Source: Tetradesmus obliquus
Taxonomy: Eukaryota > Chlorophyta > Chlorophyceae > Sphaeropleales > Scenedesmaceae
DNA: 64,000 nt
Direction of reading: 5' to 3'
Assembly (NCBI GenBank): GCA_030272155.1
Contig: CP126194.1
Location: 7,671,001 to 7,735,000 of the forward strand
Below the pieces are notes generated by a model. That model was not told the origin of the DNA, made no database searches, and saw nothing but the letters and a program-made list of their open reading frames with translations. The position numbers and the translations under genes are program-made. This document shows, piece after piece, positions 1 through 64,000 of this stretch; the stretch's first letter is position 1; every line of letters starts with the position of its first letter.

Positions 1-88
1 TGCTGTTGCGTCATGCTTGTACTCCAGCACGGTGACAGCATGAGCTAGCTTGGCACCGTACTGCTGACACACCCCGCCCCCCGCCTCA

Positions 89-3000
89 TCAAGCCAGCAC
101 GCCTCTGGCTGCCCTCTTGGGCTTCTTGGCAGGCGGCTTGCTGCCCTTGCCAGCACCCTTGGCGCCAGCAGCGCGCACGCCGTGGTTCTCAGCCTCAGCA
201 TCAAACTCCTCGTCGCTGCTGCCAGCAGCTGCGCCGCCATCGCTGTCATCAGCAGCAGCTGCAGCGGCCTTGCCAGCCCTGCCAGCTGCAGGCCGGCCGC
301 CGCCACGCGCCCTGCTGGCCTTGCCCGCAGCAGGTGCTGCTGCCACCTGGCCAGCCTGCTCCTCAATGTCGCTGTCAGTCACGTTGCTGATGTCAGCGCC
401 CTCGTCCTCGCTGCTGCTGCCAGCACCCTTCTTGCCCCCTTTGCGGCCCTTGCCACCTGCAGCTGCCTTGCCCTTGCCTGCCTTGCCGCCCTTGGTTGGC
501 GACTGCTCCTCTGCGCCAGCCGCGTCTGCTGCTGCCGCCTTCTTGCTGGTCTTGGGCTTCTTGGCAGCAGGCCTGGCCCTGGGGGGTGGCGCCTCAAGCA
601 GCATGCCATCATGCAGCATGCCGTCTGCAGGCACAGGCAAGCACAGACAGTAGCGGTCATACACCAGCCGCAGGCAAGTTGCAGCTAGCAGCAGCCCTCA
701 AGGCAGAGTGTAGCAAGCACAGCGCATACACCAGCTGCGCTCTGTCTTATGCGTACTGAACCATCATTACTGCCCGACTATCAAGCAAGGGTTGTGCGAT
801 GCACTGCCGCTGCAGCAGCCCCAGGCCTCACCTTGCTCCTGCGCTGCGCCGCCGGCCAGGCCCTCCGCCATGGCCTCATGCACGCGCGCCACAGTCAGCA
901 GCTGCAGCTGCAGGCTGCTGACGGTGGAGCCACCACCACTGCTGCTGCTGGGGCCATCCTGGTCGGGCTCTGGCTGCTGGATCAGGTTGATGTTCCTGCA
1001 GAGCAGCAGCGCACGTGCAACAGTCAGATTATGCAGGACCTGCCCAGGAGAGGCTTTGCAGGGATGGTAATTGCTCAGCTGGCACAGCAGCAGCAGCCTT
1101 GTCAAGGTGCAACAGAGGGTGTTTTGCTGCTCTAAGTAACGATCCTGCTGTTTCTGGTGCTGTATTACAACAATCTCTCTGTCAGCAACAAGGCTGCCAT
1201 CCCTGGCTGGTGTGAGCCCCAACCGCGCCCATCTCACCTGTTGTTGACCAGCTGCAGCATGGCCGCGAACAGGCGGCACACCTCAAAGCTGTCGCTGGCG
1301 CCAGCCACCTGCTTGAAGTCCACAATCTCAGCCTCACACCCAGCAGCGTCATTGTGCTGCCGCTGCTGCTCCGCAGCCTTCTCTGCTGCTGCTTCAGCTT
1401 CTGCAGCTGCTGGCTGTGTGTCCTGCAGCCGCTCCAGGATCTTGCTGCCGTAGGTGTGGATGTCAAACGCGCTGCGGTCCTCCTCAGCTGCGAGGATGGG
1501 GTCGATGCGTGAGCGCCAGCCGCTCACGCGCACGGCCAGCTCGCTCTGCACCTGCTGCGCTGCGGCAGCGGCTATGAGCGATTCTATGTGCGACCTGCAG
1601 GAACAGCAGCAGCAACACCAGGCAGGCGGGTTGAAGTCCAGTGTGGCTTCTTTATGGCTGTGCTGCTTGCACTGCTGCAGGTAGGCCCATGTGTGTGACT
1701 GAGCAAGGGTACAACCTACCAGCATGCAAACCCAACACCATCCGCACATTGCTTGCATGCATTTGGTTAGTTGTGCAGCTGCTGCTGTCTGCATGTGCGC
1801 AGCAGGCTTTGCTGGCTGCTGCCTGTGCGTGCACAGCAAGAAAGGGCTGCTGCGTGCGCATAACTATGTCGCCACAGTTTGCATATCAGCACTGCATCAT
1901 GGCTGCACCCCGTCGCCGTGTCGCATAGTGCATGCATGGCCTTCTGCCGTTGCAGGGCACACCTGCACAGCTCCTCATACGATGGCTCGCCGCTGCCGTC
2001 TTCAGCGCCACCCAGCCAGTCAGGCGCGCCGTCGCCCCTGCTCGCGCCCGCCAGCGCCGCCCAGGGCCGCAGGCCACCGCCCTCAGCCTCAGCGGCAGCT
2101 TCCAGCAGGCTGGCGCCGCCCAGCAGGTCGCCGCCTGCTGCAAAGCCATCAGCGCCATCATCCTCGTAGCCGTCACCGCCGTAGTCGCCTGGCGGCAGGC
2201 GCAGCAGCAGCACAGAAGCATACACAGGCAGGTGACGGGCGAGCAAGCATGTACGCAGTGCCGCAGCAGCCATGGTGCTGCGGCTGACAGGTGCTGCTCA
2301 GCATGCAAGCAGCAGCACAAGGCAGCTGCTGGGAAAACAGGCGGCGCCGCCAGGGTCTTGCTGCCGGCTGCTGTGGTGTCATCGTGTGATCTGTAACCTG
2401 GTGCTGGAACATGCCTGCTTGTGCATACCGCTGGGCAGCATGATTGGCAGCACCCAGAGGCTTGCAGAGATGACTGCAACACACCTGCGCCAGCATCAGC
2501 GTCATCGCCCTCCAGCAGCAGTGCTTGCTGCTCGCGCTCCTCGGCAGCAGCAGCATCCTGCCAGTCCATAACGGCAGCAGTCCGCGGGCCAACAGCCATG
2601 CTGGCCAGCTGCTGCTGCTCCCCGCGCCGCCTGCCGACCCGCGCGGCAGCTGCTGCTGCTGCCAGCCTGTCAAGGATGTAGCCAAACTCTGGCCACGCCA
2701 GCTGCGGGTGGTGTGAGGCGTTGAGGCATGCCACGCTGGCGCCAGCTGCTGCATCCGACTGCTGCATGGCAGCGATGTTTGCACGGCGCTTGGGCTTGCG
2801 CACCTGCAGCAGCAGCACAGAACCAGGCAGTGCATGTCATGTACTGCTTTGTGCGGCGCAGGAAGCATCAGTACACCGGGTGGCAGCTCACAGCTATGCC
2901 AAGCACAGCAGCACACGTTTCATCTGCAGGCTTGCTGAGCCACATGCAGGATGCCCCATGGCTGCCGTGCTGTCCACACCTGCAGCGGCTTGATGGGCAG

Positions 3001-4988
3001 GCTGCCCGGCTCAGCAGGGTCCAGCGGCGTGTAGGGGTCGTAGTAGCCGCCAGCAGCAGCACCAACATCTGCACCAGCTGCTGCACGGCCACGGCGCCCC
3101 CGCTGCTGCCGCACACGCGCAGCTGCGCCATCAACATCAGCTGCGCCCTCACCGTCTGCTGCTGCCTGTGTGTCTGCTGCTGCACCATCCTCAAGCCCCT
3201 CTGCAGCCTGCCCGCCTGGCTGGGTCAGCCAGTCAGGTGCACCCTCGTCCTGCTGCTGCTGCTCATGCTGTGCATCTGCCATTTCTTCATCACCGGCTGT
3301 TGCTGGTGCTGGTGCATCCCCGTCAAATGCAGCAAAGCCATCATCATCGCCGCCATACCCCTCATGGTCTACAGCAGCGTCGTACTCGTCACCCCCGAGC
3401 ATGTTGGCGTCAGGCGCGACGTCATCAGGCCCAGCTGCTACAGCTGGCTCCAGCTGCTGCTGCTGTGTGCACTGGCTGTCAACTGGTAACCCGCCAAGGC
3501 CGCTTGCCAGCATGCTTGCGCCGTCCAGCGCATAGCCTGCTTGGCTGTAAGGATACATGCTGCCGCTGCAGCCTGCTGTGCCCCGGCCACTGCCGCCCCG
3601 CACTGGCCGCAGCCACGCGTCAAACAGCTGACCATCCCTCGCCTCCAGCAGCAGCGCCCCGCTCACGTGCACCGCGCACTGCGCAAGGCGGTAGCTGCCA
3701 ACCTCACCTCGTGCGCCTGCCTGTGCACTGCCCGGCCCACCTTGGCCGCTGGCTGCGTCCTCTAGCGCCAACAGCGCCGTGGGCGCCCGCAGCAGCTCAG
3801 GAGGTGCTGCAGCAATAGTAAGTGAAGGCAGTTTGAAATAGTGATTGCCATCTTGAACACGTGGTGGCTGTCTAAGCATCCAGTTGGGCAGCATTCTGAG
3901 TTGGAAGCGATACTGGCATGTGCAGCTGACAAGCTGGTGGTGTCTGCACACGCACGCACGCTCTGCAGGGCCCTGCTGCTGCCGCACCTGTCTCCTCGTC
4001 GTCCGCCAGGTCAATGTCTGCACGTAGTGCGAGCTCCAGTGATGAGCCGATGCTGAGAAACGCGTCAGGGCCGTCCAGCCCATCAGCACCCAGGCTGGCA
4101 TCACCACCGCGTGCAGCCTGAAGCAGCAGCGTGCAGGTCGCAGCAGCACAGTCGAATGGCATCAACTGCTGCATTCCAATACTTGGCACTTATGCAACCT
4201 GCACCATAGATGAGCAGGTGCTTGCAATGATGGCAAACCCACCAACATTGCAAGTATGCCGCTGCATCTGGTGCGTACAGCTACCTTGGCGCCAGGCAGC
4301 AGCACATGCCACCACTGCTGCTGTTCCTCTGCCTGTTTCCAGCTTCACACCTTGTTTTTGTTGGCAGCTGCCTGTCGCTCCTTCTGCTTCTTATTGAAGA
4401 TGGTTTCCAATGCCTGGTATACCAGGCTATGCAGGTACTCCACCTTCTTGCTGAACACGCATGTGGTTCCCTGCGCTTGCATTAGCAGACATGGCAGCAA
4501 GGCAGCATGACAAGCACACAACACAAGACAACACACACAAGGCAAGATGGTATCAACAGTGCAAGTGCTGGCGCAGCCCTGCTGCAAATAACATAAACCA
4601 CAGCATGCCATATTCGACCACAGGTATAGCACCACCCAGCATATGCCTGCACTTGCTAGTGGGTTTGCTCAGATTGAGTGCAGCTGCCGCATGCTGCTGC
4701 AATCTCAACAAGCCCTCAGCATGGTGTACGTGAGCAGCAAGCAGCTTGCTGCTGCTGTGAAAATGCTAATCAGCAGCAGCTTGCCTGGATCAGCAGTGCT
4801 GCCTCTGCAAAATTCAGTGCAGGCCCACAGCCCTCGATGGTGAAGGTCAGGTGCTCCAGCTCCTCCAGGTACTCCTCCAGCTCGCCTGCTATGTTGATGT
4901 CCCAGTTAGCTGCCAGGTCGCGTATGGGTTGCAAAAGGTACGAGAACCTGTTGTCCCTGAGCTCTTTCTCGGCATCTAGCTCAGTCAT
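89..4988 (-). CDS. CAPH2: Condensin-2 complex subunit H2 (CAP-H2), 9 exons, 975 aa
   Basis: CAP-H2 is the kleisin of condensin II, bridging the SMC heads and holding the HEAT subunits during mitotic chromosome folding. Exons (complement): 89-624, 832-995, 1238-1594, 1963-2188, 2485-2803, 2980-3851, 3988-4117, 4351-4470, 4785-4988; they sum to 976 in-frame codons. Residues 1-108 carry the family N-domain: [35 protein letters not shown], then [16 protein letters not shown]. The middle holds YDPYTPLDP (exon at 2980-3851). The C-domain shows SYEELCR, then [14 protein letters not shown] and [16 protein letters not shown], as in animal and plant CAP-H2. The start is the first ATG, directly before the N-domain. 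Intron 1 uses a GC donor (CAG|GCAAGC). Odd: the last exon adds about 178 residues of Lys/Ala/Gly- and Ser/Asp/Glu-rich disordered tail beyond the usual end. The final exon is the least certain, although its phase fits. Confidence 0.9.
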
Positions 4989-7189
4989 TGTGCTTGAGTT
5001 GCTACTGAGGTGCTGCTGTTCTGCTGCCGTGTCAGATATAGAGTGCAGCAGGCAGAAGCCTTTCAGTGAGCGAGAACACTACTTATTTTTTGCCCATTTG
5101 CGCTTTGATTGCCTGTTGGTCCAGCTTGCATCGTGTCACCAACGAGAACGTCGAAGCTGTCCAACTCAACGGTGCACGTCCATCACGCCGCAGCAAATCG
5201 TTTATGGCATCGCAAGTCAACGACGCCGAAGTGGTTGGTGAGTTGGCGAGCATGCAATTTCAAATGTGTGTTACAGCACCGGTCTGTCTGTCGGCCTTGA
5301 TGAACAAGCAGTGGCCATCATTCTTCAAGTAATGTCATGGTAATCAAGAGTTGGTTTTTGTCCTTACACATTACGTAGCTGCCCTGACAAATGGCTACTG
5401 CATTGACACACTTGGTGCATCGAACACACTGCAGTACACGCTGTGGAAGGCAGCCTGCAGGCATGGCACGTACTCCACGTGAACATTTCAAAGTGCCCTG
5501 ATCAGCCCAGCAGCAGTGCATACTTGCTGTCAACTGGTGTTTGGTTGGGGCAGGGAGCCTGTGCCTCTCCACACAGCAGCAGGTGCGCGACTGCGCAGGC
5601 TATTGCCGTTGACAGAGAGTTTGCGTGTTGCTGTAATAGCTTTTGACCGCGTTTACAACAAAGTCAGCCACACAACACCAACTGCACCATACTGCAAAGC
5701 GCAGAAGTGAGTGTGGTAGCACAGCCGCTGTGTGGCAGAGCAGCGTTGACAGTTGCCCACGTGAGCCAGTGCACTGCCAGCAGAGCTGCTGCTGCTCACA
5801 GCAGAGGAGGCATGCCACGTGGCACATGGCATGCCAGTGGCATGCAGTGCAGCAAACAAAGGTCAAGGATCACTGTTCGCTGATGCTTAACGCACTCATC
5901 AACATTGCAATGTCATGTAAACATAACACAGACCTCATTCAAACCGTTTCACAAACACGCGGCCTATTGTGATCATCATGTCATGCCCTCGGTCATGTAT
6001 GACCTGATAGTACTGGCATCCAAACGCATGTAGGTTGCTCTCCTGCTTGCAAGCGCACACCATGCATGCAGACTTGGTTGAGGCCCAGGTCACAGTGCTG
6101 CTCTGCACTGCAACAAAGCAAAGCCCTTGTCAAAACGTTAAACAGGCCATGATACCATCTTCGCTCTTAGTGAGAGCTGTACACAAACGTCCTGGACCAA
6201 CACAGCCTTCACATGTGCAGCGCTGCTGCATGTGCAACATGTGCAGCCCTGTACAGTGCTATTTCTGCCGAGCTTGATGTTGTTTAGCGCTGCTGATGCA
6301 ACACCTGGTGACAGGCATGCCACAGCATGACCTGTTCAAGTGTAGACTCTGTTCGGAACAGCCTTATGCCAGCACCTTTAGCAACAAAAACAAGGTGACC
6401 AGGACCCAAAGTTGCATGGCAACTGGCTGCACTTGTGCTTACTAATCAGAAGGCGAACTTCATCAGTCCAGTTGGCCTGATTCCAGACTGCTGCTGAACA
6501 GCCTTGCTAACATGCGTCATGGCCTCTAGCACATGCAGCACATGACACGCTTGCTGCGTGCCGTGCCAGCGGCAGACTGCAATTCAACAACATGCCGCAT
6601 CCACTGTGGCTACCGCCATCAGTCCACAGCAGGCAGTACACGCGATGCTCAGCTCATAAGCACAACACAGGCACACCAAGACACCGCATACTCCAGCCCA
6701 TCACTTCCCACGCCACATCACCACCAACACACCTCACCAGCACTTGCCACAGGGCAGGACCGTTGTAAGCAGACGCCCAAGTGTGTAAGGAGCCAGATGC
6801 ATTGCCAAGAAACACCCAGCATGTCCAGCAAACACAACACATTCCTCCAGAAAACTAAAGGTGGATGTCCCTGTCAGAAGCTGCATGGGGCTGGCCATGG
6901 CTCCAAACCAATCCAAAGAGGTGCATATGCATCCGGCAAAGCAGTGCGCAGATGCTGCCCCCTGACAACAACAGCAACTGCAGCTACTGCTCGCCAGTAT
7001 CACCAATCAGGCTGTGACCAGGCATCACAGCTGCCATTTGCAAAGCATTCTGCTGTTGCAACTCAGACACCTCAGCCTCACATACAGCGCAGTTTCACGG
7101 CTTGCAAACCTATATGCTGTCATTCGGCTGTGACTGTCTCGCTTACTCCCATCCACTCAACAGCACACGCAGCCCACCAGCCATGCCGC
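4989..7189. other. Intergenic stretch between CAP-H2 and the SAP-domain gene
   Basis: This stretch holds the 5' flank of CAP-H2 and the 3' flank of the SAP gene, both on the minus strand. I found no ORF with recognisable domains on either strand. The part from about 5880 to 6480 is visibly less GC-rich and has few CAG triplets, unlike the flanking genes. The CAP-H2 promoter should lie just above 4988, but I could not identify a specific element. Confidence 0.5.
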
Positions 7190-10100
7190 CTACTTGGTCA
7201 GGCTGCGCTGCCAGTCAGCAAACAGCTTCACAATGGCCGCCACCCAGCTCTGCAGCAGGCCAGACAGGTCAGGCTGGCTGCCAGCTGAGCTGCTGCTGCT
7301 CACAGCAGAGGAGGCTGCAGCAGGCACTGCTGCTGGAGCTGCCTGCTGCTCAGAGGCAGCTGGCGCTGCTGCTGCAGCCACAGCCACAGCTACTGCCGCA
7401 GCAGCAGCCAGAGCAGGCTCGTCAACCGAGCCGCTGCCCACGCCTCCCACCTGGCTCTCAGGCAGGGGGTCCAGGTATGACTGGTCATAGCCCGCAGCAG
7501 CACCTGCGGCCTTCACTGCTGCTGCTGGTGCAATGTCCAGCCTGTCAAAGGCGCTGAGCACCTCATCTGCCTCCTCATCCTCCCCCAGGGACGCATCTGC
7601 TGGCTCAGCAGCTGCCGCGATGTCCTGCAGGCTGGGCTGCTGCAGCACAGCGCCGGCGTTGGCTGCTGCGGACGGCTCAATGGCCAGGTGGTCAAAGGCA
7701 CCCAGCGCTGCATCTGGCCGCTCATCCTCCTGCAGGAACGCCTCCTGCTCATCATCTACAGCTGCTGCAATGTCAGTGATAGTGGGCTGCTGCAGCACAG
7801 TGCCAGCATTGGCAGCTGCAGGTGGCTCGATGGCCAGGTGGTCAAACGCGCCCAGCGCCTCATCTGCTGATTCATCCTCTTCCAGCACCGCCTCCTCCTG
7901 CTGCTCCTCCTGCACTGCTGCTGCGATATCGCCCAGGTTGGGCTGCTGCAGCACTGCGCCGGCGTTGGCAACTGCTGGAGGGTCAATGGAGAGGTGGTCA
8001 AACGCGCCCAGCGCCTCATCTGCTGACTCGTCCTCCTCCAGCACTGCCTCTTCCTGCTGCTCCTCCTGCACTGCTGCAGCAATGTCGCCTAGGTTGGGCT
8101 GCTGCAGCACAGCGCCGGCGTTGGCTGCTGCAGATGGCTCAATAGCCAGGTGGTCAAAGGCACCTAGCGTCTCATCTGCTGACTCGTCCTCCTCCAGAAA
8201 AGCTTCCTGCTCATCATCCACTGCTGCTGCAATGTCGGTGATGCTGGGCTGCTGCAGCACGGCGCCGGCATTGGCTGCTGCAGGCGGCTCAATGGCCAGG
8301 TGGTCAAAGGCGCTCAGCGCTGCATCTGGCCGCTCATCCTCCTGCAGGAACGCCTCCTGCTCATCATCCACGGCTGCTGCAATGTCCTGCAGGCTAGGCT
8401 GCTGCAGCACTGCGCCAGCGTTGGCTGCTGCGGGCGCCTCAAGTGCCAGGTGGTCAAAGGCACCCAGCGCTGCATCTGTCCGCTCATCCTCTGCCAGCGG
8501 CGCTGCACCAGTGTCGCCGGCGCCCAGGGGCTCAGCCACAGCAGCGGCATTTTCGCTGAGCACTGGCAGCTGCTGCTGCTGCGCTGCTGCAGCAGCTGCA
8601 GTGGTCTCCACGAATGCCAGCGGCTCCTGCTGCAGCTGCGGCTCGTCGCTGAGGCCTGCCACACCCTCCGCTGTCAGCTGCGCGATGACCTCCTCGTAGC
8701 TCAGCGCAGCAGAGCCCTGCAGGACAGCACGGCAGGGTGGCGGAGGAGCACGGCAGCAGCAGATGCAGTTGAGCGCGCACTCATAAGGCAGGCCTCACAG
8801 CAAGTAGAGATTGAGCAAGCAAGCTACAGGCGGGATGCTACATCCTCCAGCCTTTCTGCACAACTTGGCCTAGTAGTCGTTGCCGCTCGCATGCAGGTCT
8901 CAACACTACTGCGCTGCATGAAGGTCCCCAACCATAGCACCATTCTGAATGATACTAATATCACTGCAGGACACCAGCAAACCGCACCCAGCGCCTGAAT
9001 AACACAGCAGCACAGCCAGCGCACGTCCCAGCACCAGCACACCCGAGCACTGGCATGTAGGCCATACTGCGCACCTGGCTGTCCTCGTCGCTGCCGCTGG
9101 CCCCCATCACGATGAGGCTGTCTGACTGCGCCTGGGAGCCGGCATACAACTGGTCAGACGTGTCGTAGCCACCAGCGGCAGCAGGCACGTCAGGCAGCAG
9201 CTGCGGCACCACAGCTGCTGCTGCTGCAGCAGCGCTGGCTGCGACTGGCACAGATGCCTGTTCAGCAGCAGCAGCTGTGCCGTTGGTATGGGAGGTGATC
9301 TCCTTCTTGGCCAGGGCCTGTGCCAGCAGCTTGGCGCGGCTGGGGGCCGCAGCTGCTGCGTCGCTGGGTGCAGTGCTTGAGGTCTTGGCACTGCTCCTGG
9401 TCCTGCCCCTGCGGGGCACTGCTGCTGCGGTGGCCTCTGCTGCAGCTGCAGGAGCAAGGAAACAGCAGTAGCAGTGCAACATCAACAGAGTCAGAGCGAG
9501 CTACTGAGAGCCTTGCTGACATGTGCCTGCAGTACGCATGAGTGTGTGCACGTGCTGTGAGCAAGCCAGCAAGTTGTGGCAGTCGCAGCATGTTGGCATA
9601 GGCACAAGCACTACGACCAGCACACGCTTACAAGCAGCGCATGCTGCCCTGTGTGATTACATGTAAAGGCATGTGCACGCTTCCTTACTGCTGCACCCAT
9701 CCCAGCCACGCAGCACTACTGACCTGGAGCTGGCGCAGCCTCTGGCTCCATCACGCTGCTCTTGCGGCTGGCCCTGCGGCCACGCCCCCCCTTGGCAGCA
9801 GGCACAGCCTCTGCAGCTGCTGGCGCGCTTGCAGCCGGCTCAGCTGCAGCCAGGCTGGGGTCAAGCACCGCAGACGTGCGGCTGGTGCGGCGGCTGCGCT
9901 TGGCGGGGGCTGCTGCCGCTGCAGGCACGTCCTCCGCTGCAGCTGGCGCTGCTGCTGGCAGCTCCACAAGCAGCTCTGCTGCTGCGGCGCTGGCTGCCGC
10001 GTCGGCGGTGCTGGTCTTGCGGCTGCTGCGGCGAGCACGCCTGGGGGCGGCTGCAGGCACCTCCTCCTGCTGCTGCTCCTGCAAGGGAACTGCAGCAGCT

Positions 10101-11695
10101 GCTGCCTCCGGCACGCCCTGCTGCTGCTCCTCTGCAGACAGCACCACTGAGGAGGCGCGCCGTGAGGTCCTGCGCGCCTTGCGGGGCTTGGCTGCCTCCG
10201 CTGTCGCAGGCTCTCCTGCAAGCAGCGCCTCAGGGGCTGCTGGCTCAGGCATGGGGTCTGCAGAGGCGGTGGCCTTGCGTGATGTGCGGCGTGTGCGGCG
10301 TGCAGGCACGGCAGCCTCCTGTGTCTGCTGCTCCCCAAAGATGGATCCATTGGTGACAGCTGATTGCTGCAGGTGCAGCACAAGTGGAGTGAGCAGGAAA
10401 GAATGTTATCATACTGGCTTGCCATTGTTGCAGCTCGCATGTTCAGTGCACAGTGCTTCGGGGCAGGAACATCGTTTCCTTGCAATCAGATGGTGCACTG
10501 CGATACTGGGAGATCATGCAAGAGTACACCACGCACACAAGGACTGCCGACGAGCACATTCAGCAGCGCCTGCTCTGTTTTGTACTCTTTTGTCGCACAG
10601 CAGTGATATGAGCTGCAACACAGGTACCTGCACATGCACACCTACGAGACTGGCCTGGCTCCTGCAAACAGCAGCACATACAACTGCACACAGCAACACA
10701 GGCAAGCTGCAGCAGCAACAGGTCCGGAGCCCACCTGGGCAATGAGGCTGTCCAGCAGCCTGCTGGCAAGCTCCTCCTTCTTGCCCTGCTGCTCCAGGCC
10801 ACGTGCCACCAGCTCCTGCTGCAGATCAACCTGCAGAACAGCGGCAGCAGCGCAAGGCAATTTGACCACAGCTATTTCAGGCCTTGACAGCCGACAGAGT
10901 CAGCAATATGGTGCAAGTCATTCCTTGGGTGATTTAAGCATGTGATAACAGAGAATCATTGACCAGACAAGCCAGAATGCTCAACAACGCAGCACGGCTG
11001 TAACCACCATCCAGCGCGGCAAGCCCGTTGGCCTGAGAGTCTAGCCGGCCATTACTGCATTCGTCATACAGCATCGTGCTCACCTTTGATAGCTCTACCA
11101 GCTGGTCCAGGTCTGCCGGCAAGCTGTGTGCATCGGCAGCGGGTGGGGGCACATAGTCCTCCTCGGTCTTCACCCCAGCAGCGTCCTGCTGCGTAGTGGC
11201 ACGCTCGGCCTGCCGCCTTGCATTTACAACTGTGATCAAAGGCCTTCTGACCTGCGAGTGGCACCAGAAACAAACCAAGGTCAACAGGCAAGGTCACGGT
11301 GCAGCTGGCATTACTAGGTGAAGCTTCCTGCATGTCCGATCAGCACACATCGTATCATAACCAATCAAATGCTTACCTTGATCAGCGCCTGCAAGCTCCT
11401 TGAGGGCTTCCCTGCTGCCTGCTGGCAGCGTGTCGAGTGCAACAGCATCACTCTGATCGGCTTGTTGCGCTGTTGATAAAGCGTTGACGTTCTGTCTTAT
11501 ACTGATATGTGCTGCTACGCTTGGCAAGCGCCCTCCAGCAAAGAAGCAGCTCGATAGCAACCGTGGAGAGTATACTGCATGAAGCATGAAAAGTACCTCG
11601 GCCAGTGCTGCATATTGGCTTGAGCAGTGTAAGCACCGGTAAAGTACAGCGTTGCATGCTGGTTCGGCACTTGTCACCGTTATGCTTTTGAACAT
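7190..11695 (-). CDS. SAP-domain nuclear protein with basic RRxSR modules and acidic 50-residue repeats
   Basis: Exons (complement) that keep frame: 7190-8716, 9075-9445, 9724-10366, 10735-10830, 11084-11229, and a first exon ending at 11377. A SAP fold spans the junction of two exons (DQLVELSK + VDLQQELVARGLEQQGKK, then EELASRLLDSL); SAP domains bind AT-rich or scaffold-attached DNA. Next come basic modules spaced 30-50 residues apart (RRTRRTSRK, RKARRTSRR, RRARRSSRK, KRSRRTSRT, GRGRRASRK, RRGRTRSS). The last exon holds an acidic array (see repeat at 7550-8458) and ends in an amphipathic Trp/Leu tail (LLQSWVAAIVKLFADW). Role by inference: chromatin or scaffold binding; I do not recognise an orthologue. 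The N-terminus is unresolved: the first exon is open to an ATG at 11695, but its upstream part is Cys-rich and may be intron. With that start the model is 1,033 aa. Confidence 0.68.
7550..8458 (-). repeat. Six in-frame coding repeats of 49-52 codons (acidic modules)
   Basis: Six consecutive units begin FDHLA(I/L)E and contain ANAGAVLQQP, DIAAAV and an acidic stretch such as QEDERPD or EEDESADE. Unit lengths are 50, 50, 52, 52, 50 and 49 residues, followed by a degenerate half unit (FDRLDIAP). The third and fourth units are nearly identical, which suggests recent duplication or homogenisation. All units stay in frame, so the array is under coding constraint. Confidence 0.9.
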
Positions 11696-13582
11696 GAAAC
11701 AGCTGTAACAACAGCAGTTGTCGGCGGCGGTAAACAGTCGAGTGCGCTGCGGCGCACGTGCCGTTCCCTTTTCAAGCAATTGGGGCTGCCTGTGGCCGCA
11801 GCCAGGGGCCTGAGAGCCTTATGCTGCAGGCAGCACAGCCAGCTCTTGCAGAGTCCAATTGGACTGCCCACCGCCGGCCTGGGGCAGCACCCGTTTCAGG
11901 TTGCCAAAGCTCCCATAACCGTCTCTCCTTTATTTATTCAGCCGTCTTGATAGCTTTGTTCAATCACTCCTGATCAGTCCTTTGTGTTCCGCCTTTGATG
12001 ACACAATTCTTGTTTTGAAGGTCCAATGGCATCGTATCCTTCAGCAGGACACGCCAAACGCCCCTGTACACGAGGTGCCCAGCATCCGGACCAGAATCAG
12101 CAGAGAAGGTGGGATCCCCACACCTTATTGGTGTGCTATAGCTCAATGAGGCCTGTTGCCGGATGTTGGGGCTTTGCTGTCAGCACCTGCAGCAGCACGT
12201 GCTGCGGTGCACCGCACCCAGCACCGCACCCTACTAGGCCTAGGCTAGGCTAGGGCGCAGGCACGCGCTGTGCAGGGCCAGCACTTGGCAGCCTAGCTGG
12301 CGCAGCTCCTGCCATCACCTGAGACCCTCACCTTGCAGGTGCGTTGGTGTTGTCTTTATGCCCCGCTCCCCTGGGAGAGGGCCCTCTGCTGAACTGCGTG
12401 ATTGTAACAGCAGAGAGAGCGGGGCATGGAGATTGGACAGACAGCTTCCCATACACTATGCAGAACCGCGCTCTAGGCAATGCTTGGTGCATCTCCCTGC
12501 CCAAAGGTTCCTGGCGCTCCGGGTGGGCTGATCATGGTGTACTGCCGTGCACGACACCACGTGGTGTAATGAACCATTGCGAATCCCAGGGCTGGAGCAA
12601 CCCTCGGGTCGCCAGCAGCTGCAGCAATTGCTAATGTTACTACTGGCTTGGTGATGGAGAGTCGCCTGCGTATGCTTGATGGCTCTGCAGCTCTATGGCC
12701 TTGCTATGGATATTTTTTTGTCAGCCTTGCAGGCGCACCATCAATACCATCAACACCTCTTGGAGGGGGGGGGGGGTGGCACACTGGTTCCGTGCCAGGA
12801 ATTTTAGTTTTGTCCGAGCTCACGTGCTTGTTTGCACAGAATTTGTTTGAGCTGTTGCAAAAAACAAGAACAACAATCTGCGGCAAACCACAAGAGGCCA
12901 CGCCTAGCCGTGCCTCGCAATAAATGGACGGGCTGCATGAGCACATGTACAGTCACTGAGTGTTGCCAAGCCTTGCGGCAAGGTGCACAGCGAGCCAGCC
13001 CTTGAATAAACTGATGCTGTGATGTCTGTTATGAGTAAGAGTTCCTGGGGCCAAAAAGCGCCTGGTTGATGGATGGAATCGCAAACGTCAATAGAAGGGC
13101 GGACTACTGCCAAGGCCACTCAAAGCACCAAGCTCAAAACGTTAGAAACCAGCGGCCCGCTGGCCCAGCAAGGCTTGCTACAACCAAAGCTTGCTACAAC
13201 CGTGCTACAACTGATATGGATGTCCATCAACACACTGCACACATTCGACTACCCTCTGGACTTGTGGTAAAAGTGCTAAAAGTCGGCTAAAACTTTTAGG
13301 GACTGAGTCCCAGGGCACCGACCTTCAAAACCTTGTTCTCAAATCAGCAGCGCGTAGTACAACAGTCGTATTGCATCACAAATGGCATCCATGTGCTCAA
13401 CATTGTGTGCAACATTTGGCTCAGTTGAGGTCAAAAAGTTAAACATTGGTGCAGCTTGGCAGAGGTTACGTCGCGCAGTGCCGGCCAACGTGGCATGTTT
13501 CAGATGAGCCCTTCAAACTCTCAGACGGTTGTTACGAGCTGAAAGTGCAGAGCACCGCAAGTTCTGAGGCGGCAGTGCCAGC

Positions 13583-13632
<50 letters not shown>

Positions 13633-13876
13633 GCACAGCACACCTAGCACACCTGCCAGGCCAGCAACCAGGTTCAGGTTCCTGAAGAAGGTCGTGTGTC
13701 GTTCGTAGGCCGTTGCGGTAATCTGATTCCTGACTTGTGTATTATAGCACGTTTATCTGCCCTATAAGCTGCTCGGCAAGCTTTGCATGTGTCTGACTCT
13801 CACCCGGAACTTGAAGTCGTGCTGTGTAAAAGTCTCAGCAGCGCTTCCTGTGAGGCTTGCAATGAACATTTAAATC
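11696..13876. other. Intergenic region between the divergent SAP and SWIM-like genes
   Basis: The two flanking genes point away from each other, so both promoters should lie here. No domain-bearing ORF is seen. Landmarks: a CTAGG-rich stretch at about 12228-12255, a G run at 12767-12776, a short perfect hairpin (CTAAAAGT ... ACTTTTAG) near 13276-13299, and a CAG run at 13584-13631. The part from 12600 to 13550 is less GC-rich than the genes. Confidence 0.5.
13584..13631 (+). repeat. (CAG)16 triplet run in intergenic DNA
   Basis: Sixteen uninterrupted CAG triplets lie about 250 bases upstream of the SWIM-like gene start. No gene model covers them, so they are most likely promoter or 5' flanking sequence of the plus-strand gene. 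Confidence 0.95.
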
Positions 13877-14988
13877 ATGAAACGGACATGCTCGCGTGGC
13901 CAAGGCGAGGAGGAGCCCAAACGCAGCAAGCTGCAGCTTGCCTTCTACGCTTCCGGTAAGCACGGTGCTACCACAGCTCTGCTCGTTTGTTGTTATCCGC
14001 TTGAACATACTAATGTACCAAAGCATCAGGTCTCCCAACATCAGGCCACACCCTTGCTGCAGGCATCAAGTTTGTGAGGGGCCTGAGCAGTAAAGAAGCG
14101 TTTCATGCAGCAAAGCAGCTCGTTCATGAAGAGGACGTCGTGCTTGCAGCTGTAGTGGAAGAAAGTGGCAGCCCTTGTGTGTGGATCCAGGGCAAAGTTA
14201 CCCTGAACGTCAATGCAGCTGGCTTTCCCCACACTGGCCTGCGCCAAGCTGGCACTGCTGATGTGGACCAACCCGCAGCAGCAGCGGCAGGCCAGGTCAT
14301 GTCGGTGCAGGTGTGCCTGCACAGCGGCACAGGCGAGGTGCTGGATGCAGACAGCAGCTGCTGCCCGGGCGGCTTTCAGGCAGTGCTGGGCAGCTTCTGC
14401 CCATGCGTAGCAGCTCTGCTGCTGCGTGCAGCACAGCAGCTGGCGCTGCCGCAGCAGGCAGCGCTGAGCCCACTGGTGAGCAGGCAGCTGCACCAGCAGC
14501 GGCGGTGCCAGTGCATCTGCGTCTGCTGGCTTCAGTTTGGGGCGTGCCGCAGCAGCTGCAAGGTGTTCTGGTACTGACCTGGCGTCATGTTGTGGCGCAC
14601 TTGCACAATCCCATAGTGCAGTTGCAGCAGTGTACAGTGATGGCGCAAGCTGATGTGCTGCACTGTCGTACACGCAAGCAGCTTGTGTGCTGCTCTACCA
14701 CTGTGTCCTGCTGCTCTGTGATGACAGTGTGCTCGCACTGCTGCCCTGCTGCCTCTGCTGCGCTCAGCCCGATCTGCCAGCTTGGCCAGGCTCCAGCCTG
14801 CAGCACGTGCTGGCAGCGCAGCAGCAGCTGCACGCTGCGCTGTGCCTGGTGCCGCAGCCGGGCTGCTACAGCCCCGGGCTGGGCCTGGCGCCCTGGCAGT
14901 ATGAGGACCGCGTGAGCAGCAGCACGCCCGTGCACTTTGCCAGCCAGCGGCAGCAGGGCGGCATGTACTACGGCTCAAGGTGGGCAGG

Positions 14989-15022
<34 letters not shown>

Positions 15023-15778
15023 TGACTGGGTGCAGCAGCTGGCACATGCACAGGCGATTGATGACAACGTCTGCAGCTGCAGCAGCTTCCATTATGCTGC
15101 GTTGTGCATAGCAGCAGCGGCTAGTTACCTGCTGCCGCCTAACCTGTACAGCTTGCTGTCTACCGCAGCAGACGGAGCAAGCATACTGCAGGAGCTCCTT
15201 ACCCATCTCACACTGCATCAGGAGTGCATATGTTGCGAGCAGCAGCTGTGTCTTGCACCAGCCACGCATGTGCCAGCCTCATTCCTGGATCGCGCTGACC
15301 ACATCTCCTTTGGCGCCATGCCCCGGCTGTGTGCTGAGCACATCTCCTTTGGCGCCATGCCCCGGCTGTGTGCTGACCAAATCTCCTTTGGCACCATGCC
15401 CCGGCTGTGTGCTGACATGCCGTGCAGCAGCAGGCCAGGCTCAGACCCTGACAGCCTGCCCAGCATTGAGGACGCAAGCGAAGACCAGCCCAATGACGCC
15501 TGGTGGGCCAACAGCAGCCTGGCGGGATTGGCGGCGCCCCCAGGGCTGTTTGACCAGCACGGCAGCGATGCCGACGCGCCACTAGCACTAGCAGAGGGCT
15601 GGGTCCTGCCAGCTGGCAGCCGCACTGCCGCCGGTGCTGCTGCTGCGGGCGGTGGCGCAGGCGTGGTGGGCCCTGAGCAGCGGCGCGGCAGGCTGCTGGC
15701 TGCTGCTGCGGGCAGGTGGCTGAGCGTGTATGGGGGCAAGCAGGTGCAGGGCTACACCAACAGGCCAAAGGTAGGTGG

Positions 15779-15810
<32 letters not shown>

Positions 15811-18800
15811 CTCTGTTGCTGGTGTGCATACATGCAACATGGCCAGGCTGCGCAGCGCATATGCATCGGTCACCGCATCTGCACGACGACCTGTGTTGTC
15901 TGGTCAGGAGACTTGCAGAGCTGCACGAATGCACAACCTCTGCCTGCACTCGCTTGAGTTTGCTTGTAATTGCAATACAACAAACATGCGTGTACTGTCG
16001 CAACTTGCACGTGCGCATGCTGTTCTGCCTGGCTTATCTGCTGTGACATTTGTGTGTCCCCCACCCCCCAGGTGGTCAACCTGGCGTTTGAGCTGCTGCT
16101 GGGCGGCGCGGCTGGGGCGCCAGGCCGCCCGCTGCCTGCGCTGGTGCTGCTGCTGCGGGGCCTGTGGGAGTACCTGCACGTGCACGGCCTGGGCCGGCTG
16201 CTGGCCAAGCCGCTCAAGGCGATGCACGCGCTGCGCAATGTGCTGCTGGTGTGTGGGGGCTGCGGAGGGGCAGGGGTGCGGAAGTGGGAGTGAGGGTGAA
16301 GTTGGTGTGCAGCTGGCAAGCTGGAGGTCTGTCTGATTTCACTGCAGACGCATTGCGTTGTGTGCTGCTTGGCGCATACTGGCGTCGCTTACTGGCGTCG
16401 CTGCTGCTGTCTTTGCTGCCCCTGCCGGCCGCAGGTCAGTGCTGTGCCGCTGTGGGCGCGGCGCGCCGTGGCTGCCCAGCTGGGTGCGTGGCAGGGCGGG
16501 CTGCTGTGGCAGCAGGCGGCCAGCCCGCTGGAGGTGACGGGAGGGGTGGGGCTGGTGCACCTGCTGCGCGCCCTGCAGGAGGTGAGGCGCTGGGCAACAG
16601 GGCTGCTGCATGTGCTTGTTGTGCCGGCAGCATGTGCCAGTGGTGTTGTATGACAGCTGGCGCGCACCTGCATGCTCAGTGCCAGATCGTGGTGTACGTT
16701 AGTGACATGCTTACCTGTGGGTCGTTCACGCCGCCCCTGCAGGCGCGCCAACTGTGCCTGCACCACTGGGACGAGCCGCAGCTGGCGGCGCTGCTGGCAG
16801 AGCCAGTGGCGGAGCAGCAGCGGCTGCAGCAGCAGCAGGCTGAACAGCAGCAGGCGACACTCCCTGCAGCAGCAAGGACTGCCGGCAGCAGCTATGGTGC
16901 CGGCAGCAGTGCTGCTGCAGCTGGGGCTGCGCACACCGGCAGCAGCAGTGGGGCGGGGGCAGCAGCGCATGGCACTCCGCTGCAGTGGCGGCGCGAGCTG
17001 GCGTCGCTGCTGGGGCTGCGGCTGCTGGCGCTGGAGGCTGCTGGGCAGCCCCGGGCCTACCTGCAGCTGGCCATGGCCGGGGGCGCATGGCGCAAGGCCA
17101 TCGACTGCATGCTGCACAGCAAGGAGCGGTGAGGAACAGGCGGCGTGCTGACAGGGGTTTAGACTTCTGGCCACCTGCAGATTATGTTGCCTGGCGGTCG
17201 ACAGCAGCGCATGATGCTGCAGGCTGCACGTGCTTGGGTTGCACGTGCAGCGCAGGCAGCCATCATTCCAATCTGCCCGCATGACCAGGCCGCTGCGCCG
17301 GGGCAGCTGTTGTGCTTGTCCTGGCATGGTTGCCGTGGCTTGTGTGTTGTGTCCAGCCTCGCCTGCATTGCACTGCTGCTGGTCTGCAGGAGCCAGCTGC
17401 TGCAGGCTGCTGCGCTGCTGCCGCGCCACATCACGTCGCTCAGTGAGCGGCTGGGCTACATGCGTCAGCTGCTGGGCCTGGCCTCCCTGGGGGCCCCGGA
17501 GCGGCTGGAGCTGGTGGCGCGGCTGCTGCTGGATGTGCGGGACGAGCTGGCGCCAGAAGTTGTCAAGCTGTGTGTGCCGCCCAGCCGTGTCATTGATGCA
17601 GCCATTGCTGGCAGCTGGCACCTGTGGGAGGCCACGCTGTACAGCTGGCAGGAGCAGCAGGGGGGGAGCGGGGCAGGCAGGGGTGGCGACTGGCGGCAGC
17701 CGCTGCCTGGCGAGGCGCGGGGGCAGGCAGGCAGCAGCAACAGCAGGTTGTGGGCGGAGTGGGGCGAGGTGATGTCATGCTTCGTGGTGACTGCTGCACA
17801 GGTGGGCGCGGCGTGGGGCAGGTGGCAGTGGAATGGCTCTGCCAGTGTGCGCGTTGGTACAGCAGCGTGAGGGCCCAGCGCAGCAGCTGCAGGTTTGTGT
17901 CTGCGGGTTGCCCCCTGCCAGCGTGCCTCTCGTTTGTCTTGCTTGAGCTGCTGCCCTGTCTGTGTGGGCTGATAGCTGCCTGCTGCGTCTGCTGCTGCCC
18001 CGCAGGCGCTGTTTGAGGCTGGCAGGGCCTCCGCCACGTCCCACCAGCAGCACCTGCGGGACATCAGCGGCAGCTCGCATGGCAGCGATGATGGCGAGGA
18101 TGCAGCGCCAGCACAGCAGCCAGGCAGCGCTGCAGGCCCCAGCAATGCAGCCGCTGCCGCCAGCAGGGTGCAGCCAGCGCAACAGCCTTATGAGGGGTTG
18201 GGGCGTGCAGCCCTGGCTGACGCTGCCCACTGTGAATTTGTGGCCATGCTGAACCGCCAAGCAGCCCTGATGGGTGACCCGCCCATCCAGGCGAGTCACT
18301 GGCTGGGGCGTGCAGCGCAGCAGGGCAGTGGCCGTCAGCTCAGTTGTGTGTGCGATGCTGCTGTGCAGCAGCATCCGCCTTGATGCTGTGCTGCATGAAT
18401 GCCTGTGCTTGATGCTGTGCAGATTCAATGCCTGTGCTACACTTGGGCAGTGACGCCGATGCAGTTGATACTGCCGTTTCAGTTCCTCCTGCACCCTCAC
18501 CCACCTGAGTCATCGTTGGGCTTGCAGGCGCCTGTGATGCGCTACTGCCCAGACTGCCAGGGCATGCACGCTGTCTCATCCCCGGGCCGTGATCCAGCCA
18601 GGCCAGCCACGCCAGCACCGCAGCCAGGTGGGGCACGACGCTGGCGCAGCCGGGCCCGCACGAGCGGTGCTGTTCAGAGGCATCTGCAAGAGGCATTGCA
18701 TAACGGAAGTGACGTGCCTGTACTGTTATGCACAGGTACGGCTGCAGAATAGTCAGCAGGGCGTTTCCAACAATGATTGATTGATGTAGTTGCCTGCTTG

Positions 18801-21800
18801 CCTGCGCTGCAGGCGAGCCTGGCTGGCAGCTGCTGGACGTGGACCGCGAGCTATTTCACGGCGGCAGCGCGCCGCTCTACGCTGAGGCGCCACGCGCCAG
18901 CCTCAAGGAGCGCAGCAGGACGGGCTACATCACAGACGCAGCAGTCCTGGCAGCATACCGGCAGGTGCGGGGCTGGGTGGGTGTTTTTGCAGGGTGCGCA
19001 GCTGCTCCTAGTGTACGGCGTTGCCAGTTTGTGGTGACAGTGCCTGTTTGAAAGCCTGCGGCTGGGCGATGACACGACTGCTTGCCTGTCAACTGCAGCC
19101 ATGTTGTGCGCGTTGTCGCATGCTTTGCACTGATAACAGCTGTGACCTGCTGCGGCTGGCCCCCTGCATGCGCTGCAGGTGCATCCGGTGCAGTGCCCCG
19201 AGCTGCTGCCGCTGTGCAGCCTTGACGCGGCCTGCGTGGCTGCCCTCAGTGCGGCCAGCATGGGCCACTTTGACGCTGGCGGGCGCCTGGACACCAGCAG
19301 CGACCTGGAGCCACTGCTGCAGCTGCTGGGGCATGGCCTGGTGGGTGGTGGCGGGCTGGGCGCTGATGCTGCAATCCGTGCCTGCTGCTGTGTTTGCAAG
19401 TTTTACCTTTCCTGTGCAGCCAAGTGGAAAAGCTGATCGCAGCTGCGTGGGCGTGCAAACGCGGAGCTGTTGCGTCGTGCAGTGTGCTGCCAGTGCAGTG
19501 TGCTGCCAGTGCAGTATGCTGCCAGTGCAGTGTTGCTGGGCAGCTGCAGGTACGCCTTGGGCTGTCTTTGCTGACGCTGCTGCCACGTGCGCCTGTGCTG
19601 CTGCCGCGTGTGCTGCTGCTGCTGCAGGTGGAGATGGGCCCTGCTGCGGTGCGCGTGCAGGCTGCGCTGGAGGCTGCCGTGTACGCCACACTCATGAGCC
19701 CACCACACCTGCCATGTGAGCACGCAGCAGCGCACAGGCAGCACGGCAGTGTGCACGGCAGTGGGGGGGCAGTGTGCACGGCAGTGTGCACGGCAGTGTG
19801 CACGGCAGTGGGGGGGCAGTGTGCACGGCAGTGGGGGGGCAGTGTGCACGGCAGTGTGCACGGCAGTGGGGGGGCAGTGTGCACGGCAGTGTGCACGGCA
19901 GTGGGGGGGCAGTGTGCACGGCAGTGTGCACGGCAGTGGGGGGGGCAGTGTGCACGGCAGTGTGCACGGCAGTGGGGGGGCAGTGTGCACGGCAGTGTGC
20001 ACGGCAGTGGGGGGGCAGTGTGCACGGCAGTGTGCACGGCAGTGGGGGGGCAGTGTGCACGGCAGGGTGCACGGCAGTGGGGGGGCAGTGTGCACGGCAG
20101 TGTGCACGGCAGTGGGGGGGCAGTGTGCACGGCAGTGTGCACGGCAGTGGGGGGGCAGTGTGCACGGCAGTGTGCACGGCAGTGGGGGGACCAGCGTCGG
20201 CAAGCTAGCAGGGGCCATACAGCTGATGCTGGCTGTGCAGCAGCAGCGTGTGGAGGTATGGCTTATAAGTAGTGCCGCACTAACTATCACCTTCTTTGTA
20301 TTACCTGCTGCCTGCCGCCTGCCCTGCCCCTTTCACCTGTCCTGCTGCAGGGGAGCAGCGTGACGCGCTGTACCGCGGCCTCACCTACCAGCTGCTGGGC
20401 GCGGGCCAGCGCAGCCTGGCGCTGCTCGCCGCGCGCGCGCGCTTCAAGCTGTGCCCCGCGCCGCGCTCAGCGGGCGAGCTGCTGGAGCTGGCCATCGCTG
20501 CTGGGCCTGGCGCTGAGGCGGCTGCCGTGGACCTGGTGCTGGGCAGGGGGCTGGCCCTGCCGCCTGATGCAGCAGAGGAGGCGCTGCTGCGCGGCCCAGG
20601 GGGTGGCGGGGGTGGCGGGGGTGATGATCCTGGCGGCTGGCGTGGGCTGGAAGCACACATGAGCTGGGCGCAGCAGCAGCGCTGCAGCGCAGGAGTGACG
20701 CGCGTGATGTGCGGCAGGTGCACTGTGCAGGTGTTCTGGTGCCGGCACGCTGACATTGCATCTACGTCACGCAGTATCGCACAAATGGGAGTCGAACACA
20801 GTTGTCGTGTGTGCTGTTGTGCCAGTCAGTTCAAGTGAACAGCTGCCTTGAACTGTGCTGGTTTGCCTGCTGTGGCCGGTGGCAGCGCTGCCTGCTCACG
20901 CTGCGGTGTCTTGCACTGCCTGCCGTGTTGTGTGGCATGCCAATTCGCTGCAGGCAGCTGCAGCAGGCCGTCCGGGACAAGTTTGCCGCCCGGGACTATG
21001 GTGATGATGATGACGATGAGGACGAGCTTTTCATGGCGCGTATGCTGGACGAGCAGTACTTGCATGGCGAGGACTGGCCGGGCCACCCTCACCACCCCAG
21101 GCATGACTTCCCAGGGGAGCGCTGGGCATACGAAGAGGCGCGCTTAGCCTTTGAACAGGCACAGCAGCGCCGCGCCGCTGGCGTTGACCCGCCTTGGGTC
21201 CGGCAGCGCAGGCACCGTGCGCCGATGCAAGCCTTTGCCGATGATGAGCGCGGCGTTGATGACTATGACAATGATGGCAGCATGCACAATGACAGCGGAG
21301 GTTATGACAGCGACGGCAGCGGGGCCTGGGGCCGCGACGGCAGCGACGGCGAGCCCAGTGAGGGTGAAGGGGGTGGCGCGGGTGAGCAGGGCTGGCCGAT
21401 AGAAATCATGGACGATGAAGGCGATGGTGCAGAGCAGCAGCAGCAGCAGCAGCAGCAGGCAGCCGGTGCTGATGGCTATGCAGCAGCACCTGGAGCACCA
21501 GCAGCAGCAGCACAACCGCCAGCAGCAGGCGCCGCTGGGAACGCAGAGGCGCTGGCAGCACGGCGACTTGAAGCACTGCATCGGTTGCGTGTGGTGCAGC
21601 AGCAGAACGGCGCTGAGCTAGCCGCAGGCGGTGGCGATGCTGCTGCAGCTGCTGGCGCTGATGATGATGATGCTGGTGATGAGGAGGAGAGCTTGGACAC
21701 GCGGCAGCTGCTGGGTGAGGCGGCAGCAGCAGCCATCCAGCTCAAGGACAGCGCCAGCAGCGGCGCACAGCAGCACCCCCCCGCACCTGCGCCTGCACCT

Positions 21801-23256
21801 GCTGCCGCTCCACCTGCAGCGGCAGCAGCAGGAGATATAGGCCCCATGCGGCGTGAGGCGGCTGCTCGTGCAGCGCGGGCGCGCATGCTTCAAGCTGATC
21901 CTGACCGGCTGATGCCGCCGTACGCCTACCCTAACTGGGACCCTGACGGCTACGGCAGCGATGACAGTGATCCTGAGCCCGATGATGATCTGGAGATGGA
22001 AATGGAGCTGCTGGGGGGGCCATATGGCCGCTACGGGCTGCAGCGGCGGCTGCGGTGAGCGGCGGGGTGGCGAGGCTAGGCCAGCTGGGCTGGTGTGTAG
22101 GCCCAGTGGGTGTGACGAGCCTTGCTGGTCGTCAGATGCACTGTGACATGAACATGTGTGTTGCAGATGCTGCTGTGCGGGCTGGTTCAGCAGTCGCAGT
22201 TGCAGCAGAGCGGGCTGTAGGTGCAGTGGCAGCTGCTCTAAATGCTGAACAGAGATTAGCCGCAATCGTTGGGTCCAACAGACCCTCTTACTGATGCATG
22301 GTGCATGGCGTCCCATCTGATGCCGTGCAGGGACCTGCCCCCTGCTGAGATCCAGCCACGCCACAAGCCGGCCCGCCCCGGCAGCGCCCACAGGGCCAGG
22401 CACACACACCCAGCAGCAGCAGCGGCTGCAGCAGGCGGTGGCGGTGGTGGTGATGGTGGCGGTGGCGGCGATGATGGGCCTGGCAGCGGCGGTGCTGCGG
22501 GGCATGGCCGCAGGCGCAGCTCAGCGGGCGGGCGCAAGCGGCGGCGCAGCGCCAGCGCCAGCGCTGAGCTGCTGGCTGACGCGCAGCAGGCGGCACTGGG
22601 TGGGTGGCGGGCGCGGGACGGGCACGCAGCACCCAATGCGTGAAGCAACCGCTGGAACAGTACAGTCAGCATGCCGGCTGCCAGCTTCATTGTTGCTATC
22701 TGCATTTACCTGCATCATTGTGCTTTTGTTGTTTTTGGCCTTCTCATGTTGTCTAGCTGCTGCAACTGCCGCCCGCACCCTGCTGCTGCGGCAGTGTCAG
22801 AGCTGTTTGGCATCAGCGCCGGCAGCACGCCCCGGCCCGCGTCCACGCTGGCCGCACACCTGCGGCGGCTGTCTGGGCTGCAGCTGTGGGCGGTGGCGCG
22901 CTACGCAGCGGGGCGCGGCGCGGCAGCCGACAGTGTGCGGCGGCTGGGGCTGGCTGCATGGCTCAGCGACAACACGGGCAGCGTCACAGCCGCCACCATG
23001 CCGTACCAGGTGGGTGGCGTGTATGCCGTGTGGGCGGCTGGGGCAGGCTTGCGTGTAGCGGCCTGGTTGGCAGCTTGACACGCGTATGCAGGCTGGTTCA
23101 GGTTGCTGCTGCTGGTGGTGGCCAGCAGCGGCATGTCACCGCGCCGCATGCACTGATGCCTGTCTGGGTCGAGGTGGCTTTGCAATCTCAAGGGTGTGCT
23201 AGATACCTTCGTGAGTGCTGAGCTTATCACGTACTGTTGCTCCGCATTGATGTGCA

Positions 23257-23313
<57 letters not shown>

Positions 23314-26300
23314 AGCAGGCAGCCTCCCAGCAGGCGCGGCCTGCTGACTGCCTGCAGTGGGCCCCCGTGGCTGCCTGCAAGGACGCCTGGCTGGCTGGTG
23401 CGAGGCGTAGCGTGCAGCGCGGCGGCGTGGGGCTGGGTGCATGCAGCGAGCCATCCGGTGAGGCACACAGACACGGCTGCCCATCTGTTGCTGCGGAGTG
23501 GTGTTGGGGTGTCTGCAGCGAAGCACATGTTGCTGCTGTTGTCTCAGTTTGGCTGTCCTGCACAATGCAAGCCATGTTTGCCCTGCTTCACCCGCACATG
23601 TTGCATATGCTGCTTCCGCAGCGTGCGTGAAAGCCGCCACGTGTGGGCGGATGCAGGTGAAGCTGCTGCTGGTGCGAGTGAAGCAGTGCATGTGTTCTGT
23701 TCACCTTGCTCCTGCTCACAGCAGGTCGTGCTGCCTGCCGCCCCTGTTCATGCTGCAGCCGGCTGGCCTGTGGGTCAGTGCTGCTGGCCGGGCCTGCCCA
23801 GCAGCAGCTGGGACAGTTTCGCGGCGCAGCAGCGCACGGCGCAGCGCTGGGCGGGTGGTGAGCAGCAGCACAGCTCGCCAGACGCCGGCCTGGCCTGGCT
23901 GCTGGCGGTGATAGGAGCACGCAGCAGCAGCAGCGGCGGCAGCGGTGGCAGCAGTGGCAGTGGTGGTAGCAGCAGCGGCAGCGGCGGCAGAGCGGGCAGT
24001 GAGGCAGTGCCTGGTCAAAACTTTTATTTTGCTGCCAGCAAAGAGTTCATGGGCGCCAGGCCTGGCTGTGTGTACAAGCTTGGCAACCTTGGCTTGGGCT
24101 ACTACAGGGACACACCCCACTCACGTGAAACTGTTACACTCACCGTTACAGCTGGGCCTGGCAGCAGCCAGCCTGTGGAGGCTGAGCCGGAGCTGGGCAG
24201 CTGCAAGGAGCTGCTGCAGCAGCTGGCAGCGCTCAGCAAGGGCGTCAGGTGCGGGGTGGTGCCCTCAGCACTGCAGCAGCATCACCAGACCTACTTGTGC
24301 TGATGCTGCTGCATGTTGTGCAGTTGCAACGCATAGCTGTGAAGATAGCGCATGGTTGCATCGTGCATGGTGCTGCTGTTGCGCCGCGTCCTGTTGTGCT
24401 GCGCCGCTTCAAGCCGCTCTTGATGGCACCTGCGTGCAGGTACGGGCTGCCGCTGCTGCAGCTGTGCCATGCGCTGCTGACGGCTGGCGACCGCAGCAGC
24501 TGCCTGGCGCTGCTGCCCCAGGCGCTGCTGCCGCAGGGCTGTGACCTGGCGGCGCTGTGCCCCAACAGCTGCCTGGTGGCGGCGCTGCAGGCGCTGCTGC
24601 CTGTGGCGGCCAAGCATGGTGAGGGGCGCATCATGGTGCCTGGCCAGGCGGCTCGCAGTGTGGCAGAGCACTGCTGTGCTGGACGATGCTGCGAAGCTAT
24701 GCAAACATGTGACTGGAGTGGCATACAGCCTGCAACTCGTTTCCGCAGCTTCAACATACTTCGAGTCGGGACAGAGCCTCGCACTTCCCACTATCTGCTC
24801 AATGCTTGCGCCTTGCTGCCGCCGCCCGCCAGGTGACGTGCCGCTGCGCGTGTCTGCTGCCGTCACGGCGCTGCTCATCATGCGGCGCCCGCTGCCCGCG
24901 TCCATGCTGGCAGACGCTGACGTGTTGGCAGGTGAGGGCAGCGGCAGGCAGGAATGCAGCGCAGCACCTTGACTGCATGATTGTGTGCCTGGACAACGCC
25001 AAGGTACTGCACGCTGCACCACCGTACAGTGCTGCTGTCTTCCCTCTTATTCCTGAGGCTGTTGGTTGGCGCTGCAGCTGCGCCTCAGCCTGGGGACCAA
25101 TAGCGTGCGGCTGGTGCCCTGCTGCTGTGCTGCGCAGGTGTGATGGGCTGGTGGTGTGGGCTGGTGGCCGCGCTGTACACGCCGCCGGAGGAGTGGGCCG
25201 CTGTCGCCTTCAGCGGCGTGCCCAGCATGCTCAGCGGCATGAGCCGCGAGTACGTCCAGGCCGCGGTGCGTGGCAGCAGGGCGGTAGACTTGACACCTGG
25301 GCAGTTGACAGGGCCGTGTGGACATGCAACATCTGCTGTTTGCTGCAGCGGAGCTGCTACACTAGCACAGCTATGCAGCACAGACGGTCACCCTCTGCCA
25401 CCCCAGCGTGTGCGGCGGCCTGCTTTCCAAAGGCCTTATGATGTGTATCCAGACACACAGGCATACACCGTGGTTGCTTTGTACTGATCACGTACATCCG
25501 CAGGGCGCCGGTTTGAGGCTGTCACTGCTGCACTGCTGCTGCTGCTGTTGCATCCTGCAGAGCGGCAGCAACTGGCAGGCGCTGCAGCGGCTGCTGGTGC
25601 GCTGCGTGCTGCCCGCGCTGGGCGCGCAGCAGCCGGGGCAGGCGCAGGCCGTGGGCATCGTGCCTGGCGGGGGGCTGCGGGACCTGGGCGGCGCGCCGCT
25701 GCCTGCACAGCAGGTGCGGGAGGCTGCTGTGATGGGATATCATGCACTCACAACACAGATCTCGAGTATGGCAGCATGCAAGCGAGTATTCCTAGTCCTT
25801 TCAGGTCTGCGCATTGTGCAGTGGTGCGGTGCACACGCACGCTGAGGATGTTGAAGGCAACAATGCATGCTGCGCTTTTGTGTCTTTATTACTGCTGCTG
25901 CTGCTGTTGAAACTGCCGCAGGGCTACGCCATGCTGCTCGCGTGTGATGCTGTCTCCAAGGCGCCCTGGCCCCTGCAGCTATACCTCAGCAGGTGGGATC
26001 AGCCACAGGCAGCCGGATGTGCGCTCAGTGTTCGCTGCTGTGCTGGCAGCTGTCAGTGCTGGTTAGTTGCTCATACATCAGTCCTGACGTGCTCCACGCG
26101 AAGAGGTTGCTTCAGTTGCCTCTTTAAGCAGCTCAGTCTAGCTGGCGCTGATGTGCCACGTTGCAACTCGCCCCACGCCACCGCTGCTGCTGTGCGCCGC
26201 GCTGCAGGCTGTGCTGGTCGCTGCAGCTGGCGCCCGACCTGCCCGCCCTGGCGCAGCTGCTGTGCCCCGCACTGTCTGCGGCGGTGCAGCGCCACCTGCA

Positions 26301-29300
26301 GGGCCTGGCTGAGGGCCCGCCGCCTGACATGGCCGCCTGGAAGGCGCAGCGCACGGCGCGCAGCATCACAGGGCAGGGCTCCGCCAGGTGCGCCGGCTGG
26401 GTTGCTGCTGCTGCTGCACAGCACATGGGATGGTGTGTGGCCGGCTGGGTTGCTGCTGCTGCTGCACAGCACATGGGGTGGTGTGTGGCCGGCTGGGTTG
26501 CTGCTGCTGCTGCACAGCAGATGGGGTGGTGTGTGGCCGGCTGGGTTGCTGCTGCTGCTGCACAGCACATGGGGTGGTGTGTGGCCGGCTGGGTTGCTGC
26601 TGCTGCTGCACAGCACATGGGGTGGTGTGTGGCCGGCTGGGTTGCTGCTGCTGCTGCACAGCACATGGGGTGGTGTGTGGCCGGCTGGGTTGCTGCTGCT
26701 GCTGCACAGCACATGGGGTGGTGTGTGGCCGGCTGGGTTGCTGCTGCTGCTGCACAGCACATGGAGTGGTGTGTGGCCGGCTGGGCGGTGGTCTTCTGCA
26801 GGTTTTGCGTATCAAGCGCAGCAGCGAGAGGGTGGATGCGACTGCAGTGCATGTACCGCCTGCTGTGCGCCCCTGCCTACCCTACAGCAGCTGTGCTCCA
26901 GTGCTGTGCACTCAGCCAGTCGCTGTGTTGCATGATTGTTGATGCTCCCTCCCCTGCAGGGCGCGCGAGTGGGTGGGCGCGGTGCTGACCTGGCTGGGGG
27001 CCGAGCTGGGCGCGGCTGAGCGCGGCGGCAGCAGTGGCGGCGCGCCTGCCAGCAGGTGGCGGCTGGGCCAGGCGGAGCTGGCGGGCTTTGTGGATGCGGT
27101 GCGCGGCCGGGTGGGGCGGGTCGAATGCAGCGGGCTTGAGGGACACCCTGCTGGCCTAAGTGGGGACGCAACAGGCGGCTTGCGTGTCTGATCCGACATG
27201 CCTTTTGTCTAATAGCGGCGCCACCTGTGCGGTGTTTGAGAACGTAAAACAGCAGCACATACATGTCGAAATAAATCTGAGTCACGCTTTTTGTCGGCTT
27301 GTTGTCGTTGCTGCTGTGCTGCCTCCACAGCTGTGCGCGGCACTGCACGGCTGGCATGCCCCGGAGCTGCTGCCGCTGGCTGTGGCGCTGCACCAGCTGC
27401 AGCCGGCACACCACCAGCACAGCCGCCAGCACAGCCGCCAGCACAAGCAGCAGCCCACCCTGGCGCCAGCCGTGCTGCGGCTGCTGCGGTCCGCGCTGCT
27501 GCCTGGAGTGGGCCGTGCTGAGGAGCTTGCTGGCAGCGGCTGCGTGACTGGCGGGGCCTACAAGGCTGCCCTGGCTGCGCTGATGGGGGATGAGGCGCTG
27601 CTGCGGGGGCTGCCCCAGGAGGTGGCCCGCAGCCTGGCGCTGACCTACTGGCAGCAGGTGGGCGGTGGTGTGCGGGGTGGGGTGGGGGGGGGGGGGGGGA
27701 GGGGGGTGATGGCGCGGGTGTGTGGGGGTGGAAGGTGGGGGTGGGGGGGGGGGGGATGGGGGCTGTCTGGTAGGGAGGACACGCAGTGACCGAAAGGCAG
27801 TTGTGATGCGCAAGTAGCACGAGCTGCGTCGGGCGTCTGCTGCATCCAACAGAGGCTGCCTCTGCTGCTTGCTGAATCACCGAAAGGACCTCATGCTGTG
27901 TTGGGTGGTTTGCGTCACGCTATCATTTCTGTTGTATGCAGGAGGCGACGCCTGCCGCGCTGCTGACTGCCAATGAGATGCTGCTCAAGCTGGAGGGCCC
28001 CGGCAGTGCGCAGGCGCTGCAGCTGCCGCAGGGCACAGGCCTGACAGCAGCAGCAGCAGCAGCAGCAGCAGGCGGCGGCGCGGCAGGCAGCAGCGCTGCC
28101 GCTGCCGCCGCTGGCCTTGGGTGCTTGCTGGGCGGCGCTGGCGGCGCTGCTGCGCTGCCTCGCGTGCACGGGGTGCTGCTGTGCCATCTTGACCTGGTGC
28201 CCAGCAGGGCCGGGCTGGAGGCGGCTGGGCTGCGCTTCCTGCAGCTGCAGGTGAGGGGGGAGGGCGTGTGGGGGGGTGGCAGCGGGTGCAAGGGGTAAGA
28301 TTCTTGCTGTGGAGAGGCAGCTGGTTGGCATGCTGACTGATGCAAGGCAGGGGGTGCGGTGTGCTTCACCTGCTGTTGCTGTGGTGCCGCACACACTACT
28401 CAACAAGCTCCTGCACACACTAGGTGACGTGTACTCAACAAGCTCCTGCACACACTACTCAACAAGCTCCTGCACACACTAGGTGACGTGTACTCAACAA
28501 GCTCCTGCACACACTAGGTGACGTGTACTCAACAAGCTCCTGTACACACTAGGTGACGTGTGCATCCTGGTTGTCGGCACAGCATGTCCTGCCTGATGCC
28601 TTCCCTCAGCACAAACAGCTGCCTGCTGCTGCACACCTGCTGCTGCACACCTGCTGCTGCACACCTGCTGCTGCACACCTGTCCACGCTGCCGCTCTGCC
28701 TGCGTGTCTTCCCTGCAGGTGCATGCCGGCAACAGGCAGTACGAGGCGGCACTGGAGTCGGCCTTCAACGCGCCGCAGGACAGCAACAGCAGCAGCAGCA
28801 GCCAAGACGCTGGTGGTGCCGTGGGCCTGTCAGCGCAGATGGAGGTGGCTGATGCTGTGCTGCGCCTGGTGGCAGACAACGCAGCCACGCCCAGCATCAG
28901 GTGCGGTGCAGCACACGCTTGCTGCCCGCATTTTGATTTCATGCCAACCGGGTTTGACAGCAACGCTCCAAATGCCAGGGTGCCTCTGCCCTAGCCCCGT
29001 GTTGTTCTTCAGGCATGTGTGCTGATTAAGGCATGTGAGCTTGTGCACACGCATGCTGTCCGACACAGTGACGTTGAAGCAGCACAAGTTTGCTGCCTGC
29101 CTGCCCTCACACATGTTCACACATCTCTCAGGACCCAGCCATACTCACCGAACAACTGCCCTGCCCCCCACCTCCACCCCTCTGCCTGCTGCAGCGGCCT
29201 GCTGTCATCGCCGCCCTACCTGGCGCTGCTGGGGCTGCATGTGCCCGGGGCCTGCAGCGAGGGCGGCGCGGGTGACGGCCTGCTGGCGGGGCTCAGCGCT

Positions 29301-30476
29301 GCCATGCAGGGCCACCTGCTGCGGTGCGTGGGCAGGCGGCGGGCAGCACGGCTGGCATGGCCTGCTGGGGTGCTCCTGCACTGCATCGCTTGTAGAGCGC
29401 AGCAATCCAATGGTTAATGCACTTTACCAGACACACGTGTGAACACAACATGGTGCCTGCCTGAAACACTGTACTCGACCTGTTGCTGACTCTCGAGTGT
29501 CGTGTTGCGGTGCGTGCACTGCGCACTGCGCACCCCTGCTCCTCGCAGGCTGCAGATGTGGCGGCTGGCGCGGCTCATCGTCAGCCGCCCGCCAGGCATC
29601 CACCAGCGCATCAGCGCGGGGCCGGCCTTCCTAGCCGCGCGCAACTACGGCGCCCCCGTGTACAACGCCGGCCACATGCCGCACCCGCCCAGCTGGCTGG
29701 CCCCGGAGGTGCTGGGCCGCTGGGCGGCAACGCCGCTGGCGGCGCTGCAGGGCCACCTGGCCGAGCAGGGCCGCTGGGCGCAGGCGACAGCCGCGGCGCG
29801 CAGCTCGCCCGCTGAGGCTGCGCGCGCGCTGTGTGCTGCGTTTGAGGCGCAGGAGCAGTCGCTGCTGTGGTGCCTGCTGCGCTACTCCGCGCTGGTGCCT
29901 GGGCTGCAGCTGGAGCGTGACCTGGTGGGGCTGCTGAGCACGGAGCAGCGCTTGCTGCTGGGGCAGCTGCCTGTGCTGATGATGGGGCTGGGGGCGCAGC
30001 TGAAGCAGCAGGAGGCGCGGCCGCGGCTGATGTGGGCCTACGCCGCCCTGAGGCTGCCAGAGGTGCGCGGCGGGGCTGGCTGCAGAGTGCTGCTTGACAG
30101 TCCGCCAAGCATGGCTGTGACTGTGCAGGGTTGGGTGGGTGCCGTTAGAAGTGCAAGCCATCAGAGCGCGATGTGGCATGTGGATGCCGGTTCCTGCGTG
30201 CCTGACCTGCTGCTGCTGCTGCTGCCGCAGATCCCCGCCAAGGTGCGGCGCTACATCGCGCGCAGCGCACACGACCGGGCCAGCCTGCAGCGCTACCTGG
30301 CCAAGAGCACGCTGGCCGAGCTGCAGGCGCTCAAGGCTGAGGCGCTGCCCTGGGCGGGCTGGGACATGGGCCAGAAGGCGGCGCAGGCGGCGGAGGCGGC
30401 GGAGTGGCTGTGGTGGCTGGCCTTCACCTGGCCACGCACGCGCGCAGCAGCAGGCGCGCCCGTGATGCTCATATGA
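13877..30476 (+). CDS. Giant SWIM-like zinc-finger protein, 32 exons, 2,771 aa
   Basis: I followed 32 exons with consistent phase from ATG 13877 to TGA 30474-30476: 13877-13955, 14063-14475, 14768-14979, 15428-15770, 16072-16248, 16435-16581, 16743-17128, 17390-17801, 18006-18290, 18528-18735, 18813-18964, 19179-19340, 19628-19715, 20351-20717, 20954-22054, 22331-22599, 22795-23009, 23316-23457, 23759-24248, 24440-24618, 24833-24931, 25138-25265, 25561-25713, 25922-25992, 26208-26387, 26960-27110, 27331-27657, 27942-28250, 28719-28900, 29195-29323, 29549-30062, 30231-30476. Residues ~100-150 look like a SWIM finger (strands, then SSCCPGGF, SFCPCVAALLL), but the usual final CxH is CxC. Other landmarks: CPDC (exon 10), an acidic Asp/Glu/Gln stretch (exon 15), an NLS-like GRKRRRS (exon 16), and PGCVYKLGNLGLGYYRD (exon 19). 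The rest is Leu/Ala-rich helix of unknown fold. Intron 9 uses a GC donor. Function is unknown; a relation to long SWIM proteins such as ZSWIM8 is untested. It could be two genes, but no internal stop or start demands it. Confidence 0.65.
15294..15410 (+). repeat. 39-bp tandem repeat, three copies, just before an acceptor
   Basis: Three 39-bp units start at 15294, 15333 and 15372 and end 17 bases before the acceptor of exon 4 of the SWIM-like gene. Each encodes HISFGAMPRLCA-type 13-mers, open in the same frame as exon 4. It is modelled as intron 3 sequence, but could be exonised by use of an upstream acceptor. Confidence 0.85.
19741..20189 (+). repeat. 35-bp minisatellite in intron 13 of the SWIM-like gene
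   Basis: About twelve units, each made of two 12-bp GTGCACGGCAGT submodules plus a G7 run (period 35 bp; at least one 23-bp unit lacks one submodule). It fills most of the intron between 19716 and 20350. It is open in several frames on both strands, which produces large spurious ORFs. The units are near identical with no unique spacers. Confidence 0.95.
23259..23312 (+). repeat. (CTG)18 triplet run forming an intron 3' end
   Basis: Eighteen CTG triplets run straight into the TGCAG acceptor of exon 18 of the SWIM-like gene, taking the place of a normal polypyrimidine tract. The exon starts at 23316 in the phase left by exon 17. Confidence 0.95.
26393..26790 (+). repeat. 48-bp minisatellite, about eight copies, in intron 25
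   Basis: Units repeat every 48 bp (starts at 26393, 26441, 26489 and so on), with GCTGCTGCTGCTG and ACAGCACATGGGG motifs. Since 48 is a multiple of three, the run is open in several frames. Reading through it from exon 25 arrives out of frame at exon 26, so it is treated as intron. Confidence 0.93.
28395..28680 (+). repeat. 36-bp and 15-bp tandem repeats in intron 28
   Basis: A 36-bp unit (ACTCAACAAGCTCCTG ... ACACACTAGGTGACGTGT) occurs five times from 28395 to about 28560; one copy lacks 13 bases. A second array of a 15-bp unit (CTGCTGCTGCACACC) occurs about four times at 28621-28680. Both lie in the intron before exon 29 of the SWIM-like gene. Confidence 0.9.
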
Positions 30477-31134
30477 GGCGGTGAGCCGTGCTGCTGGCCA
30501 TGCGCGGCTGCCAGGGCTGGCTGCAGGTGTGTGCCGCTCACGCAGCCGGTGCATTAATAGTGCGACTGTACACGACTCTGACTCGGGCGGCTTGCATGGT
30601 GCCTGTGCACTGCAGTTGTCTTTTAGCTTCTACAATGTTGGACTTTGTTTGCAAGATGAACGGGGTGAAGCACTGAATTGCTTTGTGCGTGCCGTTGTTT
30701 AATGTGCTGTGGCAGACGCTGAAGTGTCAGAGGCCTTCAATCCGACATGTGTGAACTCACTTATACTCACCATGCCATCGACAGCATGTGTCAATGCAGC
30801 AGTTGTTGGAAATGCAGCTTACGGGTTGCATGGAAAACTAAGCCCTGTCCCCACTTACAGCTGGCCTGCAATGAAACTGAAGGGGTTGCAGGGGTAGTTG
30901 AACCCTGTGCCTGCACAGCAGGGTTTGCCTTTGTGGTAGTGATCTGGACATCAGCGTTGCTGTGGCTCTTCAACAGCGGTAACAGACCTCTAAATATTTG
31001 CTGCACGCATCAAGCTATACTCTACACATAGGCCGCCAGATATTTTCATCCTACGTGCTCGCGCCTTGCTGTCTTGCCGCCGATCGTCAGTGTGAACCAT
31101 CTGCCCACGTGCACTAAATCATTGTTTGTCGACT
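30477..31134. other. Intergenic: 3' flank of the SWIM-like gene and 5' flank of the STI1-domain gene
   Basis: Both neighbours are on the plus strand. I see no domain-bearing ORF. The sequence from about 30740 to 31130 is less GC-rich and lacks the CAG runs of the genes, as expected for promoter or UTR sequence. Confidence 0.45.
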
Positions 31135-33204
31135 ATGAGGCATGCATGTAGTAGAAGTACTTGTCTCGACACAACGGCTTCCACTTCCTGGCACCGTCCT
31201 CTTCGCTGCACGCAACTGAGCTCTGTTGCGCACGTTAGAGCGCTTGGGAGATGTAAATCAACCTGTATAGTGGTGCGTTTACTGGCTTGTTGGGGAACAA
31301 CCCTGCTTGGCGAAAGCAGCAGCAGAGCTGACCCGACTTCATGTGCCTGGTGCCACGGCTTGTGTGCATGTGCAGAGGGCGACACAGGGAGAAGATCAAC
31401 ATGCACCGCAACAACAGCAGCAGCTGCACAGCAGCATCAGCAGACGGCAGAGCCTTGCAGGCATGGGTGCCTTGCTAGGGCTAGTGCCTGGTGCAGCAAC
31501 AGCCTCACCAAGCTCAGACCTGGTTGAGGTGAGTGAGCAGCAAGCAGCACTACAACGAGCAGAGTTTCTGATGCACACAATCATGTTCCAACCTGGATAT
31601 CATGCAGCACCTTGTTGTAGCGCAGGGCAGCCTGCAACTGCAGCTGTGTTGCTGTGCTGTGTGATGTTTCCTTGCACCTTGTCCCACATGCACCATGCCC
31701 AGCTGCGCCATGCCCGCCTCTGACCTGCAGGGCACGCAGAACTGGCTGCACCTGGGCGTGCAGTCGTACAACCTGTGGTGGCAGGGCCTTGTGGATGGCA
31801 TCGCAAATGATGACCAGACTGGGCTCACCGCAGAGCAGCAGGGCCAGCGCAAGGCGCGCCGCTTCGGTGAGCTTGCCTGGCCAGGGGACAGTAGCAGCGC
31901 CAGCACGGCAGCAAGTGCTACCAGCAGCTGGCATAGCGGCAGAGGTCTTGCGCAGTGCACAGGCCAGCAGCTGCTTGAGGCGCCCCGTGCAGCTGCCTTG
32001 GCCCAAGCGCTGCTGGATTGTGCCTGCTACGGCAACATGTTGCAGCAGCCCAACTGCCATGGCAGCTGCATGCGGCACAACACAGCCAAGTCATTTGTCT
32101 GGATGGTACAGCACCCGCAGCTGCCACCCTTGCAACATGTATTAGCTGTACCTGCCATACCAAGCAATCGCCCTGGAAGACCGTCTTGAGCAGCTTATGC
32201 TCATACTCTTGCCTCCCTGCCCCCTCCCCGCTGCAGGCTCCATCAGCGTGCCCGGGCTGAGCTCCTTCAGCTTCATCCACGGCACGCTGGTGGGAGCCAC
32301 ACTCATCGCGCTGATCAGCCTGGCGGGCTCGGGCAGCGCACGCCAGCAGGAGCAGCAGCAGCAGCAGCTGGTGAGGCAGGTGTGCAGGTTTATACGTGCC
32401 GAGATGCTGCGCAGCTGACTCAGCCCTGGCAGTGCAGGCCTTGTCTGCTGTCCTGCATGCAGATTCACATGGAAGATCATTATGCAACGGGCCTTGTTGC
32501 ATGCTGTGCAGCCGCGCCTTTCTTGACCCACCCTGCCCTCAGCACAGCCGTAACCTCCTGCATCACATGCGCCCTGCTGCGCCCTGCTCCCTGCACCCAC
32601 CTCCCTGCAGCCCGCGCTGCGGCCCGAGGTGGAGGCGGCGCTGGCGCGGCTGCTGGCCAGCCCTGAAACCAGCTCCACCTTCCACGACCCAGCGGTGCAC
32701 GCGGCGCTGCAGGACGTGCGTGCCGACCTGCGCAACATCAACAAGTACCGCGACGACCCCGCAGTCATGACGGTGCGGCTGAGGCGGGAGTGCGCTGCTG
32801 GCAGCCTGGTGCAGCACAGCAAGTGGTTGAGCAGCAGCAAGAGGCAAACGGCTGGTGATAGAGATGCTGTCGATGCGAGCGGCAGGGCAGAATCAGGCGC
32901 TAGGACACCGCAGCGCTGCCGCCAACTGTGCTTGCACTGCAGCCACTGGATTTCCTGGCAGCAGCACGCTTGTTGGGGTGCAGGTTGTGTGGCAGTAGCG
33001 CATATGTCCGATGGTACAGGCTTGCGCTGTAGCTTACACATGCAGCCTGCTGTGGGGCCAATGCACCAAAATTGCTCACGCTTCAAGTGCACAAACAGCT
33101 ATTGATTGAGAGCCTTTGTGCATACGCTGACATGCTGTGCTGCCGCTGCCGCGCAGGCCTTCCAGAAGCTGCTGGAGATTGAGGACATCCTGGAGCGCCT
33201 GTGA
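31135..33204 (+). CDS. Chloroplast membrane protein with twin-arginine signal and TIC40/HOP-like STI1 domain
   Basis: Supported exons: one ending at 31528, then 31731-31866, 32237-32370, 32611-32772 and 33157-33204 (TGA); these keep phase. The first holds SRRQSLAGMGALLGLVPGA ending in ATA: a twin-arginine pair, hydrophobic core and AxA-type site, typical of thylakoid transfer signals. Next is GTQNWLHLGVQSYNLWW, then one membrane segment (IHGTLVGATLIALISLAG), a Gln run, and a C-terminal domain (STFHDPAVHAALQDV, RNINKYRDDPAVMTAFQKL) that matches the STI1 domain of TIC40 and HOP (DP repeats followed by KYxxDxxVM). Inference: a thylakoid or envelope protein in protein biogenesis. It is not a plain TIC40 because it carries an RR signal and a different N-half. 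The start is unresolved: ATG 31135 opens a Ser/Thr/Arg-rich transit-like sequence, and joining it (for example TCT|GTTGCG to GTGCAG|AGG) keeps frame but is a guess. Confidence 0.65.
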
Positions 33205-34185
33205 GGCGGGTGGGAGGAGGCTGGCAGCAGTGCATGCAGCACTGCAGCGCACGGCCTGCACACCACAGCTACAGGGTGGTGTCATCCCCTTGCACAGTCG
33301 GGCAGCATTTTGTTGTAGCATTGTAGCTAGTAGTACAGGTGTCTGTGTTGCTGATTCTGGGTATGTGTGCTTCTGCTGCCACAGTTGGTTTTTGAAGTCA
33401 GTGTTTATGAGTGTTGCAGCGGTGCAGGTTGGGTGAGACGGGCTGCAACGCCACCGCAGCAGGCGGTAGCATCCGGCATGACTGCTCGGCAGTGACCTGC
33501 TGGGCATGACAGTGGCGTGCTGGCAGCAGCAGCAGCATGTTGAACCTGGTGCTATATGTATGAAGCAGCCATCTCGCACACAGCTGCTGTGCATGGTGAG
33601 GAACCGGTGCACGCCATCCGCGCGCAGCTGTGTCCCCCGCTGTGGTGGTGGCTGAAACACAACATTCTTTTTGGGCTGCCCTCTTTTAGCAGCAGTGTAT
33701 GTGGTGTGGTGTTTATAGTAAAAGTCAGGCACAGCAAATCAAACCTGCAGAATAGCCTTTGTGTTGTAGATTCAGCAGCAACGTATTTGCTGCTGCCTTG
33801 CTTCTCCTGCTGGCAAATCATTGCATCAAGGGCAAGAGTTGTACCATGTGAGACGCACTGTGTGGTTTCTGCCATGTATCCTGATACTACTGTGGGGCCG
33901 TGAATAACTGTGCTGTTGAGCTTCACGGCGCAGCCAAGCCCAGAGAGCATCACGTACCTGACTCTGGAATGGCAGGGCAGCACCATTGACAAATGTGTTG
34001 CTCTTGATATGGGCGTATTAACTGCTGAGACCCCTGCCTGCGACGGTGCACCGGCACATGTACCGGGGTTTGCATACTCGTATTCTGTCTTTTTTTATCG
34101 GCGTAGGCTACCGGCTTAATTAAAGTTTGATGTGCCTAGGTTCCAACATGTCACATCTTGCAAGACGCAGGCACAAGCCTATAAC

Positions 34186-34536
34186 ATGTTACATGGTAGG
34201 CTGTGTCACTTGCTACGCATCATTATGAATGCTGCATGTTTTGCTCTTGAGGCTGCTAGATGCATCCACCACATGCGCCGCGCTGGGTATGATGCAGAAT
34301 GTTGCTTCACACACACTAAAAAATTATTGGCTAGGTACCCGCGTGACGCATATAACACGCCGTACTTGCAGTTGCTTGCTTCTATTCGATGGTACTACAA
34401 CTACATTGGCCAGCATGATGACTTGATTTTGGGGCGTGCGGATGAATGGGATCCAACACACCATACTGTGGCTGTGCCATTACCGCCCTTGATGTTGACT
34501 GTTGATGCCAGTGATTCGGATATGGAAATCGACTGA
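34186..34536 (+). CDS. Orphan ORF, 116 aa, unknown, possible mobile-element remnant
   Basis: From the first ATG the reading frame encodes 116 residues; the open frame extends back to 34132. It is rich in Cys, His, Tyr and Arg (CHLLRII, RRAGYDAECCF, TKKLLARYPRDAYN, LQLLASIRWYYNY) and ends in an acidic SDSDMEID tail. Codons are AT-richer than in the neighbours, and there are no introns or poly-Q. The helical RRxGYD ... RYP pattern recalls the thumb region of some reverse transcriptases, but this is only an impression. It may be non-coding. Confidence 0.25.
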   Translation: MLHGRLCHLLRIIMNAACFALEAARCIHHMRRAGYDAECCFTHTKKLLARYPRDAYNTPYLQLLASIRWYYNYIGQHDDLILGRADEWDPTHHTVAVPLPPLMLTVDASDSDMEID

Positions 34537-34540
34537 ATTG

Positions 34541-34760
34541 GTAATACATATTGCCGGACATGGGGAGCACCAGACGGCTGAGTGCCCGTGTCCACCTTAG
34601 TGACTGTGGCCGTCTACTGTTAACTGTTGTAATACATATCCAAATGATGTTGCTGGATTGTAGTCACAGCTGTGCCAGACCTCAAGGTGATGGCAGTCTG
34701 TTGTAATCGGTGTACTGCATATGTGACTGTTGCTGCTGGATTACCTTCACAAACAAAGCT
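34541..34760 (+). repeat. Degenerate ~75-bp repeats with GTAATACATAT motifs
   Basis: Three diverged copies of a GTAATACATAT-type start occur at about 34541, 34629 and 34703. The last two are followed by a similar GTTGCTGGATT ... CACAGCTGTGCC-like stretch. They lie directly after the orphan ORF stop. Each contains TGTAA, the polyadenylation motif used in green algae. Confidence 0.5.
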
Positions 34761-35999
34761 GTACCTGAACCAACTGTGATGTGTAATTGTAACATACACT
34801 GTTGCTCGCTGCTGCTCTGTAACACGCGAGCGTCCTTGTCATGACTGGAACCTACACCACGGTCTACCCAGGACTACTTGAAGGCCGGGGGGCAGGGGTC
34901 ACAGGTGGTCCCGCCATTGGACCCCTAACGACCCTGCCCTGTAACCTTCTCTGTGCCTACAGGTGAGAACTTCGCATGATGCTATGGTGCCGGGCAGCCG
35001 TGCCTACATGAGCAGCCCACCACTCGGAGTGCCAGGAGACTTTGGCGGGGGTCTTCTGGCTCAGCATTGCTTGAAGGTGCGCAGCTGCGCATGACCAGCG
35101 TGCTTCGGCATCCTGGCTTTGTCTAGAATTCATCATTTTGCATCATTACAGGGTGCACCCTGCTGCACGTGCATATGCATATGCGAGCACCTTGCTGCTC
35201 GTCTGTAAGATTTGGGGGCCATGAGGCACGTCACAAGGCTGGCATGGCTTGCCTGCAATAACTGGCGCAGGCGGCCCGCATCACTAAGTAACTCTCTAGT
35301 TCCAAAGACACAGTGACTGGTTAGGCGTTTCATGCGGACGTGGAGCAGTTTACAAGCATCTTGCAGCTACTTGGGATCGATGTCGATACGTGGGTATCTG
35401 AGTTGAGAGTTCGCCCCTGTTCTGACGTAGAGGTGGCCATCCCACCCAGCAAGTGGCCAACCAGTATCCTTGCAGAATGTGTACTGCCTGCTGGTCAGCC
35501 AGCTTTGGCGTGCTGTTCTGTGTAGAAACGCATTCAACTAATCTTGCAGTAGGTGGGATCACTGGTTTCTCGTCGTTTTTGCATTGTTTGAGTGCTTCAT
35601 CGTGTCCGATCTGCATGATCTTTGCCGATAGATGTGTGGTGGGCCGAGGCTATCAGGACAGAAAATGACCCCGCACTCAAACTCGACTTATAAAAAGCAG
35701 ATGGTTTTGTTGAACACCATGAAATTATATTTCCGGGTGATCATGAATGCAACAGAGCAGAGAGGTAGTTGTAAATATCTTGCCTAGCAGTGCAGGGACA
35801 GGAAGCTAGACGCTCAGAAACATTATTTGATACAAATTTCAACATTGTTTGGAGGGTTTGACAGTGTCAGGTGCAAGATCTCTTAATCATCATGTGGGTT
35901 CAGGGCTCGCACTTCCCTGGCTGAGACTGCAGCTGGAGCCCCGATCCGACTACGAGAAGAGCGCCTTTCGCACCTGTGCATGTCTCAGAGCATGCAACC

Positions 36000-38900
36000 A
36001 TGAAACTCCAGAACACACTTGGCCGCAAGGCCTCTCACCAGGCACCTAGCAGCTCTGCTGCGGTGAGCACGCATGCAAGTCCGCTAGCAACACAATTCGG
36101 AATGAAGATATGTTCAATTACCGAGTCTCCTGGTTTTTTTGGGCTTGCAGGTGCCTCGCGTGGGCCAGGCGGTGCCTCGCCAGTGCCCCGTGCAGACTCG
36201 CCAGGTGCGTGAGCAGCAGGGCCACTCGCTATGCACATTCTAGTCGCTAGCAACGATCTGGTGCTGACAGGTGTGGCCTGTTCCTTGCACAGGTTGCCTG
36301 CAATGTGCAGACCCCCAGTCGCCCTAGCCTGGGTGGCAACAGTGCCAAGCCAGTGCAGATCAACCTCAGGGACGAGGACTACGATGAGGGCTTCGGCGGA
36401 GGTGAGCAGCAGGGGGACGGGCACGGCCAGGAAGCAGCAGCTGCAGCCGTGCATGCCTGTGCCATGTGGTGCTGCGCCTGGGTTTCTTGCTGTAGTAGAT
36501 CCACTGCTGCTGCTGTTGCTGCGTCCTGCTGACCGCTGCTGCTGCTGTTGTTGCAGGCGGTAGCAAGGGCCTGTTCACCAGCACCAACCCCGAGCTGCGC
36601 CGTGTGACCCCTGCCGACGTTGCCGGCCGCGTGAAGGTCAAAGTGGTGTACACCGTGCTGGAGGCGCAGTACCAGTCCGCGCTCACTGCAGCGGTGCAGG
36701 CCATCAACAGCACCAACAAGACGGTGTGCTTTGAGCTGGTGGGCTACCTGCTGGAGGAGCTGCGCGATGTGAAGAACTTTGAGGCCTTCAAGGCCGACCT
36801 GGCTGACGCCAACGTGTTCATTGGCTCCCTCATCTTCATCGAGGAGCTGGCAGAGAAGGTGCGGCAGGGGGTGCTTGCAGCAGAGGGATGTGCTGTGCAC
36901 ATCGTTGCTGTGTTTGGGCAGCAGCAGCTGACTGTGCGTGCATGTGGTGGCAGTATCTGAACATGTGCCAGCTGCGCAATGGATGTGCTGCAGTGTGGAA
37001 GCTTCCAGCAGCAGCAGGTCCTTCCATGTTGTTGCTGTGCGTGTCGCCACAGCAGGAGCAGCCGGGATCCCACTGCTCCCTCCAATCGTGCTGTCAGCTG
37101 TTGCAGGGCAGCTTCTTGCAGGGCAGCTTCTTGCAGGGCAGCAGCAGGCCCTGGCAGCTGGTTAGGCAGAGCAGCAGCATGGCTGTCTGCGGGCGACACT
37201 GCAGCAGGCAGCAGTGCTGAGCGCACTCTGCGGGTGCCATTACTGCAACACCGGCAATCAGTGCAGTCGCTGCAGCTTAGCATAGTCGGCTTGAACCCTA
37301 AACCAAAAATGTTCTATGTGTCTGTTCAGCTTGCACGCTCTGCAGAGCCTGACAGACACATACAACCTTTTTGGTTAACTTTGGCTTAACTCTACAGAGC
37401 CTGCAAGCTGAACAGACAAGAAGAACCTTTTGATTCTAATACTAAATAGACGGGCTATCACTGCTCGCAACATAGCACAGCACAGCCACACCCTTTTTTG
37501 GTCCATTTTGCTTCTCCCAGCAGGTGTATCTGTAGTTGGTTGTGCGCGCTCTCACACATGTTGTCTCCCGCTGCCGCCTGCCTCCCTGCTGCGCAGATTG
37601 TGGAGGCCGTTGACCCTGTGCGTGCCAACCTGGACGCGTGCGTGATCTTCCCCTCCATGCCCGCAGTCATGAAGCTGAACAAGCTGGGCACCTTCAGCAT
37701 GAGCCAGCTGGGACAGAGCAAGAGCCTCATCGGCGACTTCATCAAGTGAGCGCCAGGCGGGCAGCAGCAGCAGCAACTGAAGCGGCAGGCAGGGCGGCAG
37801 TAGCAGCAGCCGGGGGGCTGGGGTGTGCGGGTGGTGCGGGGGGCTGGGGTGTGCGGGTGGTGCGGGGGGCTGGGGTGTGCGGGTGGTGCTGGGGGCTGGG
37901 GTGTGCGGGTGGTGCTGGGGGCTGGGGTGTGCGGGTGGCGCTGGGGGCTGGGGTGTGCGGGTGGTGCTGGGGGCTGGGGTGTGCGGGTGGTGCTGGCGCT
38001 GCAGACTGCAGCTGTGGCGGGCCATGTTGCAAAATGCAGCTTGCACGTGCGGTGTGCAAACTGGGGCTGCGATTTAGTGGTGCTCAGCAGCTGACTGCAC
38101 GCATCAGAGGGTTCAGCAACAGATGCCCGCTCAGCTTTTGGCTGGCACCGGCATGCAGCAAATGGCTCACAAGTACTCCCCTGCCCTGCCCCTGTGCTGC
38201 CTGCCTTCCCCCCTCAGGTCTGCGCGCAAGAACAACGACAACTTTGAGGAGGGCCTGCTGAAGCTGGTGCGCACGCTGCCCAAGGTGCTCAAGTTCCTGC
38301 CATCCGACAAGGCGCAGGATGCGCGCAACTTCGTGCAGGGGCTGCAGTACTGGCTGGGCGGCAACAGCGACAACCTGCAGAACTTCCTGCTCACGCTGGT
38401 GCAGGCCTACGTGCCTGCCCTGAAGGGCGTCACCTTTGAGATCGCCGACCCTGAGCTGTTCCCGGAGGTGGGCATCTGGCACCCGCTGGCGCCCTGCATG
38501 TACGAGGACGTGAAGGAGTACCTCAACTGGTGAGCGGGGTGGCGTGGTGGTGGGCTGGGTGGGTGGGGGGGGGGCATGGGGGAGTGGGCTGGCAGGCACT
38601 GCAACGGCTGGCTGTGGACGGAGGCAGCCTGGTGTGGCTGCCGTCATGTGGCTGATTACAGGACAATATGGGCAGACACAGCAACACAGCTGTTGGCGAA
38701 TGTGATGTTGTCAGGCGCATGCAGCTCCGCTTGCCCAGCCTGCTGTTGACGGCTGAGGCAATGTCAGCAATTTTTTTTAGAGCTGCAAACTCAGCGTCTG
38801 ACCCGGTTGCTGCTGCTCCGCGTGCGTCTTCTCTTCTCCTCTGTCCTGCAGGTACGACACGCGCCGCGACCTGAAGCTGCCTGCTGACGCGCCCGTGATC

Positions 38901-41900
38901 GGGCTGGTGCTGCAGCGCAGCCACCTGGTCACCGGTGACGAGGGCCACTACAGCGGCGTGGTGGGCGAGCTGGAGGCGAGGGGCGCCAAGGTGGTGCCCG
39001 TGTTTGCTGGCGGCCTGGACTTCTCCAGCCCCGTGAAGAAGTTCTTCTACGACCCGCTGGGCAGCGGCAAGGCCTTCGTGGACACAGTGGTCAGCCTCAC
39101 GGGCTTCGCACTGGTGAGAGGCGGGGCTGGGCTGCTGGCTTGGTGCTGTTTGCAGCAGAGTTTCAGGTGCTTGCTGCATGTCTTTTGTTGTGCTGTTGTG
39201 TTGGTCAGCAGCAACCCAGGAAAACCGAAACCTGCACGAGCTGTTAAACCTCTGCACCGAATGCTGACACCTTGCTGTTGTTGCTGCTGCTGCTTGCCGC
39301 TGCCCCCAGGTGGGCGGCCCCGCGCGCCAGGACGCGCCCAAGGCCGTGGAGGCGCTGACCAACCTCAACGTGCCCTACCTGGTGTCGCTCCCCCTGGTGT
39401 TCCAGACCACCGAGGAGTGGCTGGACAGCGAGCTGGGCGTGCACCCCGTGCAGGTGGCGCTGCAGGTGAGGGGGGCGGCGGGGTGCTGGGCTGCAGGGAG
39501 GGGCAGTACAGCTGTGCATGGTATAGGTCGATGCACGTGTTGCCTGTGGGCCTGCAGCTTCACCTGCTTGTGGTGTTATCTACAGCATGTACAGTGTCTG
39601 ATGCATTGTGTGCCTGGCTGCTGTGCCTTCCCTCCCACCCCCCTGCTGCCTGCCAGGTGGCGCTGCCTGAGCTGGATGGCGCGCTGGAGCCCATCGTGTT
39701 TGCTGGCCGCGACTCCAACACCGGCAAGTCCCACTCGCTGCCTGACCGCATCGAGTCCCTGGCCAAGCGCGCCATCAACTGGGCGACGCTGCGCAAGAAG
39801 AAGAACGCCGACAAGAAGCTGGCCATCACCGTGTTCAGCTTCCCCCCTGACAAGGGCAACGTGGGCACTGCCGCCTACCTCAACGTGTTTGGCTCCATCT
39901 TCCGCGTGCTGAAGAACCTCAAGGCCTGCGGCTACGACGTGGGCAACCTGCCCGCCAACGACATGGAGCTCATCCAGGTGGGCGCTCGGGGCTGGTGATT
40001 GTGCTGGCAATGCAGCAGCTGCTTTGTTGCGGTGTGGTCGACTGGCATTAGTTTGACCAGCATGCTAGGTGCGTCTGCTTTTTGACAGCAAGCTCTCCTG
40101 CAAGGATCTGGACTGACATGCGCTGTCCCTGTCCCTCTCCCCGCCTGCCCCCGCAGTCTGTGCTGACGCAGAAGGAGGCCAAGTTCAACAGCACCGACCT
40201 CAACATCGCCTACAAGATGCCCGTGGCGGAGTACAGCCAGCTGTGCGAGTACAGCGAGGCGCTGGAGGAGAACTGGGGCAAGCCGCCCGGCCAGCTCAAC
40301 AGCAACGGCCAGGAGCTGCTCATCTACGGCCAGCAGTACGGCAACGTGTTCATCGGCGTGCAGCCCACATTCGGCTACGAGGGTGACCCCATGCGCCTGC
40401 TCTTCTCACGCAGCGCCTCGCCCCACCACGGCTTTGCCGCCTACTACACCTTCCTGGAGAAGATCTTCAAGGCAGACGCAGTGCTGCACTTTGGCACGCA
40501 CGGCTCTCTGGAGTTCATGCCCGGCAAGCAGGTGGGAAGGAGGCTGCAGCAAGCTGCAGGGAAGTGCTTTCAGCACAGGGTGCTGTTGAGTGCATGTGTG
40601 CGCAGGGCACTGCTGTTGAGTGCATGTGTGCGCAGGGCACTGCTGCAGAGCAGAGGTGCCTGTTATTGCTGTGCATGGTGTAGCTGCGCCATGTAGCTGT
40701 CTCTGTTGCATGTTCCTCCTGCTAGTGTCTAAACCGCGCTGCTCACTAACGCTGCTTGCTGCTGCGCTCCTTTCCTTGCTGCCCCCAGGTGGGCATGTCT
40801 GGCGTGTGCTACCCCGACAGCCTCATCGGCAGCATCCCCAACCTCTACTACTACGCCGCCAACAACCCCAGCGAGGCAACCATCGCCAAGCGCCGCAGCT
40901 ACGCCAACACCATCAGCTACCTGACCCCCCCTGCTGAGAACGCGGGGCTGTACAAGGGCCTCAAGGAGCTGAAGGAGCTCATCAGCAGCTACCAGGGCAT
41001 GCGCGAGAGCGGCCGCGCGGAGCAGATCTGCGCCACCATCATCGAGACGGCCCGCCAGTGCAACCTGGACAAGGTGAGGGCAGCTGTGGGTGGTGGTGGC
41101 TGCTGGGTGCAGGCACAAAGGCAATGTCGCAAGGCACTGCTTGGCATCGTTGCAGGGCGCATATGTATGATGCGGTGCTTGGTTGGGTGGTGCAGCTGAT
41201 GCATTTGGACACCTGCAGGATGCACTATTGCTCAGTTTTAATGTGCGGACTGTGTGTGTGTCCCTGCCTGCTGCTGTGTCCGCTTGCAGGATGTGGACCT
41301 GCCCGCTGACGACGCTGCCGCCAAGGACCTGACCATCGACCAGCGCGACCTGGTCATCGGCAACGTGTACCGCAAGCTCATGGAGATCGAGTCCCGCCTG
41401 CTGCCCTGCGGCCTGCACGTGGTGGGCGTGCCCCCCACTGCCGAGGAGGCTGTGGCCACGCTGGTCAACATTGCTGAGATCGACAGGCCCGACCAGAAGC
41501 CTGAGCCCATCAAGGGCCTGCCCGGCATCATGGCCGCCGCCATTGGCCGCGACATTGAGTCCATCTACCAGGGCAACAACCGCGGCGTGCTGGCTGACGT
41601 GGACCTGCTGCAGCGCATCACCGAGGCCTGCCGCGCCTGCGTGCGCGAGTTTGTGCGCGAGCGCACCGGGCTGGACGGCCGCATCGGCATCAGCTTCCTG
41701 CCCAGCCTGCTCAAGTGGACCGGCTTCTACCAGGAGCCGCTCACGCGCGCGCTGCAGGGCAGCGAGTTCAGCCGCGCCAACCGCGAGGACCTGGCCAACA
41801 CCTTCAAGTACCTGGAGTTCTGCCTGACCCAGGTGGTGCAGGACAACGAGCTGGGCGCGCTGGTGGAGGCGCTGGACGGCAAGTACACGCAGCCGGGGCC

Positions 41901-43882
41901 GGGCGGCGACCCCATCCGCAACCCCGGCGTGCTGCCCACCGGCAAGAACATCCATGCGCTGGACCCGCAGTCCATCCCCACACAGGTGAGGCCACTTGCT
42001 TGGCTGGCGCTGCAGCTGATGGTGCTTTGGTGTAGGCAGCTGTCTGCACAGTTGCAGTGATGCTTGTGCATGCGCTGCACAGTTGCAGTGATGCTTGTGC
42101 ATGTGCTGCACAGTAGTGGGTTTTGTTGCGCCATCAGAACAGCGTCACGCTTTTGCTGCCCACGCCTCTGGCCCAGCTTTCTAACGCTGCTTTCACACAC
42201 CGCACTGCCTGTTCTTCTCAGGCTGCGCTGAAGAGCGCTGCGCTGATTGTGGAGCGTCTGCTGGACCGCGAGAAGATCAACAACGGCGGCAAGTACCCCG
42301 AGTCCATCGCGCTGGTGCTGTGGGGCACAGACAACATCAAGACCTACGGTGAGGGGCGCAACGCTGCAGCAGCTGTTGGTTATACGTGCAAATAACATGC
42401 AAGCGGCCTGCAGACAAGCCAGACACAATAAGCAGTTTTATGCTTGCTTCCTAACATGCCCTGCCACAGGTAGCAGCCTGTAGACATGCCCTGCTGCTGC
42501 TGCATGCTGATGCTGTTTTCTGTCACCCACTCACTCATTTACTCCTGCCATCCCCCTGCCCCCTGCACCTCCTGTCTACCCCGCAGGCGAGTCTCTCGCC
42601 CAGGTGCTGATGATGGTGGGTGTGCGCCCCGTGGCTGACAGCCTGGGCCGCGTGAACAAGCTGGAGGTCATCCCGCTCAGCGAGCTGGGCCGGCCCCGCA
42701 TCGACGTCGTGGTCAACTGCTCCGGCGTGTTCCGCGACCTCTTCGTGAACCAGATGCTGCTGCTGGACCGCGCCATTAAGATGGCGGCCGAGCAGGACGA
42801 GCCCGAGGAGATGAACTTTGTGCGCAAGCACGCGCGCCAGCAGGCCGCCGAGATGGGCATCAGCCTGCGTGACGCGGCCACGCGCGTGTTCTCCAACAGC
42901 TCTGGCTCCTACTCCTCCAACGTCAACCTGGCCGTGGAGAACAGCTCCTGGAGCGACGAGCAGCAGCTGCAGGAGATGTACCTCAAGCGCAAGTCCTTCG
43001 CCTTCAACAGCGACAGGCCCGGCGCGGGCGGCGAGGAGGGCCGCGAGATCTTTGAGCGCGCCCTGAAGACCGTGGACGTGACCTTCCAGAACCTGGACAG
43101 CAGCGAGATCAGCCTCACTGACGTGTCCCACTACTTTGACTCCGACCCCACCAAGCTGGTGGGCAGCCTGCGCGCTGACGGCCGCGCACCCAGCGCCTAC
43201 ATCGCCGACACCACCACCGCCAACGGCCAGGTGAGGGCTGCTGCTGCTGCTGGGTTGTTGGGAGGGGTGGGGGTAGGGAAGGGCTGGCAGCTCCTGCATG
43301 CAGCTGACGGGCGGGTGCAGGGATGATTCTGGCTGCCTGGCTGCGCAGCTGCTGATGATGACGCTGCAAAAGTGTGGCAGGCATGTTTTGTCAGCTAGGG
43401 TAGCAGTCTATCATTACACACCTGCAGCCAAATACTCCTTGAGTCTATTACTGATGGCTCTGCTCATGTTTTGCCTCCGTACCTGCTGCCCGTCCCCGCT
43501 CCCGCAGGTGCGCACGCTGGGCGAGACTGTGCGCCTTGACGCGCGCACCAAGCTGCTCAACCCCAAGTGGTACGAGGGCATGCTCAGCAGCGGCTACGAG
43601 GGCGTGCGCGAGATCCAGAAGCGCCTCACCAACACCATGGGCTGGTCCGCCACCTCTGGCATGGTGGACAACTGGGTCTACGACGAGGCCAACTCCACCT
43701 TCATCGAGGACCCCGAGATGGCGGCGCGCCTGCTGGAGGCCAACCCCAACAGCTTCCGCAAGCTGGTGGCCACCTTCCTGGAGGCCAACGGACGCGGCTA
43801 CTGGGACGCCAGCGAGGAGCAGCTGGAGCGCCTGCGCAGCATGTACCAGGACGTGGAGGACAAGATCGAGGGCGTGGAGTAA
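36000..43882 (+). CDS. CHLH: Mg-chelatase subunit H (ChlH/GUN5), chloroplast, 15 exons, 1,409 aa
   Basis: ChlH is the porphyrin-binding subunit of Mg-chelatase. With ChlI and ChlD it inserts Mg2+ into protoporphyrin IX, the first committed step of chlorophyll synthesis; in plants it also affects plastid signalling (GUN5). Exons: 36000-36062, 36151-36204, 36293-36401, 36557-36858, 37597-37745, 38218-38529, 38852-39113, 39310-39465, 39657-39977, 40157-40531, 40789-41073, 41290-41985, 42222-42348, 42587-43230, 43508-43882. All phases agree and the total is 1,410 codons with stop, close to the usual ~1,380-1,400. The first three small exons encode a transit peptide ([20 protein letters not shown] ...). 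The N-domain follows ([20 protein letters not shown]), then CobN/ChlH core motifs ([63 protein letters not shown]) and the [12 protein letters not shown] ... [15 protein letters not shown]-terminus. Nothing is missing, so it should be functional. No second Mg-chelatase gene is in the window. Confidence 0.97.
37811..38002 (+). repeat. 26-bp minisatellite, about seven copies, in ChlH intron 5
   Basis: GTGTGCGGG recurs exactly every 26 bp (37823, 37849, 37875, 37901, 37927, 37953, 37979) within the unit GGGGCTGGGGTGTGCGGGTG plus six bases. The array is G-rich on the sense strand and lies near the 5' end of the intron. Confidence 0.95.
40581..40640 (+). repeat. Exact 30-bp direct duplication in ChlH intron 10
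   Basis: The 30 bases at 40581-40610 are repeated exactly at 40611-40640. A similar 31-bp near-duplicate lies in intron 12 (42045-42106). Both appear to be simple tandem slippage within introns. Confidence 0.95.
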
Positions 43883-45862
43883 GCGCGCAGCAGGCTGCTG
43901 ATGCCTGCAGCGCTGCCTGCTGGGCGCTGCTGCTTGCTCTGAGTGTAGAACTCGATGGGCCGGCGTGTATGCTGCGTGTTGATGTGTGCTGGACGCGTGT
44001 TGTGCCGCTGGTTGCGTGGTGGTAGGGAGCTGTGTAGCGTGGTTGCGAGGTAGGCTCTTCCTTGATGGGTGTGCTGGTAGGAGGGTAGGCTGACGGCGGC
44101 GCCGGCTGCAGTGGCAGCGGTGCTGTGAGTGTCGTGTACAGGCAGGTGGCGGGTGGTGGCTGGTGTGCTGGCGCGCCTGCGCTGCTTCCTTGGCAGGGTG
44201 GGCTCGCCAGTGGCCGGTGCTCTCTGTTAACTATGGTTGCTGCTGCTCCTGTTGTGCCGTCCTGAGCGCGGCGCTTTGATGTCTTGGCAGGTGCAGGGCT
44301 GGCTGCAGGACTGCCGGGGTGCTGCAGCTGCGCTGAGCAGCTGCTCAGGGGGCCGCAGCGTGAGCAGGAGAGTGTTGTGAGAGTGTTGTTCTCTTATGCG
44401 CGCCGGCCATGTGTCGCGCGCTGTGTTCTGTTAATGAAGCCAGACAGGGCTTCGCTGCTGTAGTTGCTGCTGCTGCCGGCTGCTGCTGCACTGCCCCGCT
44501 GCCTCGCTGCTGCATACGTACAGCGCAGCAGCGGCGCGGTGGCAGCAGCAGCACCTCAGCAGCAGTCCTAGGCGGAGAGCGGTAGCTGTGTGCATCGAGC
44601 GGGCTGTTGTGAGCTGGCTGCGAGATTGAGCGATGCGTGTTGAGTTCAGACAGTGCCATTCGGCCACCTGCTGCCGCAGCACCAACTGACCTCATTGTGT
44701 TCAGTTGATTTACTGTGTGTATGGGTTAAGGACTCCAAAGCGGGTGTGGGGCTGCCGCACGCTGCCTGGTTGCCGCTGGATGGCACAGGCAGTGAAGTGG
44801 TCGGCTGCTGCTCGTTCAGCTGGGTTGGGGGCGGTTCTGAAACCTCCAAAACGGAGGCATTCACTGTTTGTTTGGTGTGCCTGTCCCTAGCTGCAGTGCA
44901 GTTGGGGCGGCGGCCTTGCCAGACTTGTAACTCTGTTTTTTGGGTTTGGGTAGCTGTCCCCCTTTGAGGGTGACAATAATATGCAATCATCGTCATGTGC
45001 ATTGCACAAGCATTGCCGATAAAATGCGCAGTGCATTTTATTCGTGGTTCTGTCCATGGAGTTTTGGCTGGTTGCCATGATGCAGGGCTGCGTGTGTGCA
45101 GTGCCTATGGGTGGTTGTGTTCTGCCAAGGCATGCGTAACCGTGTAACTTTGGCGCTTCCTCTTGCTGCTGGAGTGTTCCTGCCCTACTCGACGCTCAGC
45201 AAGGTGCTTTGTCTGGTCCTCATTCCCGCAACTGTAGCTTAGCAGTACCGCAGTCACTACACAGTGCAGAGCATATGCTGCTGCTTGTGCACCCGGTGGC
45301 AGCCAAGCTGAGCCCTGTTTTGAGTCTGCACACCTGGTGTCACCCCTGCACCACGCGAGACACCCATATGCTGCAGGCGCGTCAGCCCTGTCAGCAGCAT
45401 CAGGCCACGCTGCGTGATTGGATAATTCTCCTAGTGCAGCTCTAAGCAGCTGCATGGGTTGTCACCAGGCAGTGAAGAAGTTATTATCTTCTGCCAGTGG
45501 CACAACGTCCCTGACATGCAGACAGCACAAACGCAGGCAGCAAACATGCCTGATTCAAATCAAGTGCAGCAGCCAGTACAGGAAGCTGCCCATAATCTGG
45601 CTTTACTATCATAGCTGCTGAGCTGTCTCTCAAGCTGGCAGTGCAACTGCCAGTAACTGAACTTTGCTACGAACATTACCACTTTCTCCCCTTAACGCTT
45701 TAATGCTATATGCCAACTCTCTGTGTACAGTCTGTTGCTTTGAACGTATTAAAAGTGACGTCAGGTCACCCAGCACGGTGTTGCCAGTTCAGCCGTAACA
45801 TTGAGGCCGTCTACACCGCGCCAATGCTGCTGAGTAACTTCCACTAATGCTGGATGCACGAC
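43883..45862. other. Convergent intergenic region after ChlH and after the LRR gene
   Basis: This holds the 3' ends of two converging genes. A TGTAA motif at about 44929 could serve ChlH polyadenylation, but it is 1 kb from the stop. A relic of the LRR gene end lies at 45375-45425. No other domain-bearing ORF is seen. The region from 45600 to 45760 is clearly AT-richer. Confidence 0.45.
45375..45425 (-). pseudogene. Decayed copy of the last LRR of the neighbouring gene
   Basis: Read on the minus strand this encodes PITQRGLMLLTGL, the same peptide as in the final repeat of the LRR gene (coding sequence around 45970-46015). The nucleotide match is close over about 45 bases (GTCAGCAGCATCAGGCC shared). 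Homology fades on both sides, with no long open frame, so it is a partial duplication left 0.5 kb downstream of the intact gene. Confidence 0.7.
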
Positions 45863-47647
45863 TTATTGTGCAGGTACGTCAGCCGTCAGAACCTGCTTTT
45901 GCATAGTAGCCCAGAACCTGTCCCACACGCTCGCTGTCACGTCTGCGCTGAATGTGACTCTCAGCTGCCGCAGGTATGGCAGCCCTGTCAGCAGCATCAG
46001 GCCGCGCTGCGTGATCGGCGTGAACGCCAAGTTCAGCTCTGTCAGCTGCGGCAGCTGCCCAATGGCTGCCAGGCAGGCCATGTCCCCCAGGTGGCAGGCG
46101 TGCAGGTCCAGGTGGCGCAGTTGCCTGCAGCGGCAGGCCAGCGCTGTGGCTGCCACGTCGTCCACACCCTGCGCCAGCTCAGCCAGGTCAAGGCTTGTCA
46201 GCCCGGTCAGCGTGCTGAGTGCCAGGGCGTCACCAGGCGCCAGCTGGTAGCTGTGTAGGGTGAGGTCGTGCAGTCCTGTCAGGTGCCCCAGTCTGCCACA
46301 TGCAGCGATGCCCACAAACTGCTGCCCAGGCGCCAGGGCCCAAGGAAGCCCTACGTCAACTGCATGTACCAGCAGCTCCAACTTTGTAAGACTGCAACAC
46401 GCCGCAATATTGTCTAGCATGCCTGCCAGCTCTTCAGTGTTAGGGTCTCCTTCGTTCCCTAGAACGAGCTCACGCAGCTGCGGCAACTGCGGCCAGGCTG
46501 CAGCTGTAGCAGCGGCATCTGTAAACCATGTGTAGCTCAACTCCAAATGTGTCAGGGCCGGCAGCTGCGCAAGTGGCAGCAGTGGTGCCGGCTCTGTGGG
46601 GGGCTCCTCACCGTCAACACCAAAGCTGAGGTGCTGCAACTGCTGCAGTGGCAGCACGCATGCTAAGCCGCCAGGTATCTGAAGAGATGTCAAGCATAAG
46701 CGTTGCAGCTGCGCAGGCAGCAGCAACCCCTGTGGCACCTGGTAGGCCGTGAGCTCTGTGAGCCTCGTCAGTGGCCGCATGTCCAGCGCTTGGTATGAGT
46801 CGTACACGCAGTTACCCAGGTGCAGGCACTGCAGTGGTGGCGCTGCTGCCAGCAGCTGCTGCAGCTGCTGCGCCACATCGTGCCAGTCGCCGTCCACGCT
46901 CAGGTATGTCAGCTGCCTCAGCGCTGACAGTGCTGCCAAGCAGCTGCCTGGCATGAACTGGCACCTGTGGCTGTTGTGCAGGCGCACATGCTGCAGAACT
47001 GTCAGCTGAGCCAGTGCTGCTGGCAGGCCAGGGCCAGCTGGCGGCATGCCCTCCATGTACTCCAGGTCCAGCCACGTCAGGCTGTGCGCTGGCAGTGCAG
47101 CTAGCACGCCAGCGCTTCCTGCATAGTTGCTGCTGAAGCTGGTCAGGCGGAGCTGCTGCCGCTGCTCTTGCCACTGCTGCCTGGCACTAGCTGCTGTGGT
47201 GGGACTATCTGCTGCAGTTGAGTGTAGCCCTGGTGCTGCCAGTTCTTCGCCCAATGCCAGTTGCGGCAGTGACGCCGCTGCGTGCAGGCCATGCTGCAGC
47301 AGCTGCTTAGCCACCACCCAGTGCGCCTCCCACTCCAGCCCATGCACATTGAGGCCACGCTCAGCAGGTGCTTGCACTGCCATGCCGCTCACGAGACCTG
47401 CATGCCTCGGCAGCCACTTTGCAAAGCTGCAAAGCTGTGGCAGTGTCATCTGCGGGTTCAACACGATGACTGTGTTGCATGCCGCGCACTGCTGCACTGC
47501 CTGCCTCCAGGCCTTGCATGCTCGTGCTGCTGCGCACAGCACCCGGGGGTCTGTACTGAGTTTAGGGTGCTCCAGTGCAACCTGCAGCCCTTGCAGGCTC
47601 TGTATCTGCAAGCACGGACAGGCCCACAGCAGCAGAAGCAGCAGCAT
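45863..47647 (-). CDS. Leucine-rich repeat protein with F-box-like N-terminus, ~594 aa
   Basis: A single long open frame. The N-part has LSTDPRVLCAAARACKAWRQA, resembling the end of an F-box (LxxDLL...VCRxWR). About ten irregular LRRs follow (LTWLDLEYMEG, LQHVRLHN, LTYLSVDG, LQCLHLGNC, LTHLELSYTWFTD, LRELVLGNEG, LTSLDLAEL, LRHLDLHACHLGD, LTELNLAFTPITQRG, LRQLRVTF). F-box/LRR proteins are often substrate adaptors of SCF ubiquitin ligases; that role is inferred. The start is uncertain: ATG 47647 gives a Leu-rich leader encoded partly by a CAG run, but a TGCTTGCAG acceptor at about 47613 could instead join an upstream exon. No introns are needed from there to the stop at 45863. A relic copy of its last repeat lies downstream. 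Confidence 0.8.
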   Translation of the reverse strand: MLLLLLLWACPCLQIQSLQGLQVALEHPKLSTDPRVLCAAARACKAWRQAVQQCAACNTVIVLNPQMTLPQLCSFAKWLPRHAGLVSGMAVQAPAERGLNVHGLEWEAHWVVAKQLLQHGLHAAASLPQLALGEELAAPGLHSTAADSPTTAASARQQWQEQRQQLRLTSFSSNYAGSAGVLAALPAHSLTWLDLEYMEGMPPAGPGLPAALAQLTVLQHVRLHNSHRCQFMPGSCLAALSALRQLTYLSVDGDWHDVAQQLQQLLAAAPPLQCLHLGNCVYDSYQALDMRPLTRLTELTAYQVPQGLLLPAQLQRLCLTSLQIPGGLACVLPLQQLQHLSFGVDGEEPPTEPAPLLPLAQLPALTHLELSYTWFTDAAATAAAWPQLPQLRELVLGNEGDPNTEELAGMLDNIAACCSLTKLELLVHAVDVGLPWALAPGQQFVGIAACGRLGHLTGLHDLTLHSYQLAPGDALALSTLTGLTSLDLAELAQGVDDVAATALACRCRQLRHLDLHACHLGDMACLAAIGQLPQLTELNLAFTPITQRGLMLLTGLPYLRQLRVTFSADVTASVWDRFWATMQKQVLTADVPAQ

Positions 47648-48383
47648 CCACACCACCACCACCAGCACCAGCACCAGCAGCAGCAGCAGCAGAGTTCTTC
47701 TAGTTGCAACAGAGACGGCGCGCCTGCAAGCCTTTCAATGGGTACAAAGCTGGTTAAGATAATCCTCGCATGCGTGCAGGCTGGATACAGCATGTGCTGC
47801 TGAAGTGAGCTAGGTCAAGGTGCCCCAGCCTCACCTGGTCCCCTCGCTGCACGTTTGCTCTGTTATGTGGCATAGGCATCAACGACGTTTGATTGGCTAT
47901 GTTAACTGGTTCAGAACTTGCAGCAGCGCCCATGTACTACTAACTTGACGGTGTCGAAACGCCGGTGACACAAGTCGCGAAGGACATGTCGCTGCTACCT
48001 TTGTTTTTTAAGTCTCGCAGAGACCTGTTGACAAGACCAAATGCACGAGGGTTCAGCAATCTATTCACTTACAACCGCTGCACTGACATTGGCACTGAAC
48101 ATCACTGGTGATCGACTGTTTGTCAGCAACTTGAAATGCTGTTGCCGCTGCTGTTGATAGCAGCGTTGCTGTAACATTTTGAACTGTTGTGAATGCTGTG
48201 TCAGCCTAGTCCGGACTGCGTGTTCCATGGCCAGCAATGGGGGGGGGGGGGTGTCACCAAGCAGACTGAAAAGCAGACAACACCACCAATCGCAGGGCAC
48301 GCCCGCCTAGTTACAAATGAGGCCCAATGTTGCAAACAAGGCGCTTCCAAAGCCATCAATCTGCAGCTGCAGGTGTGCCGCCT
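47648..48383. other. Intergenic: upstream of the LRR gene, downstream of the FIST gene
   Basis: Both neighbours are on the minus strand, so this holds the LRR gene promoter and the FIST 3' UTR. It includes a CAC/CAG triplet run (47650-47695) that may encode or precede the LRR N-terminus, and a G11 run near 48240. Nothing else is recognisable. Confidence 0.45.
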
Positions 48384-50959
48384 CTACTGCTCCTGCTGGG
48401 TCTGCTGCTGGGGCTGTGCGGCAGGCACCAGGGGCCGCAGCACCGCCAGCGCGCTGGTGAGCTCATACAGTGCCGCCTTGCCGTTGGCGGTGGACACCTG
48501 CGCTGAGCCGAACACGCCCGCCAGCGGCACAGGCAGGTATGAGCCCACCAGCCCGCTCTCGTAGCTGGGGCTGCCGTACAGGCTGGCGCCGCGCCCGATG
48601 TCCCTGCAGGGGACAGAAGCACCGCGGCACAGCAGAAGCTGAGCGCCACAACGACCAAATGGAAAACTGCTAGCAGTGCAGTGCTATCGAGGACGAGCAC
48701 AGTGCTTGATGGCTATGACAACAACAACAGCTGCTTCACGTGAGCAGAGCAGTTGAGTCCTCAGTGCACGCTGCACTGCATGATGCATCAGACCCAAGCG
48801 CGCCGCTCTACAGCCAGCGTGGCTCACGTGAAGAGCAGTGCCGCCAAAGGCCGTGGGCGTGGTGTGCCGCTGATCACTCCCGCCAGCTCAGTGCGCTTGA
48901 GCCCCAGCAGCTTGCTGTCAAGGTCCTCCGCGATGCCGCGCTCGTCACGCAGCTGGGCGGTGGGCAGCAGGACGGCAGAGGTGGGCAGCAGGCAGGCATC
49001 ACAGCAGCCTCAACGTTGGAGTTGTCTGGAAAAGGGCCAGTCGTAGCCAGAAACGCACATCTAGCCATGAGACTTGACTGGCAGGCTGCTGCTGCAAGCG
49101 CCAAGCGATGTGCACCTCAGCTTTGACGCCATGGCAGTCATTCATGTTGCACCACGCAGCTGGCAGACCTGCCCAGGTTCCCCCACCCCTGCTGCTCACC
49201 ACGAGGCGCAGCCTGTACCCCGGGCGCGCCTGGCAGTCCACGCGGATGTATCCAGGGCGCTGCCACACCTCGCTGATGGCTGCCACCTGGAAGTCGTCAG
49301 GGCCCAGCTCGGAGGCGGGCCGCCAGCTGTCAGGCGCAATGGCCACAGCCAGCTTGCTGCTGAGCTCATCACTGGCAGCAGATGCAACAGCAGCAGCAGC
49401 AGCAACATCAACAGGCTGGCTTCACATGGATGTGAAGTGCATGAGCGTCGGTGTTATTAGCCTTCCTTCCTTGATGCAGCTCCACCATGGGACAGCAGGA
49501 ACACTTATGCAAGCAGCACCCAACCTGCCGCCCCAACAGCTCACATCATATTTGCCGCGTGTGCCGCCTCAGGGTCGAAACCTGCTGACATCAGCAGCTC
49601 GTAGACAGCAATCAGCGGCACCACCTCGGCGCCGCCCGTGCCGCTGGCCTCGTCATCGTCGTCGTCGTCGCCGTCGCTGCTGCTGGGGCTGGGCGGCTCA
49701 GGGTCGATGAGGCTGGCGATGAGGTCGCCCTCACGGCTGGTCTGGCCGATGGTCCACACCTTGTCTGACACCGTGCGGTAGCCCTGGCAGCAGCAGCAGC
49801 AGCATAGGTGCAGGAAGGTCAAGTGGAAGGTGCTGCAAGCCTGCCAACAAAGCATGCTGTGCAGCTGGGTTGTGCAGAGTTAGCAGCTCACGCTGCCACC
49901 GAACAGGGGTCATGTGTGGCACCACGCAGTCGAGCTGCTGCCAGCATGTCAGCTGCGGTGTCTGCAGAGATGCCCAGACTTGCAGACCGGGAGTGACAGC
50001 CTGTACTCAGAGCCAGGCGCCCCACCTGGCATGTGACAGGCTCTAGTACCAGGGGCCCCTTCATGCTCAGCACTGCTGCGCCGTACATGAACACGCCAGA
50101 GTCGTCGCCCGCGTCCTCCTCAGCGCCTGGCTCCTCCTCAGGCTGCAGCTGCTGGCTGTCACGCTCATCACCTGCAGCATCACTGCTTGGAGCAGCAGGA
50201 GCCGTTTGCTGTTGACTGCTGGTGCTAGCTTGCTGCTGCTGCTGCTGCTGCTGGTCGCCATCAGACAGGCCTGACAGCAGTGCGTTGAACAGGTTGCCAA
50301 ACAGCCCACCCTGCTTCTTGGGATTGCTGCTGCTGTTGCTCTCAGCTTGCACCACCGCCTGCTGCTGCTGCTGCTGCTGTTGATCGCTTGCCAGCTGCGC
50401 TTCCTGCAAGGCAGGCTGCTGCTGTTGCTGCTGTTGGTCTTGCTGGCTGCTGTGTGGTGCACTGCCACTGGTTCCTAGGCCGGCCTGGCGCCGCTGCTGC
50501 TGCTTCCTCGCCCATGCCGCTGTGCCGGGCTGCACGCTGCCGTCCGCCGACCACACGTACATCAGCCGCCGCTTGTTCTGCTGGCCCTGGCTCAGCACGG
50601 CACCCACCTGCAGCAGCACCAGCGCAGCAGCACGCAGCAACACGTGAGAGGACAGCACTGAAAGCCATCAACAGCCACCTCTGTTTGTGCTGGCCTGTTG
50701 GGATGTGCGGCAGCCCTGGCAGAGCTGGCAGTGTGGCCATGCAATCAGCAGCCAGCACAGAAGCCCAGCAGCACCTAGTATGCTGCCGCTGATGAGTGGT
50801 GCGCCACAGTCTTGGCCTGTCCTGCGTCAAGCCTGCACCAGCTGCGTGCCTCACCTTGGGTGCGTCTGGGAAGGCAAAGTCCAGCCCAGCCAGCAGCTGC
50901 TTACTCTGCTGGAAGCGGGGGTCACACAGCACCAGCATGCTCACAGCAGACGACTGCTG

Positions 50960-51002
<43 letters not shown>

Positions 51003-52292
51003 TGCTGCTGCTGCTCTACCCTGCTGGCGTCGCTTTGGGTACATTCAGCGCCCCCAGCTTGGTCCTCCTGCTGCTGCTGCTGCTGCTGTTGCTTGTCCTG
51101 TTCGTCATCAGCGCCGGCTGCGCCTGCTGCTGCTGGTGGCTGCGGTGAGGGCGACAGGCGCTGCACCGGGCTCATGCCCACCAGGTCACACCATGCCTCA
51201 GGGGAGGCGTCTGCAGCAGCAGCAGCAGCAGCAGGCACAGCACCAGCAGGCACAGCAGCGGGTGAGAGGCTGGCTGCTGTCAAGGCTGGCAAATCTAAGT
51301 GCTACACGAGGCGGTCACATGCCTGTGCGCTCGTGTGTAAATGCCAGGCGCAAGGATACACTTGAGGCAGAGCTGACGTCTCCATGCTCCCTCAGCGCTG
51401 CTGCTGCCCATTATGTTGTGCTGCCGTCGCCTCACCCTCTGATGGGATGCTGCTGCGCAGCGTGTGCATGAGCGACAGCTGCACGCCGGGCAGCGCGGCC
51501 AGCGTGAGGCTGATGCCCGGCTCGCCCTCCACCTCCAGCGGGCCCCCTGCGCTGCCGCCCAGCAAGCCAAACGCCTGGCAGTGGCGCGCAAGCAGGGCGG
51601 GGCAGCAGTAGCAGCACTCGTTTCAAGACAGGGATTTCAATCTTACACTCACTTTGGAGAGTAAGCCCTGCACATGCGCCACATATACAAGCTGAACACC
51701 ATTGCTGTTGCCGACGCTATTGAACAGCAAGCAACGTGCTGCTGATGAAGACGGTTCATACGTTATCGATATGCTGCTGCTGATGATGATGATGATGGTG
51801 TTGCCGCCTGGCTCAGTACTGCAGCACCCTGCTCACCGAGCAGCCAAAGACATGCCGCACGGATGGCACCTCCCGCCTGACCGCCCGCACCACATCCTGC
51901 AGCTGCGAGCCATAGTTGCATGACGCAAACACCAGCGCCAGGTCCGGCTGCAGGTCCGGCTGCTGCTGCATGATGCTGGCCACAGCATCCTCCACTGCTG
52001 AGCGCACAGTGGTCTTGCTGCTGACGCAGGACGCCCACACCATGTCACCATGGGTGGAGCTGATCACTGACGAGCTGGCAGTAGGGGCTGCAGCTGGCTC
52101 TGAGGCTGATGCTGCAGCAGCCACACTCCTCCTGTCCCGACTGCCAGCAACTCCGCACTGGATGCCATGCTGCTGCCTGTGATGCTGCTGGCTCTTCTGC
52201 AGATGTTGCTGCAACCTGCGAGCCTGCACCACTGATCGCTGCCAACAGCCACCATGTGAACCCAGACGCTGTTGCTGTGACTTTACATGCAT
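48384..52292 (-). CDS. FIST_N/FIST_C sensory-domain protein with poly-Q inserts, 8 exons, 762 aa
   Basis: Exons (complement): 48384-48603, 48828-48952, 49200-49371, 49545-49783, 50026-50607, 50855-51210, 51436-51574, 51837-52292; phases agree and the sum is 763 codons with stop. FIST_N starts near residue 85 (WASCVSSKTTVRSAVEDAV, PDLALVFASCNYG, VRHVFGCSAFGLLGGSAGG) and runs to MLVLCDPRFQQSKQLLAGLD and FPDAPKVGAVLSQG. FIST_C follows (FMYGAAVLSMKGPLVLEPVT, GYRTVSDKVWTIGQT, RLRLVLRDERGIAEDLDSKL, LLFTDIGRGASLYGSPSYES, LPVPLAGVFGSAQVS). FIST domains bind small ligands in bacterial sensors, and animal FBXO22 pairs them with an F-box. No F-box is visible here; the first ~80 residues are Gln/Ala/Ser-rich. 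Odd: several poly-Q loops are inserted in the FIST core. ATG 52292 is the first in-frame start of the open exon; an upstream exon is possible. Confidence 0.9.
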
Positions 52293-52998
52293 GGCATAGG
52301 CAATGGCGAGTGACCACTCAAATGTGCCTGCTACAGGGCCTGCATGAGAACCTGGCTGCCGAGTGCTGAATCGATGGGCAAGAAGTAGTAATCAGACACG
52401 TTGATGTTGTCTGGAATGTTTTCTGTACACGACGAGTCCTCTTCCACTGTTGTCGAGTCACACTTGGAGTCCCACCGTGAAACAGCTGCAAAACCATGGC
52501 AATGAGCAACAAGCGATGCCGAGAGGCTGGTGCTTCAACAAAATAATGTTTTTGGTCAGTCTGTGATTGTTGACAATTCAACTGTATCGGCTGCGAGTCC
52601 GTAAAGGATTGGACTGTTTTCGACTGGACCACAGGTTTGAGCTGATTAGAGCCTGCATGCAACGTAATGTAAACAAAATACAAGTAATAATGGAGCGCCT
52701 ATATCTAGACAAGGCGTGCGAGGCGACGACCTTTGCTGTGCTGGTCACGAATGTTGCTGGCTGGGCATCAGCACTGGCAAATGCCTGGGGCAACGGATGG
52801 CATGGCAATCAGGTGACCACGTAGTACACAACAGAATAAATCGTTCCAGGCCTCTGCATCTAGCGTAGTGCAAGCTGCCTGCACTGTGCTCATGTCATCA
52901 GCAGGCGTTCACCGCTGTACTGCTGCAACCTGAGATGTACTGCTGTTTGTCGCTGGACACTGCAGTTCCCCACCGTATGGATATGCCTTCTAGGCGGC
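52293..52998. other. Divergent spacer between the FIST gene and the alpha/beta hydrolase gene
   Basis: About 700 bases separate two divergent start codons, so both promoters must be within it unless untranslated first exons overlap. The section 52380-52860 is AT-richer. I found no ORF with a known domain. The hydrolase may have an extra 5' exon here: a TTCTAG acceptor-like sequence precedes its ATG. Confidence 0.45.
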
Positions 52999-55650
52999 AT
53001 GCTGGCAGCGCAGGCCTATTACGTGTACAAGAAACCGCAGGTCTCAGCGTCAGCACCCTTCAGGCTATGGCTGTGGATGGTGTACGCAGCTTTCATGGCA
53101 TCCGCAGCTGTGGTTCTGATTGTGTGCTATGCGATTGTGCCTGTGCCGAGCAGTGTGTCCATAAGCCCAGTGGGTTGGTGGGCGGTCACGTGGTTCCCTC
53201 CAGTGGCGTTCATCGCCATCTATGCACACCTCCACTGGCAGGATGCGCTGGCGGCCATGCGGGCACGCAAGCCTGAGGCTGCTGCAGGCCCGCTTGCAGA
53301 GGGCGCAGAAGCCACACTCAACAGCTGGGTCACCAACCCCATTGCAAACCTGTCAGGGCCAGTGGCAGAGGCCGTGGAAGACGTTGTTCAGGCAGAAGAG
53401 GCAGTCATGGCAGCAGTGCCTCTGCCTGATGCTGCTGATGGCGATGTTGAGGAGGGCGCCCGGGTCACAAGCAGCAGCAGCGCTCATTGCACTGGCGGCA
53501 CAGCAGACAGCAGCAAAGGCAGCAGCGAGTGCAGCCGTCAAAGTGCTGCTCCCAGCTGCAGCAGTGGCTGTCAGCCCAAGCAGTGTAGGCGGCGACGGTG
53601 CCGTGAATGCTGGTGAGCTGACTGTGATCCTGGCACAGTACGCTTGCAGCCATCAGACAGCTTGCAGGACAGCCTCTGCACACTTTCATTGAAGGGTGCA
53701 GCCGCCTTGTCGGCCCGCTGGCTTAGCAGTGCTGCATTGATTGCACGCACCAACCCTAGCAACCGCTGTGCTTCTGCCGCAGGTCGCGGAGCAAGCCGCA
53801 GCGCCAGCGGCTGGCGTCCTGCCTGGGCTGGTCCAGCCTGTTCTGGGGTCTGCTGCTGACGGTGGTGCTGGTGGTGCAGGCAGCTTGGCAGGCCGCAGAC
53901 TACCGGCGCTTCCCTGCTGAGGCGTACGGGCAGCTGGTGGACGTGACCATCGACAACCCAGACCGTGAGCAGCTGCTGGGGGCTGCCGCGCAGCAGCAGT
54001 TGACATGCCACAGCCTGTACCACAGCATGGCAGCAGCCGATTGTCAGGGCCGCCATACCAGTGGTAGCTGGGCATGTCAGCTGCGGCTTCATGTTGGTGG
54101 CAGCGATGCACAGTGCAGGTGGCTCAGGAGGAGCAGCAGATGAACAGCGGTGTATGCTGGGTGTCTGCAGCAACTGTCAAGCTGTGATGCCCATCCAAGT
54201 GTTGGCCTCGTGACTGCTTCTGTGCTGACCATCTCAATGCCTTGTGTTGATCACCTGCAGACACAGCCTCGATATTCCTGCGCTGCCGTGGGCCCAGCAA
54301 CAGCAGCCTGGCCACGTTCCTGCTTGAGGCGGATGCGGGCGCAGCAGCAGCCAGCCTGTTTGGGCTGCAGGACGAGCTGGCCAGGGCCGGCAGGCGCAGC
54401 TGCGCGTACGACAGGCTGGGGCTGGGCTGGAGCGACGACATCATCATGCCGGGGCACCTCAAGCGGGTGCGTGGTGGCGGGTGACAGCAGCAGACGCAGC
54501 TTGGCAGCAGCCGCACCTCAGGTTGGCGCAAATGCGTTGTCAGAGCAGCAACCAGTGTAGCGGTCAATAGTTCAACATGTGCTCTAGCTGGTCGAGTAGC
54601 ACATGCCTGTGATATTTAAACACAGCAACAGGGCATGCTGGGTCTTGAACGCGTGCTGGGCTGCTCCGTTGTTGCTCTGCTGCAGGTCCCATTCACGCTG
54701 AAGTCATTGCTGGAGGCTGCTGATGTGCCGCCACCCTACATATTGGTGGGGCATGGCATGGGTGGGCAGTTGGCACTGCAGGTGCGTGGCTGGTGCAGGC
54801 CGCTTGTGCAGCAGGGCCTGCCGCTCTGCATGAACAACTGTGACATCACATGAGGTGATGCGTGATACACAGCACCCGTAACGAGGGAGTTTGCCTCACA
54901 AACCAGGACATGCCAACATGAGACAACGCCCTAATCAACCCACCCACCTCTGTTGCTGCCTTGCTGCTGGTTGCACAGTACGCCAGCATGAACCGCAGGG
55001 ATGTGGCTGGCCTGGCGCTGCTGGACAGCTTCAGCGACACGGCACACAACCTGCAGGCGGGCGTCATCGTCAACACCACAGGGCTCTGGGGCAGGGTGAC
55101 CTACACCTTCCTCAACAGCTACCCCCAGCGCCAGCTCACGCGGCTGAGCTTCCTGCGGGCAATCGCCCCGCTGGGCTTCCCGCGCTTCAACGACGCGCTG
55201 AGGCGCGCGTCAGGCGCGCCCTACGCCTACCAGGCGGAGGTAGCCGCACTCACCGGCAGCAACAAGCACTACCAGGGGCGCTGGGGCGAGTACGCTGCTG
55301 GCGTGGCTGCACTGCCGGACAGCCTGGACGAGCAGCTGCTGCTGGCGGCACCCAACAACGCAGCCAGCTTCTGGTACGGCACCGGCTGGCTGGACCTCAG
55401 CCCGCTCCCTGTGGTGGTCATGCCTGCGGCAGCCTCCATCGCAGATGCGGGCTGCCAGCTGACACAGGCGCCATGCAGGGAGTCTGTGCTGGCTACGCCG
55501 GGCCTGTTCCTGGCCAAGCAGGTGCTGGCGTACCGTGCCACGCTGTCCAGTGGCGCCAGCATGGCCATCATGCCTGGTGGGCACGGCTTCCCCTGGCAGG
55601 ACCCCGCGACAACAGCGTCAGTGCTGCTGCAGAGGTTTGAGGGCGTGTGA
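52999..55650 (+). CDS. Membrane-anchored alpha/beta hydrolase-fold protein with Ser-to-Gly nucleophile, 589 aa
   Basis: Exons: 52999-53612, 53783-53964, 54261-54466, 54686-54781, 54979-55650; phases agree (590 codons with stop). Residues ~22-48 and ~55-75 are membrane segments (LWLWMVYAAFMASAAVVLIV; WWAVTWFPPVAFIAIYAHL). After a Ser-rich linker and an RRRR patch comes a third (WSSLFWGLLLTVVLVVQAAW). The hydrolase fold has RRSCAYDRLGLGWSDD, which matches the YDRaGxGwS motif of bacterial hydrolases, then VPPPYILVGHGMGGQLALQ, where the family has GHSxGG. The Ser position is Gly358 (codon GGC, one change from AGC). The His motif is intact (PGGHGFPW, His568). Known family members are serine hydrolases; loss of the nucleophile suggests a non-catalytic or altered protein. 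The start is the first ATG in the exon; another 5' exon cannot be excluded. Confidence 0.88.
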
Positions 55651-57243
55651 GGCGTGGCTGTTGTGCTGCTTGCACTTGATGTGATGTGAACACTCTTGAA
55701 ACGTGGAACGATAGCTTCTGGGTCGGGCTCTTCCCCTGGGTTGCCAGTAGTGTCAGTAGTAATGGTTTGGGAACGGGAGGTGTATTTTTGGTGGTGTTGT
55801 GTTCTTGGTGGCAGCACCTTGCTGCAGTGCAAGCTGCTACCGCACTACTATGCATTTGCAGCAGGCGCGTTGTCTCAGTGCCAGGCGTAACATGCAGCCA
55901 ATGGTTCGCTTTCAGCAGCAGGTGTAGACAGCAATCATGACCGCACCCATGTGCATGCAGCATACGCCGGAATGGGCAGTCTCACCAGGCTCATATGAAG
56001 ACCGTTGCTGGTGCCACACTAGGAACTCATGTCCATGACATCCGCACAGATCATGGCACAGTGTGCACAAACCACTATGGGCATATGTGTCTGCTGCTTG
56101 CACTTACCGCACCTACATATGGTGCAACACATGGCGCCAGCATGCAAATCAGCCTGGTCTGAGATGATCGCAGGCTGCAGCAGTATCTAGTGCACTGCAC
56201 TCATGTTCAGATGTTCCATCAATCATGGACATGCTGCAGTATCAATTGTGTAGTGCATCGTGCGTGGACGTGCATGCAGCATGCTTTGCTGGTACAGCAC
56301 ATGGTGCGATAACTTGGGTTCCTGCGTATGCAACGCTGGTCAATCCGAATAGCTGCCGTGAGCGCTGTGTCCAGCGGTCAGGCCGCTGATACTGGGACAG
56401 CTCTGTTGTTGTTGATACCGTGTTTACATCTGCATGTAAGCATTCTAGCAAAGCAGTCGGCGAAGGTTGTGTTGAGGTGAAATAGTAAACCATGGGAATT
56501 ACACGCATCTTCAAGAACATCTCAGGGGGTAAATCAGGCGTGCTTCCAACTGTGCCATGGCAGAGTGAGCTGCAGCTTGCAGATGTGCAGCTTGCAGATG
56601 TGCACGACGAACGCTGGTATCAGCAGGCCTACGTACCAGTAGTTTACTGCCTTGGCAACACTGGCCACACTCCAGACTCACCGCCTCAGCCGTTGTTACA
56701 AGCAACGTTGTGCTGTCTGCTCCGCGGTGGCTCGAGCACACAGCATGCATGCAGTGCATCACAAATGTCACACCTGTACGGTATTGGGTTTCAGCAGACA
56801 CCGCTTGTGCACGGCTGCTGCTCACAGTTGTAACATTCAGGAAGCTATGGTTCACCCTGCCTGATCAAGTGACGCACCAATAGTGAACATGATCTTGCTG
56901 AACGACCATAGCTCAGCTGCACCAGTGACCCGTGCTTGCAGTAACTGCTGCAGCAATCGAAATATTCCGCTCAAAGCTGTTGGCAGCTAGGTTGGGACTG
57001 CAGTGCACGTGCACTGAACCTGGTGGCGATACTCCACACCTGGTGCTGCAAACCGTGTGACACTAGACAGGTGTCACCAGTGGTGGTGGCAAGGAGTCGC
57101 AGGTGGTCGCAGGCCACAGTGTTACAAAAGCCACACCCCGCCGCAGTGACTACTAGTCACCAAAGGATGGCTGGCACATCTGCGCACCTAAGTGGTTGCA
57201 GTGTTTCTGTTGTGCAGCCTTCCTGCAAGCATGCGCTGCCAAT
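55651..57243. other. Convergent intergenic region after the hydrolase and rhomboid genes
   Basis: This contains the 3' flanks of two converging genes. There is a TGTAA motif at about 56826 on the plus strand and a 15-bp tandem duplication (GCAGCTTGCAGATGT) at about 56570-56602. I see no domain-bearing ORF; short open frames here have no family motifs. Confidence 0.45.
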
Positions 57244-57533
57244 CTATCGCCGCCAGAAGGATGCCCGCAACTTGCTGGCCCTGCCACTCTGCTCGCCCCT
57301 GCTAAGCACAAAGTACAGCCCTGCCGCAGTTGCCGCTAGCAATAGCTGCAATCCAACATCTAAAAGCATTGCACAAGGCGACAAGCCGCTCGTGCCCCCG
57401 CTGCTGCTGCGCACGCTCCCTTGCTGCTGTCCTGTTTCTGCTGCTGCTGCTGCCGGCTCCCAGCTGCCACCCTGGCTGGGTGGCCCAGCACCGCCTCTGC
57501 TGCTTGCTGGGCTGCTGCTGTAACTAGCTTCTG

Positions 57534-57577
<44 letters not shown>

Positions 57578-60401
57578 AGCCAGCGAGTGTGATGCAGCAG
57601 CCGCCAGTCAGATGACTGCTGCTGCTGCTGCTGCTGCTGCGGTTGCTGCTGCTGAACCAAGTTGCCTGCACTTGGCTGCAAGATGCGGCCCGCGCCTCCC
57701 CTACTCCTCCTGTGTGACCAGCTAATGCCTTGGCGCACCCCAGCCAGCACTGCACAGCAGCAAGCAGCAGCAGTAGTGCAGCACAGCAGCGTCACCGCAT
57801 GTCACACATCTGCTGATGCATGCAATGGCTGGATTTGCTGTATCACCTCACGCTAAGCAAGCTGCTCGCGCACCACAGTAGCAAGAGCAGCTCAAGCAAC
57901 TTCAGCATAGGCGTACACTGCACTGACAAAAGTGGCAGCAGCGTGACATGATGTTCAGCCGGGTGCGGCCCCAGCCCCCGCAGCCTGGTGTGCCGCTGCC
58001 AGCCCGCCCCGCACCTGGCTCCAGGCAGTACGCCCTCAGCAGGCCCGCCACCACGCCCGCGATGTGTGCGGGGAAGGACGCCTCAGGCGCACACAGGTGC
58101 GTCTGCAGGCAGGGCAGCAGCAGGCAGCAGCACACATGGGCGGGCAGCAGCAGAGATGTTACAGCAGTGCCTGTATGTGCGCGAGGGACACTGGTGAACA
58201 TCTGTCAACATAACACGGCAGTGCATGTGGCGGTTGCAGTGTCAGGGCTGGTCACAAGCTACTGTCCTACAAGCCTATTGTCCACTCTGCACCTGCACTT
58301 CAATCAAGTGTCTCCTAAGCCGCAGCGCACTGCCAGCGCCATGCCGCCTCACCAGGGCCAGCGCAGGCACCCAGCTGAAGCGTGCCGGCACGGGCACCCC
58401 CCACACGTACACCACGCCGCCGCGCTTGCAGCCAGCCCACACCTGCAGCAGGCAGCACAGCACATGGGCATTCTCACAGTAGCCAAAGCATTTTGGGCAG
58501 CCTGATTTGCCGGCTGCCACCTCTGCAGCTACTGCAACATGCTGCGCTGCACACACCACATGCTAGAACCTGCCCTGATCCGCGTGTTCCAGTAACCAGC
58601 CTTGTACTTCCCTGGCACAAGCTACAGGCCTAGCTGCTGCCTGCACTGCCCAGACTGTTCAACAGAGGCATGGGACCGCTGCAGGCTGCCGCCTGCTGCT
58701 GCTGCCTGGCTCACCTTGAGCCCGAAGACCACGCCGCTGAAGCCCACTGTGACCAGGCTGTAGTAGTTGTAGCGCCGCACAAACACGCTCTTCTGCAGCA
58801 GCGCAAACGCAACTGCAGGCAGGCGCAGACAGGCAAACTATGTGACATACATGCTCAACCTACCAATGCAACAGTTGTAGGCATGGGGCAGCAGGTCGCG
58901 CAAAAACCCAGTATGCGAGTAATGCTGAACAATGCAAAACACAACCTGCATTAGGTGCACATCCAAGGAACACCGCCTGCGCCGGCAGTAGCTGCTGCTT
59001 GGCCTGCTGTGCCATGCGTGCACACGCAGCCCACTGCTCACCGTACAGGGCGTGCGAGGTTGTGGTCAGCAGCAGCACGTCAGCAGCCAGCGCTGCGCTG
59101 CCGCACTGCTGCTCCAGCATCACGCAGTCGGGCAGCACTGCCGTGAGGTTGGTGATGAGGTGCGTGGCGTCAACGTGCACAACCGCAGCAGTCCACAGCC
59201 TGGAGGCAGCGGCGGCAGGCAGAGGACGCAAAATGTATGCGGCATGTGAGGTGAGCGCAGTAAACACATCCTGAGGATGAGGCACTCCATCCTTGCGTGC
59301 TGTCTACTGCAGATCCTTGCTGGCTTGAAGGGACACAACACTGTAGTGCGGCACCTGCTGGTACTTCTCAACTGCTGGTGTGGCAAGGCGCCCCGCATGC
59401 TGTGCCCCCTGCGCCGCGCCTCCCACCTGTAGTACTGGCGCTTGTCGATCACGCAGTATGGGCTGAGCGACACGTCCCGCAGCAGCACCCCGCCAGGCTT
59501 GAAGAACACCAGCAGCTGCGCCAGGCAGGTGGCGGCAGTGACGGGCGGCAGCGCAAACGCTGCTGCGCCCTCCGCCCCGCTGCTGCTGGTGAGGTCGTTG
59601 AGCACGCGTGCCAGCTCCACCAGTGCAACCAGGTGGCGGCTGTCCCACTCCACAGGCATAGGCACGCGGCTGTCACCCTGCGGTGGATGCGGTGTGCGCG
59701 CAGAAGGCTCAGCAGCTGTGAGCTCACAACATGTAGAGCGAGGCACGCATGCTTGCATACAGACGCGCCAGCATTACGCGGCATGCTGCAGGCATGCAGC
59801 AGCACCTCCTGCTTTGCATTCTGGTGGCAGGTGCAGCGTCATGGTTGCGGCCTGGTTTTTTCTTCTGTCAGCTGCAACTGGTGCTTCTATTGCTGCTGTT
59901 TCTGACTGTCAGCAAGAGGGCTGGGCGCATGGCCTGCATGCACGCTCCAGCTTGCTGCTGCTGCAGCTGCTGCTACAGGCCAGCCCGCCTCACCCGCAGG
60001 ATGCGTGTGGACCAGCGCAGGTGCGCCAGCGCCTCGTCCATCACGGTGGCGGTGCGCCTGCAGCATCGCGTGGCAGGCACAGGCAGGCAGGGTGAGGGCG
60101 CGCGCACGGGATGCCTTGCATGGAGCGCATGCACATGCACTGGAAGGCGGTTGGGCTGCTCCGCCACTAGGCAGCAAGACTCGCAAGTGCACACAGTCTG
60201 CAGCTCTCACTGCCACAGCTGGGAAGGTGTTGAGGAGCAGCGCTTGTCCACCAGCACATGGTGGGCTCACCTGAATGTTTGGCTCCCATGCACCTGCTGC
60301 AGCAGGGATCGTTTGGTTTGCTCCCATTGCGCCTGGCCCTGCCTATACAGCTGCTCCATGTGACCCCAGGAGAACTCCGGCACGTCCTCATGGTCAAACA
60401 T
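57244..60401 (-). CDS. RHBDD1-type rhomboid intramembrane serine protease, 8 exons, ~454 aa
   Basis: Exons (complement): 57244-57728, 58015-58102, 58353-58442, 58715-58812, 59042-59199, 59427-59677, 59994-60057, 60271-60401; all phases agree. The rhomboid core starts with PPVTAATCLAQLLVFF, then LWTAAVVHVDATHLITNL (the HxxxHLxxN-like loop 1), PDCVMLEQQCGS, the catalytic TVGFSGVVFGLK (Ser227), WGVPVPARFSWV, and SFPAHIAGVVAGLLRAY (His277). The GFSG, GxPVPxRF and AHxAG order matches animal RHBDD1 and plant RBL13/14. Both catalytic residues are present, so it should cleave membrane proteins, perhaps in the ER or a plastid; location is not evident. Odd: the first 65 residues (MFDHEDVPEFSWGHMEQLYR ...) are not rhomboid-like. 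The last exon gives poly-Q tracts and an extra membrane segment (LLDVGLQLLLAATAAGLYFV) instead of the RanBP2 zinc fingers of RBL13/14. Its acceptor (GCGCCAAG|GC) is weak, so the C-terminus is less certain. Confidence 0.82.
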
Positions 60402-60968
60402 GGCGGCACTGCCCCAACAGCCCTGAGTGGTGCTGCTGTGCAGGTGCAACTATGAACAGAAGCTGGAACCCGATTCTACTGCCTGATCGGGGCAATGCTG
60501 CTGTTCGCAGCGACACATTATTTTCAGAGCACAAGGATCCACCAGACTACGTCGCAGTTCAGCGGGATTCAAGGCATAGAGGGCTGAACCAGCATATGCC
60601 AGTGAATTTGACCCAGGCAGCGTGATTGCTTGCTGTGTGCAGTCATTTGGTACGAAAACAAACCAAGTCAATGTTGATGGCAATTAACGCCTCCGTTAAC
60701 CACTTTGGAAACCCCAACGCGCTCTCGTCTCACGCAAGTCACACCTTGGCTATTTGCACCGTCTGTTGAATTACCTGTATGCCCTTGTGCATATACCACT
60801 GGAATCGGTTTTGATGTGTTCTTTTATCGAACTAAAATTGCCTCCAGGGCCCCACAAAGGTAGCAGTAGCAGCAGTAGCAGCAGTAGCAGCAGCAGTACA
60901 CATCAGGGGCAAGGGATCACACTGCGGAAGAGCCAGCCCAAGCGCCACCTGGCGCCCAGGCAGGCGCG
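60402..60968. other. Divergent spacer between rhomboid and dsRBD-cyclophilin genes
   Basis: About 570 bases lie between divergent start codons and so probably carry both promoters. The middle (60480-60850) is AT-rich. A run of AGTAGC/AGC repeats lies at about 60863-60897, just before the cyclophilin start. An in-frame TAG in this run precedes ATG 60969, which supports that start. Confidence 0.5.
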
Positions 60969-62879
60969 ATGGAGGCCAAGGCCGGGGTGCCCACCAACCT
61001 TTTGCACTGGCTGTACCAGACGTACACCATGCGCTGGAAGGGCGCTTTGGACATCAGCACAGTGCCTGGGCCTGACCACGCCAACAAGAGCCCGCAGTGG
61101 TGCTGCAGCCTGACAGCAGCTGGGGCAGTGGTGCGTGACAGGCAGGGCAGGCACGTCACGCTGGAGCCGCAGCAGGGCAGCGGCCAGGCCAGGTCCAAGA
61201 AGGAGGCCGAGCAGCAGGCAGCGCGCCAGGTGTACGAGGCGCTGGTGGCGGGGGGCTGGTACGACCCTGAGGCGCCACCACCGCCTAAGAAGGGTGGAGG
61301 AGTGGTGAGAGGCGAGCCAGCAGCTGAGGCATCATGCCCTGGTGGCAGCAGCTGCAGCTGTAGGTGCCCAAAGGTTCAGTGTGCAGGGTCTGCTGGGCTG
61401 TGTCCTGTGGCTGCAGCCCTGGACTAGGTACGCAGCGCAGCTGCAGGGCTGATCTGCCCATGCATCTGAGCCACTGCAGCTGCAGCCTGCTCAGATGCAA
61501 CGGAGGGGCAGGGCAGGGGCCCACAGCCTGCCTGTGCTCGCTGCACACATGTCCAAGGGTTGATGTGCGCCACGGCTGCTGTAACTGCCCTGCCGCTGCT
61601 GCTGCGCGTGCTGCCGCCCCCTGCCAGAGCCGCGCCATGAAGTTCATCACTGACAACACACCAGCCAACACAGCCAACCCGCTGGCCTACCTGGACATCA
61701 GCATAGACGGGCAGGCCGGTGCGGGCAGCAGCTGGCACAGGCACTGCAGGCAGCCCTGGCGCTGTGGTGTGGCAATATATGATGATGGCAGGCATGCGCG
61801 TGTGACGACCGCTTTGGTGCCATGCACAGCAGACAGCATCAGGTGGCCTGAAAGGTGTCGCCAGCGTCAGCAGCAGCAACATTGAGGCAGCAGGCTGTGC
61901 TCTTATGTGGCTGCACAGCTATGCGCATGCTTTCATATGATTTGCACTGCTGCTGCTGCTGCCCCTCATGATCATGCTGCTGCCTGTTGTGCTGCGCTGC
62001 TGTGCTGCAGTGGGCCGTGTGGTGCTGGAGCTGTTCCGCTACAAGAAGGGCAGCACGCTGGAGGAGCACGCGCCACTGGTGAGCTGGGGGGGGGGGGGGC
62101 TCTGCGCGGCAGGGCTGGCTGCAGTAGCAGCAGCGTTGCTGTGCTTGCCAGCGGCGCTGCAGCGTTGCGCTTGATATCATGGCTGCAATTGCGCTTGAGG
62201 CAGAAGAGAGGCAGCAGCATGCGTCACCTCAGCCATGTGCCGCTGGGTCACCTCGCCAGGCCATCACAGCATGAAATGCTTGTGGCAGTGCCTTACTGCA
62301 GCAGCCATTGGCAAGGCCCTGCCAGCTTGCTGCTGCTGCCCCCCAGCCGCACCTGCTCACTGCCTGGCTGGCTGCGTGGCGTCTCTCCTGGCTGTGTGTG
62401 CAGGCGGTGTCCAACTTTCTGGCGCTGTGCAGGGGCGTGGAGGTGGGTGGGGTGCGGCTGTGCTACGCTGGCTGCCCCTTCACGCGCATCATGGAGCGCT
62501 TCCTGCTGCAGGCTGGGGACGTGGTCAACAGGGACGGCACAGGTGCGAGGTGGGGTGTGGTGGGGGGTGGGGGAGGGGCGGAGCTGAGGGAACGTGCTAT
62601 GGTTGAGGTGGCAGCAGCGGCAGCAGCATATGCATGCATGCTGCTGCCGCTGGTCGCGTAATGTGTGAGCTCTGCATGTGTGTGCCACTAGCAGTAGGAC
62701 ACAGGCCTACAACATACATGCATGCTGTGGCTGATGGTGTCGCATGTGCGCATGATGCCAACCTGCCCAGCCTTGCTGCCCCTGCACTGGCTGCCCCCGC
62801 AGGTGGTGCGCACATCCACACTGCCCATGGCGACCACTTCCCTGACGAGGGCCTGGAGGACAGGAACTACAGGTGGGGG

Positions 62880-62910
<31 letters not shown>

Positions 62911-64000
62911 CGGCGCAGGCAGGCAACGCCAATACATGCCCCATGTGCTGTTGCGCTATGCTGGGAATTATCAATGCGAGTGCAGCGGCAACCACCACAT
63001 GCAACAACACGCTGACATGCATGTACTGGCACTGGGACTCTGTGTTGATTTGCGTCATCTGTGTGCCCCGCCCTCCCCCCCCCCCCCCCCCCAGGTTCTC
63101 GCACCCCTTCATGCTGGGTGCCGCCAACCTGGGCCTTGAGGACAGCAACGCCAGCCAGTTCATGATCACCACAGCGCCAGCGGGCCAGCTGGCGGGGCAG
63201 CACACCTGCTTCGGCAAGGTGCTGGCGGGATACGGCGTGGTCAAGCAGGTGGGTGGATTGGGTAGTGGGGGTGGGTGGGGCGGGGCGGAGGTGCTGCGCT
63301 AGCGGTGCTGGGGGTGCTGCTTGTGGTGCTGCCAGCAAGCTGATGCAGGCGATTCTACCTGATGCGACCAGGCACGCGTTGGACCAGGCACTCATTGAGA
63401 CCAGCAGCACCCAAAGCGCGCCTGGCAGCCAGACACATGATGATTTGTTGTGGCGACAGCTTGCCAAATCAGGCTTTTGAATGGCGCAGACTCATGGGGC
63501 CGGCTGCCTCCGCATCATCATTGCACCACCTCTCGCTTGTGCCTGCCTGCGACGCCCCGCCGCGCAGATTGAGGCGCTGTGTGACAGGCACAGCAGCACC
63601 CCGCCCTGCCCCGTCATCATCGAGGAGGCAGGGGAGCTGCCGCCAGGCACAGACCTGTCAGCCGTGCCGCCAGTGGCTGCTGGCGGCTGGCCGCTGTGGC
63701 CTGAGGACCAGGGCGCTCCCCCCCAGGGCGTGAGGGAGGCGGCCTTCAGGCTGGACATCGCGGCCCAGCTCAAGGAGGCAGGCAATGCGGCCTACAAGCA
63801 GGTGGGACAGCTGCACACTGCCTGGCTGCAGCAGCCCCACAGCTCTTAGCCTACTAGGCTAGTAGCCCTGGGCCCTGACCAGGGTGCCCAAAAGGCTTCT
63901 GAACACCATGATGTACTCGGCCATCACATTGTTCTGGTGGTGATCATCCTTCTTGTGTTTATACCTTGCTCTGCTGCTGCTGCTGCTGCTGCTGCCAGGG
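60969..64000 (+). CDS. dsRNA-binding domain - cyclophilin PPIase - TPR fusion (3' end beyond window)
   Basis: Exons: 60969-61304, 61628-61718, 62011-62078, 62404-62542, 62803-62872, 63095-63248, 63568-63801, and an acceptor CTGCCAG at 63992-63998 that should open the next exon at 63999. The first 364 residues are visible. Residues 7-93 resemble a dsRBM (PTNLLHWLYQTY, SPQWCCSLTAAG, then ARSKKEAEQQAARQVYEAL). Residues ~125-300 are a cyclophilin: NPLAYLDISIDGQAVGRVVL, CPFTRIMERFLLQAGDV, RDGTGG, SQFMITTA, GQHTCFGKVLAGYGVV. Of the cyclophilin A active site, Arg55, Phe60, Gln111 and His126 equivalents are kept, while Phe113 is Met and Trp121 is Gln, so cyclosporin binding may be weak. The last visible part (DIAAQLKEAGNAAYKQ) is a TPR start, as in CYP40. 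Joining a dsRBM to a CYP40-like protein is unusual. The ATG is the first after an in-frame TAG. Confidence 0.9.
62873..63094 (+). repeat. Intron with G30 tract near its 5' end and C18 tract at its 3' end
   Basis: Intron 5 of the dsRBD-cyclophilin gene opens GTGGGGGC followed by 30 G (62881-62910). It closes with 18 C (63075-63092) directly before AG. The two tracts are complementary and could pair, bringing the splice sites together. Confidence 0.9.

Follow-up and report, generated by a model that had tools for sequence, protein, structure and literature searches.

A CYP40-type cyclophilin of Tetradesmus obliquus with a probable N-terminal dsRNA-binding domain and its possible part in Argonaute loading

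Introduction

In plants, CYP40 is described as aiding the HSP90-driven assembly of RISC, and the binding of its TPR domain to an HSP90 of the MEEVD type is required in vivo (PMC6445950, in the part available). According to the accessible sections of a review, this role is independent of the PPIase activity (PMC7641896). The Arabidopsis dsRBM protein DRB1 is reported to orient duplex loading (PMC12026948), and the available portion of a survey names DRB homologues only in streptophytes (PMC7994812). In Tetrahymena, the FKBP-TPR co-chaperone Coi12p promotes siRNA loading, as stated in the excerpt of PMC4331008. How small-RNA duplexes reach an Argonaute opened by HSP90 is understood only in part, and no green-algal loading factor is named in the available parts of these sources.

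Here we describe a gene of the chlorophyte Tetradesmus obliquus (order Sphaeropleales) in which a putative dsRBM precedes a cyclophilin and a TPR domain. In the original prediction, this domain order was not known from described proteins, which agrees with a search of the open-access literature by titles and abstract starts, where a fusion of dsRBM and cyclophilin was not found. A table of multi-domain plant cyclophilins contains TPR, RRM and other partners, and the term dsRNA is absent from the main text as available (PMC7641896). In the accessible text of the rice and apicomplexan cyclophilin surveys, no dsRBM is listed.

Results

The gene and its surroundings

The window, which is the whole stretch of 64,000 nucleotides that was analysed, is part of contig C4 (7,755,718 bases); the genome searched comprised 104.7 Mb in 17 contigs. 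The gene has 11 exons, read from the splice sites, and extends on the + strand from 60969 to 65578 on the window scale. The window ends with exons 1-7 and the first 2 bases of exon 8. The gene continues for 1578 bases beyond, and its TPR part was taken from the same contig. The exon boundaries were set at GT-AG sites, which fitted 10 of 10 introns (197-325 nt), and a single open frame was obtained across the 11 exons. The conceptual product of 635 amino acids is identical to the annotated protein OEZ86_007075 (P0002) of the same contig; since this annotation was made on the same assembly, it is no independent evidence for the gene model. At the level of the predicted sequence, the order dsRBM, cyclophilin, linker and TPR on one chain was confirmed. 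The features are as follows.

60969..61304, + strand: exon 1, start codon and putative dsRBM (residues 1-112, domain about 10-93; Pfam dsrm, PDB profile, codon usage)
61068..61079, + strand: GPDH, motif GPxH of the beta1-beta2 loop (residues 34-37; exon-1 alignment)
61197..61211, + strand: KKEAE, start of helix 2 (residues 77-81; exon-1 alignment)
61305..61627, + strand: intron 1, GT-AG, phase 0, 323 nt
61628..61718, + strand: exon 2 (SRAMKF...), where the cyclophilin domain begins; contains M116
62011..62078, + strand: exon 3, cyclophilin domain (gene model)
62404..62542, + strand: exon 4, cyclophilin domain; R193 at 62485-62487 (equivalent to CypA R55) and Q201
62803..62872, + strand: exon 5, cyclophilin domain (gene model)
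63095..63248, + strand: exon 6, cyclophilin; H271 at 63201-63203 (equivalent to CypA H126); matched in the Pro_isomerase genome search
63568..63801, + strand: exon 7, end of the cyclophilin, linker and first TPR helix; K355 at 63772-63774, N359 at 63784-63786
63999..64000, + strand: start of exon 8, the first 2 bases inside the window
to 65578 (L009 3999-5578), + strand: exons 8-11, remaining TPR domain (clamp residues N415, K445, R449) and C-terminal tail

Intron 5 has a long G run (62881-62910) and a C run (63075-63092) near its two ends, which could pair in the transcript. About 70 bases 5' of the start codon, at 60860-60899, lies a CAG/TAG triplet run (GCAGTAGCAGCAG repeat), perhaps in the 5' untranslated region. 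Elsewhere in the window, an open frame at 38802-39995 (+ strand) contains a CobN/Mg-chelatase domain (Pfam E 1.7e-48) and probably belongs to a gene for a cobaltochelatase or an H-type magnesium chelatase. An open frame of 623 codons at 45866-47734 (- strand) encodes leucine-rich repeats (Pfam LRR_14, E 6.8e-13), and one of 534 codons at 7193-8794 (- strand) matched DUF7379 with 34.5 bits, barely above the cut-off of 33.

The cyclophilin and TPR domains resemble CYP40

The cyclophilin domain was recognised by Pfam Pro_isomerase with 95.7 bits (cut-off 21.7). The best match in the PDB was bovine CYP40 (1ihg, residues 123-499, E 5.7e-43), and the match covers the cyclophilin, the linker and the TPR domain, which supports the predicted CYP40-like cyclophilin with TPRs. 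The related protein P0007 was likewise best matched by bovine CYP40 (E 1.9e-40). The TPR profiles stayed under the cut-off in T. obliquus, with 14.3 of 27 bits, and came nearer in P0007, with 26.2 of 27. The linker in exon 7 has the patterns GEL..G.D and P..PED in common with bovine CYP40. The putative MEEVD-binding residues, for which the original prediction pointed to the sequence further 3', were all found: in the alignment, K355, N359, N415, K445 and R449 are the same as in bovine CYP40 (5 of 5). We take these positions to be the carboxylate clamp of CYP40 for HSP90 (MEEVD). In P0006, an Arg is found at the position of K355.

R193, Q201 and H271 align with R55, Q63 and H126 of CypA, which, together with F113 and W121, we assume to be the catalytic and cyclosporin-binding positions. 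A PPIase activity of the cyclophilin domain is therefore plausible from the aligned residues. At the positions of F113 and W121, the T. obliquus protein has M258 and Q266, and with Met and Gln there only weak binding of cyclosporin is expected; cyclosporin sensitivity appears doubtful.

Exon 1 encodes a probable divergent dsRBM

Residues 7-93 had been predicted to follow the order of a dsRBM with the C-terminal helix SKKEAEQQAA. When exon 1 was analysed alone, Pfam dsrm matched with 25.7 bits (E 1.7e-5, cut-off 23), and the PDB profiles described below likewise supported the prediction. The Pfam search with the joined protein of 635 residues upheld the cyclophilin, but the two flanking domains remained under their thresholds, dsrm with 20.2 bits and TPR with the value given above. 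The dsrm match comprises only residues 70-92, the last third of the profile, and the first half of the domain therefore rests on motif order and conservation. Exon-1 pieces of the relatives scored 25.4 bits in Scenedesmus NREL and 23.3 in the metagenome reading frame P0009, both above the cut-off of 23, and 22.7 in P0007 and 17.7 in P0006 (Scenedesmus PABB004), both below it. With the full-length proteins, P0006 (12.7) and P0007 (19.3) were below the cut-off and P0003 (23.0) was level with it. For a control, the reversed and eight shuffled exon-1 sequences were searched, and dsrm was found in 0 of 9.

A profile made from four exon-1 relatives, with T. obliquus left out, matched only 1 of the 787 open frames of the window; this was exon 1, with an E value of 5.5e-47. 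Against the PDB, a 4-row profile of exon 1 gave 21 rows with an E value of at most 10; dsRBM proteins account for 18 of them and the ribosomal protein eL28 for 3 (best E 0.0031). With a 5-row profile, for which the rows P0007 and P0009 were trimmed to their better-matching part, 26 of 30 rows were dsRBM proteins as assigned by molecule name, many of them repeats of a few proteins. The best was Loquacious (E 7.6e-5), and RNase III, Staufen, RDE-4, PKR, MLE, TARBP2, RNA helicase A and DGCR8 were also present. The remaining 4 rows were complement C1q, matching residues 15-68. The matches to dsRBMs of the PDB fell within residues 48-110, mostly 60-95, and the proposed first helix and first strand of the domain rest on motif order, the GPDH loop and conservation.

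We take the GPxH loop between beta1 and beta2 and the KKxAK start of helix 2 to be the canonical motifs of a dsRBM. GPDH or GPEH was observed in 4 of 7 rows of the exon-1 alignment and GEGH in P0006; the motif is lacking in two rows with differing predicted N-termini, P0007 and P0009. K77, K78, A80 and E81 are invariant in 7 of 7 rows, and in the helix start KKEAE a Glu replaces the third Lys of KKxAK. NCBIfam gave only weak matches, far under the cut-offs; for exon 1, the dsRBM end of the RNase III model matched with 19.5 of the 166 bits required. The second Pfam match to exon 1, Dicer_dimer, was weak and below the cut-off (E 0.11; 0.03 and 0.19 with relatives). Taken together, exon 1 very probably encodes a divergent dsRBM, as judged from motifs and profiles.

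The join of exon 1 to the cyclophilin is conserved in relatives

Three protein searches, with candidates preselected by shared words, yielded 8, 4 and 8 proteins, 8 overall. The exon-1 sequence and the cyclophilin were found on one chain in 6 of the 8 (P0002-P0007). P0002 and P0003 are both from T. obliquus, and P0004 and P0005, which come from one strain with a likely diploid genome (PMC7955037, accessible part), may be alleles. P0005 begins inside exon 1, and P0007 is without the first part of exon 1. In P0009, an exon-1-like sequence is followed in the same frame by a cyclophilin stretch about 350 residues on. Among viral contigs, 33 pattern matches contained 0 relatives; among prokaryote genomes, 59 pattern matches contained 1. 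A Bathyarchaeota MAG (L051 5001-5393) encodes a cyclophilin-like stretch with 27% identity to residues 142-298.

Exon 1 (112 amino acids) joins exon 2 in phase 0. The in-phase splice from exon 1 to the cyclophilin and on to the start of the TPRs had been predicted, and the gene model gives the same exon 1-2 junction. The identical join, with no insertion or deletion, is present in P0002, P0003 and P0005; in P0006 and P0007, a single additional residue lies a short way ahead of the junction, and P0004 carries an insertion of about 40 residues at the junction itself. In the alignment of the relatives, conserved residues flank the junction on both sides. The residue at M116 of exon 2 is a Thr in both P0006 and P0007. 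Since these two proteins also lack any other Met in the first half of the cyclophilin, both, as annotated, need the upstream exon. The codon score of exon 1 was 0.40 in its own frame and negative in the other five frames, which are the cleaner control. For 48 overlapping intron pieces it was at most -0.25, a result that is partly built in, these introns having been used for the background table as well.

The annotated T. obliquus product terminates with SGLEQR, and another frame (L009 5458-6030, which is 65458-66030 on the window scale) encodes the tail of the relatives, ending YGDGALGAVMRKVPL. This longer C-terminal tail, with YGDGAL near its end, was found in P0003, P0005, P0006 and P0007. 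In the assembly analysed here, the tail is out of frame, either by a real change or by an assembly error.

Possible partners in the genome

At the HSP90 locus L049, one frame ends with ...SRMEEVD and a stop. An exon on contig C10 has Argonaute 10 as its best match (E 5.3e-42); further exons with Piwi domains were located on C10 and C1, and three loci of the genome matched RNase III, of the Dicer or another type.

The Pro_isomerase search counted 19 other cyclophilin loci. A second cyclophilin with TPRs was not detected in the genome with the window protein, bovine CYP40, TPR_2 (150 of 218 candidates scored) and the TPR part of P0007 as queries, a weak search since neither TPR_2 nor the TPR portion of bovine CYP40 detected the TPR domain of the gene itself. 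When 4 of the 19 other loci were analysed with their flanks by tblastn (L046, L047, L048 and L050), no TPR was found beside the cyclophilin. A clear paralogue of exon 1 was not found in the genome; the next best match (E 0.03) contained 3 stops. PF00035 gave 0 matches over the genome at E 0.001 and also missed exon 1 itself, and is therefore uninformative on other dsRBM genes.

Discussion

We propose that the protein is a HSP90 co-chaperone of the CYP40/SQUINT type that has gained an N-terminal dsRBM and brings small-RNA duplexes to an HSP90-held Argonaute, and we give this reading a probability of roughly 0.4. The TPR clamp would hold cytosolic HSP90 by its MEEVD tail. The client would be contacted by the cyclophilin domain, and the dsRBM would keep the small-RNA duplex close to the HSP90-opened Argonaute. 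One chain would then do the work that is split between CYP40 and DRB1-type proteins in land plants. The fusion, as a set of conserved gene models, the clamp residues, and an Argonaute and an HSP90 frame ending with MEEVD in the genome are supported by the sequence. Binding of dsRNA and HSP90, with Argonaute as the client, is what we infer for the protein.

Several observations speak against this co-chaperone and duplex function. The dsrm scores are below the cut-off in the full-length proteins of T. obliquus, P0006 and P0007 and level with it in P0003, and helix 2 has a Glu in place of its third basic residue. For the most part, the profile matches cover only the C-terminal third to half of the dsRBM. 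The TPR profiles are below their cut-offs in T. obliquus, and P0006 has the Arg at K355. For the Tetrahymena co-chaperone, loading in lysate did not require the TPR (PMC4331008, available excerpt). More tentative is the further proposal that the protein is a single-chain co-chaperone of RISC loading, in which the duplex-holding and HSP90-recruiting steps are fused in this green-algal lineage, where the available portion of the survey names no DRB1 (PMC7994812); it is the only CYP40-like protein detected in the genome by the weak searches above.

The client range of CYP40 is broad, and these proteins serve many clients. The dsRBM might tether the co-chaperone to RNA for a purpose other than Argonaute loading, the folding of HSP90 clients on particles that contain dsRNA, such as RNA helicase or mRNP complexes or those of a dsRNA stress or antiviral response. 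Nothing in this analysis links the gene to silencing, and cyclophilins with an RRM are described as working in splicing and transcription (PMC7641896, accessible sections). We regard such a function as unlikely, as the role described for plant CYP40 is in RISC assembly, where the substrate is an RNA duplex (PMC6445950, part available).

Some dsRBMs bind Dicer or dimerise, and the domain might, by docking, bring the co-chaperone to a protein of RNA silencing such as Dicer or Argonaute and hold no RNA itself. The Glu at the third basic position of helix 2 and the weak Dicer_dimer match would fit a docking function. However, the rows of Tetradesmus and Scenedesmus NREL retain GPxH and the KK pair, which are expected on the surface of an RNA-binding dsRBM, and we consider a pure docking domain improbable.

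That exon 1 is a separate upstream gene or an artefact of gene prediction, with the cyclophilin starting at M116, would fit the in-frame ATG of exon 2 at a plausible start, the frame of exon 1 that stays open past the splice site until the stop at 61425-61427, the extra residues of P0004, and P0008, transcript-derived by its name, which is without exons 1-3, but this is rejected as very improbable because the junction is conserved in 5 other annotated proteins and in the residues on either side, the start codon is absent in two relatives, and the codon usage of exon 1 is that of a coding sequence.

That a conserved protein combines a dsRNA-binding domain with a co-chaperone of the kind active in plant loading suggests that the holding and recruiting steps may be physically coupled. 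Such a coupling of duplex holding and HSP90 recruitment could be tested directly on this single gene.

Among the known systems, DUS16 of Chlamydomonas is also a dsRBD protein in a chlorophyte small-RNA pathway. It differs in having an RNA-binding motif beside the dsRBD and acts as the DCL3 partner in precursor processing; in the available part of the source, it is not described as a co-chaperone (PMC12026948). The RRM cyclophilins CYP59 and CYP33/PPIE likewise combine an RNA-binding domain and a cyclophilin on one chain, but the domain is an RRM, the accessible sections name no TPR, and their roles in transcription or splicing are nuclear (PMC7641896). Tetrahymena Coi12p shares PPIase-fold domains and a TPR, binds HSP90 and promotes siRNA loading, whereas it has two FKBP domains instead of the cyclophilin and, in the excerpt available, no reported dsRBM (PMC4331008). 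The dsRBM is shared with RISC-loading proteins such as Loquacious, TARBP2, RDE-4 and plant DRB1; Loquacious was the top match of the profile, with TARBP2 and RDE-4 also represented. Unlike these, the T. obliquus protein shows one dsRBM, located on a co-chaperone, and no other RNA-silencing domain by Pfam. The closest likeness is to CYP40/SQUINT/PPID (bovine 1ihg; Arabidopsis CYP40), with which it shares the cyclophilin, the GEL..G.D and P..PED linker and the TPR domain with five clamp residues. It differs from bovine CYP40, at 34% identity, in the extra N-terminal dsRBM of about 110 residues and an 8-residue insertion after VVLELF, and relatives of the T. obliquus protein carry the longer, acidic C-terminal tail. 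With its extra N-terminal dsRBM, the protein is a variant and not a standard two-domain member of CYP40. In conclusion, the dsRBM-cyclophilin-TPR protein is filed as a new form of CYP40 and not as a separate new type.
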